From Sanyastnella coralliicola (GTDB lineage Bacteria; Bacteroidota; Bacteroidia; Flavobacteriales_D; Sanyastnellaceae): a stretch of 64,000 bases of DNA. Positions 1 through 64,000 of the stretch are shown here, piece by piece. Every line of letters starts with the position of its first letter. The stretch's first letter is position 1. A program made the position numbers and the translations under genes. The notes under the pieces are model-generated. The model was not told the origin of the DNA and did not search any database. It saw only the letters and a program-made list of their open reading frames with translations. The stretch lies in NCBI RefSeq assembly GCF_030845195.1, contig NZ_CP132543.1:1257501-1321500 (forward strand), given 5' to 3'.

Positions 1-2763
1 ACATTGACCAACGTGAATGACCTCTTTGGAATTGACGTTTCCATTGAGCACAGCTGGTTGTTTGACCTCGTTATTTCTATTGAATGTCCGACAGGGCAGA
101 CGGTGGTCCTTCACCAGCAAATGGAACAACCAATTGGAGATGACGTGGCTTCCAATGGTTCTGACCTCGGTGTTCCGGATACAGAATTCTGGGATTACAG
201 CTGGACTCCAGATGCTACTCAAGGTACTTGGTCTCAAGTTGCTACTGATCTCGCAGGAGGTGAAGCGCTCCCAGAAGGAGATTACAATGCTCTCGAGAAC
301 CTTGACCAATTGGTAGGTTGTGACTTGAACGGTACATGGTCTATCGAAATTTGTGACCTCTGGGGAGGTGACAACGGAGAGTTGAACGAATGGGGATTGA
401 ACTTTAATCCTGCGATTATCCCTGAAGTCACTGAGTTCACTCCTGATATTGGAGCCGGTTCTGATAGTTCATTCTGGAGCCTTGACGCCACAGGGTTAGA
501 TCTCTTCAATGAAGATCCAGAAGGAAACTCGTTATGCCTGACTCCGCTTCAGGAAGGAGATTGGCCGATTACCTTTACCGTCATTAACAACCACGGTTGT
601 CAGACAGACAGTGTCATTACGGTTTCAGCATATCAAGCTTTGCTTGCAGATGCGGGTGAAGACTTTTCTTGGTGTGGTGAAGGCACGACCATGAGCGGTG
701 GACTCGACGGACTACCGACGCCTGAATGTTCTGCAGACGCAGGTAACTACACTTACTGTTACACCAACGGAGCACCACAATCATTTACTTACTGCCCAGA
801 CAACCCAGGAGATGGCATCGCTTTCATGGACATCACCTTCAATGCTGGAACGGTCGAGAACTTCTTCGATGAATTCTGGGTGTATGATGGAGACAATACA
901 GGAGCTCCGCTTCTAGCAGGTCCGATTTACGGAGATCTTTCAGGACTGCAGTTCATCGCAACAAACCCGACCGGATGTATCACAATCGAAGTGACTCCTG
1001 ATGGAAGTGTTGACTGTGCAGGTGGTTCTCAAGTGGAATGGAACTTTGACGTGGGTTGTAACCTCGGTGGACCACAGTATGATTACATCTGGGAACCGGC
1101 AACGGGACTTTCTGATCCGAACATTTCAAACCCTGTGGTTGATGAAGTGTTTGAACCAACGACGTACGAACTCACAGTGTTCCCTACAGGACACCCTGAT
1201 TGTGCATCTACTGATCTTGTGACGGTATTCCCGACTTACTCGTATGAAGTGACCTTTGTACAACCAGTATGCTTTGAGCCTACGGGTGAAATCAACGTAT
1301 TCATTGATGAGACTACAGGAGATGGACCATGGGATGTATACCTCTACGAAGCAGGAGAAGCCATAGATTCATTAACGACAACAGGAGGTGACTCAACATT
1401 TGATGGATTACTCCCTAGTGATTACATCGTCATCATTGGTGATGAGACGTGTACCTATGAGGAGGAAGTCAATATGTCTACACCTCCGGTGATTACTTTG
1501 ACACCTACTCCGGCGGATACAACCATCTGTTACACAGGTGTAGCCACGCTTTCAGCAGTACCTAGCTTCGACACAGGAGATATGGAATACTTCTGGAATA
1601 ACGGGGCTGTTGGACAAGAGATTCAAGTGAATCCTCTACTGGATGAGTCGTACACAGTGTACGCCACTTTCGGCGGAGCTTGTTTCACAGATACAGTTCA
1701 AGTCAACGTAGAAGTACTCGATCCCATCACGCTTGATATTACCGCAGGGAATACAATCTGTGAGGGTGATTCGATCTTCATTGGAGTAGATAGCGCTACG
1801 GGCGGTTTGGAACCGTATGTGCATACTTGGACTTGGGATGCAGGTGGAGAAATCATTACCGATGGAACCTTCGTTTATCCGGAGTACACAGCGAACTGGT
1901 GCTGTACAACCACAGATCAATGTGAAACTCCAGCGGTGACACAGTGTATCGAAATCGCTATTTCGGATCCGATTGATCCTTCATTTGAAGCAGATACGCT
2001 CGGTGGATGTGTACCTACATTAGTAAACTTCCAGGGGCTGGCTGAGAACCCTGAGCATATTTTTGAAGCTGTTTGGGACTTTGGCGATGGCGGAATCTCT
2101 ACAAACCCGCACTCTTCAACTCACACATACACCACCCAGGGTTCTTACGATATCACGTACACCGTGATTTCGAATGACGGTTGTTTCTTCGAATCAACAG
2201 TTGAGGATATGATTACCATCTTCAATTGGCCGATTGCCGGATTCAATATGGAGCCACAGACCGCGGTTCTCCCACATACTGGAATCCAATTTGAGAACTA
2301 CTCTCTGGGAAGCGATGTTTACACCTGGGTGATGAACAACACGGATTCACTATACGACGAGGATCCTTTCTACGAATTTCCAGATGTGGCTGGAACATAC
2401 CCAGTAACGCTGTATGTTGAGAATAACTGGGGATGTGCGGATAGCGTATCTCGTTCGGTTTTCGTTGTGGATGAATTCGTAATGTTCGTTCCGAATGCAT
2501 TTACACCTGATTTCGATGGTATCAATGACATCTTCCGATTCGAAGGAATTGATGTAGATAAAGACGACTTCAAATTGCAGATCTTCGACCGTTGGGGAGA
2601 GAAGGTTTTTGAGACCTTTGATTTCGAACAAGGTTGGAACGGATCATACAACGGTGGAGAGTACTTCGTGCCAGATGGAATGTACATTTGGCGCATAGAA
2701 ACACGTTCGTTGACCTCACTTGAACGCAAAGAGTTGATCGGTCATGTACTGATCATGCGATAG
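1..2763 (+). CDS. Giant secreted gliding-associated protein (5' end cut by window)
   Basis: The reading frame is already open at base 1, so the N-terminus lies outside; 920 residues are visible. Residues 1-140 form a proprotein-convertase P-like domain (SIEHSWLFDL, LGVPDTEFWDYSW, CDLWGGDNGELN). A CUB-like Cys-containing module follows near residues 240-350 (FFDEFWVYDGDN). There are Ig/PKD-like modules, including VWDFGDGG near 690. The last ~95 residues match the gliding-motility-associated C-terminal domain (type B T9SS sorting signal): VPNAFTPDFDGIND, IFDRWGEKVFE, GWNGSYNGG. The protein should cross the outer membrane through T9SS and be retained at or released from the surface. The next large gene is a close paralogue with the same domain order, and its upstream part predicts what is missing here (signal peptide, CUB-like and PKD modules). 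The ligand is unknown. Confidence 0.9.
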   Translation, partial: TLTNVNDLFGIDVSIEHSWLFDLVISIECPTGQTVVLHQQMEQPIGDDVASNGSDLGVPDTEFWDYSWTPDATQGTWSQVATDLAGGEALPEGDYNALENLDQLVGCDLNGTWSIEICDLWGGDNGELNEWGLNFNPAIIPEVTEFTPDIGAGSDSSFWSLDATGLDLFNEDPEGNSLCLTPLQEGDWPITFTVINNHGCQTDSVITVSAYQALLADAGEDFSWCGEGTTMSGGLDGLPTPECSADAGNYTYCYTNGAPQSFTYCPDNPGDGIAFMDITFNAGTVENFFDEFWVYDGDNTGAPLLAGPIYGDLSGLQFIATNPTGCITIEVTPDGSVDCAGGSQVEWNFDVGCNLGGPQYDYIWEPATGLSDPNISNPVVDEVFEPTTYELTVFPTGHPDCASTDLVTVFPTYSYEVTFVQPVCFEPTGEINVFIDETTGDGPWDVYLYEAGEAIDSLTTTGGDSTFDGLLPSDYIVIIGDETCTYEEEVNMSTPPVITLTPTPADTTICYTGVATLSAVPSFDTGDMEYFWNNGAVGQEIQVNPLLDESYTVYATFGGACFTDTVQVNVEVLDPITLDITAGNTICEGDSIFIGVDSATGGLEPYVHTWTWDAGGEIITDGTFVYPEYTANWCCTTTDQCETPAVTQCIEIAISDPIDPSFEADTLGGCVPTLVNFQGLAENPEHIFEAVWDFGDGGISTNPHSSTHTYTTQGSYDITYTVISNDGCFFESTVEDMITIFNWPIAGFNMEPQTAVLPHTGIQFENYSLGSDVYTWVMNNTDSLYDEDPFYEFPDVAGTYPVTLYVENNWGCADSVSRSVFVVDEFVMFVPNAFTPDFDGINDIFRFEGIDVDKDDFKLQIFDRWGEKVFETFDFEQGWNGSYNGGEYFVPDGMYIWRIETRSLTSLERKELIGHVLIMR

Positions 2764-2829
2764 AGGCAACCTTTAGGGGCATTTTATTGTCATATTTAAA
2801 ACACCTTTGACCTTAAGAAAGGCTGACTT

Positions 2830-3246
2830 ATGGGAAAGATTTTACTTCTTGTTACTGCATTGTTTTGTTCCGCTGGGCTTTCAGCACAGCAAGACCATGA
2901 TTGGTTGATTGCTCTTTTCGGAGAGGAAGACTACGCTACTGTAGCAGAAAATGCTCCAGAGAAGATCGATTACTATGTGTTCGCAGATGAGCACGGGTAT
3001 CTCGTTCAAATGGCTGAAGGAAAAGATCTTTCAGGTTATCCTAACGCCCTCACCATCGCTCCAAAGAAAGATGGTATTGCCCCATTATCAGTTGATCTTA
3101 TTCTATCGGATGAATTCCACCCGAGCCTGTATCGTTTCAAGACAACAATGAACGATACGCATTGGTACCGCGTGGGAGACACTGACTACGTCATTACGGT
3201 GTTGCCGTTAACGTCTGTCCAGAATAAATTCAATTCAGAGGAATGA
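2830..3246 (+). CDS. Small secreted protein of unknown function
   Basis: 138 residues starting with a clear signal peptide (MGKILLLVTALFCSAGLSAQ, cleavage probably after SAQ). The mature part of about 118 residues has no Cys, is rich in Asp/Glu/Tyr and has no motif I recognise. Its stop overlaps the start of the following giant T9SS gene by an ATGA, so the two are very probably translationally coupled. The two flanking giant genes are paralogues. The coupling suggests a role with the downstream adhesin (chaperone, anchor or regulator), but that is inference from position only. It is too short and lacks the look of a beta-barrel, so it is not the usual PorP/SprF partner. Confidence 0.75.
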   Translation: MGKILLLVTALFCSAGLSAQQDHDWLIALFGEEDYATVAENAPEKIDYYVFADEHGYLVQMAEGKDLSGYPNALTIAPKKDGIAPLSVDLILSDEFHPSLYRFKTTMNDTHWYRVGDTDYVITVLPLTSVQNKFNSEE

Positions 3247-6200
3247 GAAAGTATCTAGCTCACATCCTGACTTTCACCCTTATCACGTTCGTCGGCATAG
3301 CCTCTCAGGCGCAGACGAACGTTGTCATGTCCAATGGAGAGTTCTTCTCGTGTGGAGGAGCCTTCCTTGACAGCGGTGGACAAGGAGGACCGGGATACTC
3401 CAATGGTGAGTACTTTACATGTACCATTTGTCCTGAAACAGAAGGAGACGTAGTAACCATTGACTTCATCACATTCGACCTTGATCAATCTGGTGCAGAG
3501 AATACTTGGGACTCCATGGCCATCTTTGATGGTGACAACACAGGTGAACCTACACTAGGATCATACACAGGTACGGCACTGCAAGGTCTCTTCGTAACAG
3601 CGACTCCTCAGAACACCTCTGGTTGTTTGACTTTCGTTTTCCAATCGAACGGAACAGGCACTGGAAACTTTGGTGGTACTATCACATGTGAAACACCTTG
3701 TGACCGACCTACTGCTGAAGCAACCTACGACGCACCTGAAAACAGACGTATTTGTGTTGGAGATGTCATCAACTTCGATGGAAGTGCTTCTGCAGCGGCT
3801 GATGGATTCGAAATCGTAGAATGGCTATGGGACTTCGCAGACGGAACAACAGACACAAGTGGTCCTATCGTATCTCACTCTTGGGATGAGCCAGGTGAGT
3901 ACATCGTTGAACTTTACCTAGTAGATGACAACGGTTGTGCTTCAACGAACAGAATCAGCCTTCAAGTTCTAGTGGCAACTTATCCTAGCTGGGACCCATT
4001 CCCGAATGATACTACGCTTTGTCTCGGAGAACAGCTTTGCTTAGAGGCTTTCCCGAATGATTATGAGGTCACTTGGAGTGGTCCTGATCTTTCATACGCT
4101 AACGCGGAAAACATTGAACTCCTCGATAACGTAGGGGAGTGTTTCGTTTCAGAAATCGACGTTACAGGATTTGCTCCTGGTCAGACGCTCACGAATATCA
4201 ATGACCTAATGAGTATTGATATCTCTATCGAGCATAGTTGGTTGTTTGACTTGGTTGTGACGGTTACTTGCCCTACCGGGGAATCGGTAATCATGCACCA
4301 GCAAATGCAGCAGCCTGATGGCCCAGACGTAGGCTCAAATGGAACAGACCTAGGAGTTCCAGATACAGAATTCTGGGATTACTCATGGTCAGCTGATGCC
4401 ACAGCGGGTACTTGGTCGCAGGTAGCTACAGACCTTGGTTTTGGAGGCGGACTACCAGAAGACAACTACAACTCACTCGAGCCAATGGATCAATTGGTTG
4501 GTTGTGATTTGAACGGAATTTGGTCAATAGAGATTTGTGACCTTTGGGGAGGTGACAACGGTGAGCTGAATAGCTGGGGATTGAACTTCAATCCGGCCAT
4601 TATCCCTGACGTGACTGAGTTTACGCCAGAAATCGGACTCGCAAGTGATAGCTCATTCTGGACCTACGACGACGCAGATCTAGACATCATTTCCGCGCCT
4701 GACGACGGGAACTCTGTTTGTTTCCAGCCATTGGCGGAAGGGGATTACCCATTCACATACACCGTTACCAACAACCACGGATGTTCGCACGATTCGACGA
4801 TCGTTGTGACTGCTGAGTTGGCGGGACAAGCAGATGCGGGTCCGGATATCACTTTCTGTGGTGATGCGACACAACTTCAAGGTGGACTTGACGGACAACC
4901 ATCATCGTCTTGTAACAATGATGGAGGAAACTACACTTACTGTTATTCGAACGGTGGAATGCCTTCATTCACTTACTGTCCGGATAACCCAGGGGATGGG
5001 ATCACTTTCATTGACATCACCTTCAATGCCGGATCAGTCGAGAATTTCTTCGATGAGTTCTGGGTATATGACGGAGATAACACTGGAGCGCCACTTCTTG
5101 CAGGTCCTATTTATGGAGACCTCACAGGATTGCAGTTCGTGGCAACGAACCCTACAGGATGTCTAACCATTCAGGTAACACCTGACGGAAGTGTTGACTG
5201 TGCAGGAGGTTCACAAACAGAATGGGACTACGACGTCGGCTGTTCTGCAGGCGGGCCTCAGTACGAGTACTCATGGTCTCCTACAGAAGGACTTTCAGAT
5301 CCGAATAGTCCAACTCCTTTTGTAGAGAGTATTTCAGGTGAAACAACTTACACGTTGACGACCTTCCCAACAGGACACCCTGATTGTGCTTCTACGGACG
5401 AAGTAACCGTCTTCCCAGCATTCGCATTCAATGTTGAATCATTCGACCCGAGCTGTTTCGGAAACGACGCCGTAATCTCGGTAGACATCGATCCGGACTC
5501 AGGAACAGGTCCTTGGACGATTGAATTCTATGAAGATGGAGTCTTACAAGAGACGATCAACTCAGAAGGTGGTCTGACAGAATTCGTAGATCTATTCCCT
5601 GGAAACTACGCCGTTAGCGTAAGTGATGGTGGATGTACCTACGACAACGACATTGTCATCAATTCACCACCGCCATTGATGTTCGAATTGTCGAATGACA
5701 CGACGATTTGTGTTGACGGAATGGCGACCCTTTCTGCTACTTCAGACATGGATATCGATGACTCATGGCAATACACATGGGACGGTGGCCTAGGAGTGGG
5801 AAATACTGTGTTTGCTGAGCCGTTGGAGACAACTACGTACAATGTATTTGCTACTGACGATGCTGGTTGTGATTCAGATCCTATCTCGGTAACTGTTGAG
5901 GTGCGTGATAGCATCACAGTTGAAATCAGTGGAACAGAATTAATTTGTGGTGGAACAGAAGCTTCATTGCAAATCGATGATACACAAGGTGGTCTCGGAG
6001 CTCCATACGACTATGTATGGCAGTTCAATGGGGTAGACGTAGCTAACGGTGAAGAGATTAGTGTTCAACAGTTCCAAACAGGAACTTACTGTGTGTTCGC
6101 TACAGACGGATGTGAATCTCCTGCAGGAGAGGCTTGTCTTGACGTGGTAGTTGAAACGCCATTGAACGTAGCTTTCACGGCAGATACACTCGTTGGTTGT

Positions 6201-6962
6201 TTCCCAGCGGATATTCAGTTCACGAACTTGATTGACGCTACTGCTTACGAATCAGCATTGTGGGATTTTGAAGATGGAAGCTTCTCAACTGAGGCGGATC
6301 CATTGCACCAGTTTGAATTACCAGGGTTCTACGACGTATCGTTGACTTTGACAACGGCGCCAGGGTGTGTGTACTCTACAGTGTACCCGAACTACATCAC
6401 AGTGTACGATAATCCGACTGCTGGATACCATGCACAGCCACAGCCAACAACGATGCCTGATACAGAAATCGAATTCTACGATTACTCTGTAGGTGACGTA
6501 GTAGACTGGTACTGGGTGTTTGATACCTTGAATGTTCAAGGAACATCAACGCTTCCTGACCCTGTGTTCCAATTCCCAATGTCAACTGGAGGTAACTACC
6601 CGGTGACACTGACTATTACAGATTCTAATGGATGTACAGATCAGATTACACGTTGGATCGTAATCAATGATCTACTGAACATCTACGTACCTAATTCATT
6701 CACACCGAACAACGATGGAGTGAACGATATCTTCCTAGTAGAAGGGAGCGATATCGATCCTGATCGTTTCGAGCTAAAGGTGTTTAGCCGTTGGGGAGAC
6801 AAAGTCTTTGAAACTACGGATATGACCGTTCCTTGGAACGGTAACTACCAGGGTGGAGGATACTTTTCTCAGAATGATATGTACATCTGGCAATTGGTGG
6901 TTCACTCACTGTCAACAAGCGAGCGTTTCGAATTAAGCGGAACGGTGACCATCCTTCGCTAA
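3243..6962 (+). CDS. Giant gliding-associated T9SS protein, paralogue of the preceding giant gene
   Basis: 1239 residues with signal peptide (1-24, ending ASQAQ). Modules in order: a CUB-like domain (about 25-150, DSMAIFDGDNTG); a PKD domain (about 155-240, WLWDFADGTTDTSG); a P-domain-like module (about 310-450, SIEHSWLFDL, CDLWGGDNGELN); a second CUB-like module (about 560-670, FFDEFWVYDGDN); further Ig-like repeats; a PKD domain near 1000 (LWDFEDGSFS); and a gliding-associated C-terminal sorting domain (about 1145-1239, VPNSFTPNNDGVND, VFSRWGDKVFE). Most residues of the P-domain and second CUB region are identical to the upstream gene, which points to tandem duplication. Its start codon overlaps the stop of the small secreted gene (ATGA). 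Its stop overlaps that of the convergent gene by four bases. The function is surface adhesion or binding by analogy only. Confidence 0.9.
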   Translation: MRKYLAHILTFTLITFVGIASQAQTNVVMSNGEFFSCGGAFLDSGGQGGPGYSNGEYFTCTICPETEGDVVTIDFITFDLDQSGAENTWDSMAIFDGDNTGEPTLGSYTGTALQGLFVTATPQNTSGCLTFVFQSNGTGTGNFGGTITCETPCDRPTAEATYDAPENRRICVGDVINFDGSASAAADGFEIVEWLWDFADGTTDTSGPIVSHSWDEPGEYIVELYLVDDNGCASTNRISLQVLVATYPSWDPFPNDTTLCLGEQLCLEAFPNDYEVTWSGPDLSYANAENIELLDNVGECFVSEIDVTGFAPGQTLTNINDLMSIDISIEHSWLFDLVVTVTCPTGESVIMHQQMQQPDGPDVGSNGTDLGVPDTEFWDYSWSADATAGTWSQVATDLGFGGGLPEDNYNSLEPMDQLVGCDLNGIWSIEICDLWGGDNGELNSWGLNFNPAIIPDVTEFTPEIGLASDSSFWTYDDADLDIISAPDDGNSVCFQPLAEGDYPFTYTVTNNHGCSHDSTIVVTAELAGQADAGPDITFCGDATQLQGGLDGQPSSSCNNDGGNYTYCYSNGGMPSFTYCPDNPGDGITFIDITFNAGSVENFFDEFWVYDGDNTGAPLLAGPIYGDLTGLQFVATNPTGCLTIQVTPDGSVDCAGGSQTEWDYDVGCSAGGPQYEYSWSPTEGLSDPNSPTPFVESISGETTYTLTTFPTGHPDCASTDEVTVFPAFAFNVESFDPSCFGNDAVISVDIDPDSGTGPWTIEFYEDGVLQETINSEGGLTEFVDLFPGNYAVSVSDGGCTYDNDIVINSPPPLMFELSNDTTICVDGMATLSATSDMDIDDSWQYTWDGGLGVGNTVFAEPLETTTYNVFATDDAGCDSDPISVTVEVRDSITVEISGTELICGGTEASLQIDDTQGGLGAPYDYVWQFNGVDVANGEEISVQQFQTGTYCVFATDGCESPAGEACLDVVVETPLNVAFTADTLVGCFPADIQFTNLIDATAYESALWDFEDGSFSTEADPLHQFELPGFYDVSLTLTTAPGCVYSTVYPNYITVYDNPTAGYHAQPQPTTMPDTEIEFYDYSVGDVVDWYWVFDTLNVQGTSTLPDPVFQFPMSTGGNYPVTLTITDSNGCTDQITRWIVINDLLNIYVPNSFTPNNDGVNDIFLVEGSDIDPDRFELKVFSRWGDKVFETTDMTVPWNGNYQGGGYFSQNDMYIWQLVVHSLSTSERFELSGTVTILR
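4097..4109 (-). repeat. Dispersed 13-mer, TTA variant
   Basis: Reads TTCCGCGTTAGCG on the minus strand, one base from the consensus TTCCGCGCTAGCG. It lies antisense in the giant T9SS gene and is read there as Ala-Asn-Ala-Glu. Confidence 0.6.
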
Positions 6963-7783
6963 TGGATCTCTAGATGAATGTGATCGTCATGGCGAACGCT
7001 GTGGCATCCGTGAAACCTGATCTTATTTCCTTGAGGTAAGAGTCGACTCTTTAGATAAGGTTCGATGAAAATCTTCGATGTTGTTGACGACTGGTTTAAT
7101 AGTTCAAGTAGTCTTCGGGTGTTTTGCGTATCCAATTCCGCGCTAGCGTTAGGAAAAGGAGACATGAGTTTACCCAAGATATTATACTGCCAATAGCCCG
7201 CTTCTTCGCAGCGATCAGCCGTTGGATTCGCGTTACCGTCAGCAAAGACTCCATAACCGATCAGTGAAGGGGAGAAGTTGTGCAAAGGCTTGCCCTCTTG
7301 ATCTTTGTAGAAGAAGGCCAGATCTACTTTTTTACCGTCTTTATGACTCAGATGTGGTAGCAAAGGAAAGCCATCAATAAAAGGGAAACAGGCGTCTAGA
7401 TAGAGGAGATAACCGGGTTCAAAACGCTCATCAGTAGCAACCGATGATAGTAGCTCTTGCATCTCCTTATTCACATAGTGTCTATTCAAGATCCAAGTGT
7501 AATTCTTTGCTGGACGAATTGCCCCGTGCTTGGTAATGCTCAACGGAACGCGCCCGAAAGCAGAAGCGAGCGGGGGAATGATGGCGAGGGTGAAAAGAAA
7601 GTATAGGATGACAAACGATCCTGCCTTAATCAGTGATCGTTGGAGTTTGTGATGTCCTTGTGGAAGAAAGCGCTGAAGTGATAACCAGAGCAAATAAACG
7701 AGTCCACCAACCTGAGTTGTGGCAGTGAGCAAAAGCACGATGACGAATCGTTTCAATATGTTGAGCACTCGTTTCATTCTCAT
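6959..7783 (-). CDS. Membrane-anchored LAS-type metallopeptidase-like protein
   Basis: 274 residues from ATG 7783. A GTG five codons upstream is also in frame and ATG 7777 is equally possible. One or two hydrophobic segments lie in the first ~70 residues (IVLLLTATTQVGGLVYLLW; FVILYFLFTLAIIPPLA), followed by a periplasmic domain. That domain contains HKDGKKVD (an H-x6-D pattern) and a C-terminal HDDHIHLEIH (H-x-H), the zinc-ligand pattern of LAS peptidases such as MepA and D-Ala-D-Ala carboxypeptidases. A murein peptidase is therefore plausible but is an inference from motifs; overall similarity is not obvious. It lies downstream of the M1 peptidase gene beyond a terminator. A copy of the dispersed 13-mer encodes Ala-Ser-Ala-Glu near the C-terminal third. 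Confidence 0.7.
   Translation of the reverse strand: MRMKRVLNILKRFVIVLLLTATTQVGGLVYLLWLSLQRFLPQGHHKLQRSLIKAGSFVILYFLFTLAIIPPLASAFGRVPLSITKHGAIRPAKNYTWILNRHYVNKEMQELLSSVATDERFEPGYLLYLDACFPFIDGFPLLPHLSHKDGKKVDLAFFYKDQEGKPLHNFSPSLIGYGVFADGNANPTADRCEEAGYWQYNILGKLMSPFPNASAELDTQNTRRLLELLNQSSTTSKIFIEPYLKSRLLPQGNKIRFHGCHSVRHDDHIHLEIH
7136..7148 (+). repeat. Dispersed 13-mer TTCCGCGCTAGCG, exact
   Basis: Exact copy, antisense in the LAS-like gene, where it is read Asn-Ala-Ser-Ala-Glu-Leu. Flanks: A before, TTA after. Confidence 0.75.
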
Positions 7784-7800
7784 AGAACGCAACAACACAA

Positions 7801-7829
7801 AAAAAATGCGGACACTCGGCCCGCATTTT
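7801..7829 (-). terminator. Rho-independent terminator after the M1 lipoprotein peptidase gene
   Basis: On the minus strand a nine-pair stem (AAAATGCGG with CCGCATTTT, loop of nine) is followed by a run of T. It sits 22 bases past the stop of the M1 gene. Confidence 0.75.
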
Positions 7830-7850
7830 CAATTCGTATCGATTGACCAA

Positions 7851-9737
7851 TTATTCGTTGGTCTCTGCTTCGTATAGTAATTCATCCATCGTGTTGTAAG
7901 CAACAGCGTGGTAGTTCGGACGAGCCTTTTCGTAGATAGCAAGCGCCATCTCCATTTTTCCTGTTTCCTTCATTACTCGGTAAAGAGGAGTGAGGAACTT
8001 ACGACGACCAACGTTCACCAAGAACTCTTCAGCGCGGTCATAAGCTGGTTCGTAATCATGCTTAAGCGACTGCTCTAGCCATGCGAAAAGCACTTCGTTG
8101 TTTCCAGTAGCAGTGATGTTGTATGCAGCATCTAGTTCAGCCAAACGATCAGCAGACAGTTCGTTAGGAAGGTTGGTCAAGAAGCGGTAACGCTCTTGGT
8201 ATGCCCAATCATTCCAAGGAAGATCGGCAGTAGACATTTCACCGTTGATCCAGGCAAGGTTCGCTTCGTCAACTTTCTGAATGCGATCAGATTCCACAGA
8301 AGGAATATTTGATGGCAATCCTGCTCCGTAAATCCAAGAATCGAGGTCTACCGTTTTGAGCTCTTCCTCTGAAAGCAGATTCGTAGACAAGTAGTCAACG
8401 AAACGCTCTGTATCCATCACCTTGAAGCTGTTTGAGGTGAAGTATTCCTTTAGGAACACATCCCAGCGCTCACGGCCTACTGTTTCTTCTAATAAGCGAA
8501 GGAAGAAGTAGCCTTTATCGTATGCGATTGCCGACATTCCTTCGTCTGGATCACGATCTTTCAAGTGAAGCTTGAGGTGAGTGTCATTTGGATTACGGTC
8601 CATAATCTCTTCAACCTCCATTGTCAGCCCTTGGTAGCTCAGTGTTGCAAGCATTTCAGAAGTCTCACGTCCGTAAACGGCTTCCATGATGCGTTGCTCG
8701 AAGTATACTGTGAAGCCTTCGTTCAGCCAGAAGTCGTCCCAAGTTGCGTTGGTTACCAAGTTTCCAGACCAGCTGTGTGCCAGCTCGTGAGCCACAAGAG
8801 CCGTCAAACTGCGGTCTCCAGCGATAATCGTTGGGGTAGCGAAAGTCAAGCGTGGGTTCTCCATTCCACCGAATGGGAAGGCAGCTGGTAGGATCAACAG
8901 ATCGTAGCGCCCCCATGCGTAATCTCCGTAGAGTGCTTCCGCAGCGACAAGCATGTCATCCATTTCTTGGAATTCGTAGTGCGCAGCTTCGATCAAATCA
9001 GGAGTAGCGTAAACAGCAGTACGCTCACCAATTTCCGCGTAAGCGATATCACCCACAGCCAATGCCATCAAGTAAGAAGGAATAGGCTGCTCCATTTTGA
9101 ATTCATAAACCCCTTCATCATTCAATGCCGTTGGGTTTTCAGCACTCATCAAAGCCAGTAGGCCTTGTGGAACCTGAACCTTTGCATTGTAGGTGAATCG
9201 AATACCTGGGCTATCTTGACAAGGGATCCACGTACGAGCCAGAATGGCTTGCGATTGTGTGAATAGGAATGGCTTTTCGCCCTCTACCCAAAGCAAAGCC
9301 GCCGCGTTCGGAGCGCTCTTGTAAGAGATAGAAACACGTGTGGTGTTCTCCGTGATTGGAATATGAAGAGGCTGCCCAAGGAAGTCTTTAGCCGGGCCAA
9401 TTTCAAATTCAACCTTACCGCCATCGTCAGTCATGACGCTGTCGATTGTCAATTCACGGATATCAAAGATGATAGACGAGGCATCACCTTCACGCTTAAT
9501 ATCGTAGTGTGCAGTACCACTGATGACACGTGTTTCAAAGTCAACTGAAGCATCCCAATCAAGGTGGGTGACTACGGCGTCGTTTGGGCGTGCATACGTG
9601 TGGTGGTCTGTTGCGAGTTTCATCTCTGCGATCTTTTGCTTCGACTCGTCGCTTCGCTCTGGCGTTTCTTCTTGTGGTTCATTTCCACATCCAAAGAGCA
9701 GAAGAGTCGTAAGACTCAATAGAAAAAGCTTCTTCAT
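7851..9737 (-). CDS. M1 family aminopeptidase, lipoprotein
   Basis: 628 residues. The N-terminus is a lipoprotein signal peptide with lipobox LLFGC (Cys about 17), so the enzyme is probably anchored in the periplasm or at the surface. The substrate-binding GGMENP motif and the zinc site HELAHSWSGN plus WLNEGFTVYFE (HEXXH-x18-E) are intact. The layout resembles the leukotriene-A4-hydrolase/aminopeptidase branch of M1, with a helical C-terminal domain (PAYDRAEEFL, FLTPLYR). It should remove N-terminal residues from peptides. A TAGATTTG promoter box lies 20 bases upstream and a terminator follows. A second, distinct M1 gene lies 0.7 kb upstream. Confidence 0.93.
   Translation of the reverse strand: MKKLFLLSLTTLLLFGCGNEPQEETPERSDESKQKIAEMKLATDHHTYARPNDAVVTHLDWDASVDFETRVISGTAHYDIKREGDASSIIFDIRELTIDSVMTDDGGKVEFEIGPAKDFLGQPLHIPITENTTRVSISYKSAPNAAALLWVEGEKPFLFTQSQAILARTWIPCQDSPGIRFTYNAKVQVPQGLLALMSAENPTALNDEGVYEFKMEQPIPSYLMALAVGDIAYAEIGERTAVYATPDLIEAAHYEFQEMDDMLVAAEALYGDYAWGRYDLLILPAAFPFGGMENPRLTFATPTIIAGDRSLTALVAHELAHSWSGNLVTNATWDDFWLNEGFTVYFEQRIMEAVYGRETSEMLATLSYQGLTMEVEEIMDRNPNDTHLKLHLKDRDPDEGMSAIAYDKGYFFLRLLEETVGRERWDVFLKEYFTSNSFKVMDTERFVDYLSTNLLSEEELKTVDLDSWIYGAGLPSNIPSVESDRIQKVDEANLAWINGEMSTADLPWNDWAYQERYRFLTNLPNELSADRLAELDAAYNITATGNNEVLFAWLEQSLKHDYEPAYDRAEEFLVNVGRRKFLTPLYRVMKETGKMEMALAIYEKARPNYHAVAYNTMDELLYEAETNE
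9033..9045 (+). repeat. Dispersed 13-mer, TAA variant
   Basis: TTCCGCGTAAGCG, two central changes from consensus; antisense in the M1 gene, read Ala-Tyr-Ala-Glu. The weakest copy counted. Confidence 0.4.
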
Positions 9738-9757
9738 TATTTGGTTGTTACGTGGCG

Positions 9758-9765
9758 CAAATCTA
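9758..9765 (-). promoter_or_regulatory. -7 promoter box of the M1 lipoprotein peptidase gene
   Basis: TAGATTTG on the minus strand matches the Bacteroidetes TAnnTTTG consensus, 20 bases before the ATG. No good -33 TTG was found at the usual spacing. Confidence 0.5.
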
Positions 9766-9789
9766 AGTATTCTGTATGTCAGGGTGTTT

Positions 9790-9802
9790 CGCTAGCGCGG
9801 AA
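9790..9802 (-). repeat. Dispersed 13-mer TTCCGCGCTAGCG, exact, intergenic
   Basis: Exact copy in the non-coding gap between bioY and the M1 lipoprotein gene. It is the only exact copy outside a gene, so no protein constraint explains it. Confidence 0.75.
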
Positions 9803-9840
9803 TTTTAGAGACTCTCTTGAAAAGAAACGCGGACTGGAAC

Positions 9841-10407
9841 CTAAGATTGATTCGCGAGTCTTTTGGCTGTGCGGTGTAAACCGATAAACACAATGCCGCC
9901 AAAGGCCGTTTTCATGGCCAATCCAGGCATGAAAGCTTGCAGCTGAACTCCCCAGCTGAATTCTTCGTTCGTTACTCCCTGCAGCCAGTATAGTCCTACC
10001 ACTAATAAGATGAACTGACCTAGCGCCAATAGAACCAAAGCGAAGAGGTTTTTCATCATGATATTCATCTCGGCAAGGAAGCCTACAATATTCGCAGCGA
10101 TCAAAAACCCAATCAGGAATCCACCTGAAGAACCTAGAAAGAGGTCCCACCCGCTGTTATAATCAGCAAATACAGGCGCACCAAATCCTCCAAGGAGTAA
10201 ATAGACGAGTACCGGAACAGAACCATTTAGCCAGCCAAACAGAACGCTGAAGAATACCACAAGTAGAGATTGCAAGGTTAGTGGTACCTCCATCCCGATA
10301 TCAATGTTGAGAGGGGAGAGGATACAAAGAAGAACCGTAGCGATTCCGATTTTAATCAAGGAATCGATACGGTTCGAATCTGAAAGTCTTAAAGCGTCGT
10401 TCAGCAT
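9841..10407 (-). CDS. bioY: BioY-type biotin transporter (ECF S component)
   Basis: 188 residues with five or six hydrophobic helices. The BioY signature is visible in order: VPLTLQSLLVVFFSVLFG near residue 40, LLLGGFGAPVFAD near 70 and GSSGGFLIGF near 95. BioY proteins bind biotin in the inner membrane, alone or with the EcfA/EcfT energising module. No EcfA/T or bioM/N gene is nearby, so it either works alone or uses a shared module. It starts one base after the stop of the upstream M1 peptidase gene, so they form an operon. Confidence 0.88.
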   Translation of the reverse strand: MLNDALRLSDSNRIDSLIKIGIATVLLCILSPLNIDIGMEVPLTLQSLLVVFFSVLFGWLNGSVPVLVYLLLGGFGAPVFADYNSGWDLFLGSSGGFLIGFLIAANIVGFLAEMNIMMKNLFALVLLALGQFILLVVGLYWLQGVTNEEFSWGVQLQAFMPGLAMKTAFGGIVFIGLHRTAKRLANQS

Positions 10408-10408
10408 C

Positions 10409-12253
10409 TTATTGCTTCAGAATGAAGTCAACACCATCTTCCATATTAACGGTGTTATTTGAACGGTCAATGTCTGCCATTTTCTTTGATTCGTCGATAA
10501 CAATCGAAGAAATGTCGTTGTATGAAGCGTTGATGTCAAGTACATAAGTCGGGTGCGTCCAAGGCCAGTCTTCTTCAAGAACCCAGTCTTTCGCATCTGC
10601 CTTCTCACCGCGCATAATACGTAGCGGAATGTAGTGCACTTCTTTGCGACCATCTTTGAAGTTCACCGTAACATCAAGAGGCATTGGCATAGCACCAATT
10701 TTCTCGAGAGTAACAGAGACTTTGCCGTCCATTCCGCGTACTTCTTGGATTCTGTAATCAATGGTGTGCGTTGAATTCATGAAGTATTCGAAGTACCAGT
10801 CAAGCTCTATTCCACTGGCTTTCTCCATCACACGTTTGAAATCATTTGGTGTTGGGTGCTTGAACTTCCACTCGTCGAAGTAAGTCAAGAGCGCTTGATC
10901 ACGAACTTCATGTCCGATGATGTATCCAAGCTGTTCAAGCAATACTTGTCCTTTGCTGTATGCCGCTACCCCATAGGCACGGTTCGTTGTATAGTGATCA
11001 GCGTGTGTGACGAGAGCATTTTCTTTTCCATCGCGTACAATCCCATAGTATCCTTGATAAGCGTATACGTGAGGAACGCGTGTAGGGTCAGGGAAAAGTT
11101 CATTCATCGTCAACGATGTAGCGAATGATGTGAATCCTTCATCCATCCATTCGTACAGGGCTTCGTTTGTTGCTAGCACTCCGTGGTACCAGCTATGCGC
11201 TCCTTCGTGTACCGTAACACCAACGAGTGAACGCAGGTTTCTATGTCCGGTGATCAAGGTTGCCATTGGGTATTCCATACCTCCGTCACCACCTTGAATG
11301 ATGCTGTATTGAGGGTATGGGTATTCACCAAAGTGTTCGCTCATATATTCAAAGGCCTTTACCGCATACTCTGGCAGCGCTTCCCAATTCTCATTGAACT
11401 CGGGGTTGTCTTGATACAAGAAGTGCATGGTAGGTCCGTTTTCTATCTGGACCTGCTTGTGGATATAGTCAGGATCAGCAGCCCAAACGAAATCGTGCAC
11501 GTTTTCAGCTTCAAAGTGCCAAGTCAGTTTTCCATTGACCACTTTAGGACGAGCTTTCTCCGACCCATAACCGTGACCTACTTCGTCACCGTTAACTACA
11601 AGGCCAGTTCCACCAAGAACGTAGTCTTTATCGATGGTAATCTCTACATCAAAGTCTCCCCAAATCCCGTGGAACTCACGCCCTACGTACGGATTTGCGT
11701 GCCAGCCCATATGATCATACTCACTCATTTTAGGGTACCACTGAGACATAGAGAATTCGATACCTTCTTTGTTGTTCCAACCTGAACGACGAATCTGTAG
11801 CGGCACTTGTGCGTCCCATACCATTTCGAAGGTCACTTTCTTCCCAGGTTGAATAGGAGTTGGTAGGTCAACCTCCAAGATCGTTCCCACTTCAGTATAG
11901 CGTACAGGCTTTCCGTTCATCGTGAGCGACTTCACGCGGATCCATCCTTCCTCGTCAGGCTGTAGCTCTGAAATTCGGCTACCTACACGTGGATCAGGAT
12001 CTTCAATGGTAAGTGAACGTGTGTCCATCATACTTCCAGGTTGGAAGGCATTGAAGTAGAGGTGGTAGAATACTTTGTCAAGAACGTCAGGAGAGTTGTT
12101 CGTGTATACCAGTTTCTGAGTTCCAGCATATTGGTGTTTCTCTGTATTGACGTCGATCTTCATTTCATATGAGACCTCTTGTTGCCAGTAATTCTTGTTC
12201 GCAAAAGAATGTAGGCTGCATGTCACAGCCAGAATCATGAAAAGCTTTTTCAT
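10409..12253 (-). CDS. Secreted M1 family metallopeptidase
   Basis: 614 residues. ATG 12253 is chosen because it gives a proper signal peptide (MKKLFMILAVTCSLHSFA); the frame is open for 19 codons further upstream without a sensible N-terminus. The gluzincin zinc site is HEGAHSWYHG with the third ligand in WMDEGFTSFA. QGGDGGMEYPMA is the equivalent of the GAMEN exopeptidase motif. The beta-rich N-terminal domain and the C-terminal part resemble the M1 peptidases common in Bacteroidota. It is probably periplasmic. A TATCTTCG promoter box lies at 12283-12290, and a variant of the dispersed 13-mer lies in the short 5' leader. Confidence 0.9.
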   Translation of the reverse strand: MKKLFMILAVTCSLHSFANKNYWQQEVSYEMKIDVNTEKHQYAGTQKLVYTNNSPDVLDKVFYHLYFNAFQPGSMMDTRSLTIEDPDPRVGSRISELQPDEEGWIRVKSLTMNGKPVRYTEVGTILEVDLPTPIQPGKKVTFEMVWDAQVPLQIRRSGWNNKEGIEFSMSQWYPKMSEYDHMGWHANPYVGREFHGIWGDFDVEITIDKDYVLGGTGLVVNGDEVGHGYGSEKARPKVVNGKLTWHFEAENVHDFVWAADPDYIHKQVQIENGPTMHFLYQDNPEFNENWEALPEYAVKAFEYMSEHFGEYPYPQYSIIQGGDGGMEYPMATLITGHRNLRSLVGVTVHEGAHSWYHGVLATNEALYEWMDEGFTSFATSLTMNELFPDPTRVPHVYAYQGYYGIVRDGKENALVTHADHYTTNRAYGVAAYSKGQVLLEQLGYIIGHEVRDQALLTYFDEWKFKHPTPNDFKRVMEKASGIELDWYFEYFMNSTHTIDYRIQEVRGMDGKVSVTLEKIGAMPMPLDVTVNFKDGRKEVHYIPLRIMRGEKADAKDWVLEEDWPWTHPTYVLDINASYNDISSIVIDESKKMADIDRSNNTVNMEDGVDFILKQ

Positions 12254-12267
12254 TCGTATGGTTTTGT

Positions 12268-12280
12268 CGCTATCGCGGAA
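12268..12280 (-). repeat. Dispersed 13-mer, ATA variant, in a 5' leader
   Basis: TTCCGCGATAGCG on the minus strand, between the predicted promoter box and the ATG of the secreted M1 gene; non-coding. Confidence 0.55.
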
Positions 12281-12282
12281 GC

Positions 12283-12290
12283 CGAAGATA
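12283..12290 (-). promoter_or_regulatory. -7 promoter box of the secreted M1 peptidase-bioY operon
   Basis: TATCTTCG, one mismatch from TAnnTTTG, 29 bases upstream of the chosen ATG. Confidence 0.4.
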
Positions 12291-12371
12291 ACAGCTTCTA
12301 TTTGAGTCAATAAAATAAATTCTACGACCTGTGATTGGTCGCTTCAAACGGTATTACTACAAGGTAATCGG

Positions 12372-13040
12372 TTACCTCACCATTCCTTCTATCAGGAATT
12401 GTTCCATTTCTCTTGACGCCTTCCAGTGATCAATGACTACGTCTAGGATTTGGTCAGTAAGAATGATGTCTGGTCGATGTTCAGACATGTAGTAGAACTG
12501 TTTGTTGGCGATTTCTGGAACCTCTTCAAGCATTGGCTTGAATTCTTTCGGGATGATCTTGTTTTTCTCTCCTCTCACTTCACCGTAGTGTGATTTGAAT
12601 TCGGCGTTGTCTAGCACCTTGCGCGCTTTCTTTGGATTTCGGGAGATATGGTCTCGTACATCATAGAGCATATCCTTGTCTAGGAAGTAAGCACCACCGC
12701 CAATCCATACTTTCTCTGGTCCGAAATCTAGGTACAAGCCCGGGTACGATTTGTCCTTGCGTCCGTACTTCGAGCAGATCGCTGACCTGTTTAGTTTATA
12801 CGGACTCTTGTCTTTGCTGAATCGAATGTCGCGATTGATGCGGAAGATGGCATCTTTCGGGGCGATCTCGGTTTCATATCCTTCGTCTTTCATGCGATCA
12901 ACGACCGCTTGAATGAAGTTCTCGAAAGGTTTTTTGACATCAGCTTCGTACCGCTTTTTGTTCTCATGGAACCAATCACGGTTGTTGTTCGCCGCGAGAT
13001 CTTTGAAGAAATCGATGTAGGCGATAGAAAAGTATGACAT
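12372..13040 (-). CDS. DUF2461 family protein
   Basis: 222 residues. Typical DUF2461 (TIGR02453) features: N-terminal FFKDLAANNNRDWFHENK, the central RINRDIRFSKDKSPYK block and LYLDFGPEKVWIGGG. The family is widespread and its biochemical role is not established; it is cytoplasmic with no signal peptide. It follows the GT-C-like gene by 51 bases on the same strand and could be co-transcribed. Length is normal for the family. Confidence 0.85.
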   Translation of the reverse strand: MSYFSIAYIDFFKDLAANNNRDWFHENKKRYEADVKKPFENFIQAVVDRMKDEGYETEIAPKDAIFRINRDIRFSKDKSPYKLNRSAICSKYGRKDKSYPGLYLDFGPEKVWIGGGAYFLDKDMLYDVRDHISRNPKKARKVLDNAEFKSHYGEVRGEKNKIIPKEFKPMLEEVPEIANKQFYYMSEHRPDIILTDQILDVVIDHWKASREMEQFLIEGMVR

Positions 13041-13091
13041 AGCTCTTTGGTTACGAGCCGGAAGTTACTGAAAGCACACGGTACTCAGGTG

Positions 13092-14624
13092 CTAATCTTT
13101 ACAAATATCTTCGGGGTCGACCGTATAGATTTGCACGTACTCCACGCTGTTGATTGGATTTAACCAGTGCAGCAGTTTATCGAAGTTTCCAGGTTCAATC
13201 GTGGTGTCGTATGTCAGCGTTGGATAGCGATCACTGAAGACTGTCAATTGCTTCTGAATCTCTTCCATGGTACCATAGAAGAGAACGTAGTTCGGAACAG
13301 GACGTACATCACGCTTTTCACACATGAATTGGCGCTGTTGCTCAAGATCGGTTTCTCCTGGTTGATACCAATAGTTAGCTGTCCAATCACCTTGGTAGTA
13401 GAGCGGAGGGAGGGCGCGAGACGCCGCAAATACCTGAAGGAAGTTCTGTTCATCACCTTGCTCATACATGTAATCCATCGATTCCACGCGTGAGCGTTTA
13501 CCGTAAGTGAACGTCAATACAAGTAGACCTGCGATGTTGATCACCCAGAAGAATGACCACATCCCTTTCAATAGCTTTTGACGCTTCGCCCAGAACGACG
13601 AGCGCTCAAGCCAAACATTCCAACCAATCACTCCAAGGATAACTAGGTAAGGAATGAACGGGAAGATGAATCGTTCCTGCTTGTTCGGGAAGTATGAATG
13701 GAAGATGAAAAAGGCCACGGCCGGGACAAAAAGCAACAAGTGCTTACGTCCGATATATCCGAATCCAAACAGCAAGAACAAACTCACCGGAGGAATCAAG
13801 AATCCAGCAACGGTAAGTAGGTACATGTACCACGGTCCATTCGGGTAATTTCCAGAATTGGCATTGTTGTATTCAATGTACGCGCGCAATTGCGTGAATG
13901 GCTCTCCCCAGATGAATACGTCTTGGATTTGTGCTACTGCAAAGAAGAAGAGCGAGCTGAACCCAAGAATGAAAAGGCCTTTCCATTCTTTCTGAAGCAA
14001 CAAAGCAAGACCCACGCCCAAGCCGAATACTCCACATTGAAAACGGAATCCAGTAGCGATTCCAATTCCGATTCCCGCGATAGCGAAATCAAACCACCGA
14101 TAATCACCTTGACGCTTAATCAACACCCAGGAAGACCACATCAATGGTGGAATACAGATAAACTCCACTAACTGTCTGACCGAGAAATTAGGCATGAAAG
14201 CCAAGGCAGCCAAGAGTAAGCCAACCATAGCCGCACTGCGTTTGTTGCTAATCGTCTCGGCGATTTTAAAGCCGAAGTAAACAATCAACAAGCTGTAGAT
14301 TGCGTGAAAGAGGCGAATGAAGATCATCATGAATTCCGGATCTTCCATACCTACCGCTTTCAACGCTTTGAAGATTACATACTGCGTTCCGACATAGGCG
14401 AAGTTCGCCGGGTGAGGCTGTGGATTTTCGCGCTGGCTTGTAGGGAGCCATCGATCAGCATCTTCACCATCTGCCCAACTAGCCGCTTGTTCAACCACCA
14501 AGAAGTGGTCATCGTGCATCAGGTATCCGGGTGAAAAGAAAGTTGCAAGTAAACGAAGTGCAATGGCCACCAGCATCACTAGCTTCAGGGGCTCATTGTT
14601 CCACATTGATCTCAGCGTATTCAT
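13092..14624 (-). CDS. Multi-spanning GT-C fold glycosyltransferase-like membrane protein
   Basis: 510 residues from ATG 14624; an in-frame TTG three codons upstream is less likely. About ten to twelve hydrophobic helices. A luminal loop after helix 1 holds MHDDHF, an acidic pair where GT-C enzymes (Alg9/PIG-M/PMT-like) carry their catalytic acidic residue. A large soluble C-terminal part follows. These enzymes transfer sugars from polyprenyl-phosphate donors outside the inner membrane; the donor and acceptor here are unknown. It starts 29 bases after asnB in the same direction. Assignment rests on topology and the acidic loop. Confidence 0.7.
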   Translation of the reverse strand: MNTLRSMWNNEPLKLVMLVAIALRLLATFFSPGYLMHDDHFLVVEQAASWADGEDADRWLPTSQRENPQPHPANFAYVGTQYVIFKALKAVGMEDPEFMMIFIRLFHAIYSLLIVYFGFKIAETISNKRSAAMVGLLLAALAFMPNFSVRQLVEFICIPPLMWSSWVLIKRQGDYRWFDFAIAGIGIGIATGFRFQCGVFGLGVGLALLLQKEWKGLFILGFSSLFFFAVAQIQDVFIWGEPFTQLRAYIEYNNANSGNYPNGPWYMYLLTVAGFLIPPVSLFLLFGFGYIGRKHLLLFVPAVAFFIFHSYFPNKQERFIFPFIPYLVILGVIGWNVWLERSSFWAKRQKLLKGMWSFFWVINIAGLLVLTFTYGKRSRVESMDYMYEQGDEQNFLQVFAASRALPPLYYQGDWTANYWYQPGETDLEQQRQFMCEKRDVRPVPNYVLFYGTMEEIQKQLTVFSDRYPTLTYDTTIEPGNFDKLLHWLNPINSVEYVQIYTVDPEDICKD

Positions 14625-14653
14625 TGGGTGCAAAGAAAAGCTTATTCCTTCAA

Positions 14654-16417
14654 TTAATTCTTGAGTGCCGCTTCAAGTACCAACACAGCCCAGATCAAGT
14701 GCGCATGATCTTGTTTCCCACTGGTATGATCAGCAATGATTTGCTTCAACTCCTTGAGGTCAAAACCAATGGCTGCCAGAGATTCACTGGTTGATGTCCT
14801 CTGCATGATAGCTGCAAGTGGGCCATTCAACAATGAGCTCAACGGGACTTCAAATCCCTTTTTAGATCGCTCCAGAATGCTTGCAGGAAGGAGATGACCA
14901 AATGTCTTTTTCAAAGCGATTTTGCCTTCTTTTCGAGAGACTTTTTGATCCATCGGTATCGCATTAGCAATGGCTACAACATTTGGATCAAGAAATGGGA
15001 CACGCACTTCAAGTGAGTGCCGCATACTCATGCGATCTACTTTGACCAACATATCATTTGGTAAGACAATTTGCTGATCAAATCGAAGGAAGTCTGCTTG
15101 TGCAGCGAGTTCACTGCGTCTCCCTGCTGTCAGCAAGCGATTAACCTCTTCATCGCTGTTCCATTGCGCCAAGTAGCCGGCTCGTATTTCTGATGGAATA
15201 GTGGCTAGCTCTAGCATCTTCTTCACTTGGCGCTTTTTATCCGCAGCTTCGGTTTCCCGTGAACCTGAAGATTTGATGAGGCTGTTCATGGCTTTGGCTA
15301 ACGCCGAAGGCATTTTGTTCGCCAATAACATCGCGCGATGCTTTCTGTAGCCTCCGAACAACTCGTCGGCGCCGTCTCCTGATAACGCTACTGTAACATG
15401 CTTACGGCATTCCTGTGATAAGAAGTACACGGCGAGTGCTGAAGAATCAGCGAATGCGGTGTCTACTTGATTCAAATACGATTTCGAGATATCCCCAAGA
15501 TCATCGAAGCTCAATTTGAAGGTGTGGTGATTGCTTCCTATGTGCTTGGCTACTTCTTCAGCGAAACTCGTTTCGTCAAGATGCGGTCGATCTTTGAAGC
15601 CAATGCTGAAGGTATTAATGTTCGGGTGTTTTTTACTCGCTAGCGCGGAAACGATAGAGGAGTCCAAACCACCAGAAAGGAAACAGCCAACGGGAACGTC
15701 AGCAACCAGGCGACGTTCCACAGCCCCATCTAACGCATTGAAAAGGTCAATGTCTGTAGTAACATTATTTGGGTAGGAGTTTGTTGATTGACTGGAAGAG
15801 GCGAAGAAACTCCTCGGAGCAAGTTGTTGCGTGTTTTTGGTAATGCTTCCGCGAATAGAATAGGTGTAGCTCAATACGTTCTTTACTTCGTCAAGATTAA
15901 TCTCCTGGTGGCGATCTAGTAATGCGCGCTCTTCGCTCGCAAAGGCGATTCCATTATCGTCTTTGGTGAAGTAAAGTGGTTTGATACCAAAAGGGTCTCT
16001 GGCTAGGAGTAGCTCTTTCTTTTGGGTGTCATAGAATGCAAAGGCGAAGCATCCGTTCAATTTGGAAATGAAGGAAGAGCCTTCGTTGATCAATCCAGCC
16101 AATAAAACTTCGGTATCACTTTCTGTAGAAAAGGTGAAGCTAGACTCGAGGTCTTCTCGTAAGGCTTTATAGTTGTAGATCTCACCGTTATAAGCGAGCA
16201 CATAGCGCTTGTCAGGGGATAGAAAGGGTTGGTTCGATCGTTCGTCGAGATCGATGATTGCGAGTCTTCGATGTCCTACACAAAACCGATCATCTTCGAA
16301 AAGACCCGCATGATCTGGTCCGCGGTGTACCAGTGTCTTGTTGAGTTGGGCTATTCGCTCAGAGACTCCCTTGTTTAGGGCAGAAGAAAATGAGAAGTAA
16401 CCGGTAAAGCCGCACAT
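14654..16417 (-). CDS. asnB: Asparagine synthetase (glutamine-hydrolysing)
   Basis: 587 residues. Met-Cys-Gly-Phe start, with Cys2 as the N-terminal nucleophile of the class II glutamine amidotransferase domain (about 1-200). The synthetase domain carries the ATP pyrophosphatase loop SGGLDSS near residue 245 and SGDGADELFGGY near 345. It converts aspartate, glutamine and ATP to asparagine. In a gene cluster with a glycosyltransferase, AsnB homologues sometimes amidate other substrates, but length and motifs are ordinary here. Its start is two bases after the ribH stop. An exact dispersed 13-mer encodes Ser-Ala-Leu-Ala immediately after the SGGLDSS loop. Confidence 0.93.
   Translation of the reverse strand: MCGFTGYFSFSSALNKGVSERIAQLNKTLVHRGPDHAGLFEDDRFCVGHRRLAIIDLDERSNQPFLSPDKRYVLAYNGEIYNYKALREDLESSFTFSTESDTEVLLAGLINEGSSFISKLNGCFAFAFYDTQKKELLLARDPFGIKPLYFTKDDNGIAFASEERALLDRHQEINLDEVKNVLSYTYSIRGSITKNTQQLAPRSFFASSSQSTNSYPNNVTTDIDLFNALDGAVERRLVADVPVGCFLSGGLDSSIVSALASKKHPNINTFSIGFKDRPHLDETSFAEEVAKHIGSNHHTFKLSFDDLGDISKSYLNQVDTAFADSSALAVYFLSQECRKHVTVALSGDGADELFGGYRKHRAMLLANKMPSALAKAMNSLIKSSGSRETEAADKKRQVKKMLELATIPSEIRAGYLAQWNSDEEVNRLLTAGRRSELAAQADFLRFDQQIVLPNDMLVKVDRMSMRHSLEVRVPFLDPNVVAIANAIPMDQKVSRKEGKIALKKTFGHLLPASILERSKKGFEVPLSSLLNGPLAAIMQRTSTSESLAAIGFDLKELKQIIADHTSGKQDHAHLIWAVLVLEAALKN
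15638..15650 (-). repeat. Dispersed 13-mer TTCCGCGCTAGCG, exact
   Basis: Sense orientation in asnB, read Val-Ser-Ala-Leu-Ala-Ser directly after the ATP-binding loop. Confidence 0.75.
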
Positions 16418-16419
16418 GA

Positions 16420-16938
16420 CTAGTAGTCAAATCCAGGGCCCCAAGAAGAACGCAAGCTTTTCTGAAGTGCGACCATTTTCAAGCAGGCGACACCTGCTTC
16501 TGTCCCTTTATTTCCGTGCTTACCTCCAGAACGATCGATGGCTTGTTGTTTATTGTCATCGGTAAGTACACCAAAAATGACTGGTCGGTTGAACTTAAGG
16601 GCAACGTCTTTGACTCCTTGTGATGCCGCTTGGCAAACGAAATCAAAGTGAGCTGTCTCTCCCCGAATCACAGAGCCAATCGTAACCACTCCGTCAAGTC
16701 CTTTGTGTTCCAATAGGAATGCAGCAGCTGAAGGTAGCTCGAAGGTGCCAGGTACATCAACTACAATGAGGTTCTCATCTCTGATTCCAGCTTCACGGAT
16801 AACATCTTCGGCACCTTTAGCTAGGCTAGATGTGATCTCGTGGTTCCACTCAGAAACAACAATCCCGATACGCATGGCAGACGCATCGGGAAGTTGATTT
16901 TTATCGTAGTCTGATAGATTCTTTTCGACTGTAGCCAT
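16420..16938 (-). CDS. ribH: 6,7-dimethyl-8-ribityllumazine synthase
   Basis: 172 residues, standard length. Catalyses the penultimate step of riboflavin synthesis, condensing the ribityl-pyrimidine with dihydroxybutanone phosphate. Diagnostic blocks: VVSEWNHEIT near 29, VPGTFELP near 62, GSVIRGETAHFDFVC near 88 (with the catalytic His) and GVLTDDNKQQA near 122. It lies in a tight minus-strand operon, five bases after the TPR protein gene and two bases before asnB. Confidence 0.96.
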   Translation of the reverse strand: MATVEKNLSDYDKNQLPDASAMRIGIVVSEWNHEITSSLAKGAEDVIREAGIRDENLIVVDVPGTFELPSAAAFLLEHKGLDGVVTIGSVIRGETAHFDFVCQAASQGVKDVALKFNRPVIFGVLTDDNKQQAIDRSGGKHGNKGTEAGVACLKMVALQKSLRSSWGPGFDY

Positions 16939-16943
16939 ATGGC

Positions 16944-17633
16944 TTACTTTTTACCGAGGTAAGCAGCGTAACGCTGTGCACGTCCGTGAACCTGCGCCTC
17001 TGGGTAGTTGTCTACTACTTTCTTGAAGTTCTTCGCTGCCTTGTCGTTCTGACCAAGCTCCATCTGAGCGATACCCGCTTTGTAAAGCATCATTGGGGCA
17101 GTGAATCCTTCGGCGTTTGTTCCGCGAGCCATTGCAGCTGCACGTTCGAATGCTTTTGCACCTTCTTCGTAGTTTCCTAGTTCAACGTGGCAATCTCCGA
17201 TTCCACCTTGAGCAAGTACACTTACTACGTCATCAGAAAGGCTCACTTTCTCGAAGTGATCGAGCGCTGTTTCGAAATCTCCACGGTCACGAGCGATGAT
17301 GGCAAGATCGTAGTGTGCACGAGAACCCGCTTTTGTTCCGTCGTGATCGCTAGCGATATCTTCAAGTCCAGCGTAAAGTCCGTCTCCAATCATGGCAAGA
17401 TCCAAAGAGTCAACTTCGAAGTATTGCTCTGCTTTCCATGAATCAGCATTGGCGTCATTTTCAGCTGGCTTCACCATAAGGTAGAAGTAAGCTGCTCCAA
17501 TAAGAACTACAGCAACAATTGCTACTAGTACAGTTACCAGGGTCTTGCGGTTGCGATCTACAAAGAGCTCTGTCTTTGTGTACACTTCATTTACATCAAC
17601 GATTACCTCTTCCTGGTCTTTCTTCTTAGCCAT
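16944..17633 (-). CDS. Membrane-anchored tetratricopeptide repeat protein
   Basis: 229 residues from ATG 17633, chosen over an upstream in-frame start because MAKKKDQEE is a sensible cytoplasmic N-terminus and a promoter box lies 21 bases upstream of it. One transmembrane segment (about 37-60, TVLVAIVAVVLIGAAYFYLM), then a periplasmic TPR array (for example GDFETALDHFEKV, GNYEEGAKAFERA, GQNDKAAKNFKKV). The layout is that of YfgM-like and tol-pal-associated TPR proteins, which act as scaffolds in envelope protein traffic. The exact partner is unknown. First gene of the TPR-ribH-asnB run. Confidence 0.85.
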   Translation of the reverse strand: MAKKKDQEEVIVDVNEVYTKTELFVDRNRKTLVTVLVAIVAVVLIGAAYFYLMVKPAENDANADSWKAEQYFEVDSLDLAMIGDGLYAGLEDIASDHDGTKAGSRAHYDLAIIARDRGDFETALDHFEKVSLSDDVVSVLAQGGIGDCHVELGNYEEGAKAFERAAAMARGTNAEGFTAPMMLYKAGIAQMELGQNDKAAKNFKKVVDNYPEAQVHGRAQRYAAYLGKK

Positions 17634-17654
17634 AACGGTCTTTTTAACGAAGGG

Positions 17655-17662
17655 CAAAAATA
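17655..17662 (-). promoter_or_regulatory. -7 promoter box of the TPR-ribH-asnB operon
   Basis: TATTTTTG on the minus strand, an exact TAnnTTTG, 21 bases before the TPR gene ATG. Confidence 0.5.
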
Positions 17663-17815
17663 GCATTTTAAGGGGAATCTAGAAAACCCATGTGGTGGTT
17701 TGATAGCGAACAAGGTGTTGTTAGTTTCCAGAAGCAGTTCGTTTTACTAGTTGGAGCCTTTGTTTTTGTTGGGAAATCGTAACATCATGTCCGACGTATC
17801 GAGGTAAATTCTGGC

Positions 17816-17823
17816 TACTTTTG
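17816..17823 (+). promoter_or_regulatory. -7 promoter box of recF
   Basis: TACTTTTG, exact TAnnTTTG, 16 bases before the GTG start of recF; predicts a leader of about a dozen bases. Confidence 0.5.
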
Positions 17824-17839
17824 TTCCAAAGAGAAAACG

Positions 17840-18973
17840 GTGCGGATCCGATCATTATCACTTGTCAACTTTAAGAACTACGAAGAAGCCACCTTGGATT
17901 TTAGTCCAGAGGTGAACTGCCTCGTAGGTGATAATGGTTCTGGTAAAACCACCGTCTTAGATGCTATTTACTACCTGTCGTTCTGTAAGAGTTATTTCAA
18001 TCCGATTGATTCGCAGAATGTGCGCTACGATCAATCGTTCTTCTTAATTCAATCGCAGGTAGAAAAAGCAGGTGAGGTAGACAAACTCCATTGCGGAGTG
18101 AAGTCAGGGCAGAAGAAGCAATTTCGTCGAAACGATAAGGAGTATCAGCGCTTGGCTGATCATATTGGATTGTATCCCGCGGTGATTCTCACACCTAATG
18201 ATATTGATCTAGTGAAGGAGGGAAGTGAGGTCCGACGTAAGTTCATGGATGGTATCATTTCTCAATACGATAGAAAGTACCTTGATTCCTTACTGGAGTA
18301 TAACCGTGCCTTACTACAGCGAAACAATCTCTTGCGCTTCTTCGCCGAAAACCGAACCTACGATGAAGAGAGCCTTGAAGTGTGGGATCATGCGTTGGTG
18401 AAATACGGGGAGTACATCCACGAACAGCGCACGGCATTTGTAGAGAAGTTTATTTCCTTCTTCAATGAAGTTTACCAGAAGATTTCTGGAGGAGCCGAGG
18501 CGGTATCATTGATGTACCAATCGCAGATGATTGATAAAAAACTCGACGACCTTTTACAGGACGCACGAGGAAAGGATCGACAACTACGAAGAACTACCCA
18601 AGGAATCCACAAGGATGATTTGAGCTTCCTTATTCAAGATCATCCCATTAAGAAGTTCGGATCACAAGGTCAACAGAAGACCTACTTGATTGCACTTAAG
18701 CTCGCCCAATACAGTTTCATTGAAGAAGCCACTGGTGAAAAGCCTGTTCTTTTACTTGATGACATCTTCGATAAGATTGACGACAAGAGAGTAGGGGCAC
18801 TGATGGAATTAGTGAGCCAAGGAGCTTTCGGTCAGATCTTCATTACAGATACCCATGAAGAGCGTATCCCGAAGATGTTCCGAGAAATCGGTTGTGATTT
18901 GAATGTATTTCACGTGAACCAAGGTGCTGTTGATTCAGACGCCAAAACCATGATCCATGGCGAGGAAGAGTAA
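17840..18973 (+). CDS. recF: DNA replication/repair protein RecF
   Basis: 377 residues, GTG start (reads VRIRSLSLVNFKNY as expected for RecF). An SMC-like ATPase that loads RecA at single-strand gaps with RecO and RecR. Walker A is GDNGSGKTT near residue 31, the signature region is FGSQGQQKTYLIALKLAQ near 275 and Walker B is LLLDDIFDKID near 302. Its 3' end overlaps the DUF721 gene by 17 bases, a pairing found in many bacteria. Confidence 0.95.
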   Translation: MRIRSLSLVNFKNYEEATLDFSPEVNCLVGDNGSGKTTVLDAIYYLSFCKSYFNPIDSQNVRYDQSFFLIQSQVEKAGEVDKLHCGVKSGQKKQFRRNDKEYQRLADHIGLYPAVILTPNDIDLVKEGSEVRRKFMDGIISQYDRKYLDSLLEYNRALLQRNNLLRFFAENRTYDEESLEVWDHALVKYGEYIHEQRTAFVEKFISFFNEVYQKISGGAEAVSLMYQSQMIDKKLDDLLQDARGKDRQLRRTTQGIHKDDLSFLIQDHPIKKFGSQGQQKTYLIALKLAQYSFIEEATGEKPVLLLDDIFDKIDDKRVGALMELVSQGAFGQIFITDTHEERIPKMFREIGCDLNVFHVNQGAVDSDAKTMIHGEEE

Positions 18974-19250
18974 CGAACAGTCGTTGGGCGACGTGATCCA
19001 AGATATGCTCAAGGCATATCGCCTCGAAGGTAAAATGCAGGAACTCGATGTTCGAGAGGCCTGGAAGAAAGCCATGGGCGAAGGCGTCGCGTCACACACT
19101 AAAGACATCCGACTCAGAGGGAAGACACTCATTATATACATGGACAGTGGAGTCATGAAAGAGGAGTTCTCTTATGGGAAATCACGCATCATTGAGATCA
19201 TTAATGAAGCCATGGGAAGGGAGATCATCGACAAAGTGGAGATATTCTAA
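18957..19250 (+). CDS. DUF721 / DciA-like protein
   Basis: 97 residues of the DUF721 type: W-KKAMGEGVASHT near residue 35, then the GKTLIIYMDSGVMKEEF block. In bacteria without DnaC, DciA recruits the replicative helicase to DNA. The short Bacteroidota form usually follows recF, as here. The start overlaps the recF 3' end, so translation is probably coupled. Function is by family and context. Confidence 0.85.
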   Translation: MARKSNEQSLGDVIQDMLKAYRLEGKMQELDVREAWKKAMGEGVASHTKDIRLRGKTLIIYMDSGVMKEEFSYGKSRIIEIINEAMGREIIDKVEIF

Positions 19251-19372
19251 AACCACTCATAACGTCGTAGACGCAACTCACACCAAAAAATCGAATACTT
19301 CGTAAATCAATCCTTAACTTCGGGGGTAGAACTGTCATTAGTTTGTAATATTTCTGACAGCTGAACCGCGTG

Positions 19373-21343
19373 ATGAAGAAATCAAGAAGCCTACCAATCG
19401 CCGTGCTCGTTCTTGTAGCAGGCGCTCTTATCGTTTCGGGTTACCGAGACAAGAAAGTTGAAACTTTCCACTCGTACGAAGAGATTCGTGCTTTCCAGCA
19501 GATGGATGGAGAATTGACTGACCTGGAGAATGAACTATTCACTGGTTCAGGAAAGTGTGCCGGATGTCACGGACACGACATCGCTGAATTAGGAAACATC
19601 ACGGAAAGTGGATGGGATGTAAACCCGACAGATTACTGGCGTTCTTCCATCATGGCCAACTCGGCGAAAGATCCTTTCTGGAGAGCAAAAGTGACCCACG
19701 AAGTAGCCGTAAACCCAGAACATCAATTAGAACTAGAAGACAAGTGTACTTCTTGCCATGCTCCGTTGGGGCATTTCAATGCGCACTTTTTAGGTGCACA
19801 ACATTACACCTACGCTCAAATGCTCGAGGATACCGTAGCACTTGATGGTGTTTCATGTGCTGCTTGTCACCAGCAGAGTCCTGTTGGTATTGGGAATAGC
19901 TTCTCTGGAGAATTAACCTTCGTGCAAGACACGATCTACGGACCATTCGGTGGCGGTAAAGACGAAAACCCAATCGTTGGTCAACCAATGGCTAGCTTCG
20001 TTGGGTTTGAACCAGTATTTGGAGAGCACATTACCGAATCAGAAGTATGTGCTGGATGCCACACATTGATTACAGGAACAGCTGACCTTGATGGTAACGC
20101 CACAGGTCAAACGTTCGTTGAGCAGGCAACTTACCACGAATGGTTGAACAGTATCTACGCTGAGAACGGAGTGAACAACGCGGAATGTCAAGCTTGTCAC
20201 ATGCCAGAACTCGACGAGGAAGTTATCATTTCAGCGAACTACGCTTGGTTAGAACCACGCGGACCAATCGGACTTCACTACATGGTTGGAGCGAACACCT
20301 TCATGGTTGAAATGATGAAGAACAACATCGAATTCCTTGGCTTGAGTGCTACGGAAGCACAGTTCGATACGACCTTGATGAAGACATTCGAAATGCTTCA
20401 AGAGGAATCAGTTGAGCTTCTTCTAGAAGAAGGAGTGTACGCCGACGATTCTGTTTCATTCACCGTCACACTCGACAACCTGGTAGGACACAAATTCCCT
20501 TCAGGATATCCAGCACGTCGTTCGTACATCGAGTTTATTGTAAGTGATGACATGGGGAACGAGCTCTTCCACTCAGGTGAACTTCAGGCTGATTATGAAG
20601 TGTTTGGACAAGACGATACTTTCGAACCACACTACGACTTGATTACAGAGGAGGAGCAGGTTCAGATTTATGAGCAAGTGCTAGGAGATGTCAACGGTGA
20701 CGTTACCACAGTTCTTGAGCGTGCTGCAACACACTTGAAAGACAACCGTCTCGTACCGAAAGGATTTAGCTTCACACACGAAGTGTACGATACCACAGAA
20801 GTAGCTGGGTTTGCCTTGGCAGATCCTAACTTCAACTACATCGGCGGTGAAGAGGGGTCAGGTACTGACGAGGTTACCTATAAAGTAGCACTCGACGGAT
20901 ACGAGGGAGCTTTGGTCGTTTCAGCGAAACTCTGGTATCAGGCAGCCCCACCAAAATGGATGGAAGAGATGTTCTCTTTCTCAACACCAGAAATCGAGAC
21001 CTTCCAAGCACTTTACGAAGAGCAAGGAGCCGCTCCTGTGTTAGTAGATGAGCAAGAGATTACTCTGACCATCGACAACGTAGAGGAGTTCCTCGCTGAT
21101 CAAGTGACGATTTACCCAAATCCATCTACAGACGGAATTATTACGGTTGAGCTAGCTTCCGCGTTAGCGACATCAAACCCAACCTACGCAATCTACGCTT
21201 CAAACGGACAAGTAGTAGCTCAAGGCCAATTGAATGGAAATCGTTCTGTTCTTGAAATACCTGGAACTGAAGGAAGCTACTTGATCTCGATTGAATCTGG
21301 AGAGTACAGACTGACCGAGCGAATTCTTAAATTGCGCCCTTGA
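19373..21343 (+). CDS. Pentaheme c-type cytochrome with T9SS C-terminal sorting domain
   Basis: 656 residues from ATG 19373 (the GTG just before it is also in frame). Hydrophobic N-terminal signal (IAVLVLVAGALIVSG). Five CxxCH heme sites: CAGCH (about 62), CTSCH (125), CAACH (162), CAGCH (226) and CQACH (272). The middle third is a beta-rich domain (GHKFPSGYPARRSY). The last ~80 residues are a type A sorting domain (VTIYPNPSTDG, YLISIESGEYRL). A heme protein exported by T9SS would sit on the cell surface and could pass electrons there; substrate and partners are not evident. The GHKFPSGYPARR block is reminiscent of multiheme cytochromes of the cytochrome c554/nitrite reductase group, but identity is uncertain. 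Confidence 0.88.
   Translation: MKKSRSLPIAVLVLVAGALIVSGYRDKKVETFHSYEEIRAFQQMDGELTDLENELFTGSGKCAGCHGHDIAELGNITESGWDVNPTDYWRSSIMANSAKDPFWRAKVTHEVAVNPEHQLELEDKCTSCHAPLGHFNAHFLGAQHYTYAQMLEDTVALDGVSCAACHQQSPVGIGNSFSGELTFVQDTIYGPFGGGKDENPIVGQPMASFVGFEPVFGEHITESEVCAGCHTLITGTADLDGNATGQTFVEQATYHEWLNSIYAENGVNNAECQACHMPELDEEVIISANYAWLEPRGPIGLHYMVGANTFMVEMMKNNIEFLGLSATEAQFDTTLMKTFEMLQEESVELLLEEGVYADDSVSFTVTLDNLVGHKFPSGYPARRSYIEFIVSDDMGNELFHSGELQADYEVFGQDDTFEPHYDLITEEEQVQIYEQVLGDVNGDVTTVLERAATHLKDNRLVPKGFSFTHEVYDTTEVAGFALADPNFNYIGGEEGSGTDEVTYKVALDGYEGALVVSAKLWYQAAPPKWMEEMFSFSTPEIETFQALYEEQGAAPVLVDEQEITLTIDNVEEFLADQVTIYPNPSTDGIITVELASALATSNPTYAIYASNGQVVAQGQLNGNRSVLEIPGTEGSYLISIESGEYRLTERILKLRP
21157..21169 (+). 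repeat. Dispersed 13-mer, TTA variant
   Basis: TTCCGCGTTAGCG, sense in the cytochrome gene within its sorting domain, read Ser-Ala-Leu-Ala. The C-to-T change is synonymous (CTA to TTA, Leu). Confidence 0.6.
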
Positions 21344-21359
21344 TCCTCAAGGAAACAAC

Positions 21360-22241
21360 TTGAAAGTAGCCGGTTTTACCTTTATACGTAACGCAGTTAA
21401 GTACGACTATCCCGTGGTAGAAGCGATTACGTCTGTTCTACCTATTTGTGATGCGTTTTATGTCGCTGTCGGAAACTCCGATGACGAAACGCGTGCGCTT
21501 ATTGAAGGCATCGGTGATCCGCGAATCCATATCATTGATACGATCTGGGACGATTCTCTTCGAGAAGGTGGACGAGTACTAGCTGTAGAGACAGACAAGG
21601 CACTCAAGGCCATTCCGGATGAATACTACTGGAGATTCTATATCCAAGGAGATGAGGTATTCCACCACGATGGACTAGTCAAGATCAAAAAGGCGATGGA
21701 AGCCTATCAAGATGATCCAAAGGTGGAAGGCTTGCTGATGCATTACCGTCACTTCTACGGTTCCTACGATTACATCGGAGATTCAAGAAAATGGTATCGA
21801 AAAGAAGTACGTGTGATTCGAAAGGATGCAGAGATCTATTCATTCCGCGATGCTCAAGGATTCCAGAAAAAGGGGAGACCGTTGCGTGTGGCATTAGTAG
21901 ATGTGTGGATGCATCACTATGGTTGGGTGAAGCACCCAAAATTGCAGCAAGAGAAGCAGCGCAATTTCAATAAGCTCTGGCATACTGACGATTGGGTACA
22001 GAAGAACCAGAAGCCAGTAGATGAATTCGACTACGGAAACATTGATTCACTTTCTCGTTTTGAAGGAAGCCATCCAACATCGATGCAAGCCCGTATTGAC
22101 CAGATGAACTGGTCGTTCAGCTTTGACCCTACCATCAAGAACCTCACTCCAAAGAGAAAATTCCTCCATGCCATTGAAGACGTCACAGGCTGGCGCATCG
22201 GGGAATACAAGAACTTTAGAATAGTTCGTCGCTTCGCTTAA
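21360..22241 (+). CDS. Glycosyltransferase family 2-like protein
   Basis: 293 residues with a TTG start preceded by an AAGGA at a fair distance; no ATG fits as well. The N-terminal half has a GT-A-like shape: FTFIRNA at the start, YVAVGNSDDETRA near 37 and FYIQGDEVFHHDG near 85 as a QGDE equivalent of the DxD site. Members of this group are found in polysaccharide and surface glycan synthesis. It follows the cytochrome gene by 16 bases. No membrane segment. The substrate cannot be told. Confidence 0.7.
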   Translation: MKVAGFTFIRNAVKYDYPVVEAITSVLPICDAFYVAVGNSDDETRALIEGIGDPRIHIIDTIWDDSLREGGRVLAVETDKALKAIPDEYYWRFYIQGDEVFHHDGLVKIKKAMEAYQDDPKVEGLLMHYRHFYGSYDYIGDSRKWYRKEVRVIRKDAEIYSFRDAQGFQKKGRPLRVALVDVWMHHYGWVKHPKLQQEKQRNFNKLWHTDDWVQKNQKPVDEFDYGNIDSLSRFEGSHPTSMQARIDQMNWSFSFDPTIKNLTPKRKFLHAIEDVTGWRIGEYKNFRIVRRFA

Positions 22242-22374
22242 CTCCCTTCGAGAACAGTGAAAATAGGTGCAGAGAATCAAGTATAGGGCGCTGTTATTAA
22301 TCCAACGTTAAGTTGCTCAAGCGTTTTTATCCTCCGCTTTTTGGTGAATAACTTCGGGTTGTTACCACTGGATT

Positions 22375-22409
22375 CTGGTTGTTCATCCTCCTATCTTTAA
22401 TACAACCAG
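22375..22409. promoter_or_regulatory. Inverted repeat spanning a promoter-like box upstream of phoH
   Basis: CTGGTTGT (22375-22382) and ACAACCAG (22402-22409) are perfect complements flanking TATCTTTA (22392-22399), a one-mismatch -7 box. It could be an operator or a hairpin; nothing else was seen in the 244-base gap. Confidence 0.3.
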
Positions 22410-22485
22410 TGATGCTACTACGAGCTCACACCTAACTCAGGAATCGTCTCGCACCCTTAAGACGCGCTTCCGCAACATCGACTGC

Positions 22486-23823
22486 ATGGCTGAAAAAAAG
22501 CCCCGTAAAATCTTCGTGATTGACACCTCAGTCTTACTTCACGACCACAATTCGATCTTAAATTTCGAAGACAACGACGTCGCCATCCCCATCACCGTAT
22601 TAGAAGAACTCGACAACTTTAAGGTTGGTAATGACACCAAGAACTTTGAAGCACGAGAGTGTATTCGAATCATTGACCGCCTGGCAAACGAGCATACACT
22701 TCAGGAGTGGATACCTGTTGGGAATGAATCTGGCGGACGACTCAAGATCATTCTCAACGATCGTGACCGAAAGGGAACCAATGCTGAGGATGTCTTTGAT
22801 AAAAGATCAAATGACCATAAAATCTTGAACTCTGCGATGCAGATTCAGGATGAAGAAAAGGAAGCCAAAGTCTGCCTCGTTTCAAAAGACATTAACCTCC
22901 GTTTAAAGGCCAAAGCACTGAATATGCCGGCTGAGGATTACCGTACAGGTAAGGTGAATGAAACGCGCTACCTGTACTCAGGACGCTCAGTAGTCGAGAA
23001 TGTAGACAGCGAAGTCATTCGTAAACTGTACAATTCAGGTTCTTCACGGAAGATTACTTCCCTCGGAGATGATCGCAGAAACAATCATTTTTACATTTTA
23101 AAGAATTGCACTTCTTCGGCGCTTGGCTTTTTCAATGAGACGAAGAAAACGATCGAACGCGTTGATCGTGTCTACGCTTATGGGATCAAACCGAAGAACG
23201 CAGAACAAGCATTCGCGCTTCATGCGATTATGAATCCTGATGTAAGTCTTGTGACCATTTCTGGAGTGGCTGGAACAGGGAAGACCTTACTCGCACTCGC
23301 CGGATCGCTCGAACAAAAGAACCGCTTCGATCAAATCATCTTGGCTCGTCCGATTGTGCCTCTGAGCAACAAAGACATCGGTTTCCTTCCAGGAGACGCT
23401 GAAGAAAAGGTCAATCCATACATGCAGCCCTTGTGGGATAACCTCAACTACATTAAATCTCAGTTCGGAGAAAATGAAAAGAAGTACCGTGCCATTGAAG
23501 AGATGAAGTCACAAGGGCGAATCCAGATCTCACCCTTAGCATACATCCGCGGACGATCACTATCCAATGTGATCTTTATCGTAGACGAGGCGCAAAACCT
23601 GACACCTCACGAAGTGAAAACCATTATCACCCGCGCCGGTGAGAATTGTAAGATCATCCTAACCGGTGATGTACGTCAGATTGATACACCTTACCTCGAT
23701 GAACAATCAAACGGTATGTCTTACGTGATTGACAAACTAAAAGGCAAAGACCTATTCTGTCACATTACCTTGGAGAAAGGGGAACGAAGTGAGCTAGCTA
23801 ACCTAGCGAATGAGCACTTGTAG
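22486..23823 (+). CDS. phoH: PIN-PhoH fusion ATPase (PhoH2/YlaK type)
   Basis: 445 residues. An N-terminal PIN ribonuclease domain (about 1-150: VIDTSVLLHD, ITVLEELDNFK, SNDHKILN, with the acidic residues of the active site) is fused to a PhoH helicase-like ATPase (about 240-445: Walker A GVAGTGKTL, Walker B IVDEAQNLTP). PhoH2 proteins unwind and cut RNA. A leader of about 80 bases precedes it. Immediately after the stop lies a heptamer tandem repeat. Confidence 0.93.
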   Translation: MAEKKPRKIFVIDTSVLLHDHNSILNFEDNDVAIPITVLEELDNFKVGNDTKNFEARECIRIIDRLANEHTLQEWIPVGNESGGRLKIILNDRDRKGTNAEDVFDKRSNDHKILNSAMQIQDEEKEAKVCLVSKDINLRLKAKALNMPAEDYRTGKVNETRYLYSGRSVVENVDSEVIRKLYNSGSSRKITSLGDDRRNNHFYILKNCTSSALGFFNETKKTIERVDRVYAYGIKPKNAEQAFALHAIMNPDVSLVTISGVAGTGKTLLALAGSLEQKNRFDQIILARPIVPLSNKDIGFLPGDAEEKVNPYMQPLWDNLNYIKSQFGENEKKYRAIEEMKSQGRIQISPLAYIRGRSLSNVIFIVDEAQNLTPHEVKTIITRAGENCKIILTGDVRQIDTPYLDEQSNGMSYVIDKLKGKDLFCHITLEKGERSELANLANEHL

Positions 23824-23907
23824 GGTAGACGGTGGACGGTAGACGGTGGACGGTGGACGGTGGACGGTGGACGGTTGACGGTGGACGGTAGACGGTAGAC
23901 GGTAGAC
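23824..23907. repeat. Heptamer minisatellite, 12 units of GGTRGAC
   Basis: Twelve consecutive 7-base units (GGTAGAC, GGTGGAC, one GGTTGAC) begin three bases after the phoH stop and fill most of the gap before the convergent rimM. The following 35 bases repeat TCCGCG/TCCGC pieces. Not coding. Confidence 0.95.
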
Positions 23908-23945
23908 GGAACTTCCGCGTTCCGCGATCTGCGCTCCGCAACCCT

Positions 23946-24467
23946 TCAGAGATAAATGTCGATGAGACCTTCAGGGGTGTTCAGCACAATCTCTTCCTTT
24001 TCTCGATTTACTTCCACTAGGAATTGATCGGTCATAGGGAGTAGGATCTCTTTTCCGTCGCGGATCACGATGAAAAGCGGGTTGGTGCTGTGGTCCGTAA
24101 TCGCATCGATTTTGCCGACTTCTCCAAAGTTTTGGTCTACGATCGTAAAACCAATGACCTCGTGGAAATAGAATTGCTTCCCTTCAAGTTTAGGTAGAAG
24201 ATCGAGTGGGAGCCAAGCTTGCTTATTGACCAGGGCTTGCGCCGCTTCTTCTGAATCTACGCCTTCGAAGTGGACGACTGCTGAGTTTCCTTTTAGTTCG
24301 AATCTGTGGGTGAAGAACGGTACTAATTGTCCATTCATATCAAGAAAGATCCCATCGAGTCCGCGGTAAGCAGATGGGTCGTCTACGTCAAGAAACAGCT
24401 TGCACGCGCCTTTGTAGCCGTGCAGCTGAGTGATCTTACCGAGTTGAAAAAAGTTGTCCTTGTTCAT
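23946..24467 (-). CDS. rimM: Ribosome maturation factor RimM
   Basis: 173 residues. N-terminal domain LGKITQLHGYKGACKL near 8 and C-terminal PRC-barrel domain (EVIGFTIVD near 103, HSTNPLFIV, ILLPMTDQFL). RimM binds ribosomal protein S19 and helps mature the 30S head. It lies 60 bases downstream of rpsP on the same strand, the usual rpsP-rimM order, with a hairpin between them. Confidence 0.94.
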   Translation of the reverse strand: MNKDNFFQLGKITQLHGYKGACKLFLDVDDPSAYRGLDGIFLDMNGQLVPFFTHRFELKGNSAVVHFEGVDSEEAAQALVNKQAWLPLDLLPKLEGKQFYFHEVIGFTIVDQNFGEVGKIDAITDHSTNPLFIVIRDGKEILLPMTDQFLVEVNREKEEIVLNTPEGLIDIYL

Positions 24468-24474
24468 AGGAATG

Positions 24475-24502
24475 AAAAGACCGCCTCGATGGGCGGTCTT
24501 TT
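24475..24502 (-). terminator. Hairpin between rpsP and rimM
   Basis: A symmetric stem (AAAAGACCGCC with GGCGGTCTTTT) with T runs on both sides. On the minus strand it would end or attenuate rpsP transcription before rimM. Confidence 0.7.
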
Positions 24503-24527
24503 TAATTTCAATTCAAGATGAAGGAGC

Positions 24528-25277
24528 TTATTCTTCTTCTTTCTTTTCTTCTTCGCCTTCAGCAGAAGCTTCTTCCGCTGCTGGAGCTTCCTCTGCCGCT
24601 TCTGCTGCTGGAGCTTCCTCCGCAGCTTCTGCTGCTGGAGCTTCCTCCGCTGCTTCTGCCGCTGGAGCTTCCTCTGCCGCTTCTGCTGCTGGAGCTTCCT
24701 CTGCCGCTTCTGCTGCTGGAGCTTCCTCTGCTGCTTCTGCTGCTGGAGCTTCCTCTGCCGCTTCTGCTGCTGGAGCTTCCTCTGCTGCTGGAGCTTCTTC
24801 TGCTACTTCTTCAACGAGTTCAGAGTTCGCTGCTGCGATAGCTTTAGCACGTGTTTCGTTCACCTCACGTTCGCGAGATAGACGATCTGCTTCTTCTTTC
24901 GCTGCTGTGCTCTTCAAGGTATCCACCTTCGCTTGAACCTTAGCTTGCTTGTCAGCTAGCCACTGATCGTAACGCTTGTCAGCTTCTTCCTGAGAGAAAG
25001 CACCTTTCTTCACACCTTTCTGAAGGTGAGCGCGGTACATAACTCCTTTGTATGAAAGAATCGCACGAGCTGTGTCAGTAGGCTGAGCTCCGCTCTGAAG
25101 CCAGTACAAAGCACGTTCGTTTTCAAGAAGGATAGTTGCTGGGTTGGTGTTAGGATTGTAAGAACCGATACGCTCGATGTAACGTCCATCACGCTTTGCA
25201 CGTGCATCTGCTGCTACAATGTGGTAGAACGGTCTTCCTTTTTTACCGTGACGCTGAAGTCTGATCTTTACAGCCAT
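24528..25277 (-). CDS. rpsP: Ribosomal protein S16 with long Ala/Glu-repeat C-terminal tail
   Basis: 249 residues, about three times the classical S16 length. Residues 1-80 are S16 ([21 protein letters not shown], then [11 protein letters not shown]). A charged helical extension follows to about 160, common in Bacteroidota S16. Then come seven perfect copies of EEAPAAEAA plus partial copies, and an acidic end ([10 protein letters not shown]). The tail is very acidic, lacks aromatic residues and must be disordered or a single helix. Its function is unknown. A promoter-like TTG-N18-GATCTTTG lies upstream at 25342-25371. Confidence 0.95.
24583..24789 (-). repeat. 27-bp in-frame tandem repeat in the S16 tail
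   Basis: Seven complete 27-base units (24583-24771) and one of 18 bases, each coding EEAPAAEAA. Units differ only at third codon positions (GCA/GCG/GCT-type changes), so the peptide is kept while the DNA drifts. Confidence 0.9.
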
Positions 25278-25341
25278 ATTAATTGTTTTATAAGGGTCCG
25301 AAACCCCGTTAATTAATGATTATGTTCCCCAAAATGGGAGT

Positions 25342-25371
25342 GCAAAGATCGTCTTTTTATTTGAAATACAA
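25342..25371 (-). promoter_or_regulatory. Promoter of rpsP
   Basis: TTG (25369-25371), 19 bases, GATCTTTG (25342-25349) on the minus strand. The -7 box has one mismatch (G for T). Confidence 0.45.
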
Positions 25372-25410
25372 GGGGGTTAGAAGATTTTCCTTCTTTCTTT
25401 CCTTTGCAGC

Positions 25411-26055
25411 ATGAAAGGCGTGATCACAAAAATAGAAGAAATCGTTCGCGAGCGATTCGCAAATGAGTCTACAGGCCATGATTGGTGGCACATTGATCGT
25501 GTTCGTAAGAATGCGTTGCGTCTCGCTAGCGCGGAATCGGCAAATCTAGAAGTGACGGAGCTGGCCGCATTGCTGCATGATATAGCCGACCACAAGTTTC
25601 ATGGAGGTGATTTATCTGTGGGACCAGCCACCGCTAAAGCCCTCCTTGAAGAGCTAGGCTGCGAGCAACATATCATTTCTCGGGTAGTCACGATTGTTTC
25701 AGAAGTTTCGTTCAAGGGAGCAGGCGTGGAGACGGCCGTCTCATCCAAGGAAGCTGCATGCGTGCAAGACGCTGATCGATTAGACGCTATTGGGGCCATC
25801 GGTGTAGCAAGAGCATTTGCCTACGGAGGAAAAAATGATCGACTTCTTTACCACCCTGATCACAAGCCCACGCTACACTATGATTTCAAATCGTACTACA
25901 ACGATAAAGGACACACTATCAACCACTTTTACGAGAAGCTGCTGTTACTGAAAGATCGCATGCAAACGGATTCAGGTAAGGCAGAAGCTGAGCGAAGGCA
26001 TCAGTTCATGCAACAGTTTCTCGAAGAGTTCTACCGAGAGTGGGAAGCTGAGTGA
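25411..26055 (+). CDS. HD domain phosphohydrolase
   Basis: 214 residues. The HD metal site is split as usual: HDWWHIDRV (His near 24-28), ALLHDIADHKF (HD near 57) and the later D in VQDADRLDAIG (near 121). The family (YpgQ/YedJ-like) hydrolyses nucleotides or similar phosphates; the substrate is unknown. Cytoplasmic. A TTCCTTTG box ends four bases before the ATG, suggesting a leaderless mRNA. Contains an exact dispersed 13-mer read Ala-Ser-Ala-Glu. Confidence 0.88.
   Translation: MKGVITKIEEIVRERFANESTGHDWWHIDRVRKNALRLASAESANLEVTELAALLHDIADHKFHGGDLSVGPATAKALLEELGCEQHIISRVVTIVSEVSFKGAGVETAVSSKEAACVQDADRLDAIGAIGVARAFAYGGKNDRLLYHPDHKPTLHYDFKSYYNDKGHTINHFYEKLLLLKDRMQTDSGKAEAERRHQFMQQFLEEFYREWEAE
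25524..25536 (-). repeat. Dispersed 13-mer TTCCGCGCTAGCG, exact
   Basis: Antisense in the HD hydrolase gene, read Leu-Ala-Ser-Ala-Glu-Ser between the two metal-binding blocks. Confidence 0.75.
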
Positions 26056-26058
26056 AAC

Positions 26059-26730
26059 TTATCCGATGTAACGTAAAAATTCCTCGCGCACTTTAGGATC
26101 CTTGAACGATCCGTGGTAATCAGAGGTCACGGTACTTGAGCTTTCGTCTTGAATACCTCGCGAGCTTACACACAAGTGCTTCGCTTCGATCACTACTGCC
26201 ACATCTTCAGTGTCTAGTGCTTCCTTCAAGTCTTCGGCAATTTGACGTGTCAAACGCTCTTGTACTTGAGGACGCTTTGCATAGTAATCAACGATACGGT
26301 TGATCTTTGAGAGTCCTACAACACGTCCGCTGCTGATGTAAGCTACGTGAGCTACACCAACGATAGGAAGGAAGTGGTGTTCGCAGGTAGAGTTGAGGTT
26401 GATGTTCTTCTCAACCAGCATCTCTCCGTATTCATATTTGTTTTCGAAAGTCTTCGGGTTCGGACGATTCGCTGGATTCAATCCTTGGAAAATCTCCTTC
26501 ACGTACATTTTGGCCACTCTATGCGGAGTCCCGCGCAGACTGTCATCAGTGAGGTCGAGTCCGAGAATATCCATGATGTCACGAAATTTCTCAGTGATCT
26601 GTGCCACTTTCTCATCGTCTGAAAGATCAAATGCATCAGCGCGCAATGGTGTGTCTAGCGACGTACCTACGTGCGCTTCGCCGATGTAATCTTCTTCTTG
26701 AGGTGTATTTGGAGTGCCTTGAACGGTCAT
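26059..26730 (-). CDS. folE: GTP cyclohydrolase I
   Basis: 223 residues. Converts GTP to dihydroneopterin triphosphate, the first step to folate and pterins. Zinc and catalytic residues are present: CEHHFLP near 113 (Cys and His), KHLCVSSRGIQ near 185 (second zinc Cys), and the GLSKINRIVDYYAKRPQVQER block. The N-terminal ~45 residues are a variable extension. It converges with the HD gene (three bases between the stops). The 190 bases between folE and the his leader hold the his promoter and nothing else recognised. Confidence 0.96.
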   Translation of the reverse strand: MTVQGTPNTPQEEDYIGEAHVGTSLDTPLRADAFDLSDDEKVAQITEKFRDIMDILGLDLTDDSLRGTPHRVAKMYVKEIFQGLNPANRPNPKTFENKYEYGEMLVEKNINLNSTCEHHFLPIVGVAHVAYISSGRVVGLSKINRIVDYYAKRPQVQERLTRQIAEDLKEALDTEDVAVVIEAKHLCVSSRGIQDESSSTVTSDYHGSFKDPKVREEFLRYIG

Positions 26731-26870
26731 AAATTCAATGTTGTAACATTCATCTAACCTGAACTATACAATTAAAGTTCATTTTTCCATAGCTGAGGCT
26801 AAACAACGAATGTTAAAGTAACAAAGTAGCAGGGTTCAGCAACTTTTTTTCGATTCGAGCGAACTTTTTG

Positions 26871-26902
26871 TTGACTCATGTGTCTTTCCGGGTATACTTT
26901 TG
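26871..26902 (+). promoter_or_regulatory. Promoter of the his operon
   Basis: TTG (26871-26873), 21 bases, TACTTTTG (26895-26902): matches the Bacteroidetes -33/-7 consensus. Transcription should begin near 26907, about 14 bases before the leader peptide. Confidence 0.7.
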
Positions 26903-26920
26903 CACCTCAAACGCAACAAA

Positions 26921-26983
26921 ATGAATCAAGCGCAACTACATCATCTTCATTTCCATACTTGCCCTCAGGCGAGCAGGAAGTGA
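26921..26983 (+). CDS. hisL: his operon leader peptide
   Basis: 20-codon ORF, MNQAQLHHLHFHTCPQASRK, with four His codons among six consecutive codons (26939-26956). It lies between a good promoter and a strong terminator in front of hisG. Histidyl-tRNA shortage should stall the ribosome at these codons and favour read-through, as in classical attenuation. No convincing long antiterminator stem was found by eye; a five-base pairing of CTCAG (26964-26968) with CTGAG (27016-27020) inside the terminator arm is one candidate. Confidence 0.85.
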   Translation: MNQAQLHHLHFHTCPQASRK

Positions 26984-27008
26984 TATGTAGTCGCACAAAA
27001 TAATCCTG

Positions 27009-27039
27009 AACCCGTCTGAGTGAATCAGACGGGTTTTTT
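27009..27039 (+). terminator. Attenuator terminator of the his operon
   Basis: Eleven-pair stem AACCCGTCTGA/TCAGACGGGTT with loop GTGAA and a following T run (to 27039), 26 bases after the leader stop and 44 bases before hisG. Confidence 0.88.
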
Positions 27040-27082
27040 GTTGCCGCTTGGATTTGCTCAGACACATTTTTTAGAACTGAGC

Positions 27083-27934
27083 ATGTTAAAACTGGCCATC
27101 CAAAAGAAAGGCAGACTGAGCGACAAATCGCTAGCACTCCTCCGAGATTGCGGCATTCGCTTCTCCAACGGCAAGGGAAAGTTGACAGACAAGTCAACCA
27201 ACTTCCCGATCGAGATCTTGTACCTGAGGGATGATGATATTCCCCGATACGTCGAAAACGGAACGGTGCATTTGGGGATTGTGGGCGAAAACGAAGTGCT
27301 CGAACAAGGGCGCAATCTCGTCGTGAAACGCCGACTTGGCTTTGCGAAGTGCAGACTATCGCTCGCCATTCGACGAGAAGAGGAATACACCGCTCCCCAA
27401 GACTTGCAAGGGAAGAGCATCGCAACGAGCTACCCGAACATCCTTCAGAACTATCTGAATGAGCAAAACATCGACGCTCAGATAGAGACCATTTCTGGCA
27501 GCGTGGAGCTAGCGCCACAAATAGGCTTGGCAGATGTAGTGTTCGATATCGTGAGCACAGGAAGTACCCTTCTGATGAATGGACTGAAGGAGGTAGAGAA
27601 AGTCTGTACCAGCGAAGCTCTGCTCATTGCCAATAATGAGCTCCCAGACTCCTTAGGTAGTGACATTGAAGAGCTGCTCTTTCGGATTCAAGCGATCTAC
27701 CAAGCCCAACGATCGAAGTACGTCTTATTGAATACGCCGAATTCTGCCATTGATGCCATTTCTAGCATTCTCCCAGGTGTGAAAGGACCCACCATCATGC
27801 CGCTTGGTGTCGAAGACTGGAGTAGCCTGCACGCCGTCGTTCCTGAAGATCAAGTATGGGACACCATCGGAAAGATTAAAGCGCTCGGTGCTGAAGGGAT
27901 TCTAGTAGCCAACATCGAAAATATGGTGCAATGA
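27083..27934 (+). CDS. hisG: ATP phosphoribosyltransferase, long form
   Basis: 283 residues from ATG 27083. An in-frame GTG at 27020 is rejected because it lies in the attenuator loop. First step of histidine synthesis: ATP plus PRPP. LKLAIQKKGRLSDKS at the N-terminus, then the PRPP-binding block DVVFDIVSTGSTLLMNGL near 152. The C-terminal ~75 residues are the HisG_C regulatory domain that binds histidine for feedback inhibition, so no HisZ is needed. It overlaps hisD by four bases. Confidence 0.95.
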   Translation: MLKLAIQKKGRLSDKSLALLRDCGIRFSNGKGKLTDKSTNFPIEILYLRDDDIPRYVENGTVHLGIVGENEVLEQGRNLVVKRRLGFAKCRLSLAIRREEEYTAPQDLQGKSIATSYPNILQNYLNEQNIDAQIETISGSVELAPQIGLADVVFDIVSTGSTLLMNGLKEVEKVCTSEALLIANNELPDSLGSDIEELLFRIQAIYQAQRSKYVLLNTPNSAIDAISSILPGVKGPTIMPLGVEDWSSLHAVVPEDQVWDTIGKIKALGAEGILVANIENMVQ

Positions 27935-29211
27935 GAGTAGTCTATAATCCGCCAAAAAAACTTTGGAGTCAGCTGGTTGAACGTCCGTTCACCAATGATC
28001 GCGATCGAGAGTTGCTCGTCAACCAAATTCTTCAATCTGTCAAGAGTAGAGGGGATGCTGCTTTGTTCGATTACACCGAACAGTTCGATGGTGTGCGACT
28101 TAATACCCTTGATTTGCCATTGGAGTTCATTGATTCACGTGAGGTGAGTATCGAACTTCAAAAGGCCATTCGTCTGGCCTCTCAGAACATCCGAACCTTT
28201 CACGAAGCGCAACGAAGAGACGCATCGGTAGTTTCAACTTCTCCTGGGATTACTTGCTGGAGAGAGTATCGAGCAATTGAACGCGTTGGAATCTACATTC
28301 CAGGAGGTACTGCTCCTTTATTCAGCACGGTGCTAATGCTCGCAATCCCGGCGGCTATTGCTGGTTGCAAGGAGGTTGTCCTATGCACTCCACCAGATCG
28401 CAACGGGAATATTGACCCAACAATCGCTTTGGCAGCAAAGTGGTCAGGTGTAACCCAAATCTTCAAAGTGGGAGGAGCCCAGGCTATAGCAGCCATGGGA
28501 TACGGAACAGCATCTATTCCGAAGGTGGATAAGATCTTTGGTCCAGGAAACAGCTTCGTGACCCTGGCCAAAGAGCAACTCCAAGCAGAAGGAGTGGCAA
28601 TTGACCTCCCAGCAGGTCCTTCCGAATTATTGGTCATTGCGGATGATCAAGCCAATCCGGCTTTTGTTGCCAGCGATTTGCTTTCTCAAGCTGAACACGG
28701 CACGGATAGTCAAGTGATTCTCGCAACAACCTCTGAAGCTACAGCAAAGGCGGTCAACGCAGAAATCGAGAATCAAATTTCCGCGCTAGCGAGAAAAGAC
28801 ATAGCTCAAAAAGCCCTTTCAAACAGCGTAGCGGTAGTCTTTAACTCGATTTCTCAAGTGATTGAATTCTCAAACGCATACGCGCCAGAGCACTTGATCA
28901 TCAATACAACGGCCCCCATGAAGGTGCTGCCTCTGATCGCTAACGCAGGCTCAATTTTCCTCGGGCCATATGCGGCCGAAAGCGTAGGGGATTACATCTC
29001 AGGAACAAATCACACATTGCCTACGAACGGCGCGGCACGCGCATACAGCGGGGTAAGTCTAGAACAGTTTCAAAAGGCCATTACAGTGCAGGAGGTTGAC
29101 CAGAAAGGGATTCGAGCCGTGGGACCTTCAGTAGAAATCATGGCAAAAGCCGAAGCCCTTGACGGACATGCCAATGCCATCACTGTACGCTTAAAATCGC
29201 TGGAGTCATGA
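27931..29211 (+). CDS. hisD: Histidinol dehydrogenase
   Basis: 426 residues. Last two oxidations, histidinol to histidine with NAD. Family blocks: ERVGIYIPGGTAPLFSTVLM near 112, IFGPGNSFV near 202, DLPAGPSELLVIAD near 224 and SAGSIFLGPYAAESVGDY-type text near 335; the zinc/active His is in GTNHTLPT. ATGA overlaps with both neighbours. An exact dispersed 13-mer encodes Ser-Ala-Leu-Ala-Arg in a variable helix. Confidence 0.96.
   Translation: MRVVYNPPKKLWSQLVERPFTNDRDRELLVNQILQSVKSRGDAALFDYTEQFDGVRLNTLDLPLEFIDSREVSIELQKAIRLASQNIRTFHEAQRRDASVVSTSPGITCWREYRAIERVGIYIPGGTAPLFSTVLMLAIPAAIAGCKEVVLCTPPDRNGNIDPTIALAAKWSGVTQIFKVGGAQAIAAMGYGTASIPKVDKIFGPGNSFVTLAKEQLQAEGVAIDLPAGPSELLVIADDQANPAFVASDLLSQAEHGTDSQVILATTSEATAKAVNAEIENQISALARKDIAQKALSNSVAVVFNSISQVIEFSNAYAPEHLIINTTAPMKVLPLIANAGSIFLGPYAAESVGDYISGTNHTLPTNGAARAYSGVSLEQFQKAITVQEVDQKGIRAVGPSVEIMAKAEALDGHANAITVRLKSLES
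28779..28791 (+). repeat. Dispersed 13-mer TTCCGCGCTAGCG, exact
   Basis: Sense in hisD, read Ile-Ser-Ala-Leu-Ala-Arg; flanks TT before, AGA after. Confidence 0.75.
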
Positions 29212-30254
29212 ATATCGAAAAGCTCATAAGGCCCTCGGTGCTTACCATGAATGCCTACGTCTCAGCTCGTCATGAGATCAAAGGTGATGAACACACTTTT
29301 TTGGACGCCAATGAATTTCCTGAAGGTGATTGGAACCGTTACCCAGACCCGTTTCAAACAGAATTGCGTGAGAAGATTGCACGTCAAAAGGGGGTGAATG
29401 CTGAGAACGTATTCCTTGGAAATGGGTCTGATGAAGTGTTGGATCTTTTGTTCAGAGTATTCTGTACTCCAGGGCAAGACCGAGCACTGCAGTTTACGCC
29501 TACCTACGGAATGTATCGCGTACTGGCGCAGCTGAACGATGTAGAACTGTTGAGCATTCCCTTGACTAAAGATGGTGACCTTCCTTTGGATGAATCACTT
29601 GAGAATTACCTGGAAAACTGCCAGTTCAAACTCACCTTTGTTTGTTCGCCAAATAACCCTTTGGGAACCCTAGTGAAGCTGAATGAATTGATTCGATTGC
29701 TGGAGTATACGTCTGGGTTGGTGGTGGTTGATGAGGCTTACATTGATTTCGCTAGCGCGGAAAGCGTTATCAACCTCATTGAAGAATTTCCAAATCTAGT
29801 GGTGGTTCAAACCATGAGCAAGGCCTGGGCAAGTGCTGGTTTGAGGATCGGAATGGCCTATGCGCAAGCTGAGGTCATTGAATGGTTGAATAAAGTGAAA
29901 CCGCCATACAACATCAGCGGCCCCAATGCACAACTCGCTATTCAAAAGCTCAATGAAACCAGTCACCAGTCAGCCATCAAAGAGTTAGTCCGGAGAAGGA
30001 GAACTCTCCGTTCCGCGCTAGCGAAATTAGCATGCGTAGAATTCATCTACCCCAGCGAAACCAACTTCTTATTGATCAAAAGCGCCCTGGCGTCCGAGAT
30101 CAAAACGTTCTTAAATGAACGTCAAATTATAATCAGAGATCGCTCTTCAGATGTCAAGAATACCATCCGCATTTCCGTGGGGACAGAGGAAGAATGTGAT
30201 CGTTTAGTCAAACTCATCCAACAATTTGAAAATGAAGAGAGTACTGTTTATTGA
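29208..30254 (+). CDS. hisC: Histidinol-phosphate aminotransferase
   Basis: 348 residues, class I/II PLP aminotransferase. FLGNGSDEVLDLL near 66 and CSPNNPLGT near 148 are present, as is VVDEAYIDF near 178; the PLP lysine is in TMSKAWASAGLRIG near 207. Transfers the amino group from glutamate to imidazole acetol phosphate. It overlaps hisD (ATGA) and hisB (23 bases). It holds two exact dispersed 13-mers in opposite orientations, about 250 bases apart. Confidence 0.95.
   Translation: MNIEKLIRPSVLTMNAYVSARHEIKGDEHTFLDANEFPEGDWNRYPDPFQTELREKIARQKGVNAENVFLGNGSDEVLDLLFRVFCTPGQDRALQFTPTYGMYRVLAQLNDVELLSIPLTKDGDLPLDESLENYLENCQFKLTFVCSPNNPLGTLVKLNELIRLLEYTSGLVVVDEAYIDFASAESVINLIEEFPNLVVVQTMSKAWASAGLRIGMAYAQAEVIEWLNKVKPPYNISGPNAQLAIQKLNETSHQSAIKELVRRRRTLRSALAKLACVEFIYPSETNFLLIKSALASEIKTFLNERQIIIRDRSSDVKNTIRISVGTEEECDRLVKLIQQFENEESTVY
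29750..29762 (-). repeat. Dispersed 13-mer TTCCGCGCTAGCG, exact
   Basis: Antisense in hisC, read Phe-Ala-Ser-Ala-Glu-Ser right after the DEAYIDF motif. Confidence 0.75.
30011..30023 (+). repeat. Dispersed 13-mer TTCCGCGCTAGCG, exact
   Basis: Sense in hisC, read Arg-Ser-Ala-Leu-Ala-Lys. With the copy at 29750 it forms an inverted pair separated by about 250 bases. Confidence 0.75.
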
Positions 30255-31317
30255 TCGTGACGGAACCCTCGTCAAAGAACCTGCCGATGAGCAGGTGGAT
30301 AACATCAACAAGATTGATTTTTTGCCTGGGGTATTTACTTACCTAGGCAAGATCGCGCGTGAATATGATTACGAGTTGGTGATGGTCACCAATCAAGACG
30401 GATTAGGAACATCTTCATTCCCTAGAGCAGACTTTCAACCGGTGCATGATTTAATCGTGCGTAGTCTGGAGAGCGAAGGCATAAAGTTCAACGAAATCTT
30501 GATCGATGAGAGCTTTCCTGAAGATGGTCTTGAGACAAGGAAACCTGGACTTGGCTTGTTGCAACCATATATCTACGGTGATTATGACCTTACAAATTCA
30601 GTGGTCATAGGAGACCGGTTATCAGATGTACAACTAGCTAAAAATCTAGGCTCAAAGAGCATATTCATCGGTGACAACCGGGATGAAGCAGATTACTGCG
30701 TCTCATCATGGAATGAGATTTATCGCATCCTTGGTGATGGTCTGCGCAAGGTGGATTTCAAACGAAACACCTCCGAAACCAACATTTCGTTAAGTGTTGA
30801 CCTAGATGGTTCAGGAAAGTCTGAGATCAGCACCGGACTCCATTTCTTCGATCACATGCTTGATCAAATTGCACGTCACGGTGGAATTGACCTCCAACTA
30901 AAAGTAGACGGAGATCTCGAAGTAGACGAGCACCACACGATTGAAGACGTAGGATTGGCCTTAGGTCAGGCGATTGGCCAAGCATTGGGTAGCAAAAAGT
31001 CTATCGGGCGTTATGGTTTTTATCTCCCGATGGATGAGAGTTCAGCAAGAGTCGCACTCGACCTTGGAGGCAGGCCTTACTTCAAATTCGACTGTGATTT
31101 CGAACGTGAATACGTGGGAGATATGCCCACAGAAATGGTCGGGCACTTCTTCAAAAGTCTGTCTACTGAGCTAAAGAGTAATCTCCACATCACGGTGAAA
31201 GGGGAGAACACTCACCACAAGGTAGAAGCGGCATTCAAAGGCTTTGCGCGCAGTTTACGCATGGCGAAAGAGCAGAACAACTCTGGTGTATTACCATCAA
31301 CCAAAGGAAGCTTATGA
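30232..31317 (+). CDS. hisB: Bifunctional histidinol-phosphatase / imidazoleglycerol-phosphate dehydratase
   Basis: 361 residues from ATG 30232 (a TTG two codons upstream is rejected). The N-terminal HAD phosphatase (about 1-165) has the catalytic FIDRDGTLV. The C-terminal dehydratase (about 170-361) has HFFDHMLDQIARHGG, DEHHTIEDVGLALG and ENTHHKVEAAFKGFA, the metal-binding His clusters. It therefore supplies two steps of the pathway. It overlaps the hisC end by 23 bases and hisH by four. Confidence 0.96.
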   Translation: MKRVLFIDRDGTLVKEPADEQVDNINKIDFLPGVFTYLGKIAREYDYELVMVTNQDGLGTSSFPRADFQPVHDLIVRSLESEGIKFNEILIDESFPEDGLETRKPGLGLLQPYIYGDYDLTNSVVIGDRLSDVQLAKNLGSKSIFIGDNRDEADYCVSSWNEIYRILGDGLRKVDFKRNTSETNISLSVDLDGSGKSEISTGLHFFDHMLDQIARHGGIDLQLKVDGDLEVDEHHTIEDVGLALGQAIGQALGSKKSIGRYGFYLPMDESSARVALDLGGRPYFKFDCDFEREYVGDMPTEMVGHFFKSLSTELKSNLHITVKGENTHHKVEAAFKGFARSLRMAKEQNNSGVLPSTKGSL

Positions 31318-31892
31318 TTGGTATTATTGACTACGGTGCGGGTAATGTCCGCTCCATTGAACTAGCCTTCGAGCGCTTGGGGTATTCCACGCTTCGAACG
31401 GCGAATAAAGGCCTGTTGGGTGCCTGTGATCACTTGATTTTTCCGGGTGTTGGGCATGCGAAAAGTGCCAAAGAGAATCTGGAGAAATCTGGAGTGCTTC
31501 CGTTCTTGAAAGAAGCGACCCAGCCAGTTTTGGGTATTTGCCTAGGTATGCAACTGATGTGTCAATCTACTGAAGAAGGAGAGGTAGAGGGTCTTGGGAT
31601 ATTTGAAACCAAGGTCAAACGTTTTCGTGAGGCGGAACGCATTCCCCACATGGGCTGGAATAGTGTGGCTTTTAACGGTAGCCCGCTATTCAAAGGGATT
31701 AAGCCCGAAAGTGATTTCTACTTCGTACACGCTTATTACGCAGAGGAATCTCCTGACACGATTGCCAAGTCGGTTTATCCCAAACCATTTACCGCCGCTT
31801 TGGCGAAGTCTAATTTCTATGGAGTGCAGTTCCACCCTGAACGTTCAGGCAAGGCTGGCCAACAGTTAATTCAAAACTTCTTAGCGTTATGA
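31314..31892 (+). CDS. hisH: Imidazole glycerol phosphate synthase, glutaminase subunit
   Basis: 192 residues. Class I amidotransferase with nucleophile Cys in GICLGMQLMC near 77 and the His/Glu pair in YGVQFHPERSGKAG near 172. Passes ammonia to HisF. The start overlaps the hisB stop (ATGA), and hisA starts at its own stop in the same way. Confidence 0.96.
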   Translation: MIGIIDYGAGNVRSIELAFERLGYSTLRTANKGLLGACDHLIFPGVGHAKSAKENLEKSGVLPFLKEATQPVLGICLGMQLMCQSTEEGEVEGLGIFETKVKRFREAERIPHMGWNSVAFNGSPLFKGIKPESDFYFVHAYYAEESPDTIAKSVYPKPFTAALAKSNFYGVQFHPERSGKAGQQLIQNFLAL

Positions 31893-32602
31893 AAATCATT
31901 CCTGCGATTGACATTATGAATGGTCAATGCGTTCGACTCACCCAAGGTGATTTTGAACGGAAAACATCCTACTCAGTTTCTCCGGAAGATCGGGCACGAG
32001 AACTCTTTCAAGCTGGCTTCAGAGACCTACACGTTGTTGATTTGGATGCAGCAAGAACAGGCGTCTTATCAAACATCGAGTTGCTTCCAGTGATGGCTAG
32101 TACTGGCTTAGCTATTGATTTCGGTGGTGGAATCCGAGATGTGGCTAGTGCGAAGCGTGTCTTATCCACTGGGGTGTCAGCCATTACTTTGGGAAGTGTT
32201 CTGGTTAAAGACAAAGAGGCCGCAAGGGGATTACTATCTACAATACCTTCTGATCAGTTGATCATTGGTGCAGATGTGCAAGACGGAATGATTGCGGTCA
32301 GTGGTTGGACGGAGACATCATCTGTAGATGTGTTTTCTTTTCTATCTGAAGAACGGTTCAGTTCTAGTCGCACCGTCATCTGCACAGATATCAGTCAAGA
32401 TGGAACATTGGCTGGTGCAAACGTTGATCTCTACAAGGATCTCCAAAAGGCCTTCCCATCAAAGCGATTCATTGCAAGCGGCGGAGTAGGCAGTCTAGAG
32501 GATATCGAGGCATTGCGAGCCATTGACTGTTTCGGTGTCATTGTAGGGAAGGCCCTCTTCGAAGGGAAGGTTCAACCGAATCAATTGATGGAGCTATGCT
32601 GA
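31889..32602 (+). CDS. hisA: Phosphoribosylformimino-AICAR phosphate isomerase (ProFAR isomerase)
   Basis: 237 residues, a TIM barrel. MKIIPAIDIMNGQCVRLTQGDF at the start carries the catalytic Asp8. VDLDAARTG near 50, FGGGIRD near 79, CTDISQDGTLAG near 167 (second catalytic Asp) and ASGGVGSLEDI near 193 are the phosphate-binding and active-site loops. Overlaps hisF by seven bases. Confidence 0.95.
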   Translation: MKIIPAIDIMNGQCVRLTQGDFERKTSYSVSPEDRARELFQAGFRDLHVVDLDAARTGVLSNIELLPVMASTGLAIDFGGGIRDVASAKRVLSTGVSAITLGSVLVKDKEAARGLLSTIPSDQLIIGADVQDGMIAVSGWTETSSVDVFSFLSEERFSSSRTVICTDISQDGTLAGANVDLYKDLQKAFPSKRFIASGGVGSLEDIEALRAIDCFGVIVGKALFEGKVQPNQLMELC

Positions 32603-33354
32603 AAAGAAGGGTTATTCCTTGCTTAGATATTGATCAAGGTAGGGTAGTCAAAGGAGTCAACTTCAAGGGGATTCGTGAGGTAGGTGATCCTATTGAACTC
32701 GCTAAGCGCTATGAGAATGAAGGCGCGGATGAATTGGTCTTTTTGGATATTTCAGCAACGGTTGAACGCAGGAAAACTCGGACGCAGTTGGTTAATCGTG
32801 TGGCCAAAGAGTTGAGTATACCCTTCACCGTTGGTGGTGGAATTACCACGGTATACGAAGCCAAGGAAGTCATTGACAATGGCGCTGATAAGGTTGGTGT
32901 GAATTCCGCGGCAGTCCGCAATCCGCTCTTGGTGACGCAAATTGCTGAACGCCTTGGAGCGCAATGCGTGGTGTTGAGCCTCGACATTGCAGAGACGACA
33001 TCTGGCTACCGCCTTGCGGTGAAAGGAGGAAGAGAGCTGACGAATATTGATGCGTTTGAGTTTATCGCTAGCGCGGAATCGCTGGGTGCTGGAGAGTTAT
33101 TGCTCACCAGTATTGCAAAAGACGGTACCCGCTCAGGATTTGACATCAAACTACTGCGAGAAGCAGGGTTACGAACCAAGCTTCCCATCATTGCTTCGGG
33201 TGGGGCAGGAGTCATTGAACACTTTACCGAAGTCTACCAACAAACGGAAGTCACCGCAGCGCTCGCGGCAAGCATTTTCCACAACCAAGAGATCTCGATT
33301 AACCAATTGAAAGAATCATGCAAGAGACAAGATATTCCAGTGCGCTCACTGTAG
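32596..33354 (+). CDS. hisF: Imidazole glycerol phosphate synthase, cyclase subunit
   Basis: 252 residues, a TIM barrel paralogous to HisA. CLDIDQGRVVKGVNF (catalytic Asp11 region), TVGGGITT near 78, LLTSIAKDGTRSGF near 170 and ASGGAGVIEHF near 200. It joins ammonia from HisH to PRFAR and releases IGP and AICAR. An exact dispersed 13-mer encodes Ile-Ala-Ser-Ala-Glu-Ser where other HisF proteins have a variable helix before GAGELLLTS. Its end overlaps hisI by 37 bases. Confidence 0.96.
   Translation: MLKRRVIPCLDIDQGRVVKGVNFKGIREVGDPIELAKRYENEGADELVFLDISATVERRKTRTQLVNRVAKELSIPFTVGGGITTVYEAKEVIDNGADKVGVNSAAVRNPLLVTQIAERLGAQCVVLSLDIAETTSGYRLAVKGGRELTNIDAFEFIASAESLGAGELLLTSIAKDGTRSGFDIKLLREAGLRTKLPIIASGGAGVIEHFTEVYQQTEVTAALAASIFHNQEISINQLKESCKRQDIPVRSL
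33066..33078 (-). repeat. Dispersed 13-mer TTCCGCGCTAGCG, exact
   Basis: Antisense in hisF, read Ile-Ala-Ser-Ala-Glu-Ser. Fourth exact copy in the his operon. Confidence 0.75.
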
Positions 33355-33932
33355 ATTGGGCGAAAATGGATGGACTCGTTCCAGCCATCATTCAAGACGC
33401 AACTACCAAAGACATCCTGATGCAAGGCTACATGAATGAAGCGGCTTTGGATGAAACTCTAGAAACTGAAAAGGTCACCTTCTTCAGTAGATCAAAGCAA
33501 CGTCTTTGGACCAAAGGAGAGACCAGCGGAAACTACTTGCGCTTGGTTTCGATCAAATCTGATTGTGATCATGATTCTCTGATCATTCAAGTGAATCCAG
33601 TCGGGCCAGTTTGCCATACAGGTAGTGACACCTGTTTTGGAAATCGAACGGCGAAGGGCTTCGTATATCGGCTTCAGGAAATACAAGCGGAACGAGTAGA
33701 CTCCAATGCAGAAGGTTCATACACCCGCGCTCTATGGGACAAAGGCATGAACAAAGTTGCCCAGAAAGTAGGGGAGGAAGCCGTTGAATTAGTCATTGAG
33801 GCGAAAGATGAAAACTTGGATTTGTTTGAGAACGAAGCTGCGGATTTACTCTATCACTATTTGCTCTTACTCAGGAAGAAAGGCTCAAGCCTTGAACGCA
33901 TAGAAGAGATTCTACTTGAGCGATCGCGTTAA
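33318..33932 (+). CDS. hisI: Bifunctional phosphoribosyl-AMP cyclohydrolase / phosphoribosyl-ATP pyrophosphohydrolase
   Basis: 204 residues (HisIE fusion). The N-terminal cyclohydrolase has MDGLVPAIIQD, FFSRSKQRLWTKGETSGN and SDCDHDSL, with further Cys in GPVCHTGSDTCF (zinc). The C-terminal pyrophosphohydrolase has KVGEEAVELVIEAK and NEAADLLYHYL. Last gene of the operon, completing every step from PRPP to histidine. No terminator was recognised after it. Confidence 0.95.
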   Translation: MQETRYSSALTVDWAKMDGLVPAIIQDATTKDILMQGYMNEAALDETLETEKVTFFSRSKQRLWTKGETSGNYLRLVSIKSDCDHDSLIIQVNPVGPVCHTGSDTCFGNRTAKGFVYRLQEIQAERVDSNAEGSYTRALWDKGMNKVAQKVGEEAVELVIEAKDENLDLFENEAADLLYHYLLLLRKKGSSLERIEEILLERSR

Positions 33933-34004
33933 AGGCATTGTTTGGTGTGCGATTGCTCAGTACTTTGCGACGTGCTGTGGCTTAAGCGTCTGATCGTCTA
34001 TATC

Positions 34005-34565
34005 ATGTACATCTTGTTGATGTTCTATCTGTTCTTCTATGGAACAGGTAACACCTTTGTGATGTACGCGACGATGATCCTTGAGTTGATCATGATTTTT
34101 GGGGTGTATGCCTTATTCAAAATCGTTAAATGGCACGGTCTGCATGTGGTTGATGTGATACTAACTGGCTTAATGACAGTAATTTTCATAATCACGTTTT
34201 ACACGCTGGGTTATGTCCTTTCAGGGTTGTTCCACTCTTATGAGTCCTATGATGCAGAAATAAGGAGATTTGCTCCATTAATCGAATGCAAACAGGAGTT
34301 GCTGATGATTGGTGGGTTCTTATTCGTTGCTTACGTGATTGAAACCGTCACGTTCTTTAATCGCGATGATACATTTGAACGTGTAAATCAGATTTTGATG
34401 GATCAGAACCTGAAGCTTTACGCAGTATTTGTAGGAGGGTTGATCTTCGCTTTTATCGGATTAGCAACCAGTATCGAAGTATACATTGCGCTGACAATAG
34501 CGTTACGTATCCTTTTTGAGTCGAAGGTCTCAGGAAAATGGGTGAAATGGAATCCTAATGTTTAA
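34005..34565 (+). CDS. Hypothetical multi-pass membrane protein
   Basis: 186 residues from ATG 34005. TTG and GTG codons up to 21 codons upstream are in frame, and the start is uncertain. Four to five hydrophobic helices (ILLMFYLFFYGTG; MILELIMIFGVYALFKI; VILTGLMTVIFIITFYTLGYVLSGL; LMIGGFLFVAYVIETV; LYAVFVGGLIFAFIGLATSIEVYIAL). I do not recognise the family. It follows the his operon on the same strand by about 70 bases and overlaps the convergent mtfA-like gene by 11 bases. Confidence 0.7.
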   Translation: MYILLMFYLFFYGTGNTFVMYATMILELIMIFGVYALFKIVKWHGLHVVDVILTGLMTVIFIITFYTLGYVLSGLFHSYESYDAEIRRFAPLIECKQELLMIGGFLFVAYVIETVTFFNRDDTFERVNQILMDQNLKLYAVFVGGLIFAFIGLATSIEVYIALTIALRILFESKVSGKWVKWNPNV

Positions 34566-35331
34566 TGAATGCCTCTTCCAGGGCCTTATACAATTCAGGG
34601 TGCTTCTTTTTCATGCGTTCAGGGTTCTCGAAGAAGTACTCACTTACCACCGCAAGAAATTCGGTTTGCGAAGTAGCTCCATAAGGGTCGATATCAGAAC
34701 GCTTTTTTAGGATCTCCCTTGTCTTTTCCTGAACAAGCATCATCCAAGGTGTGACAGCTGGCTGATCGATCAATACATCTGGAATACCATCAATAGCGCC
34801 GTCCCAACCATCAATCAAATGGACGAACTCATGAATGGCTGTGTTTTGCCCGTCGCGCGCTGAGCGGAATCCACCACGTAAACTCTGTTTGCTTAGAATC
34901 ATCGTCCCGTTCATGTACCCGGTGCCTACCATTCCGGCGATATTTCTTCCATGACCTTCCACTTGATGGTCTTTGGAAAAGGCGTTGGGATAGATGAGTA
35001 CTTCCGTCAGGTTAGGATACTTGCTTACCCCTAAACGAAAAACGGGGATGATCGCTGCTGCAGCGACCATCACCCGATCTTTATCTTCAACTTGAGTCGA
35101 TACGCCTGTAATCTTGATATCATCAAGAAATTCAAGCATGGAACGCTCAAAGCGTGTTTTCTCTTCCGCCGTTAAGCGAGAGTAAAATGAAATCTCGTCA
35201 TCGAGTATCTCCCGCCATTCCGCTGGAAATGGTTTGTTGGACATCTTTTGTGCCTTTTTCTTTCGAGCAGAAAAGATGAATTGCCAGCCGATAAAGCCCA
35301 GCACCAATACTGCGATGACAACACCGACCAT
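34555..35331 (-). CDS. MtfA-like zinc peptidase
   Basis: 258 residues. N-terminal transmembrane segment (VVIAVLVLGFIGWQFIF), then the MtfA/DgsA-anti-repressor peptidase domain with zinc motif HEFVHLIDGWDG near 167 and the conserved TEFLAVVSEYFFENPE near 222. In E. coli MtfA binds the repressor Mlc, but the membrane-anchored Bacteroidota form probably has another substrate. Its ATG overlaps the FKBP stop by one base (TGATG), so it belongs to the yaaA-FKBP-mtfA operon. Confidence 0.87.
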   Translation of the reverse strand: MVGVVIAVLVLGFIGWQFIFSARKKKAQKMSNKPFPAEWREILDDEISFYSRLTAEEKTRFERSMLEFLDDIKITGVSTQVEDKDRVMVAAAAIIPVFRLGVSKYPNLTEVLIYPNAFSKDHQVEGHGRNIAGMVGTGYMNGTMILSKQSLRGGFRSARDGQNTAIHEFVHLIDGWDGAIDGIPDVLIDQPAVTPWMMLVQEKTREILKKRSDIDPYGATSQTEFLAVVSEYFFENPERMKKKHPELYKALEEAFIKH

Positions 35332-36023
35332 CAGTCAGTTGGGATAACGTCAAGCAGCTCAACAGTGAACACCAACGTGCTGTACGCAGGGATACGTCCA
35401 CCAGGTCCTGGACGGCTTCCGTACCCAAGGTTGTATGGGATGTAGAATTCAGTCTTTCCACCCACTTTCATGGTCTGCAGACCTTCTGTCCAACCCTTGA
35501 TAACACCGTTCAAGAAGAACGATGCAGGAGATCCTTTTTTATAGCTGCTATCGAAGATGCTTCCATCAATAAGACGCCCTTCGTAGTTCACCGTAACTTT
35601 GTCATTGGCATCTGGTGAAGCTCCTGTTCCTTCAGTAACTACTTTGTACTGCAGTCCACTTGGGGTTTCGATAACCCCTTCGTTTAGCTTGTTCGCTTCG
35701 AGGTAAGCCAATCCTTCAGCTTTCTTTTTCTCTTCAACAGCAGCTTTTGCAGCGATCATTTCTTGACGAATGAAGTTCTCAGATGCAGCGAGATCCATCA
35801 AAACGGTGCTGTCTGATTGGTCCTGCATTCCTTGCATGAATACTGCAGGGTCAATGTCGTCAAGTCCTTGCTCTTGAAGGTTTTGAGAAATACTCACCCC
35901 AAGTGCATAGCTTAACGAGTCTTTTTTCGTGTCGAGTGAAGAGCGACGTTCAACAACTCCTTCGTTTGATTTACATCCTGCAATCAAGGCGATAGCTAGG
36001 ATAGGAAGAATGATCTTTTTCAT
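35331..36023 (-). CDS. FKBP-type peptidyl-prolyl isomerase lipoprotein
   Basis: 230 residues. Lipoprotein signal with lipobox ALIAGC (Cys about 16). A helical FkpA/Mip-like dimerisation region (SYALGVSISQNLQEQG) precedes the FKBP domain (about 120-228: VTVNYEGRLIDGSIFDSSY, VIKGWTEGLQTMKVGGK, IPAYSTLVFTVELL). It assists protein folding in the periplasm. Coupled to both neighbours by overlapping stop/start codons. Confidence 0.92.
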   Translation of the reverse strand: MKKIILPILAIALIAGCKSNEGVVERRSSLDTKKDSLSYALGVSISQNLQEQGLDDIDPAVFMQGMQDQSDSTVLMDLAASENFIRQEMIAAKAAVEEKKKAEGLAYLEANKLNEGVIETPSGLQYKVVTEGTGASPDANDKVTVNYEGRLIDGSIFDSSYKKGSPASFFLNGVIKGWTEGLQTMKVGGKTEFYIPYNLGYGSRPGPGGRIPAYSTLVFTVELLDVIPTD

Positions 36024-36796
36024 GAGTTAACAACTTGGTCACGAGTGAAAACGAGTTCGTTTCCGCTTGAAAGCCTTGGATTAAAAGTATATCCCATCCC
36101 GTCGAAGGCTTTCAACTCTTCAGGATCGGTCAAATGGTTGCGCACGATAAAACGAGTCATCGCTCCACGTGCGTGTTTTGCATAAGTCATGAGTGATTTG
36201 TATTCACTTCCTTTCAAATCGCGGAAATGGCATGTTATCACTTCACGGTTCAATTTCTTTTGGTCTACTGCCTTGAAGTATTCATTGCTCGCAAGATTGA
36301 TCAACGGACCTTGATCTTCGTGATTGTTGAGCCATTCTGTGACTGTATCACTCCAGTAAGCGTAGAGGTTCTTGATCTTCGCAGAAATCTCCCAACGTGT
36401 TCCCATTTCAAGGCGGTAAGGTTGGATGAGGTCTAGTGGACGAAGGATCCCATACAATCCGCTCAGTATGCACATGTGCTGTTGTGCAAATTCGAATTCC
36501 GTTTCGGTCATGGTTTGCGCATTCAAACCACGATAAACTTCTCCTGTAAAGGCAAGCATTGCCTGACGAGAATTTCCAGCGTGGAAGGGGAGACTCCATT
36601 CCTGGAAGCGGGCCTTATTCAAGGCTGTGATTTCTGAATTGGCGTTGTACATGGTCTGTAAACGCTTCGCTGAAATGCGTTTCAGCTTATTAACTAGGAA
36701 TGCTGACTCGTCCTGAAAGAGCGGTTGACTTGCGCTCATGGTAGGCAGGTCAGATTCAAAATCTAGTGTCTTTGCTGGGGAAAGAATAACAAGCAT
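36020..36796 (-). CDS. yaaA: Peroxide stress protein YaaA
   Basis: 258 residues. MLVILSPAKTLDFES start, then FTGEVYRGLNAQT near 81, ILSGLYGILRPLDLIQPYRLEMGT near 111 and NLASNEYFKAV near 165. YaaA proteins bind DNA and limit free iron during oxidative stress; the fold is a helix-hairpin-helix relative. First gene of the yaaA-FKBP-mtfA operon. No clear TAnnTTTG box was seen upstream. Confidence 0.93.
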   Translation of the reverse strand: MLVILSPAKTLDFESDLPTMSASQPLFQDESAFLVNKLKRISAKRLQTMYNANSEITALNKARFQEWSLPFHAGNSRQAMLAFTGEVYRGLNAQTMTETEFEFAQQHMCILSGLYGILRPLDLIQPYRLEMGTRWEISAKIKNLYAYWSDTVTEWLNNHEDQGPLINLASNEYFKAVDQKKLNREVITCHFRDLKGSEYKSLMTYAKHARGAMTRFIVRNHLTDPEELKAFDGMGYTFNPRLSSGNELVFTRDQVVNS

Positions 36797-36836
36797 GTCA
36801 GTATCTGATTTTTTGGCTGAGGATAAAATTACGAAC

Positions 36837-37670
36837 TCACTTCGCTCGATTCAATTTGATTCCCCTTGGAGTGATGGTGATCTTCTCTTCTTTATACAAT
36901 TTCCCAACGGCTTGCTTGAAAGTTGTCTTGCTCATACGAAGACGAAGGTTGATTTCCTCCGCCGGAGTGTTGTCCGTAAGTCTGATATAGCCTCTGTGTA
37001 CTTCGAGCATGTCCATAATCTTCTTGGCAGCTTCTTCAACTTTCTCTCTTCCACTACCATACATGGTAATGCGGAAGTTTCGGCCTTCGTTTTCACGGAT
37101 GTACCCTACATAGGTGTCTCCACGTCGACATCCAGGGAGCATGTCACTGTCATGAAGAAAGGCAATGTACTTCTGGTCAATCATGACTTTTCGTCCATTG
37201 TCTACTTTCTCAATGATGAAGAACTTTACTTTTTCACCCTGCTCATATGGTGGATCATCTTGAGCTAATCGGTAGATCTTACTGCTTCCGAGAAGGCGTT
37301 CTTCCATCTCATCATAGATCATGGTCAGGTAGTAGCGATTTCCTGAACGCATCGGTTCAAGTTGCTGGTCTTCGAAGATTGGGAGATCGTCTTCCAATCC
37401 GACGTTAGCGAAACCAATTCCATTGGCCACTTCTCCCACGCGTAGGAAGGCGATATCACCCACTTTCACAGCAGGCATTTCTCGCGTGCATTTCCATTCA
37501 CGTTGACGGTCGGTGTAGATGAATACTTCGACGATATCTCCAGGCTTTTCGCCAGCGTTGATTTCGCGAAGCGGAAGCTCAATCGCACGGCCGAAAGCAT
37601 CCACATAGGCCATGTTACGCTCGATACGAGCGATTGGCAGATTGTATACTGATCCAGGGGTAACAAACAT
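36837..37670 (-). CDS. CvfB/YitL-like S1 RNA-binding protein
   Basis: 277 residues. N-terminal S1-like beta-barrels (ELPLREINAGEKPGDIVEVFIYTD near 31; VGDIAFLRVGEVANGIGFANVGL near 70), a third barrel near 145-215, and a C-terminal winged helix (LRLRMSKTTFKQAVGKLYKE near 245). In Firmicutes CvfB affects virulence gene expression through RNA; the role in Bacteroidota is not known. A TACCTTTG box seven bases before the ATG predicts a very short mRNA leader. Confidence 0.88.
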   Translation of the reverse strand: MFVTPGSVYNLPIARIERNMAYVDAFGRAIELPLREINAGEKPGDIVEVFIYTDRQREWKCTREMPAVKVGDIAFLRVGEVANGIGFANVGLEDDLPIFEDQQLEPMRSGNRYYLTMIYDEMEERLLGSSKIYRLAQDDPPYEQGEKVKFFIIEKVDNGRKVMIDQKYIAFLHDSDMLPGCRRGDTYVGYIRENEGRNFRITMYGSGREKVEEAAKKIMDMLEVHRGYIRLTDNTPAEEINLRLRMSKTTFKQAVGKLYKEEKITITPRGIKLNRAK

Positions 37671-37677
37671 AAGTGCG

Positions 37678-37685
37678 CAAAGGTA
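37678..37685 (-). promoter_or_regulatory. -7 promoter box of the CvfB-like gene
   Basis: TACCTTTG, exact TAnnTTTG, seven bases upstream of the ATG. Confidence 0.5.
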
Positions 37686-37730
37686 CCGAATTCCAATGTG
37701 CGCTTAACAACTGAAATCACTGTATATTCT

Positions 37731-37738
37731 TATATTTG
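37731..37738 (+). promoter_or_regulatory. -7 promoter box of the T9SS protein gene
   Basis: TATATTTG, exact TAnnTTTG, 24 bases upstream of the ATG at 37763; diverges from the CvfB-like promoter 46 bases away. Confidence 0.5.
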
Positions 37739-37762
37739 AGAAACCTGTAACCAAAACCAACA

Positions 37763-39634
37763 ATGAGAGCTATCCTTTCCGCTGGATTATTCGTCCTTTT
37801 CGCAGTTTTATCCATTCAAAACGTATCTGCCCAATGTGAAGAGGGCGAAGTAGAAATCTCCATGAACATCTACACAGATGCTTGGGGATACGAGATCTAT
37901 TGGGAAGTATACCCAGAAGGAAGTACCTGCGGTGAAGGAACAGTCATCTCAGGAGGTAATTTAGATCAAGTGGGTTGTACTGGAAGCGGAGAACAAGATG
38001 CTACAGGTGGCAACGGTTACCCGAACAATTCTGTCATTGAAGTAGAGGGCTTTTGTGTACCGATTGGTGAACCACTCACACTCCAATTCATCGATGATTG
38101 GGGAGACGGAGGGGCGACCTTCGAATTGTTCTACGACGGCCAGTTGGTAGGTTTCTACGTGGGTCAAGGAGGAGCAACTTCTTGGACCTTCAATCCAGGG
38201 GTAACCAATATTCCATTGTACGATGAACCATGCAACGCAGAAGAGGTAACCGTTGACGGAGCTGTTGTTGTTATGGATAACACGGATGCCATTGCTTCAC
38301 TGAATGAGGTAACACCTGGAGGAGGTAACTGTGCACTCCAAGGAATTTGGTGTGAAGGTGGAGTTTCCAACTCAGTTTGGGCAAGCTTCGTTGCTCCAGA
38401 ATCAGGTTCTGTATACGTCTCGACTTGTACTGAAGAAACCTTGTTTGATACTCAGATTGCGCTGTGGTCAGGTGATGACTGCGGTGATCAAACCACTTTT
38501 GAACTGATTTCAGCCAACGATGATATTCTCGGCGGTTGTGGTCCAGGTGCATTCTTTGCAAGCGGCATGTTCGCTGGATGTTTGAATCCGGGAGAGACTT
38601 ACTATATCCAAGTAGATGGATGGAATGGGGCAGTAGGCCAAGTGGGGGTTGAAGTCACTTCTTCAGATGCAGAAGTCGAACTCTTGGCTTTCGTCAATGA
38701 TAACCCTTGTCCTGTGGACAAAGGTGAAGATGGAAGTGGGAGTATTCTCCCATACTTCGTTGGATATGGTTCCAATTATGACGCGCTATGGAGTGGGCCA
38801 GGAAACTTTACGTCTTCTGAGCCTTTTGTTACAGGACTAGATGCAGGAGAATACACAGTAACGATCATCACAGAGTGTGGTGATATCTTCGAAGAGTCGT
38901 GGACAATTTCCAATCCAGATCCGCTTTCGATTGCGCTGTCTATTGACGCACCAGATTGTCCGCTCTCTTTCAACGGAACCGCTCTTCCTACAGTGAACGG
39001 TGGAACAGGTGGATATACTTACGAGTGGTTCGGGCCAGACGATTATACTTTTGAAGGAGCGGAACCTACGGATCTTGGAGAAGGCGAGTATGAGCTCGTG
39101 GTTACCGACGGTAACGGATGTACGATTACTCAAACGATCAACCTTGAAAGTACCAACGAGATTGACCTGGATCTTGGTCCAGATTTGACCATCTGTTTAG
39201 AAGAAACAGAGGTTGTTTTCGGACCGGTTGGTTATGATTATCTGTGGCAAGACGGAAGCAATAACCAATTCTTTGAAATCAATGGTGAAGAGTTGGGTGA
39301 AGGAACTTTCTCGTTCATCCTCAACGTTTCTAATGAAGAAGGATGTGACGCCACTGATGCCGTTCAAGTGACGGTTGAGAATTGCAGCTCGGTAGGAGAG
39401 AACGCCTTTAATGATCTTTCGGTATTTCCAATCCCTGCTCAAGATGTTTTGAATATCGCTAACGCGGAATCGGACATGACTTTTGAGCTCCTAGATACTG
39501 AAGGAAGGATCGTAACGCAAGGTGCGCTAAATGGTAAAGGAACAATCGACGTACAGCCGTTTAGCAGAGGGATATACGTACTTCGCTTAATGACGAATGG
39601 TCAGCTGGCTATTGTTCGAGTGCAGCTGCAATAA
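37763..39634 (+). CDS. Secreted T9SS type A sorting domain protein
   Basis: 623 residues with signal peptide (ends VSAQ near 24). The first ~110 residues carry a Trp/Gly/Asp-rich module (WGYEIYWEVYPEGSTC, FIDDWGDGGATFELFYDG) also present in the large lysyl oxidase protein at the other end of the window. Beta-sandwich modules follow (PESGSVYVSTC, YYIQVDGWNGAVG), then SprB-like repeats (VNGGTGGYTYEW). The last 75 residues are a type A sorting domain (LSVFPIPAQDVLNI, YVLRLMTNGQL). A surface protein with no enzymatic motif seen. Confidence 0.9.
   Translation: MRAILSAGLFVLFAVLSIQNVSAQCEEGEVEISMNIYTDAWGYEIYWEVYPEGSTCGEGTVISGGNLDQVGCTGSGEQDATGGNGYPNNSVIEVEGFCVPIGEPLTLQFIDDWGDGGATFELFYDGQLVGFYVGQGGATSWTFNPGVTNIPLYDEPCNAEEVTVDGAVVVMDNTDAIASLNEVTPGGGNCALQGIWCEGGVSNSVWASFVAPESGSVYVSTCTEETLFDTQIALWSGDDCGDQTTFELISANDDILGGCGPGAFFASGMFAGCLNPGETYYIQVDGWNGAVGQVGVEVTSSDAEVELLAFVNDNPCPVDKGEDGSGSILPYFVGYGSNYDALWSGPGNFTSSEPFVTGLDAGEYTVTIITECGDIFEESWTISNPDPLSIALSIDAPDCPLSFNGTALPTVNGGTGGYTYEWFGPDDYTFEGAEPTDLGEGEYELVVTDGNGCTITQTINLESTNEIDLDLGPDLTICLEETEVVFGPVGYDYLWQDGSNNQFFEINGEELGEGTFSFILNVSNEEGCDATDAVQVTVENCSSVGENAFNDLSVFPIPAQDVLNIANAESDMTFELLDTEGRIVTQGALNGKGTIDVQPFSRGIYVLRLMTNGQLAIVRVQLQ
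39457..39469 (-). repeat. Dispersed 13-mer, TTA variant
   Basis: TTCCGCGTTAGCG on the minus strand; in the sorting domain of the T9SS protein, read Ile-Ala-Asn-Ala-Glu-Ser. Confidence 0.6.
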
Positions 39635-40648
39635 TTAGCTTCTCAAGGCAGCTTCAATTCCTACCATGTCTTCTGCTGTGATATCACGGTGGTAAACGAA
39701 TCGAATCTTTGAAGGACCGAATGGCATCGAACGAATGCCTTTCTGCTCCAATAGATGACAACGTTGTTCTGCGCCCCCTTCTTCGACCAAATCGAAAATG
39801 ACGATGTTGGTGTGTACAGGCATTACTGACTTTACCCAGGATTGTTCTTCAAGGATTGAAGCCGTTTTGCGTGCTTTGTCGTGGTCTTCTCTTAAGAGCG
39901 GTACATGATACTCTAAAGCATGCAATCCTGCCGCTGCCAAGATGCCGACTTGTCTCATTCCACCACCAAGTGCTTTACGAGTGCGGTGCGCTTCTTGAAT
40001 GAAAGATTTGCTTCCTAATAGAACTGATCCTCCAGGAGTACCTAGTCCTTTCGAAAGACACACGCTTATACTGTCGAAGTGTTTGCCGTATGAAGAAACA
40101 AGCGTGTTGTTTTCTGCGAGCGCGTTGAACACTCGCGCACCGTCTAGGTGAAATGCGAGTCCTTGCATTTTCGCAAAAGTCGATAGCTTCTTGATCTCGT
40201 CCACATCATAGATAGCACCACCACCTTTATTGCAGGTGTCTTCGATTGAGATCAAGCTAGTACGAGCGTAGTGACTATCAGTAGGGTTCACTTCTCCTTT
40301 GACCTGATCCACCGTAAAGCGACCTCGATCGCCGTTTACGAGTCTTACACTCGCTCCAGAGTTTCGGGCGATGCCTCCGCCTTCGTAATTATAGATATGT
40401 GAAAGACGATCACAAATAACTTCATCACCCGGACGTGTATGCACGTTGATGGCGATTTGGTTGGTCATGGTTCCACTTGGACAAAACAATCCGGCTTCTT
40501 GGCTGAACATATCCGCAAGTCGCTCTTGCAATTCATTTACCGTAGGGTCCTCCGCAAATACATCATCACCAACTTCGGCGCTAGCCATGGCATTGATCAT
40601 TGCTTTATCAGGCTTAGTTACCGTATCACTCCGTAGATCGAACATCAT
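39635..40648 (-). CDS. Threonine aldolase (low-specificity, PLP)
   Basis: 337 residues from ATG 40648 (the next codon is also ATG); the frame is open upstream but MFDLRSDTVTKP is the family N-terminus. A PLP lysine in VCLSKGLGTPGGSVLLGS near 200 and DDVFAEDPTVNELQ near 27 identify the L-threonine/L-allo-threonine aldolase family, which splits threonine to glycine and acetaldehyde. A TACTTTTG box lies 21 bases upstream. Divergent from the J-domain gene. Confidence 0.92.
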   Translation of the reverse strand: MMFDLRSDTVTKPDKAMINAMASAEVGDDVFAEDPTVNELQERLADMFSQEAGLFCPSGTMTNQIAINVHTRPGDEVICDRLSHIYNYEGGGIARNSGASVRLVNGDRGRFTVDQVKGEVNPTDSHYARTSLISIEDTCNKGGGAIYDVDEIKKLSTFAKMQGLAFHLDGARVFNALAENNTLVSSYGKHFDSISVCLSKGLGTPGGSVLLGSKSFIQEAHRTRKALGGGMRQVGILAAAGLHALEYHVPLLREDHDKARKTASILEEQSWVKSVMPVHTNIVIFDLVEEGGAEQRCHLLEQKGIRSMPFGPSKIRFVYHRDITAEDMVGIEAALRS

Positions 40649-40669
40649 TTCAATATCTTTAGCGAGCGA

Positions 40670-40677
40670 CAAAAGTA
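40670..40677 (-). promoter_or_regulatory. -7 promoter box of the threonine aldolase gene
   Basis: TACTTTTG on the minus strand, exact TAnnTTTG, 21 bases before the chosen ATG; supports that start. Confidence 0.5.
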
Positions 40678-40711
40678 AGGCATTCACAGCCTCTTTGTCT
40701 GAACTGCAAGG

Positions 40712-41275
40712 ATGATGACCGATTATTACCAAATTCTGGAGCTAAAGCCGGGGGCCTCTACTGATGAGATCAAGAAGGCTTATCGACGTTTGGCAAAGAT
40801 TCACCATCCTGATCGAGCTGGTGGAAATGCAGATCCAAAGGCATTCATTGCGATTAATGAAGCCTATGAGTTCTTGGTAGATGAAAAGAGAAGAGCATTC
40901 TACGAAGCAAGAAAGGCCAAGACCATATCACCTGAAGAACAACGACGTAGGGAAGAGGCATACCGTGTGTGGGTAGAAAGGCAGCAGCGAATGGCCCGAG
41001 AGCGAGCTGAAGCTAATGCATCTACCAGTTTTGATGACTTCATGGAATCACCAATCTATCGCGCAGCGATGGTCATTAACCGGTTCTATAATTATGTCTT
41101 CTTGATTCTGGGTGTTTTTATGGTCATTACTCCAGTGTTCATTGTCTTAAGGGATGAAGAGCGACTCATAGAAGATGAAATCAGTTTGGGAACCATTCTT
41201 TTGCCAGGTGTCATTGGAGCGCTCTTCACGTACGGAGTATGGTTCTTTCTCTTCAAGAATAAAGTGGAAGGTTGA
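40712..41275 (+). CDS. J-domain protein with C-terminal membrane segments
   Basis: 187 residues. J domain at 2-70 (YYQILELKPGASTDEIKKAYR, HHPDRAGG with the HPD motif), a basic helical linker, then two hydrophobic segments (YVFLILGVFMVITPVFIVL; LGTILLPGVIGALFTYGVWFFLF). It should recruit DnaK to the inner membrane; no Gly/Phe or zinc region, so not a full DnaJ. Its stop codon lies within the operator-like palindrome of the next gene. Confidence 0.87.
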   Translation: MMTDYYQILELKPGASTDEIKKAYRRLAKIHHPDRAGGNADPKAFIAINEAYEFLVDEKRRAFYEARKAKTISPEEQRRREEAYRVWVERQQRMARERAEANASTSFDDFMESPIYRAAMVINRFYNYVFLILGVFMVITPVFIVLRDEERLIEDEISLGTILLPGVIGALFTYGVWFFLFKNKVEG

Positions 41276-41301
41276 TGTATCAACTATAATTCCTATCTTT
41301 G
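41272..41301 (+). promoter_or_regulatory. Promoter with overlapping palindrome, marR-type gene
   Basis: TTG (41272-41274), 19 bases, TATCTTTG (41294-41301), a full -33/-7 match ending four bases before the ATG. The -33 element is part of TTGAT-GT-ATCAA (41272-41283), a palindrome with five-base arms, a likely autorepression site. Confidence 0.6.
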
Positions 41302-41305
41302 CATT

Positions 41306-41734
41306 ATGGATGATATTCGACAGGTCCTTTTATTTCAAATTGAACGTACAACTAAGTTGTCGAAAGTGTACTCTCAGCGCATATTTGATCAAGAAGGGGT
41401 TGACATTACTATTGAACAGTGGATTCTGTTAAAGATCATTCACGAGAACCAACCGTTGTCACAAAAGCAGATTGCTGAAAAGAGCTTGAGAGACCCTGCT
41501 GCAATTACGAGAACGGTTGATATTCTTGAGAAGAAGGGCTTAGTGACACGACAAAGAAGTACAGTGGATCGACGTCAACATGACATGTACTTAACGCAAA
41601 ACGGAAAGCAGTTTATTACTGACCATTTTCCTTTGGTTCAAGGTATGAGAGATCAGAGTATGAAAGGCTTGTCCAATGAAGAGTTGAAGACCCTTCAGGA
41701 ACTGCTGCGTAAAGTGCAGTCCAACTTCGAGTAG
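41306..41734 (+). CDS. MarR family transcriptional regulator
   Basis: 142 residues, a winged helix-turn-helix repressor: QWILLKIIHENQPLSQKQIAEKS (recognition region about 40-60), then the wing VTRQRSTVDRRQHDMYLTQNG near 85-105. Such dimers bind TTG(n)CAA palindromes and release on ligand or oxidation. It is predicted to bind TGATGTATCA upstream of itself and upstream of the next gene. The promoter position suggests a leaderless mRNA. Confidence 0.9.
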   Translation: MDDIRQVLLFQIERTTKLSKVYSQRIFDQEGVDITIEQWILLKIIHENQPLSQKQIAEKSLRDPAAITRTVDILEKKGLVTRQRSTVDRRQHDMYLTQNGKQFITDHFPLVQGMRDQSMKGLSNEELKTLQELLRKVQSNFE

Positions 41735-41752
41735 ACTATTTTTTTGCTTATA

Positions 41753-41768
41753 TACATGATGTATCAAT
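41753..41768. promoter_or_regulatory. Second MarR operator candidate
   Basis: TGATGTATCAA at 41758-41768 repeats the core of the site before the MarR gene. It also overlaps a perfect palindrome ATACAT-G-ATGTAT (41753-41765). Lies 19 bases before the ATG of the NTF2-like gene. Confidence 0.5.
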
Positions 41769-41787
41769 AATAAATAAATCAACTAAT

Positions 41788-42207
41788 ATGAAAAGTGTAA
41801 TGATGCTTCTGATGTTCGCTTTTGCCGCGTCATCAACAATCGCTCAGAATGATGAAAAGGACATTAAGCAGACGATTCAACAATTCGCCAAGGCCGGAGA
41901 CGCTAATGATGCGGCTGTGTTGGATGAAGTCTTGGATGCGAATTATCGGGTAGTAATGAATCAGCTGTTCGGCAGCGATGGAGTGAGTGTGGTTCCTCGC
42001 GAGGTGTATATGAAGAAGATTGAATCAAAAGAGTGGGGAGGAGACGACCGTAAAGTGACCATTCACAGCGTACATATTAACGGTAAAAGCGCAGTAGCAA
42101 AAGTGACAATGGAAGGGAAGAAGATGACCTTCGTGAGCGTGCTATCCCTCGTGCAAAACAAAGACGGGGAATGGAAACTCATCAGCGATACTCCTACTAT
42201 AATGTAG
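41788..42207 (+). CDS. Secreted NTF2-like (SnoaL/lumazine-binding type) protein
   Basis: 139 residues with signal peptide (ends STIAQ near 20). The mature part has the cone-shaped NTF2-like pattern: IKQTIQQFAKAGDANDAAVLDEVLDANYRVV then REVYMKKIES and a final sheet with KDGEWKLISDTP. Members bind small molecules or act as simple enzymes; the ligand is unknown. Follows the MarR gene by 53 bases with a matching operator candidate, so it is probably the regulator's target. A terminator closes the unit. Confidence 0.8.
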   Translation: MKSVMMLLMFAFAASSTIAQNDEKDIKQTIQQFAKAGDANDAAVLDEVLDANYRVVMNQLFGSDGVSVVPREVYMKKIESKEWGGDDRKVTIHSVHINGKSAVAKVTMEGKKMTFVSVLSLVQNKDGEWKLISDTPTIM

Positions 42208-42230
42208 AACATGAAACGCTCGTGGATATC

Positions 42231-42263
42231 AAAGGGGTTGTCACGTTTGACAACCCCTTTTTT
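42231..42263 (+). terminator. Terminator of the MarR unit
   Basis: AAAGGGGTTGTCA/TGACAACCCCTTT stem with CGTT loop, then T run; 24 bases after the NTF2-like stop. Confidence 0.88.
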
Positions 42264-42440
42264 CGGACTACTCGATGAGTAACTCATGATAACGACAATC
42301 AGCATGAGATTTTAGCTATGTGTGTAGACTTGCCTTTCTACACATTCAATATGCTCTGATTTTTCAGGATTCTTCTTGACTCCGCTCATCGCGGGATTTG
42401 AGATGTATCAGGAATTGAAGGAAGCATATAGGATGAGCGG

Positions 42441-42472
42441 TTGAAGCTGAAGAGTCCAATGACTTATATTCG
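42441..42472 (+). promoter_or_regulatory. Promoter of the S46 peptidase gene
   Basis: TTG (42441-42443), 21 bases, TATATTCG (42465-42472, one mismatch); the ATG is 30 bases further. Confidence 0.5.
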
Positions 42473-42502
42473 CATTCCTTGATCAATTAAACATCAGATA
42501 CA

Positions 42503-44713
42503 ATGCGAATTTTAACGTTGACCCTTGGTCTCCTCTTCGTTTCATTGAGCTCCTTCGCAACGGAAGGAATGTTCATTCCAGCTCTGCTCGAGTCGATTGA
42601 AGACGATATGCGAGCAATGGGACTTGAAATTTCTGCCGAGGATATCTATTCGGTGAATAGCTCTTCACTCAAAGATGCCATTGCGCAGTTTGGAGGAGGG
42701 TGTACTTCAGAGATCATTTCTTCTCAAGGACTGCTGTTAACCAATCACCACTGCGGTTATCGTCAAATCCAGCAGCACAGTAGCCTCGAGAACAACTACC
42801 TCAAAGACGGTTTCTGGGCTATGAGCATGTCAGAAGAGCTAACAAATCCAGGACTCACGGCCACATTCATTGTCCGTATGGATGACGTGACCGCAAAAAT
42901 GCTTCAGGGAATTACTGATGATATGTCAGCGCAAGATCGCGCGGCTAAGATGAAAGAAAACGAAGCCGCGATCATTGAAGCCATGACACGAGGAACGAAC
43001 CACGAGGCATTTGTTCGTCCCTTCAACTATGGAAACAGCTACTTCTCGATCGTAACCAAGACATACAAGGATGTTCGTTTGGTAGGAGCACCTCCTTCAG
43101 CGATTGGAAAATTCGGAGGAGACACGGATAACTGGGTATGGCCACGTCATACGGGTGATTTCTCACTCTTCCGCATCTACGCTGGCCCAGATAATGAGCC
43201 AGCTGAGTACAGCGAAGAGAACCGTCCGTACGAGCCAGCACATTACCTGCCAGTTTCAATGGATGGGGTAGAAGAAGGTGATTTCACTATGGTATATGGA
43301 TTCCCAGGACGTACGGAGCAGTACTTGACTACTGATGCCGTTGACTATGTGATCAACACAGCAAACCCAATGCGAATTCACATGCGCGAAACTAGCCTGA
43401 ATATCATTGATCAAGCGATGAGGTCATCAGAGAAGATTCAGATTCAATACGCCGCAAAGCAGTCATCGATTTCGAATGCATACAAGAAGTGGATTGGTCA
43501 GAATGGAGGGTTGATTGAGCTTGATGCCTTAGGCAAGAAGCAACGATTAGAAGACAGCTACCGTCAGTTGGCTTCGCTAAAAGGCAAGAAAGAATATGTA
43601 GATGCTATTGATCGCCTCAAAGTGCTGCATGGAGAGATTAGAGATTACCGTTTAGCACGTGATGTATTCATCGAGTACTACTTCTACGGACCAGAGATCT
43701 TGTCTTTTGCGAACTCATTCTCAGATTTGATTGAAAACTACGAGGGGCTAGAAGAAAAAGGTGAATTGAAGAAAGCGCTAGAAGGATTGAAGTCTAGTGT
43801 GAAATCTCACTTCAAAGACTACCACCAGCCTACGGATGAAGCGATCTACTTGGCACTGACTGAGCTATACTTTGACAATATGCCTGGGGAACTCATCCCT
43901 GATCAAATGCGCACCTTTAAAGAGAAGAATAAGAATAGCATCGAGCGAATGAAGATGCGTACTTATGAGCGTTCTATTTTCACAAATGAACAGGCGCTCA
44001 TGAAACTGTTGGATTCACCTTCTGCGAAAGCCTTTGCTAAGTTGATGAAGGATCCAGCATATCAGCAGGCTGCAGCGCATTACGCGGGATACTTCCAGAA
44101 GGTTCGTCCGCAATACGGGGCGAAGAACCAAGAGATCGACGCATTGATGAAAACCTACGTAGCTGGTTTGATGGAGCTTTTCCCGAACAAGACGTACTGG
44201 GCTGACGCGAACAGCACCCTGCGTTTAACTTACGGTAAAGCAGAAGGATCGGCTCCTGTAGATGGTATGGCATACAAGTTCTACACCACGGCAAACGGGA
44301 TTCTGCAGAAAAATGCAACAGGCAACCCAGATTTCGAAATGCCGGCTGATCTTATTAAAAAGCTCGAAGCCAGAAACTATGGTCCATATGCACACAAGGA
44401 TGGAGAATTGCGCATCTGTTTCACAGGAAGTAACCATACCACTGGAGGAAACTCAGGGTCACCTGCCATCAACGGTAAAGGTCAATTGGTAGGGCTCAAT
44501 TTCGACCGCTCTTGGGAAAGTACCATGAGTGATATCCTGTTTGATCCAGGCCGTTGCCGCAATATTATGGTCGACATTCGATACGTACTGTGGGTAGTTG
44601 ACGTTTATGCCGGTGCCGGTCACTTGGTTGACGAAATGACCTTAGTAAGGGGTGAAGAAAAAGCGGAAATGGAGCCTGAAATGGAAATGGAGCTTACTCC
44701 AGATACTCAATAA
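42503..44713 (+). CDS. S46 family dipeptidyl peptidase (DPP7/DPP11 type)
   Basis: 736 residues with signal peptide (ends SSFA). Chymotrypsin-like catalytic residues: His in SQGLLLTNHHCGY near 80, Asp in FGGDTDNWVWPRHTGDF near 212-222 and Ser in TGGNSGSPAINGKG near 653; the helical domain lies between. S46 enzymes remove dipeptides from peptide N-termini in the periplasm. DPP7 (broad) and DPP11 (Asp/Glu) differ at a residue I cannot place safely, so specificity is open. The last ~15 residues are Glu/Met rich. A terminator-like hairpin lies at 44824-44850. Confidence 0.93.
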   Translation: MRILTLTLGLLFVSLSSFATEGMFIPALLESIEDDMRAMGLEISAEDIYSVNSSSLKDAIAQFGGGCTSEIISSQGLLLTNHHCGYRQIQQHSSLENNYLKDGFWAMSMSEELTNPGLTATFIVRMDDVTAKMLQGITDDMSAQDRAAKMKENEAAIIEAMTRGTNHEAFVRPFNYGNSYFSIVTKTYKDVRLVGAPPSAIGKFGGDTDNWVWPRHTGDFSLFRIYAGPDNEPAEYSEENRPYEPAHYLPVSMDGVEEGDFTMVYGFPGRTEQYLTTDAVDYVINTANPMRIHMRETSLNIIDQAMRSSEKIQIQYAAKQSSISNAYKKWIGQNGGLIELDALGKKQRLEDSYRQLASLKGKKEYVDAIDRLKVLHGEIRDYRLARDVFIEYYFYGPEILSFANSFSDLIENYEGLEEKGELKKALEGLKSSVKSHFKDYHQPTDEAIYLALTELYFDNMPGELIPDQMRTFKEKNKNSIERMKMRTYERSIFTNEQALMKLLDSPSAKAFAKLMKDPAYQQAAAHYAGYFQKVRPQYGAKNQEIDALMKTYVAGLMELFPNKTYWADANSTLRLTYGKAEGSAPVDGMAYKFYTTANGILQKNATGNPDFEMPADLIKKLEARNYGPYAHKDGELRICFTGSNHTTGGNSGSPAINGKGQLVGLNFDRSWESTMSDILFDPGRCRNIMVDIRYVLWVVDVYAGAGHLVDEMTLVRGEEKAEMEPEMEMELTPDTQ

Positions 44714-45035
44714 TAGCCAAGAGCTCTTGTGAGTCGTTAAAAGCTTTGATCAGCGGAAGCCCAGAGCTTTCCTGCAAGAAGAATGAAAGATTTTCGCCCA
44801 CTGATGGGCGTTGGAATATACTTAAGCGAGTCCCCTTGGACTCGCTTTTTACATCCAGAATTTCTAATGTTTCGTCAGCAAAGACCAAGAACATGCCTTC
44901 TTGAAGTTTGCCGTCGTTACGTGTCATCTCGCGACGCACAGTAAACCCTACTTTGGCACCGCCAAAGAGGTTGTCTTTTTTGTTCCCCGAAAGCCAAATC
45001 CCAATCGGATCCTTTCGATTATCTCTCTCCACCAT
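44694..45035 (-). CDS. Hypothetical protein overlapping the S46 gene end
   Basis: 113 residues; no signal or membrane segment and no recognised domain. The composition and alternation of charged and hydrophobic residues look like a small globular protein (VGFTVRREMTRND, GMFLVFADETLEILDV, FFLQESSGLPLIKAF). Its 3' end overlaps the convergent S46 gene by 20 bases. Oddly, a perfect plus-strand intrinsic terminator lies inside it, so it may be an ORF over the S46 terminator or a genuine gene that shares it. Confidence 0.5.
   Translation of the reverse strand: MVERDNRKDPIGIWLSGNKKDNLFGGAKVGFTVRREMTRNDGKLQEGMFLVFADETLEILDVKSESKGTRLSIFQRPSVGENLSFFLQESSGLPLIKAFNDSQELLAIIEYLE
44824..44850 (+). terminator. 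Terminator of the S46 gene, inside an antisense ORF
   Basis: AAGCGAGTCC/GGACTCGCTT, ten pairs with CCTT loop and five T, 111 bases past the S46 stop. Confidence 0.75.
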
Positions 45036-45060
45036 AATCTGTCCCTACATTAAATTGAAC

Positions 45061-45825
45061 GTGCCAAGCACTGATTTAGATACATTTCTGTTGGCCCGAG
45101 CCCTAGGAATGGGGGGTACTATCAGACGGTGTCCTACAAAAAAGGGGTGGTTTCGCCTACACAATAAGGAATTGTCATGGTGTAACTTCAGGGTAATGAA
45201 GACTGCCGATTTGAACATCGAGAACTGGAGAGGGAATGCCTTTCTAACTTCTGAGATAACCGAAGTATTGCTTTGGTTAGAAGAACAACTCGATGAAGAG
45301 CAGTCAACGTTTCTGAAGCTGGCGGGCGTGAAAGATCTCGTCAGAAATCAACCTTCATTAAGTTCTCAATTCACATTACTCACAGACGCAGCTCTTGCGT
45401 GGTTTCTGAGTATTGATAGACAGCGAGTATTCACTGCGATTAAGCCGGAGAAATTCGTGCCGATTATTCTTGAAATGAGTTCTGATAACTCGTGCAGTAC
45501 TCTATTACTTTCTGAAAAAGGAGGAAAGCTAATCGGGTCAAAAGCCTTCTCGAAGAGAAAACGAAAAGCGAGGTCATTTGATGCTCGACAGCATTCCAAT
45601 CACGAGTTGATCGAGACCATCGTCTCAAACAAGATAGAGTTCGTAGTGAGCGAATGGAACGACGAACGGGCAGAAAGGGTATATGACCATCTAGTCAACA
45701 AGCTAGGGAAGACGCTTGTTTGGGTGCAGTTGCCTCAACGACAGTTGAATACAGAAGTGCCATCAGGATTGCACCAGAAGTGGCACATCCTCAATGGAAA
45801 ACTACGATGGATCTGGGGCGCTTAA
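45061..45825 (+). CDS. Hypothetical protein
   Basis: 254 residues from GTG 45061, chosen because the divergent gene begins at 45035; ATG 45109 is an alternative. No signal peptide. The N-terminal third is basic with Trp/Cys (TIRRCPTKKGWFRLHN, SWCNFRVM). A middle segment reads LLTDAALAWFLSIDRQRVF. A later basic stretch GSKAFSKRKRKARSFD could touch nucleic acid. Cannot be assigned to a family. It is followed by a tiny convergent membrane protein gene. Confidence 0.6.
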   Translation: MPSTDLDTFLLARALGMGGTIRRCPTKKGWFRLHNKELSWCNFRVMKTADLNIENWRGNAFLTSEITEVLLWLEEQLDEEQSTFLKLAGVKDLVRNQPSLSSQFTLLTDAALAWFLSIDRQRVFTAIKPEKFVPIILEMSSDNSCSTLLLSEKGGKLIGSKAFSKRKRKARSFDARQHSNHELIETIVSNKIEFVVSEWNDERAERVYDHLVNKLGKTLVWVQLPQRQLNTEVPSGLHQKWHILNGKLRWIWGA

Positions 45826-45826
45826 A

Positions 45827-45931
45827 TCAGCCCAAGAAGTAAATGATCAATACTACTAACGTAAGAAGAAGGATCGCGAAAAATACTGGTCCTCCGATCT
45901 CGTTTTGTTCTGCTTCTTTGTGTGAGCCCAT
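45827..45931 (-). CDS. 34-residue single-span membrane protein
   Basis: Short gene: a polar N-terminus MGSHKEAEQNEIGG then one hydrophobic helix PVFFAILLLTLVVLIIYFLG and stop. An exact -7 box TATTTTTG lies 20 bases upstream (45952-45959). The size and topology are like the small accessory subunits of respiratory or transport complexes, but no partner gene is nearby. Convergent with the preceding gene, one base between stops. Confidence 0.65.
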   Translation of the reverse strand: MGSHKEAEQNEIGGPVFFAILLLTLVVLIIYFLG

Positions 45932-45951
45932 GGTGATGGTTTTGTTTCGTG

Positions 45952-45959
45952 CAAAAATA
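45952..45959 (-). promoter_or_regulatory. -7 promoter box of the 34-residue protein gene
   Basis: TATTTTTG on the minus strand, exact TAnnTTTG, 20 bases before the ATG at 45931. Confidence 0.45.
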
Positions 45960-46106
45960 ACAATGAGAATTAAATCGAGCGTGGATTTTCTCCACCTTTT
46001 CAACAAATCGATGCAAATGCAGTGAATTTATCATTCTATACCCCAAGTCTTGCCACTTGGAGATTTTGGTGCATTCTCTCTGCTTTTCTTGAGTACATTT
46101 ATATTG

Positions 46107-46196
46107 CCGTTTGACGAGAAAGAAATGCTATACGGTTTCACTCGTTATTTAGTTTAAGTGTTTGAAGTCCTTCGTTAGCCCGAGGGACTTTTTTTT
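46107..46196 (+). ncRNA. Possible small RNA ending in a terminator
   Basis: A free-standing intrinsic terminator with no upstream plus-strand gene nearby. Just before it is a second hairpin: ACGAG-AAA-GAAA, loop TGCTATACGG, TTTC-A-CTCGT. The start is not fixed by a clear promoter. No match to an RNA family I know. Alternatively it is the leader or insulator of the CotH gene 160 bases downstream. Confidence 0.3.
46165..46196 (+). terminator. Free-standing terminator
   Basis: AAGTCCTTCG/CGAGGGACTT (ten pairs, one G-T), loop TTAGCC, eight T. No protein gene ends before it on this strand within 330 bases. Confidence 0.75.
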
Positions 46197-46355
46197 GACC
46201 CGTTCCGATTATTTGATTCTTAAAAAATTGAGTGTTAGTCTTTTCTTAAGCAGATGTAAACAATTAGGGTTTACTATTTCTTAACTTGTAACCGATTATG
46301 ATGCAACCTTTATATAGCGAGATGTGTCATAGTTATGCAAGGAACCTATAAGCCA

Positions 46356-49300
46356 ATGAGAGTATTAACCTGGATAAGTGTATTCATCTTCGCGCTAGCC
46401 TCTACCAGCAGCGCACAAGTGGTAATGAACGAGTTCTCGTTCGCCAATTACGATGATCTTAATGTTGATCCCGGAGGATGGGATGGAGAGTTTGAAGATT
46501 GGGTTGAATTTTACAACCCAACTGGAGCAGATGTAGATATCAGTGGATACTATATGACTGACCAAGCTGATAACCTCGATAAATTTGAAATTCCGGCAGG
46601 AACAATCGTTCCGGCAAACGGAAGACTTCTTGTTTTAATCACGAATGACTTCGACGAAGACCCTTACATGTGGGGATGGTTGAACACGAACTTCAAGGTG
46701 AATCAAACCCAAGGAGAATCAATCATCTTCTCTGACCCTGGTTTGACACCAATCGATTCATTCACATTCGGAACGGATATTGATCCTAATCAACGAAACC
46801 ACAGCTACGGTCGTTCAACTGACGGTGCTGCTGATTGGGTGATCTTTACCAACGCCTCTCCGGAAGACCCGAATGGAGGACCAAGCGGAACTTCATATGC
46901 CGCTGCACCTGTAATTGATATGGAAGCAGGTTACTACGCAGGAGGAACAACGCTTACGATTTCTTCTGAGCCGAATACCACAGTGTACTACACAACAGAT
47001 GGTAGCGAACCAACAGATGGTTCAGCTATGTACACAGGTCCTATCGATATCAATGCTACTACAGTAGTAAAGGCAATTGCTTACCACGATAACGATACGA
47101 ACGTTCTTCCAAGTTTGGTGGAGACAAACTCATACTTCACTGGAGATGATCAGCACAGTATCGTCGTTTGTAGTGTATCAGGACCAACCCTTTCAGACGG
47201 GGCGTGGAACGGAGATGAGCTAATGGCACTTGAGTTCTTCTATCCAGGAGGAGGATTTTGGTGTGAAGGGCTTGGAGATTCTAACGAGCACGGAAACGAC
47301 TCAAATGCATACGGACAGCGTGGTTTCGATTACGTAGGTCGTGATCAACTTGGTTACAACCACGAAATCGAGGAAGAGCTTTTCCACGAGAAAGATCGTG
47401 ATCACTACCAGCGTCTTATCTTCAAGGCCGCTGCTAATGACAACTACCCATTCGAACCAGGAGCACACATCCGTGATGCTTACGTTCACACACTCTCACA
47501 TAAGGCAGACCTTGATATGGATGAACGTACAAGCGAGTCTTGTATCGTTTACATCAACGGTGAGTACTGGGGTGTATACGAATACCGTGAAAAAATTGAT
47601 GACCTCGATTTTACAGATGAGTACTATGATCAGCCACGTCACTTCGTAGACTTCCTAAAGACTTGGGGAGGAACATGGGAAGAGTATGGATCAATCGATG
47701 ATTGGAACACACTTGTGAACTTCGTAACAACTCAAGATATGACTGACCCTGCAAACTACGAGTACGTAGAGTCAGTGTACAACACAGGAAGCTTGATCGA
47801 TTACTTCATCCTTAACTCGTACATCGTATCTGCTGACTGGTTGAACTGGAACACAGCATGGTGGAGAGGTCGTCACCCGGATGGAGGTGCAAAGAAATGG
47901 CGCTACATCCTTTGGGATATGGATGCGTCATTCGGACACTATGTGAACTACACCGGAGTTCCGGATACGGGCCCAGAAGCTGATCCATGTAACCCTGAAG
48001 TTTTGGGTGATCCAGGAGGTCAAGGACACGTTCCAATTTTGAATGCCCTTCTTGAAAATGAAGATTTCTACGCTGACTACATCAACCGATGGGCAGACTT
48101 GAGTAACTCATACCTTAATTGTGATTACATGCACTATTTGCTTGATAGCATGGTGAATGAAATCGAGCCTGAAATGCAACGTCAGTGTGATCGTTGGGGA
48201 GGAAACATTGCTGGATGGGAAACAGAACTACAGCAGCTTCGTGATTTCATTGACACACGCTGTGAGCAAACAGTAGTTGATGGTATGGAAGATTGCTACG
48301 ACGTAGAAGCAATCACAATTACGATCATCATCGAAGGAATTGGAGAAGTAGAAATCGAAACCTTTGATATTGGTCCTGACATGGTGCCATGGGAAGGGAT
48401 TTACTTCGCAGGGTTCCCGATCAACCTAGATGCAGAAGATGAAGGACTAGGAGTCTTCCTCTATTGGGAGGTGCTAGAAGGTGACTTGGTTATCGCTGAT
48501 CCTGAAAACCCGAGTATCATTATCGAGCCCACAGGAGATGTGACCATAGTGGCCTACTTCTTGAACGACCTAGATCCACAAAACGTGATGTTCGACGTTC
48601 AGCCAGAAGGTGCAGGAGATATCCTCTTCGGTGGAGTTCCTATGGGACCATACCCAAACACGCAGCTAGTTGATGGAGGTCCAAGCAGCATTAGCGCTGT
48701 TGGAGCTGATCAGTGGTTCGTGTTTGATCACTGGGAAACAATCAACGCAAACGTTAATCCAGACGAGTTCTCGGCGGATGGAACAACTTTCATCGCAACA
48801 ACGGATACGATCGTTGCTGTCTTCAATGAACTCCCACACTTCGATATCAACGTTGCTGTGGAGCCAGCAGGAGCTGGATGGATCACAATGGATGGAACAG
48901 AACTAGATAGCTACCCTTGGACGGGTACAGTTGCTGGAGAAGTTGACATCGCGTTTGCCACTGCAGGATATGATGAGTGGAGTGTGTTCGATCACTGGGA
49001 AGTGAATAACACACCAATCAACCCAGATGAATTTGCACAGAACATCACCCTGAACTTCACAACCACTGATACGATCGTGGCGGTGTACAATGTGATTCCT
49101 CACAACACCATTACGATACTCGTTGAGCCAGCTGAAGCAGGACTTGTTATTGTTGACAATACACTCACAGTGAATGAGTCATGGTCTGGTGAACTAGAGG
49201 CAGAGACGCCAACTCCATTTGCGGCCTTCCCAGAAGCATTCTGGTACTTTGACCGTTGGGAGTCTGTAAATCACTTGCCAACACCTGACAACCGATCTTC

Positions 49301-49649
49301 AGTCGTTGATTTTGAATTCTACAACAGCGATACCATTGTTGCGCACTTCGTGGAAGAACCATTCAACGTATACGTACCGAATAGCTTCACACCGAACAAC
49401 GATGGAAAGAACGATGTGTTCCTTCCTGTAGGTTCAGCATGGAAAGATGGTACTTACGAACTGTGGGTCTTCAACCGATGGGGAGATGTAGTTTTCTACT
49501 CTGATGATCCAACGAAACCTTGGAACGGAAGCCACCAAGATGGTACACACTACGTAGCCGATCAGATCTACGTCTATCGATTGACAGTGCAACCGGTTCA
49601 CAGTGTAGAACCAGAAGAATTTAGCGGACACATTACAGTGTTCAGATAA
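46356..49649 (+). CDS. CotH kinase family surface protein with T9SS sorting domain
   Basis: 1097 residues from ATG 46356, which begins the signal peptide MRVLTWISVFIFALASTSSA; ATG 46335 is in frame. Modules: lamin-tail domain (about 25-150, FEDWVEFYNPTGADVDISGY); a chitobiase-type C-terminal domain (about 190-260, TVYYTTDGSEPTDGS); a CotH kinase domain (about 270-640, INGEYWGVYEYREKID and LWDMDASFG near 520, the catalytic Asp pair); three InlB-like repeats (FDHWE/FDRWE); and a gliding-associated C-terminal domain (VPNSFTPNNDGKND, VFNRWGDVVFY). CotH kinases phosphorylate secreted proteins. Here the kinase would act at the cell surface. A terminator follows directly. Confidence 0.9.
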   Translation: MRVLTWISVFIFALASTSSAQVVMNEFSFANYDDLNVDPGGWDGEFEDWVEFYNPTGADVDISGYYMTDQADNLDKFEIPAGTIVPANGRLLVLITNDFDEDPYMWGWLNTNFKVNQTQGESIIFSDPGLTPIDSFTFGTDIDPNQRNHSYGRSTDGAADWVIFTNASPEDPNGGPSGTSYAAAPVIDMEAGYYAGGTTLTISSEPNTTVYYTTDGSEPTDGSAMYTGPIDINATTVVKAIAYHDNDTNVLPSLVETNSYFTGDDQHSIVVCSVSGPTLSDGAWNGDELMALEFFYPGGGFWCEGLGDSNEHGNDSNAYGQRGFDYVGRDQLGYNHEIEEELFHEKDRDHYQRLIFKAAANDNYPFEPGAHIRDAYVHTLSHKADLDMDERTSESCIVYINGEYWGVYEYREKIDDLDFTDEYYDQPRHFVDFLKTWGGTWEEYGSIDDWNTLVNFVTTQDMTDPANYEYVESVYNTGSLIDYFILNSYIVSADWLNWNTAWWRGRHPDGGAKKWRYILWDMDASFGHYVNYTGVPDTGPEADPCNPEVLGDPGGQGHVPILNALLENEDFYADYINRWADLSNSYLNCDYMHYLLDSMVNEIEPEMQRQCDRWGGNIAGWETELQQLRDFIDTRCEQTVVDGMEDCYDVEAITITIIIEGIGEVEIETFDIGPDMVPWEGIYFAGFPINLDAEDEGLGVFLYWEVLEGDLVIADPENPSIIIEPTGDVTIVAYFLNDLDPQNVMFDVQPEGAGDILFGGVPMGPYPNTQLVDGGPSSISAVGADQWFVFDHWETINANVNPDEFSADGTTFIATTDTIVAVFNELPHFDINVAVEPAGAGWITMDGTELDSYPWTGTVAGEVDIAFATAGYDEWSVFDHWEVNNTPINPDEFAQNITLNFTTTDTIVAVYNVIPHNTITILVEPAEAGLVIVDNTLTVNESWSGELEAETPTPFAAFPEAFWYFDRWESVNHLPTPDNRSSVVDFEFYNSDTIVAHFVEEPFNVYVPNSFTPNNDGKNDVFLPVGSAWKDGTYELWVFNRWGDVVFYSDDPTKPWNGSHQDGTHYVADQIYVYRLTVQPVHSVEPEEFSGHITVFR

Positions 49650-49652
49650 TAT

Positions 49653-49678
49653 AAAGGGGAGTTCGCTCCCCTTTTTTT
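49653..49678 (+). terminator. Terminator of the CotH-kinase gene
   Basis: AAAGGGGAG/CTCCCCTTT with a TTCG tetraloop and T run, starting three bases after the stop. Confidence 0.92.
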
Positions 49679-49684
49679 ATTCAG

Positions 49685-49692
49685 TACTTTCG
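49685..49692 (+). promoter_or_regulatory. -7 box of the DMT transporter gene
   Basis: TACTTTCG (one mismatch) ends four bases before the ATG; predicts a leaderless transcript. Confidence 0.4.
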
Positions 49693-49696
49693 CGGC

Positions 49697-50536
49697 ATGA
49701 GACTTGACGGCGTTGGCATGATGCTTATTTCTGTCGTCCTTTTCACTACGGCTAACGTCTTTGTAAAGGAGATTGCCTTCCTGCCCTCAACGCAGATTGT
49801 GTTCATGCGTTCTGTTGTCTCATTAATCCTGTGTTCAGCTTTTGTCTTGTACAAAGGCTTCCCTTATTTCGGCAATAACAAGAAGTGGCTTATCATCCGG
49901 GGAGTGTTCGGGATGATCGCATTGACCTTGTTCTTCTACACCATTCAGAATATCCCTCTAGCCAGTGCTACGGTTATTCAGTACCTGAGTCCGGTATTCA
50001 CGGTGATTCTCGCCATGTTATGGCTAGGACAGCGTGTTAGACGTATTCAGTGGGTTTTCTTGGCCTTAGCTATACTTGGGGTGATCATGGTGAAGGGATT
50101 TGATCCAAACGTCCCAGTGACCTTTCTATTAATTGGATCAACGAGTGCCTTCTTGGCGGCGGTTGCTTATATCGCTACTATCAAATGTAAAGACACAGAT
50201 CATCCTGTGTCTATTGTGATGTACTTCCACTTAATCGCCACTCCGGTCATGGGAGGGATCTCCACCACAAACTGGGAACCTATTGGAATGACTGAGTGGT
50301 GGTATGGGATTGCTATTGGAGTATTGTCTGTGCTTGCCCAAATAGCCATGGCATTCGCCATCATGAAGGAAGACGCAAGCGTAGTAACTCCGTTTAAATA
50401 CGTGGGGGCTATTCTCGCCCTAGCTATTGGATACTTCCGATATGACGAGGTGTTGAACCCGTTGAGCATACTTGGGATCTTCTTGGTAATCGGAGGCGTG
50501 ACCTTAAACATCTTGGCCAAGCGATATCACTGGTAG
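49697..50536 (+). CDS. DMT superfamily (EamA) transporter
   Basis: 279 residues and ten hydrophobic helices in two EamA halves. First half: LFTTANVFVKEI, FMRSVVSLILCSAFVLY and the typical PLASATVIQYLSPVFTVILAMLWLGQR near 85-115. Second half: the equivalent MKEDASVVTPFKYVGAILALAIGYFRYDE near 230. These carriers export amino acids, nucleobases or drugs; the substrate is not predictable. Confidence 0.9.
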   Translation: MRLDGVGMMLISVVLFTTANVFVKEIAFLPSTQIVFMRSVVSLILCSAFVLYKGFPYFGNNKKWLIIRGVFGMIALTLFFYTIQNIPLASATVIQYLSPVFTVILAMLWLGQRVRRIQWVFLALAILGVIMVKGFDPNVPVTFLLIGSTSAFLAAVAYIATIKCKDTDHPVSIVMYFHLIATPVMGGISTTNWEPIGMTEWWYGIAIGVLSVLAQIAMAFAIMKEDASVVTPFKYVGAILALAIGYFRYDEVLNPLSILGIFLVIGGVTLNILAKRYHW

Positions 50537-50600
50537 TACAGTTCAACCAGATTTTTCTACAGTACAGCAGAAACAACTTAGTTCACGCGTAAAGCTGATT

Positions 50601-50608
50601 CATCTTTG
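50601..50608 (+). promoter_or_regulatory. -7 box of the ABM-like gene
   Basis: CATCTTTG (one mismatch to TAnnTTTG) ends four bases before the ATG at 50613. Confidence 0.35.
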
Positions 50609-50612
50609 TGTC

Positions 50613-50951
50613 ATGGTTATCGCAATTACAGAACTCAAGTTGAAGAGCATTTGGCATCTCCCAATGTTCTTGTTTCATGCACTTCGTTCAGGTGCACAAG
50701 CACAGAAAGCTAAGGGAAACCGCATGTTCGAAGTCAAAAATGAAAGTTGGCATACGCACAGAACCCTCAGTGTCTGGGAATCAGAAAAGAGCCTTCGTCA
50801 GTATGTGATGTCAGGTGCACATCTAAAAGCAATGAAGAACACATCCAAACTCGCGCGCAGTGCTACCTCCACTCATTGGTACTCAGAGTACCCTCCATCA
50901 TGGGAAGAAGCGGTAAAAACGCTGCGGCAAAAGAATTCCGCGCTAGCGTAA
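50613..50951 (+). CDS. Small dimeric alpha/beta-barrel protein (ABM/DUF3291-like)
   Basis: 112 residues. The pattern HTLSVWE-type text (HRTLSVWESEKSLRQYVMSG, then AHLKAMKNTSKL) is characteristic of ferredoxin-like monooxygenase-fold proteins related to antibiotic biosynthesis monooxygenases and DUF3291. Function unknown. The last four codons before the stop (Ser-Ala-Leu-Ala) are exactly an exact copy of the dispersed 13-mer, so the motif forms the C-terminus. Converges with icmF (eight bases between stops). Confidence 0.75.
   Translation: MVIAITELKLKSIWHLPMFLFHALRSGAQAQKAKGNRMFEVKNESWHTHRTLSVWESEKSLRQYVMSGAHLKAMKNTSKLARSATSTHWYSEYPPSWEEAVKTLRQKNSALA
50936..50948 (+). repeat. Dispersed 13-mer TTCCGCGCTAGCG, exact
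   Basis: Sense at the very 3' end of the ABM-like gene, read Asn-Ser-Ala-Leu-Ala-stop. Confidence 0.75.
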
Positions 50952-50959
50952 AAAGCACC

Positions 50960-53900
50960 TTACATATTACGGCGATACTGACCACCCACAGCAAAGAGAG
51001 CGTTCGTAATCTGTCCGAGAGAACATACCTTACATGCTTCCATGAGCTTGTCGAAGATGTTTTCGTTCTGAACCGCCGCTAGCTGAATCGCTTTGAGCTG
51101 TTCATTGATCTTTTCTTCTCCAGATTCATGCAGTTGGCCGAGCATCTTGATTTGATATTCTTTTTCTTCCACTGTCGCACGAATAACTTCTCCCGGAACG
51201 ATGGTAGGGGATCCCTTCTTATTCAAGAACATGTTGACACCCACGATTGGGTATTCACCAGTATGCTTCAGCATTTCATAGTGAAGGCTCTCTGATTGAA
51301 TCTTGCCTCGCTGGTACATCGTTTCCATTGCTCCAAGAACACCGCCGCGCTCAGTGATGCTATCAAATTCACTCAACACTGCTTCTTCGACCAGATCAGT
51401 CAGTTCTTCGATGATAAATGAGCCCTGTAAAGGGTTCTCATTCTTCGCCAGTCCTAACTCACGGTTGATGATCAGCTGAATGGCCATTGCTCTGCGCACA
51501 GACTCTTCTGTAGGCGTTGTAATGGCTTCGTCGTATGCGTTGGTGTGAAGCGAGTTACAGTTATCATAGATCGCGTACAACGCTTGAAGTGTTGTACGAA
51601 TGTCATTGAAATCAATCTCTTGTGCGTGAAGCGAACGTCCACTAGTCTGAATGTGGTACTTCAGCATCTGTGCACGAGGATCAGCACCGTACTTCTGTTT
51701 CAGAGCTTTCGCCCAAATACGGCGAGCTACACGACCGATTACAGCATACTCTGGATCGATTCCATTGCTGAAGAAGAACGAAAGGTTTGGACCAAATTTG
51801 TTGATGTCCATACCACGGCTGAGGTAGTACTCTACATAAGTAAAGCCGTTCGCCAGTGTAAATGCCAATTGCGTAATTGGATTCGCTCCGGCTTCAGCAA
51901 TATGGTAACCACTGATTGAAACAGAGTAGAAGTTACGTACACCGTGATCAATGAAATACGATTGCACATCACCCATCATTCGCAATGCGAACTCGGTAGA
52001 GAAGATGCATGTATTCTGTGCTTGATCTTCCTTTAGAATATCAGCTTGAACTGTTCCACGAACCACTTGAAGCGTTTCGGCCTTGATCTTAGCGTAGACG
52101 TCAGGAGGGAGGACTTCATCACCCGTCGCTCCAAGAAGCATCAATCCAAGACCGTCATTTCCTTCAGGAAGGTCACCTTGGTATTGCGGACGAGCGATTC
52201 CGCGATCGTCCCACTTCGCTTTGAGCACTTCTTCGACCTTATTCTCAAGTCCGTTCTCTTTGATGTACTTCTCACATTGCTGATCTATCGCAGCGTTCAA
52301 GAAGTATCCCAAAAGCATCGGAGCTGGACCATTGATGGTCATGGAAACACTTGTAGCAGCAGCTGCAAGATCAAAACCTGAGTAAAGCTTCTTGGCATCG
52401 TCCAAACAACAGATGGATACACCTGAGTTACCAATCTTTCCATAGATGTCAGGACGGTAGTCAGGGTCATTTCCATACAAAGTCACTGAATCAAACGCCG
52501 TCGATAGACGCTTAGCCGGCATTCCCAAAGACACATAGTGGAAGCGCTTGTTCGTACGCTCAGGTCCACCTTCACCTGCGAACATACGTGTTGGGTCTTC
52601 TCCTTGACGTTTGAACGGGTAAATACCTGCGGTGAAAGGGAATTCACCTGGAACGTTCTCTTGAAGCATCCATCGTAGGAGTGTTCCCCATGATTTATAC
52701 TTCGGTAGAGAAACTTTAGGAATCTTATTGTGGCTCAACGACTCGGTATTCGTTTGAATACGAATCTCTTTGTTTCTTACTTTAAAGACATACTCGTCTT
52801 CGTAGTATCGTGCTCGCTTCTCTTCCCACGACTCAAGCATCTGTAAGTTTCGCGGGTCAATATCTAAAGTACGTTGAGCAATTTGCTCATCGAGTCCTTT
52901 GACCAAACGGTCTTTGTCTTCAAGGTCTGTAGCAACCATGCTCGCACGAGCACCTTTCAAGTTGTATAGCTCTTCAGCGACTTTGCATTGCTGATCTACC
53001 CATTCATCGTAGGATCTGTTTCCTTCGCTGATTTCAGATAGGTAGCGTGTTCTTTTTGGAGGAATGACGAAGATCTTTTCAGATTCTTCAGTTGTAATCT
53101 CTAGCGAGGAAACAAGAGTCGTCTCTGTTTTTGCCGAGAGCGTATCCATGATCGACTTGTAGAGTCGGTTTGTTCCAGGATCATTGAATTGGGAAGCAAT
53201 CGTTCCGAATACCGGAAGGGTGTCCAAATCAGCATCCCACAACTGGTGGTTACGTTGGTATTGCTTCTTCACATCACGAAGAGCATCTTGAGCGCCTCGT
53301 TTGTCGAACTTGTTGATCGCTACGATATCAGCGAAATCAAGCATGTCGATCTTCTCCAGCTGCGTAGCGGCACCAAATTCTGGAGTCATGATGTACAAGG
53401 CTACGTCACTGTGATCCATGATCTCTGTATCTGATTGCCCAATTCCAGAAGTCTCAAGGATGATTAGGTCAAAACCAGCGACTTTCAGAATTGCCAACGC
53501 ATCGTTCACATGCTTTGACAAGGCCAAGTTGCTTTGGCGGGTAGCCAACGAGCGCATGTAAACACGTTCATTGCTAATCGCATTCATACGGATACGATCA
53601 CCTAGAAGAGCGCCTCCTGTTTTACGCTTTGAAGGATCGACAGAAACAATGGCAATCTTCTTCTCATCAAAATCGAGAAGGAAACGACGTACCAATTCAT
53701 CAACCATCGATGATTTACCAGCACCGCCAGTACCGGTAATCCCTAATACTGGAGTCGTTGACTTTTCCGCGTTAGCGCGAATACTATTCAACTTATCAGC
53801 ATACTCATCAGGAGCATTCTCAGCTGCACTGATCAAACGTGCCAACGCTCCGTGTTGATCGTGTGCTATCTTCTTGACCTCGCCATTAAGATTCACCCCA

Positions 53901-54340
53901 GTAGGGAAGTCACTTTGCTGGATCAGGTCATTGATCATTCCTTGAAGTCCCATACTACGCCCGTCATCTGGATGATAGATGCGAGTGATTCCGTATTCAT
54001 GAAGCTCCTTAATCTCATCCGGTAGAATAGTACCTCCACCACCTCCGAAGATCTTGATGTGCGAAGCACCGCGTTCTTTCAGAAGATCATACATATACTT
54101 GAAGTATTCCATGTGACCTCCTTGGTATGAGGTCATGGCAATACCTTGGGCATCTTCTTGGATAGCGCAATTCACTACTTCTTCTACACTGCGGTCATGT
54201 CCAAGGTGAATGACTTCACAACCTGAACTTTGCATGATGCGGCGCATAATGTTGATGGCAGCATCGTGACCGTCAAACAGTGACGCAGCAGTAACGATTC
54301 GAACTTTATTCTTGGGAGTATAAGGAGCAACAGTTTCCAT
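50960..54340 (-). CDS. icmF: Fused B12-dependent acyl-CoA mutase with G-protein chaperone (IcmF type)
   Basis: 1126 residues. The N-terminal B12-binding domain (about 12-145) has [13 protein letters not shown] and [12 protein letters not shown] MeaI/MeaB-like GTPase follows (P-loop [12 protein letters not shown] near 200, NKFD near 340). The mutase TIM barrel occupies about 550-1126 ([47 protein letters not shown]). This domain order is that of fused isobutyryl-CoA mutase, which interconverts isobutyryl- and butyryl-CoA or related branched acyl-CoAs; the GTPase protects the cofactor. No second mutase subunit lies nearby. A TACCTTTG box is 20 bases upstream. Contains a 13-mer variant. Confidence 0.93.
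53765..53777 (+). repeat. Dispersed 13-mer, TTA variant
   Basis: TTCCGCGTTAGCG, antisense in icmF just before the P-loop, read Arg-Ala-Asn-Ala-Glu-Lys. Confidence 0.6.
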
Positions 54341-54360
54341 GGAGATTCATTTTCTCGGTG

Positions 54361-54368
54361 CAAAGGTA
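54361..54368 (-). promoter_or_regulatory. -7 promoter box of icmF
   Basis: TACCTTTG on the minus strand, exact TAnnTTTG, 20 bases before the ATG. Confidence 0.5.
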
Positions 54369-54526
54369 GCCAGATTGCGAAAATGGCTTACACACTCTGT
54401 AGCCGTACAATACGTTATAGAATTAGGTCGTGGAGAAGGCCATTTTGCACCTTATACCGCACTAATCAATTTTGTAACTTTCGTGGAACAAGAAGAGTTG
54501 GCTCTTGTTCATATGCAAAAACCAGG

Positions 54527-55267
54527 ATGATGTTCAGGAATGTGAATTTGAAAGATGAGTTGCTTCGCCATCGCGGTTTGGAAACCGAGACGGAGGCAAC
54601 ACAAGTAGTACACGAGGCATTTGCTGTGCTTTATGAAGGCTACTGTGAAGACGAACGAGTGAAGAAGGCCCTAGGGCAGAATGATTCAGTTCAAAACGAA
54701 TTCAGTTGGGCGAAGCTTGACGCCGAACGAATCTTCAGTATTGATGAAATCCGTAAGACAGCGATCCAACATCGCTTGCGCTTCCTGGATACATCAAAGT
54801 TCAAAGGGAAGATTCCTTACGAGGCGATGATGGAGATCAAGCGTCTGGAAAAAGTGACCGGTACAGAACTGAAGAACTACAAAATCATCGCTCCAGGCGA
54901 ATTGTTCGAGTTGGAAGACTGCGATAAAGATCCGGTGCTCTTCCTTCAACTTTCAGATCGATACTACTACTTCATCCATCAATGGGGAAATGACTTGTCG
55001 TGGTACAGAAAAGCATTAATGTGGCCACTACGCTCATTTGCAACTCTTGGTGCTACGATCGCCGTAGTTTCATTCCTGCTTGCGATGATGGTACCAACAG
55101 AACTTCTGGTGGGGCCTGAAGTGAGCGCAACAGTATTCCCTCGGATTGCATTATTCTTCTGGTGCTTGGTTGGCATCACTTCGATCGTAACCTACATCGG
55201 ATTCGCGTTCTTTAAGAACGTAAGCGTCAACCAATGGGACAGCCCTTTTTTCAAACAAGAATTCTAA
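54527..55267 (+). CDS. Hypothetical protein with C-terminal membrane hairpin
   Basis: 246 residues from ATG 54527 (the next codon is also ATG); the frame is open upstream but reads Arg/Cys-rich nonsense typical of non-coding DNA. A charged N-terminal ~160 residues (LKDELLRHRGLETETEATQ, YEAMMEIKRLEKVTGTEL, VLFLQLSDRYYYFIHQWGNDLSW), then two hydrophobic helices (TLGATIAVVSFLLAMMV; IALFFWCLVGITSIVTYIGFAFF) with a short soluble end. No family recognised. Divergent from icmF. A terminator follows. Confidence 0.75.
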   Translation: MMFRNVNLKDELLRHRGLETETEATQVVHEAFAVLYEGYCEDERVKKALGQNDSVQNEFSWAKLDAERIFSIDEIRKTAIQHRLRFLDTSKFKGKIPYEAMMEIKRLEKVTGTELKNYKIIAPGELFELEDCDKDPVLFLQLSDRYYYFIHQWGNDLSWYRKALMWPLRSFATLGATIAVVSFLLAMMVPTELLVGPEVSATVFPRIALFFWCLVGITSIVTYIGFAFFKNVSVNQWDSPFFKQEF

Positions 55268-55289
55268 AGGAACTTTAAATAGAACATCG

Positions 55290-55317
55290 AAGGTGGGGGA
55301 GACTCCACCTTTTTTTA
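55290..55317 (+). terminator. Terminator after the hypothetical membrane protein gene
   Basis: AAGGTGGGG/CTCCACCTT-type stem of nine pairs (one G-T) closed by a GAGA tetraloop, then seven T. Confidence 0.88.
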
Positions 55318-55348
55318 TTTCCTTCGTTCTGATCGTAAGGTCATTCCC

Positions 55349-56155
55349 ATGTTCTGGATTGTACTCGGATATATCGTTGGCGGCTACTTGTTAGTCTGCG
55401 TTGCTTACTTCTTGCTTCAAGAGCGTTTGATTTTTCGCTCCGCGGGAAGAGGGAAGAAAGAGGAGTTCAAGTTGAGCTGTGCTTATGAAGAACGTCACAT
55501 CCCTGTGGCCAACGATGCCCAGATTCATGGACTATTGTTGAAGCCAGAGAAATCGAATGGCGGCCTCATCTTCTACTTGCACGGAAATACAGGAAACCTC
55601 AAGCGTTGGTCGCTGATTGCTCAAGAACTACTTGACTTAGGCTTTGACATTTTTGCTTTAGACTACCGAGGCTACGGACAAAGCTCAGGTAGAAGAACAG
55701 AGTCAACCATGCACGCTGACATTCGTAAGGTTTACCAATACATCGTGGAGGAATACGCGGTAGGGAAGACCATCATTTACGGTCGTTCATTAGGCTCTGG
55801 CTTTGCGGTTAGACTGGCTTCCCGAGAACCAGCTTCCGGTTTGGTTCTAGAAACACCTTTCTTGAGTCTCTTGCACGTGGCAAAAGGGTACTTCCCTTTC
55901 TTGCCTATGAAATGGCTGCTTCGTTTTCCTTTGCACTCAGACCGCTTTATCAAGCAAGTACGATGTCCTGTTCTAATGTTGCACGGAACCAAGGATCGCA
56001 TTGTTCCTTACAACTCTGCATTCGAACTCTATAAACTGGTACAACATCGAGAAGATGTTCATCTCATTACTATTCCAGGGGCAGGTCACAACAACCTCAA
56101 TGCCTACCCAAGCTTTTGGGAGGGACTCCGAGAATTCGTAGCTGAACCAAAATAG
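55349..56155 (+). CDS. Membrane-anchored alpha/beta hydrolase
   Basis: 268 residues. N-terminal transmembrane helix (IVLGYIVGGYLLVCVAYFLL), then an alpha/beta hydrolase of the Bem46/ABHD13-17 type: oxyanion segment FYLHGNTGN near 76, nucleophile Ser in YGRSLGSG near 147, Asp in LHGTKDRIVPY near 214 and His in GAGHNNL near 248. It probably hydrolyses an ester or thioester at the membrane; the substrate is unknown. Confidence 0.9.
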   Translation: MFWIVLGYIVGGYLLVCVAYFLLQERLIFRSAGRGKKEEFKLSCAYEERHIPVANDAQIHGLLLKPEKSNGGLIFYLHGNTGNLKRWSLIAQELLDLGFDIFALDYRGYGQSSGRRTESTMHADIRKVYQYIVEEYAVGKTIIYGRSLGSGFAVRLASREPASGLVLETPFLSLLHVAKGYFPFLPMKWLLRFPLHSDRFIKQVRCPVLMLHGTKDRIVPYNSAFELYKLVQHREDVHLITIPGAGHNNLNAYPSFWEGLREFVAEPK

Positions 56156-56157
56156 AA

Positions 56158-56179
56158 GAGCCCGACTTTCGCCGGGCTC
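56158..56179. terminator. Hairpin between convergent genes
   Basis: GAGCCCG/CGGGCTC stem with an eight-base loop just after the hydrolase stop. No long T run on either side, so termination is only probable. Confidence 0.45.
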
Positions 56180-56201
56180 CATGCTATTGGTCGTAGTTGG
56201 T

Positions 56202-59200
56202 CTAACACTCTTGACCGAAGAGCGCAAGGAAGTCTAGAAGATCTGCCTGCGAAACAGATCCGTCTCCATTCATATCCACGTCTTCGTCACATCCTACAGT
56301 ACAGTTGTACCATTGTAGAAGAATCAAGAAGTCAGCAATATCTCTTACTTGGTCGCCATTGAAGTCACCCATACAAGCTACTGGAAGTACTTCGTCATCT
56401 TCAACAACACCATTACAGTCGTTGTCAATGCCTTCTGCAGTTCCTGGAGCACCCGGATAAACGTCCATTCGAGAATCGTCACAATCATCAGCGTTGGATA
56501 CATAGCCCAATGGCATACTACAGTCAAGAACCGGGAATGCTGGGTCACCGTAGCCATCATTATCTAAATCGAGGTACCATATCATTTGGTCAACTGCTTC
56601 TTCATCGGTAGTCCCGTCACAGTCGTTATCAATACCATCGCATAATTCAGGAGCACCAGGGTAAATGTTCTCATCAGAGTCATCACAGTCTTGGTCATTC
56701 AGAACATAACCTTGAACTGGGTCACAAGAGAAGATAGACTCTCCGGCATTTCCGTAACCATCGTTATCACCATCGGCGTAATAAACTGCGCCTTCAAGAA
56801 CTGTGATGTAACCAACTTTAGTTTCTGCATCGATATCGTCTCCGTTATCAGCAGTCAAGGTCACATCGTAAACACCTGGTACGTTGTAGACAATGCCAGA
56901 TGGGTTTTGATCAGTACTGCTGCTTGGTGTACCTCCCTCGAAGCTCCAAGACCAGTTGTTTGCACCATTTGTACTTAGGTCTGTGAAATTGATACTCTCA
57001 CCCTGACAGATGGTTGTAGCATCAGCGGTGAAGTCAGCGAATTCTAATCCAGCAACAGCCTGACAAGCGCCAATTACAGTAACCACGTTGTGGTAGTCTT
57101 CGTTTACAACATCCGTAATGTTGCTGATACATACTTCTGAGGCATCCAGATTCACGTAGTACACGCGCACCAAAGGCACAGGAGCTAGATTCTTAGGGAA
57201 TACTTGGTTATTGTAAGCCAAGCCAATCACCTTGGTACCACCCAAGCTTGATTGCGGGTTGATATCGTAAACCAAAGGATCCGCAAGGTTCTCTACTGAC
57301 TGAATGGTCAGACCACTCAATTCGAATTCGTAACCTACGATTTCATTGTCTGGGTTGAGAACGTGAATGTCTACATACCCAAGGTCTTCGTTGATATCAC
57401 CAACGCTGAGTGTTGTGGTGTGGTTTGGGTTGATAAACTCATCATCCCAAACACAGTGGTCATGTACCCCGAATTCATCAACGTGATCAGGACCGTAGTG
57501 CAGACATCCAGCGATGAGTGCTGCGTCCGTTACGGTGATGTTGTTATCGTTGTCCATATCTGTACATGGAGAGATCAACGCATCGTTTCCAAGGATATCT
57601 TGAATGTATTGAGCAGCGTCTCCGTTGTCAATGTCTCCATTGTTGTTGACGTCACCTTTAACTACGAGTCCGGGGCAGTTTCCAGCACAGTCTGCAGCAG
57701 CGTCACCAAATGGCACACCGTAACAATCGAAGATAACCGGGCAGTTAATGTCTTTGGTGAAGTTGATCATGTTGCCCGCTCCATCGCGTTCGAATGAAAT
57801 ACATACTGCAGCCCAGTTGTTTTCGTAAGTGAGCTCGTATGATCCGTTTGCATCTGGAGACTGATCCCAGTTCGTGCGAACTACGAGCGTGTAAGAACCG
57901 CCGGGAACATCGGTAAGGTCAACCCACTGACAGCTTAGGCTTGAAGAATAGATGTCACCACATCCTGCAGTGATCCCCATGTTTCCACAAGTGTATTTCG
58001 CTTGTCCACCATCTGAACACTCAAGATCAAGGACACAGAATCCGTTCTTGAAGCCAATTTGTGGCATAGCGTTTCCATCTCCATCATAAAGCACGTACTC
58101 AGCATATCCTTCATAGTGCCAGTGGTTGTGACAGTCGTCATATTCGAATTGATCAGGCTGGTCACCTGGATCTCCGATGAAGTAATCTTCCGTACCAATA
58201 TTTTTGATGTGGGTAGTGAAGCGAATGATTTCACGTTCACCAAATCCCTGCATACACCCTTCGTTTACGTAGCACGCATCATTGTTTGTCAAGGTTGTTG
58301 CATACATACTGTCGTAGAACACGCTACCCAGTACTTCAAGGTCAGGGCCAATACTCGGACATTGAATGTCGCCAGGGTAGAAACACTCACCCGGTGCGCC
58401 TGCGATAGGAAGGAAGTTACATGCTAAAGGATCCATACAACCTACAACAGGTCCCATGTATTCAATCAAGAAGTCAATTGGTTCACCGTCACAAGCTCCA
58501 TCGGTAGCACCGATTCGCAAGTAGTAAGTATATCCACCTTCAAGAAGAGGAGTGATTTCAGCTTGAACTCCACAGAGGTCATCGTTGTATGTAAGCGTTG
58601 CCTCGTTCGTATCATCAAAGATGCCCATGTCACAATTGTCGTACATCCAAATCTTCGTGTCACATGTGGCACGGTCACATGTTGTGATGCGGTATTGACC
58701 ATTTTGAGCTGGAGTGAATGTGTACCATGCGTTAGGGTTAGGCAGGGAATGCTCGCCTTCTCCAACCGAGATAGCGTTGTTACAGTCAAATCCAGGAGGG
58801 CAATTCAAGTTGATTGATTCTGAAACATCGTAATCACCACCAGTGGCGATGCTGTTACCGTCTAGAATGAGTTCGTAGTATCCATTTCCATAACCACAGC
58901 AAATACCGTCGCCGTATGAATCAAAGATGGTGAAGGTGTGGCAGTTATCTTGAATACATACCGTTGTTCCTGTAGACCCACCCGTAGCGATTTGATTGCC
59001 GAATTCATCGTTTAGCTCCCAGCTAATCTCTGCGGGGTAGTTGTCAGGAACAATCACGATTTCAAGTGCCTGTCCTGCTGAGATGATCACATCTTGTGAA
59101 GATTGTGCCGTTTCACCTCCGTTTGATACCTCAAGTGTGGCAGTATAACTTCCTGCTGCATTGTAAGTCACCACAGGATTTGGATCACTAGAAGTTGCCG

Positions 59201-59807
59201 GGTCACCTCCAGGGAAGCTCCAGTTGTATGAATTGACGTTTCCTACACTGGCATCCGTGAATGAGACAGCTGTCTCGCCACAACTTGCTCCAGCATCAAA
59301 GCTGAACACAGCTTCCAAAGCAGGGTAAAGGCAAGAACCATCGTCGTTTGTAGCACATGCGTTGTAATTGTCCGCAGCAGGGTCAGTACAACCGTCAGCA
59401 GCCGAACCCAGTGCAAATGACTGGCTTTCTGAATCGCCATATGCCGCATTTGCTGCAATCATGGCAATCACCACATTTCCGAGGTCATCTGTAATGCTGT
59501 AGTTTCCGTCGATAGCACATGAACCCCATTGAGATCCATTCATTCCATCTCCGTAAGTGTCGCTGATGGTAAAGGTGTAGCACCCGTCAGGGATATCCAC
59601 ATCTGTGGTGTAGGTTTGATCGTTACCATAAGTTCCTGATGCGGTGTTGGCAATAATAATTCCTTGGTCGTCAACAAGTTCCCAAGAAACCTCGCCTCCC
59701 CAGCAGTCAGTAGTAACCGAAATTGTAAGTTGATTTTGAGCAAATGCTCCAATAGATAGTAGCAGGCACAGCCATAGGGCTATCCCATACACAAGCCTCT
59801 CTCTCAT
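56202..59807 (-). CDS. Secreted modular protein with lysyl oxidase, dockerin-like and MopE-like domains
   Basis: 1201 residues from ATG 59807 (signal peptide ends GAFAQ). Two N-terminal Cys/Gly modules (TTDCWGGEVSWEL, FTISDTYGDGMNGSQWG) and a PKD domain. Then a lysyl oxidase domain (about 520-690): copper ligands in CHNHWHYEGYAEY (His560, 562, 564), the lysine of the quinone cofactor in GFKNGFC (Lys587), its tyrosine partner in GCGDIY (Tyr620), then SCQWVDLTDVPGG. Next a dockerin-like pair (DVNNNGDIDNGD; DMDNDNNITVTD), a cohesin-like region, a PKD, two MopE-type DCDD repeats, and a final dockerin-like pair (DFNGDQVRDIAD; DMNGDGSVSQAD). No T9SS sorting domain is seen. Lysyl oxidases deaminate lysine side chains and so crosslink proteins. 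Confidence 0.88.
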   Translation of the reverse strand: MRERLVYGIALWLCLLLSIGAFAQNQLTISVTTDCWGGEVSWELVDDQGIIIANTASGTYGNDQTYTTDVDIPDGCYTFTISDTYGDGMNGSQWGSCAIDGNYSITDDLGNVVIAMIAANAAYGDSESQSFALGSAADGCTDPAADNYNACATNDDGSCLYPALEAVFSFDAGASCGETAVSFTDASVGNVNSYNWSFPGGDPATSSDPNPVVTYNAAGSYTATLEVSNGGETAQSSQDVIISAGQALEIVIVPDNYPAEISWELNDEFGNQIATGGSTGTTVCIQDNCHTFTIFDSYGDGICCGYGNGYYELILDGNSIATGGDYDVSESINLNCPPGFDCNNAISVGEGEHSLPNPNAWYTFTPAQNGQYRITTCDRATCDTKIWMYDNCDMGIFDDTNEATLTYNDDLCGVQAEITPLLEGGYTYYLRIGATDGACDGEPIDFLIEYMGPVVGCMDPLACNFLPIAGAPGECFYPGDIQCPSIGPDLEVLGSVFYDSMYATTLTNNDACYVNEGCMQGFGEREIIRFTTHIKNIGTEDYFIGDPGDQPDQFEYDDCHNHWHYEGYAEYVLYDGDGNAMPQIGFKNGFCVLDLECSDGGQAKYTCGNMGITAGCGDIYSSSLSCQWVDLTDVPGGSYTLVVRTNWDQSPDANGSYELTYENNWAAVCISFERDGAGNMINFTKDINCPVIFDCYGVPFGDAAADCAGNCPGLVVKGDVNNNGDIDNGDAAQYIQDILGNDALISPCTDMDNDNNITVTDAALIAGCLHYGPDHVDEFGVHDHCVWDDEFINPNHTTTLSVGDINEDLGYVDIHVLNPDNEIVGYEFELSGLTIQSVENLADPLVYDINPQSSLGGTKVIGLAYNNQVFPKNLAPVPLVRVYYVNLDASEVCISNITDVVNEDYHNVVTVIGACQAVAGLEFADFTADATTICQGESINFTDLSTNGANNWSWSFEGGTPSSSTDQNPSGIVYNVPGVYDVTLTADNGDDIDAETKVGYITVLEGAVYYADGDNDGYGNAGESIFSCDPVQGYVLNDQDCDDSDENIYPGAPELCDGIDNDCDGTTDEEAVDQMIWYLDLDNDGYGDPAFPVLDCSMPLGYVSNADDCDDSRMDVYPGAPGTAEGIDNDCNGVVEDDEVLPVACMGDFNGDQVRDIADFLILLQWYNCTVGCDEDVDMNGDGSVSQADLLDFLALFGQEC

Positions 59808-59848
59808 GATGAATTGGTTAAGGTAAGTCAGAACTAAAGTAGGGAAAT

Positions 59849-60583
59849 TTATTCGGACTCTTCTTCTGTAACACCTGATCCCGGCTTCCAATCCCACTCA
59901 TTTAGAACACGTTGGAAATGATCAGGTAAAGGGGAGTTAATCGTAATCGCACCACCATCCGGATGCTCAAATCGAAGCTTGGATGCATGTAAAAAGAGCG
60001 CAGGATGATCTAACTGATCTCGGAAATATTGATTGTGTTTCCGATCTCCGTGACGGTTGTCACCTATGATCGGATGTCGCAAATGGGAAAAGTGAAGTCG
60101 AATCTGATGGTAGCGTCCAGTCTTAGGTTCTACCTCCACAAAGCTGTAACGAGAAGTGGGGTATCGACTGATTTCAAAGTCCTTTTCAATGTGATATAGC
60201 GTCTTGTAATGCGTTAAGGCCTCTTTCAACGGCGCGTCTTTGTCTTTCTGTAGAGCCTTTTCTACGATTCCTGATTCCTGTGTAAATCCGCGTACCATCG
60301 CTAAATAGGTTTTGCTGATCTCTCTTTCGAGGAATTGTGCTTTCAAAAAATTGAGAGTATCAACGTCTTTCGAGAATACAATCAATCCCGAAGTCGGCTT
60401 ATCTAATCGATGCACTGGATCTACCTTAACTCCAAGTAAATCAGCCAACCACTTTCGAAGATTCGTCCGCTCGTAAAAGTCGATCGAAGTGCGATGAACG
60501 AGCATTCGGTTAGGTTTGAAGACGACCACAATCTTCTCATCCTCAAATAATATGCTTGGCTTTCCAATGGCTTCCTGTTGCAT
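59849..60583 (-). CDS. RluA-family pseudouridine synthase, TruC-like
   Basis: 244 residues from ATG 60583 (an in-frame TTG six codons upstream is less likely). The catalytic Asp is in VHRLDKPTSGLIVF near 58. The C-terminal block GRYHQIRLHFSHLRHPIIGDNRHGDRKHN near 155 is typical of TruC, which makes pseudouridine 65 in some tRNAs. No S4 domain. Target by similarity only. Confidence 0.87.
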   Translation of the reverse strand: MQQEAIGKPSILFEDEKIVVVFKPNRMLVHRTSIDFYERTNLRKWLADLLGVKVDPVHRLDKPTSGLIVFSKDVDTLNFLKAQFLEREISKTYLAMVRGFTQESGIVEKALQKDKDAPLKEALTHYKTLYHIEKDFEISRYPTSRYSFVEVEPKTGRYHQIRLHFSHLRHPIIGDNRHGDRKHNQYFRDQLDHPALFLHASKLRFEHPDGGAITINSPLPDHFQRVLNEWDWKPGSGVTEEESE

Positions 60584-60685
60584 TACAAACGCATTCCTCA
60601 ATAAAATGGCTATTTTCGCTCGACAAATTTACAACGCCAGACAACCATTTTAGGCTTTTGGAAGAGTAATAATAGAAAGGATGAG

Positions 60686-60693
60686 TATTTTCG
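60686..60693 (+). promoter_or_regulatory. -7 box of the SprB-like gene
   Basis: TATTTTCG (one mismatch to TAnnTTTG), 52 bases before the chosen ATG; a TTG lies at 60658-60660, a slightly long spacing. Confidence 0.35.
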
Positions 60694-60745
60694 TGCTCCT
60701 ATTCTTTTTCGCCAAGAGCTTGGGCAACAAATGGGAAGATGTAAT

Positions 60746-63700
60746 ATGAAAAGAATACTAGCTGTACTACTAATGTTAATTTCTGGAGTTGGTGCGTTCG
60801 CGCAAGCTACCGGAAACTTTATCGTAGAAGTAGATCAAGTGCACTACGGACCTGTTGGTACCGTTGATTTGAACGGTTACATTACCTACTCAGTGTATGC
60901 TGAATTTACGAATGAAACTGATTTCCTTTCAGCAATCTTTGGGCTTTTACAAGACGACGAATTTCCAGATGATCAAGACATTTTTATGTCAGGTGATTGT
61001 GATTTCTTCAATGACGAGACATTTGGGGGATATATCGTGAATGTTGCTGCTCCTGGTGTTTGTTCAGGATTCCCTGAAGCTTGTTTTGACACCTACTGGA
61101 CCATTGGCCAGAGTTTTTCTATATCTGATCCAGGTAATACTCAGGTTGCCGTCACTGAACCGGCAGTTTTGACAACCACTGACCCTTCGGCAGAGCTAAT
61201 TGACGATGGAGTTATTTTTACTCTTAACGGACAACCGAATGGTATTGCGGGTCCGGATTTGCTAATTAAAATCGCGCAAGTAACTACCTGCAGTGAGTTC
61301 ATCGACCTCGATTTTTGTTTGCAGGTATTCGTTGAAGGAGACAATGACAACATCCAGGAATTATGTCCAGATGTACCGTTCACATTTCCAAACCCATGCC
61401 TTGCAAACCCATTTGACGTTACACCAACCGTAACTACTGACCTGTTATGTAACGGTGAACTTGCAACGGTTGAATTTGACCCGGGAGGCAATGGACCAGT
61501 TGATTGCCAACTATTCACTTACACTGATGTTGACACAACCATCGTTTCTACGACGGTTGATGATTTTATTTACGAAGACCTTGGCGAAGGAGACTATTTC
61601 GTGGTTTTCACAGACGAAGTAGGATGTATCGATACTACGGATGCTTTCGGATTCGTTGAGCCTGAAGTTCTTGAATTGACATTAGATCAAACTGCTGATA
61701 ACCTTTGTTTCGGTGACGCTATCGCGGAATGGTGTCCAACGATCACTGGAGGTACCATCCCTTACAACATCGATTTGATCAACCCTGACTCTTCAGTGGA
61801 TTCATTCAATGAGGGTGATTGCTTCTCTAACCTTGGTTGTGTTGATGGACAAGGCGATTACACGGTAACGATTACTGATGACAACGGATGTCAGGTCTCA
61901 GAAGACATCTCAGTGACATGTCCTGAAGAGATTGTGATTGATGCTACGACAAACCCAATTCTATGTAACGGGCTAGAAACAGGGTCAATCGAACTGAATA
62001 TTACAGGAGGTACTGGTGTATTGACACTAGACTTTACAGATCCAGATTTCACTTTTACTCCACAAGAGGCTCCAATCGATCTTACGATTTCTGATCTAGG
62101 TGCTGGTCAATACACATTGACAATCACTGACGAAAACAACTGTCAGGAGACGCAAATCTTCGACCTAACGGAACCAGATGCCCTTGATGTGACATTCACA
62201 AGCACTGACATCGTGTGTTTCGGAGAGTGCAGTGGGGTTATTGAATTCACCGCTGACGGTGGAACAGGTCCTTTCGAATTGGTTGTAACTGATCTTGACG
62301 GTAACGTTGAGATCCCTACTGAGCTTTGCTCGGGTGAGCACATTGCAACGGTATTGGACAACAACGATTGTCCTTTCATTGACACATTAACGATTACAGA
62401 ACCACCACAGATCGTATTTGATCTCGATACAACGAATGTGAGTTGTTTCGGAGCGAATGATGGTGAAATCTGTATTTCTAATGTGACCGGTGGAACAGGG
62501 GTGGTTCAATGGCAGATTTCATCTCCGCCATCTGAGGCCACGGCCTTAGGTACTGAGCCTTGTTTCTCTGATCTCCCGGCAGACAACTACACGATGAACA
62601 TCATTGACGAGATTGGATGTACCATTATCGTTGATGGATTGATCATTGAAGAACCTGCAGAACTCGTGATTGATGCTGTTGGAACGGACGTTACTTGTTT
62701 CGGGCTTGACAACGGTATGATTGAAGTGAATGCCTCAGGTGGAACAGGTACGATCTCCTTGACAAGCCCTGAGACACAAGAACTCCCATTCACGATAGAG
62801 AACTTGGCCCCAGGAAACGTCAACGTAGTCATCACAGATGAAACAGGATGTCAAGACAGCGTTGTCGTTGATATCAACGAGCCACTTGAATTGACTGTTG
62901 TTCTTAACGGAACAACCGACATCTCTTGTGGTGACGATTGTGACGGTGCGGTTGATCTAGATATATCTGGTGGTACTGGAGAAGTGGCGTTGTTCTTAAA
63001 CGATGTGCCATCTGTGCCAGTAGGACTATGTGCTGGTGTATACGAAGCGATTGTAATTGACGAGAATCAATGTCAAGACACGGTTAACTTCGAAATCGAG
63101 GAACCTGAACCAGTTCAGTTCTCTCTTCTAATTGAGCAAGTAACGTGTACCGGAATGAATGACGGTTCAGCAGTAGCGGTTCCTTTTGGAGGAACAGGTG
63201 ACCCTGCAAACTTCGAGCTGACCTTCTTCCCAGTAGATGCTGACGAAAACAACCTGTTCGAAGGAGAATACACTTATCAAGCGATTGACTCAGTAGGATG
63301 TGTATTCGATACAACCTTCTTCGTGACGGCTGAAATTGAAACTGACCTTAGCGTAACTATCTTCACTAGTCCAGTAACATGTTGGAATGAAGCAGATGGT
63401 ACAGCCACTGCTGCCGTAACTGGAGGCACTGAGCCATTCACCTTTGAATGGAATGATCCTGATATGCAGACTACAGCCACTGCGGTTGGACTTGCAGAAG
63501 AGGTTTACTCGGTGACTGTTAGTGATGGTGATGGATGTATTCTGTCATTCTTCGCAGAAGTAGAACCAACTGTTGGATGTTTCTTTATCGCTGATGCGTT
63601 GACTCCAAACGGAGACGGTGCCAACGATGAATGGATTATTGGAGGTCTTGAATTCTTCCCGAATTCGCTCGTTCAAGTCTTCAACCGTTGGGGACAACTA

Positions 63701-63841
63701 CTATATGAATCTAGAGGATACTCAACCCCTTGGGATGGGACATGGAATGGTAACGCGTTACCAGTGGCAGACTACTACTACGTAATCACGTACGACGAGT
63801 CGAAGGAACCGATTCTAGGAACAGTAACCATTAAATACTGA
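60746..63841 (+). CDS. SprB-repeat surface protein with gliding-associated C-terminal domain
   Basis: 1031 residues from ATG 60746, giving signal peptide MKRILAVLLMLISGVGAFAQ (ATG 60731 is in frame). The N-terminal ~230 residues are a unique beta-rich domain. Then about eight SprB-type repeats, each with a Cys-F/W-G start and a GGTG core (ITGGTGVLTLDF, ADGGTGPFELVV, VTGGTGVVQWQI, ASGGTGTISLTS, ISGGTGEVALFL). The end is a type B sorting domain (ALTPNGDGANDEW, VFNRWGQLLYES). SprB is the mobile adhesin of gliding flavobacteria. The SprF/PorP gene right after it is the usual partner needed for its secretion. Confidence 0.92.
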   Translation: MKRILAVLLMLISGVGAFAQATGNFIVEVDQVHYGPVGTVDLNGYITYSVYAEFTNETDFLSAIFGLLQDDEFPDDQDIFMSGDCDFFNDETFGGYIVNVAAPGVCSGFPEACFDTYWTIGQSFSISDPGNTQVAVTEPAVLTTTDPSAELIDDGVIFTLNGQPNGIAGPDLLIKIAQVTTCSEFIDLDFCLQVFVEGDNDNIQELCPDVPFTFPNPCLANPFDVTPTVTTDLLCNGELATVEFDPGGNGPVDCQLFTYTDVDTTIVSTTVDDFIYEDLGEGDYFVVFTDEVGCIDTTDAFGFVEPEVLELTLDQTADNLCFGDAIAEWCPTITGGTIPYNIDLINPDSSVDSFNEGDCFSNLGCVDGQGDYTVTITDDNGCQVSEDISVTCPEEIVIDATTNPILCNGLETGSIELNITGGTGVLTLDFTDPDFTFTPQEAPIDLTISDLGAGQYTLTITDENNCQETQIFDLTEPDALDVTFTSTDIVCFGECSGVIEFTADGGTGPFELVVTDLDGNVEIPTELCSGEHIATVLDNNDCPFIDTLTITEPPQIVFDLDTTNVSCFGANDGEICISNVTGGTGVVQWQISSPPSEATALGTEPCFSDLPADNYTMNIIDEIGCTIIVDGLIIEEPAELVIDAVGTDVTCFGLDNGMIEVNASGGTGTISLTSPETQELPFTIENLAPGNVNVVITDETGCQDSVVVDINEPLELTVVLNGTTDISCGDDCDGAVDLDISGGTGEVALFLNDVPSVPVGLCAGVYEAIVIDENQCQDTVNFEIEEPEPVQFSLLIEQVTCTGMNDGSAVAVPFGGTGDPANFELTFFPVDADENNLFEGEYTYQAIDSVGCVFDTTFFVTAEIETDLSVTIFTSPVTCWNEADGTATAAVTGGTEPFTFEWNDPDMQTTATAVGLAEEVYSVTVSDGDGCILSFFAEVEPTVGCFFIADALTPNGDGANDEWIIGGLEFFPNSLVQVFNRWGQLLYESRGYSTPWDGTWNGNALPVADYYYVITYDESKEPILGTVTIKY
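61717..61729 (-). repeat. Dispersed 13-mer, ATA variant
   Basis: TTCCGCGATAGCG on the minus strand; in the SprB-like gene, read Asp-Ala-Ile-Ala-Glu-Trp. Confidence 0.5.
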
Positions 63842-63848
63842 TCTGGCC

Positions 63849-64000
63849 ATGAAAAAGATTTTACTACTACTCGCTGTATTTTTCTTGGCTAGCCTTGGTG
63901 CAGAAGCCCAACAGCTTTCGAGAAGAACGCAATTCATCAATAACACTTACTTGATGAATCCAGCTGTAGCTGGAACAAAGCTCTATTCACCAATCACTGT
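63849..64000 (+). CDS. PorP/SprF family outer membrane protein (3' end cut by window)
   Basis: Fifty codons are visible: signal peptide MKKILLLLAVFFLASLGAEAQ, then FINNTYLMNPAVAGTKLYSP, the N-terminal signature of PorP/SprF proteins (NPAxAG). These outer membrane beta-barrels help T9SS cargo with type B sorting domains reach or stay on the surface. The start is seven bases after the stop of the SprB-like gene, so the two are an operon and a functional pair. Confidence 0.85.
   Translation, partial: MKKILLLLAVFFLASLGAEAQQLSRRTQFINNTYLMNPAVAGTKLYSPIT

Follow-up and report, generated by a model that had tools for sequence, protein, structure and literature searches.

The window analyzed here, a 64,000-nucleotide stretch of the Sanyastnella coralliicola genome, contains on its minus strand (56202–59807) a whole gene, recognized from its ORF and Pfam matches, specifying a secreted-looking, multi-module lysyl oxidase (LOX) protein. 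From its ATG start the ORF encodes 1201 amino acids; if translation began instead at a GTG at 59897, 30 codons upstream, the product would have 1231. The protein begins with a signal-peptide-like N-terminus (residues 1–23, 59739–59807), identified by eye from the sequence, and continues with N-terminal modules (residues 24–480, 58368–59738) which include a Pfam PKD domain at residues 180–239. The first of these modules matched GBD_T9SS_assoc in all three family members scanned. The LOX catalytic domain follows (residues 484–690, 57738–58358), assigned through Pfam, PDB alignment and fold, and then a cysteine-rich linker plus dockerin (residues 706–790, 57438–57692; Pfam and fold match), a cohesin-like module (residues 791–917, 57057–57437), a second PKD region (residues 918–1003, 56799–57056), MopE-type putative metal-binding repeats (residues 1004–1142, 56382–56798) and a C-terminal dockerin-like tail related to the GC-type dockerins (residues 1143–1201 and the stop codon, 56202–56381; profile and fold comparison). 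A search of NCBIfam did not find a family for the window protein. The divergent neighbour on the plus strand (60731–63841) was identified by profile search as a SprB-repeat protein with a type B T9SS domain. The host of the LOX protein is probably marine.

The LOX domain matched PF01186 [Lysyl_oxidase] over residues 520–673 with 101.3 bits against a cut-off of 20.4 (E 7.4e-29), and a phmmer search of the PDB recovered human LOXL2 [9.9e-20, 5ze3]. In the latter alignment His560, His562, His564, Lys587 and Tyr620 are paired with LOXL2 His626, His628, His630, Lys653 and Tyr689, as these residues are numbered in PMC9659206. They provide the putative copper ligand motif H560-x-H562-x-H564 (58116–58130) together with the candidate lysine (58047–58049) and tyrosine (57948–57950) of the LTQ cofactor. 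All five are identical in 80/80 rows of an alignment composed of the window protein and 79 of the best 80 loci, and they can also be recognized in the distant rows of Gemmatirosa, Streptomyces and class B. The preliminary description had recognized animal-type LOX motifs here. The strings which it quoted are exact, and its lysine–tyrosine spacing of 33, compared with 35 in human LOX (K320/Y355, PMC4448552), is correct on both counts; in LOXL2 the spacing is 36.

Eight cysteines match all eight of the LOXL2 disulfide cysteines found in the aligned part (573, 579, 625, 657, 663, 673, 685 and 695). These represent four of the five disulfides of the LOXL2 crystal, the fifth pair, 732–746, being situated outside the aligned fragment. 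The Gemmatirosa row possesses only cysteines 573, 625, 657 and 673, which fits the crystal pairs of LOXL2 and not the bovine ones. Since half-pairs across 47 rows numbered 6 versus 8 for the two pairings, some of them representing alignment shifts, we make no claim for either the LOXL2-crystal or the bovine arrangement.

Structure prediction leads to the same assignment. The AlphaFold2 model (pLDDT 89.7, pTM 0.82) is predicted to have the LOX catalytic fold, with a match to LOXL2 [5ze3] of Z 20.6 and 2.6 Å over 192 residues; this and the other structure matches given below come from re-comparison of chains taken from a Foldseek list. According to PMC9659206, the lysine and tyrosine are 16.6 Å apart in the solved LOXL2 precursor, so a model in which these two and the histidines were separated would not speak decisively against a LOX.

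The PKD, dockerin and MopE parts which had been described around the LOX domain are all supported by Pfam. Dockerin type I [PF00404] scored 30.5 bits for the whole protein against a cut-off of 22.9, the best stretch being residues 717–765, and this part of the model matched the dockerin fold of 8x39 (Z 8.2, 2.3 Å, 65 residues). Pfam found two PKD stretches, the second of which was placed from the alignment of the LOXL2 search (residues 913–998) and by eye. PF11617 [Cu-binding_MopE] matched in two stretches, the best at residues 1040–1069, with 64.9 bits against a cut-off of 27 (E 7.8e-18). The metal bound by these Asp-rich repeats may be calcium and not copper.

The cohesin-like module is supported by fold (6kgf, Z 11.2, 2.9 Å over 120 residues; other cohesin chains matched with Z between 7.6 and 11.0) but not by sequence, the Pfam cohesin profile [PF00963] having no match in the window protein. 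Across the host's own genome the best PF00963 hit had an E value of 0.658 and lay at a place other than this module. Because the profile misses the LOX cohesin too, such missing matches do not prove that the genome is free of other cohesins. Apart from the LOX cohesin itself, a profile built from the LOX cohesins recovered a single place, at E 0.034. We considered whether this module is the receptor of the dockerin tails and rejected the idea, since family genomes devoid of LOX keep such tails (17, 11, 4 and 1 in G002, G016, G019 and G020, respectively). Of the overall reading offered in the preliminary description, a LOX domain with an intact active-site set in a multi-module protein stands; its suggestion that cohesin-like and dockerin parts of one chain permit self-assembly has no direct support.

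The protein had also been described as a secreted-looking chain of 1201 residues devoid of a T9SS tail, and this holds, in that neither a type A (TIGR04183/PF18962) nor a type B (PF13585/TIGR04131) sorting domain was found in it at E values up to 1. In many orthologues the place of the window protein's second dockerin-like domain is taken by a T9SS type A tail, and at least two changes between these tail types are needed on the tree. NF041540 [GC-type dockerin domain-anchored protein] matched the window tail with 23.1 bits, below its cut-off of 29. At E up to 1 it matched all 34 of the tails scanned (best 3.1e-7). In the host's own genome it was found at 21 places at E up to 0.001, seven of them above the cut-off. 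A search of this genome for such tails listed 62 places, the best 30 of which were examined; many of the other 32 span half the profile. Since no recognized outer-membrane export signal was found in the window protein with the Pfam and NCBIfam profiles, any role assigned to the dockerin-like tail is inferential.

PF01186 is present in 31 of the 36 relatives from the genus and family, and the order LOX, linker/dockerin, cohesin-like module is kept in 107 of 111 ORFs, which makes this a tractable lineage for studying the role of bacterial LOX. Across a sample of the phylum the profile was found in only 4 of 395 genomes; Lewinella cohaerens DSM 23179 also encodes a homologue. LOX is missing from one of the two genus relatives and four of the 34 other family members, three of these five genomes being 96–99% complete or better, and is therefore dispensable. 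None of the 27 viral contig stretches which fit a pattern encodes a relative. Among plasmids the window domain recovered one record, from Gemmatirosa, and a query with the latter sequence recovered three more, from Streptomyces clavuligerus.

Taken as a whole, the locus is best explained as specifying a member of the lysyl oxidase family, a secreted copper amine oxidase equipped with docking modules; in this reading we have fairly good confidence. The LOX domain is probably active, within a new architectural variant. The protein would first be exported across both membranes. Tyr620 and Lys587 would then be converted to the LTQ cofactor by copper and oxygen, and the enzyme would oxidize primary amines (lysine side chains of extracellular polymers, possibly small amines) to aldehydes, a reaction that also yields hydrogen peroxide and ammonia. 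Presumably the dockerin and cohesin-like modules hold the enzyme on the cell surface or within the extracellular matrix. We think that it chiefly modifies, and probably cross-links, extracellular material which is mostly other than the cell's own lysine-poor surface proteins. That cross-linking is the selected role may be put at slightly less than an even chance, and the proposal of the preliminary description that LOX cross-links surface or matrix proteins is unproven.

Alternatively, an active LOX might oxidize small amines instead of cross-linking, serving in nitrogen gain, hydrogen peroxide production or the destruction of amine antibiotics. This possibility, though unlikely, is the best of the alternatives. 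As reported in PMC6452851, an archaeal LOX was active after refolding with copper and its substrates include taurine, glycine, histamine, aminoglycosides and polymyxin; the authors suggested a function in nitrogen supply. The low lysine content of the host's own surface proteins (0.2–2.7% among the window's six T9SS cargo proteins) would also fit such a role. The conserved dockerin/cohesin-like/PKD build, however, appears to exceed what a soluble scavenger would need.

It is decidedly improbable that LOX cross-links itself or the surface proteins of its own cell, for example the divergent SprB-repeat protein, to form a stiff coat. A relative of this type B T9SS neighbour does occur near LOX in 21 of the best 80 loci, but the neighbour contains only 4 lysines in 1036 residues. 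In the alignment of these 21 rows, where L034 is represented by part of a second ORF, lysine is present in at least 30% of rows only at position 7 (9/21), in the signal start, and in the C-terminal region at positions 995 (12/21; Arg in the window) and 1035 (19/21; the end of the sorting domain), and we rejected the neighbour as a substrate. The LOX protein itself has 9 lysines in 1201 residues. Within its LOX-dockerin-cohesin core Lys587, the candidate cofactor residue, is the sole lysine passing 60/80 rows, for which reason self-cross-linking as a fixed mechanism was rejected; this sequence evidence argues against cross-linking of the cell's own proteins. Nor does lysine depletion appear to protect surface proteins from LOX, since genomes with and without it are alike: the median lysine content of type B cargo fragments was 0.57% in 14 LOX-positive and 0.78% in 13 LOX-negative genomes (Mann-Whitney p 0.48). 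This comparison is small and confounded by kinship; 59 of 60 loci were used, and 12 of the 59 were dropped for mismatch to the ending pattern, which removed one of 14 LOX-negative genomes (G057). That the LOX fold is catalytically dead and serves as a binding or structural module is the least credible alternative, for although the literature matches listed include no multi-module bacterial LOX that had been assayed biochemically, the five catalytic residues are retained throughout the alignment and in the distant rows.

LOX as an enzyme type in bacteria is not new, since it was published in 2015 with Bacteroidetes on the list (Grau-Bove; PMC4448552). Its role in bacteria and archaea was left open there and in PMC6452851. 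A bolder proposal, for which we would give only a slim chance, is that the Bacteroidota family of LOX-dockerin-cohesin surface proteins makes a LOX-modified bacterial extracellular matrix and that this class, which has the CQWVDxTDVP block and eight cysteines of LOXL2 type, is more closely allied to animal LOX than any other in bacteria, indicating the bacterial side from which the animal matrix enzyme arose. Animal lysyl oxidase hardens collagen and elastin; were the sister relationship to hold under wider sampling, it would bear on the origin of that enzyme.

The window LOX resembles animal LOX, as represented by human LOXL2 [5ze3], in its predicted fold, copper histidines, LTQ lysine and tyrosine, eight cysteines and CQWVDxTDVP block. 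Unlike LOXL2, it is fused to dockerin and cohesin-like modules and has no Pfam SRCR match. Where the animal copper motif has its first histidine, the window protein has Asp, as read from the alignments, and this histidine is reported to be absent from bacterial LOX (PMC4448552). With the prokaryotic enzymes of that study, and the Haloterrigena enzyme (PMC6452851), it shares a LOX domain with the essential residues; the architecture of the former is simple in "most (except three)", whereas the window LOX belongs to a conserved multi-module protein. We did not find the conserved LOX-linker/dockerin-cohesin-like build described in the literature, and the three exceptions of PMC4448552 may include such a build. 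Its tail matches those of the NF041540 GC-type dockerin proteins but scores under the cut-off. Finally, the predicted folds of its docking modules are like those of cellulosome cohesins and dockerins [6kgf, 2jh2, 8x39, 2y3n]; unlike cellulosomes, however, the window protein carries cohesin-like and dockerin modules in one chain with an oxidase, and its cohesin-like module is of a kind missed by PF00963.

The gene at 56202–59807 (minus strand) specifies a protein of 1201 residues in which Pfam recognized Lysyl_oxidase (PF01186, E 7.4e-29), two PKD domains, two Cu-binding_MopE motifs and Dockerin_1; no NCBIfam family was matched. A phmmer search of the PDB with this protein retrieved human LOXL2 [5ze3, E 9.9e-20], whose copper ligands and residues of the Lys- and Tyr-derived cofactor LTQ align with His560, His562, His564, Lys587 and Tyr620. 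Both results bear out the preliminary description, which had equated these residues with those of animal lysyl oxidase (LOX). At E ≤0.001 this gene is the sole PF01186 match in its own genome.

The LOX domain leads into a linker rich in cysteines, followed by a dockerin and then a cohesin-like module. The ordered set was found in 107 of 111 ORFs, a sample which includes genes fetched twice, using profiles trained on alternate rows, that is half, of the alignment. The other four are L016 and L039 (masked), L046, in which the dockerin is visible by alignment with too low a score, and L102, where only the LOX domain was found. An AlphaFold2 model of residues 481–917 (pLDDT 89.7, pTM 0.82) was compared by VIA-align with LOXL2 (Z 20.6, 2.6 Å, 192 residues, 31% identity), cohesin 6kgf (Z 11.2, 2.9 Å, 120 residues) and double dockerin 8x39 (Z 8.2, 2.3 Å, 65 residues), the last value being near the tool's warning level for common arrangements and in agreement with the Pfam dockerin match. 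The top Foldseek match was again 5ze3 (1e-13). Computation shows the LOX fold and its active-site residues in this protein, and the dockerin-like and cohesin-like parts suggested earlier also stand, the latter by fold.

PF01186 is present in 39 of 60 genomes searched. Besides the home genome these comprise 31 of 36 from its genus or family and 7 of 23 from the same order, a split counted from the search table in which some matches are partial. A phylum-wide draw of 395 genomes gave four with the domain, two of them weak matches; the other two are the home genome and a family member. A scan of named genomes yielded 541 related stretches, of which the best 80, mostly metagenome-assembled going by their titles, were kept; they bear names such as Flavobacteriales, Cryomorphaceae, Crocinitomicaceae, Saprospiraceae, Chitinophagales and Lewinella cohaerens. 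The closest is Flavobacteriales bin ALOHA_ZT_13 (99% identity over the domain), whose name hints at a marine origin. His560, His562, His564, Lys587 and Tyr620 are invariant in 80 of 80 aligned rows (this protein and 79 of the best 80 loci, L039 being omitted where its ORF enters a masked stretch), which are not independent samples.

The protein ends in a dockerin-like domain (56202–56381, minus strand). Among 74 loci with closed C-termini a profile of this tail matches 33 and not the other 41; of these 41, 38 match the T9SS type A domain TIGR04183 and 37 match PF18962. A quick tree built from the core without tails requires at least two changes between 31 dockerin-like and 38 other tails, the latter taken to be the 38 TIGR04183 matches as the tool gives the number only; left out were L062, L079 and L081 (another dockerin-like ending) and L041, L043 and L047 (T9SS tail lacking or being lost, by eye). 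The dockerin-like tail therefore occupies the place of the T9SS domain of many orthologues, through at least two separate changes. Dockerin_1 was found at E ≤0.01 in 20 of 34 tails (the 33 and our own), and NF041540 ("GC-type dockerin") at E ≤1 in all 34, our tail lying under its cut-off. A model of the final 95 residues has a modest pLDDT of 75.8, rising to about 90 across the last 55, and resembles dockerin 2y3n (Z 9.9, 1.9 Å, 58 residues). We regard the tail as a putative sorting or anchoring domain related to NF041540.

Its own genome has 62 places matching the tail profile. In 29 of the best 30 a stop codon lies within four residues, and in one 45 residues follow; at L137 and L138 the match continues past the stop codon. 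Such a domain is thus the C-terminal end of about 30 proteins of this genome. The same genome has at least 150 type A T9SS domains and 53 of type B, two of these below cut-off. Among 24 genomes searched, the tail (E ≤1e-10) occurs in 13 of the 14 belonging to the family and in none of the 10 from elsewhere in the order.

Divergent from the LOX gene is 60731–63841, encoding a surface protein that has seven SprB repeats along with a T9SS domain of type B (Pfam, NCBIfam). Flanking sequence ends early in many of the 80 loci; relatives of this neighbor occur near LOX in 21 of them, an IcmF-like ORF in 21 too, and relatives of the following gene, just beyond the window edge and presumably PorP/SprF-like, in 17. 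The gene at 59849–60601, which is pseudouridine synthase-like by motif, lies on the LOX strand, ending 41 bases ahead of the LOX start (related ORF in 12 of 80). Elsewhere in the window, 46335–49649 (1104 residues) has CotH kinase, lamin tail and type B T9SS domains.

The protein would be displayed at the cell surface, form LTQ and act as an amine oxidase on putative amine substrates. An archaeal LOX was active once refolded with copper and had a broad amine range, according to PMC6452851. The LOX protein (9 lysines in 1201 residues, 0.7%) and the window's six T9SS cargo proteins (2 to 18 lysines each, 0.2–2.7%) are acidic and lysine-poor; three other proteins counted have 3.8%, 6.0% and 6.0%. 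One small test gave no link between low lysine and LOX presence. Because the cargo is lysine-poor and 60731–63841 and its relatives have no conserved lysine target, we expect the substrates to lie outside the cell's own cargo. Cross-linking, as first proposed, may be the role of the LOX protein, at slightly less than an even chance.

Among 47 LOX domains placed in a tree, one branch (98/83) sets apart all 41 rows of this type, and LOXL2 groups with them against five other bacterial rows (98/81); grouping LOXL2 with Gemmatirosa was rejected (AU p 0.029). LOXL2, Streptomyces, Gemmatirosa and L203 have long branches, outgroups are few, animals are represented by a single row, and the grouping was defined only once the tree had been inspected, so that the phylogeny with animal LOX proposed earlier provides a lead to this type as nearest to LOXL2 among the bacterial LOX sampled. 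A second, diverged Bacteroidota class (L205 and L206 of the same order, L203 of the same class) keeps HxHxH, Lys and Tyr and lacks the CQW block along with most of the eight cysteines shared with LOXL2; L205 and L206 have a T9SS-like C-terminal tail, by eye, and one genome (G041) has both classes.

Bacterial LOX, Bacteroidetes among them, have been known since 2015 and are mostly simple in architecture with three exceptions among prokaryotic ones, according to PMC4448552. No description of the LOX–dockerin–cohesin-like build was found in the titles and opening abstract lines of literature on lysyl oxidase with dockerin or Flavobacteriales, a search which most subscription papers fall outside and which does not prove absence, nor among the matches listed by further literature searches. 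A LOX gene also lies on the 1.1 Mb plasmid 1 of Gemmatirosa kalamazoonensis (L201). Compared with the LOXL2 crystal, its product keeps the cysteines of exactly two disulfides and none of the two others; the pairing of LOX disulfides is disputed, and a larger set of such genes could bear on it.
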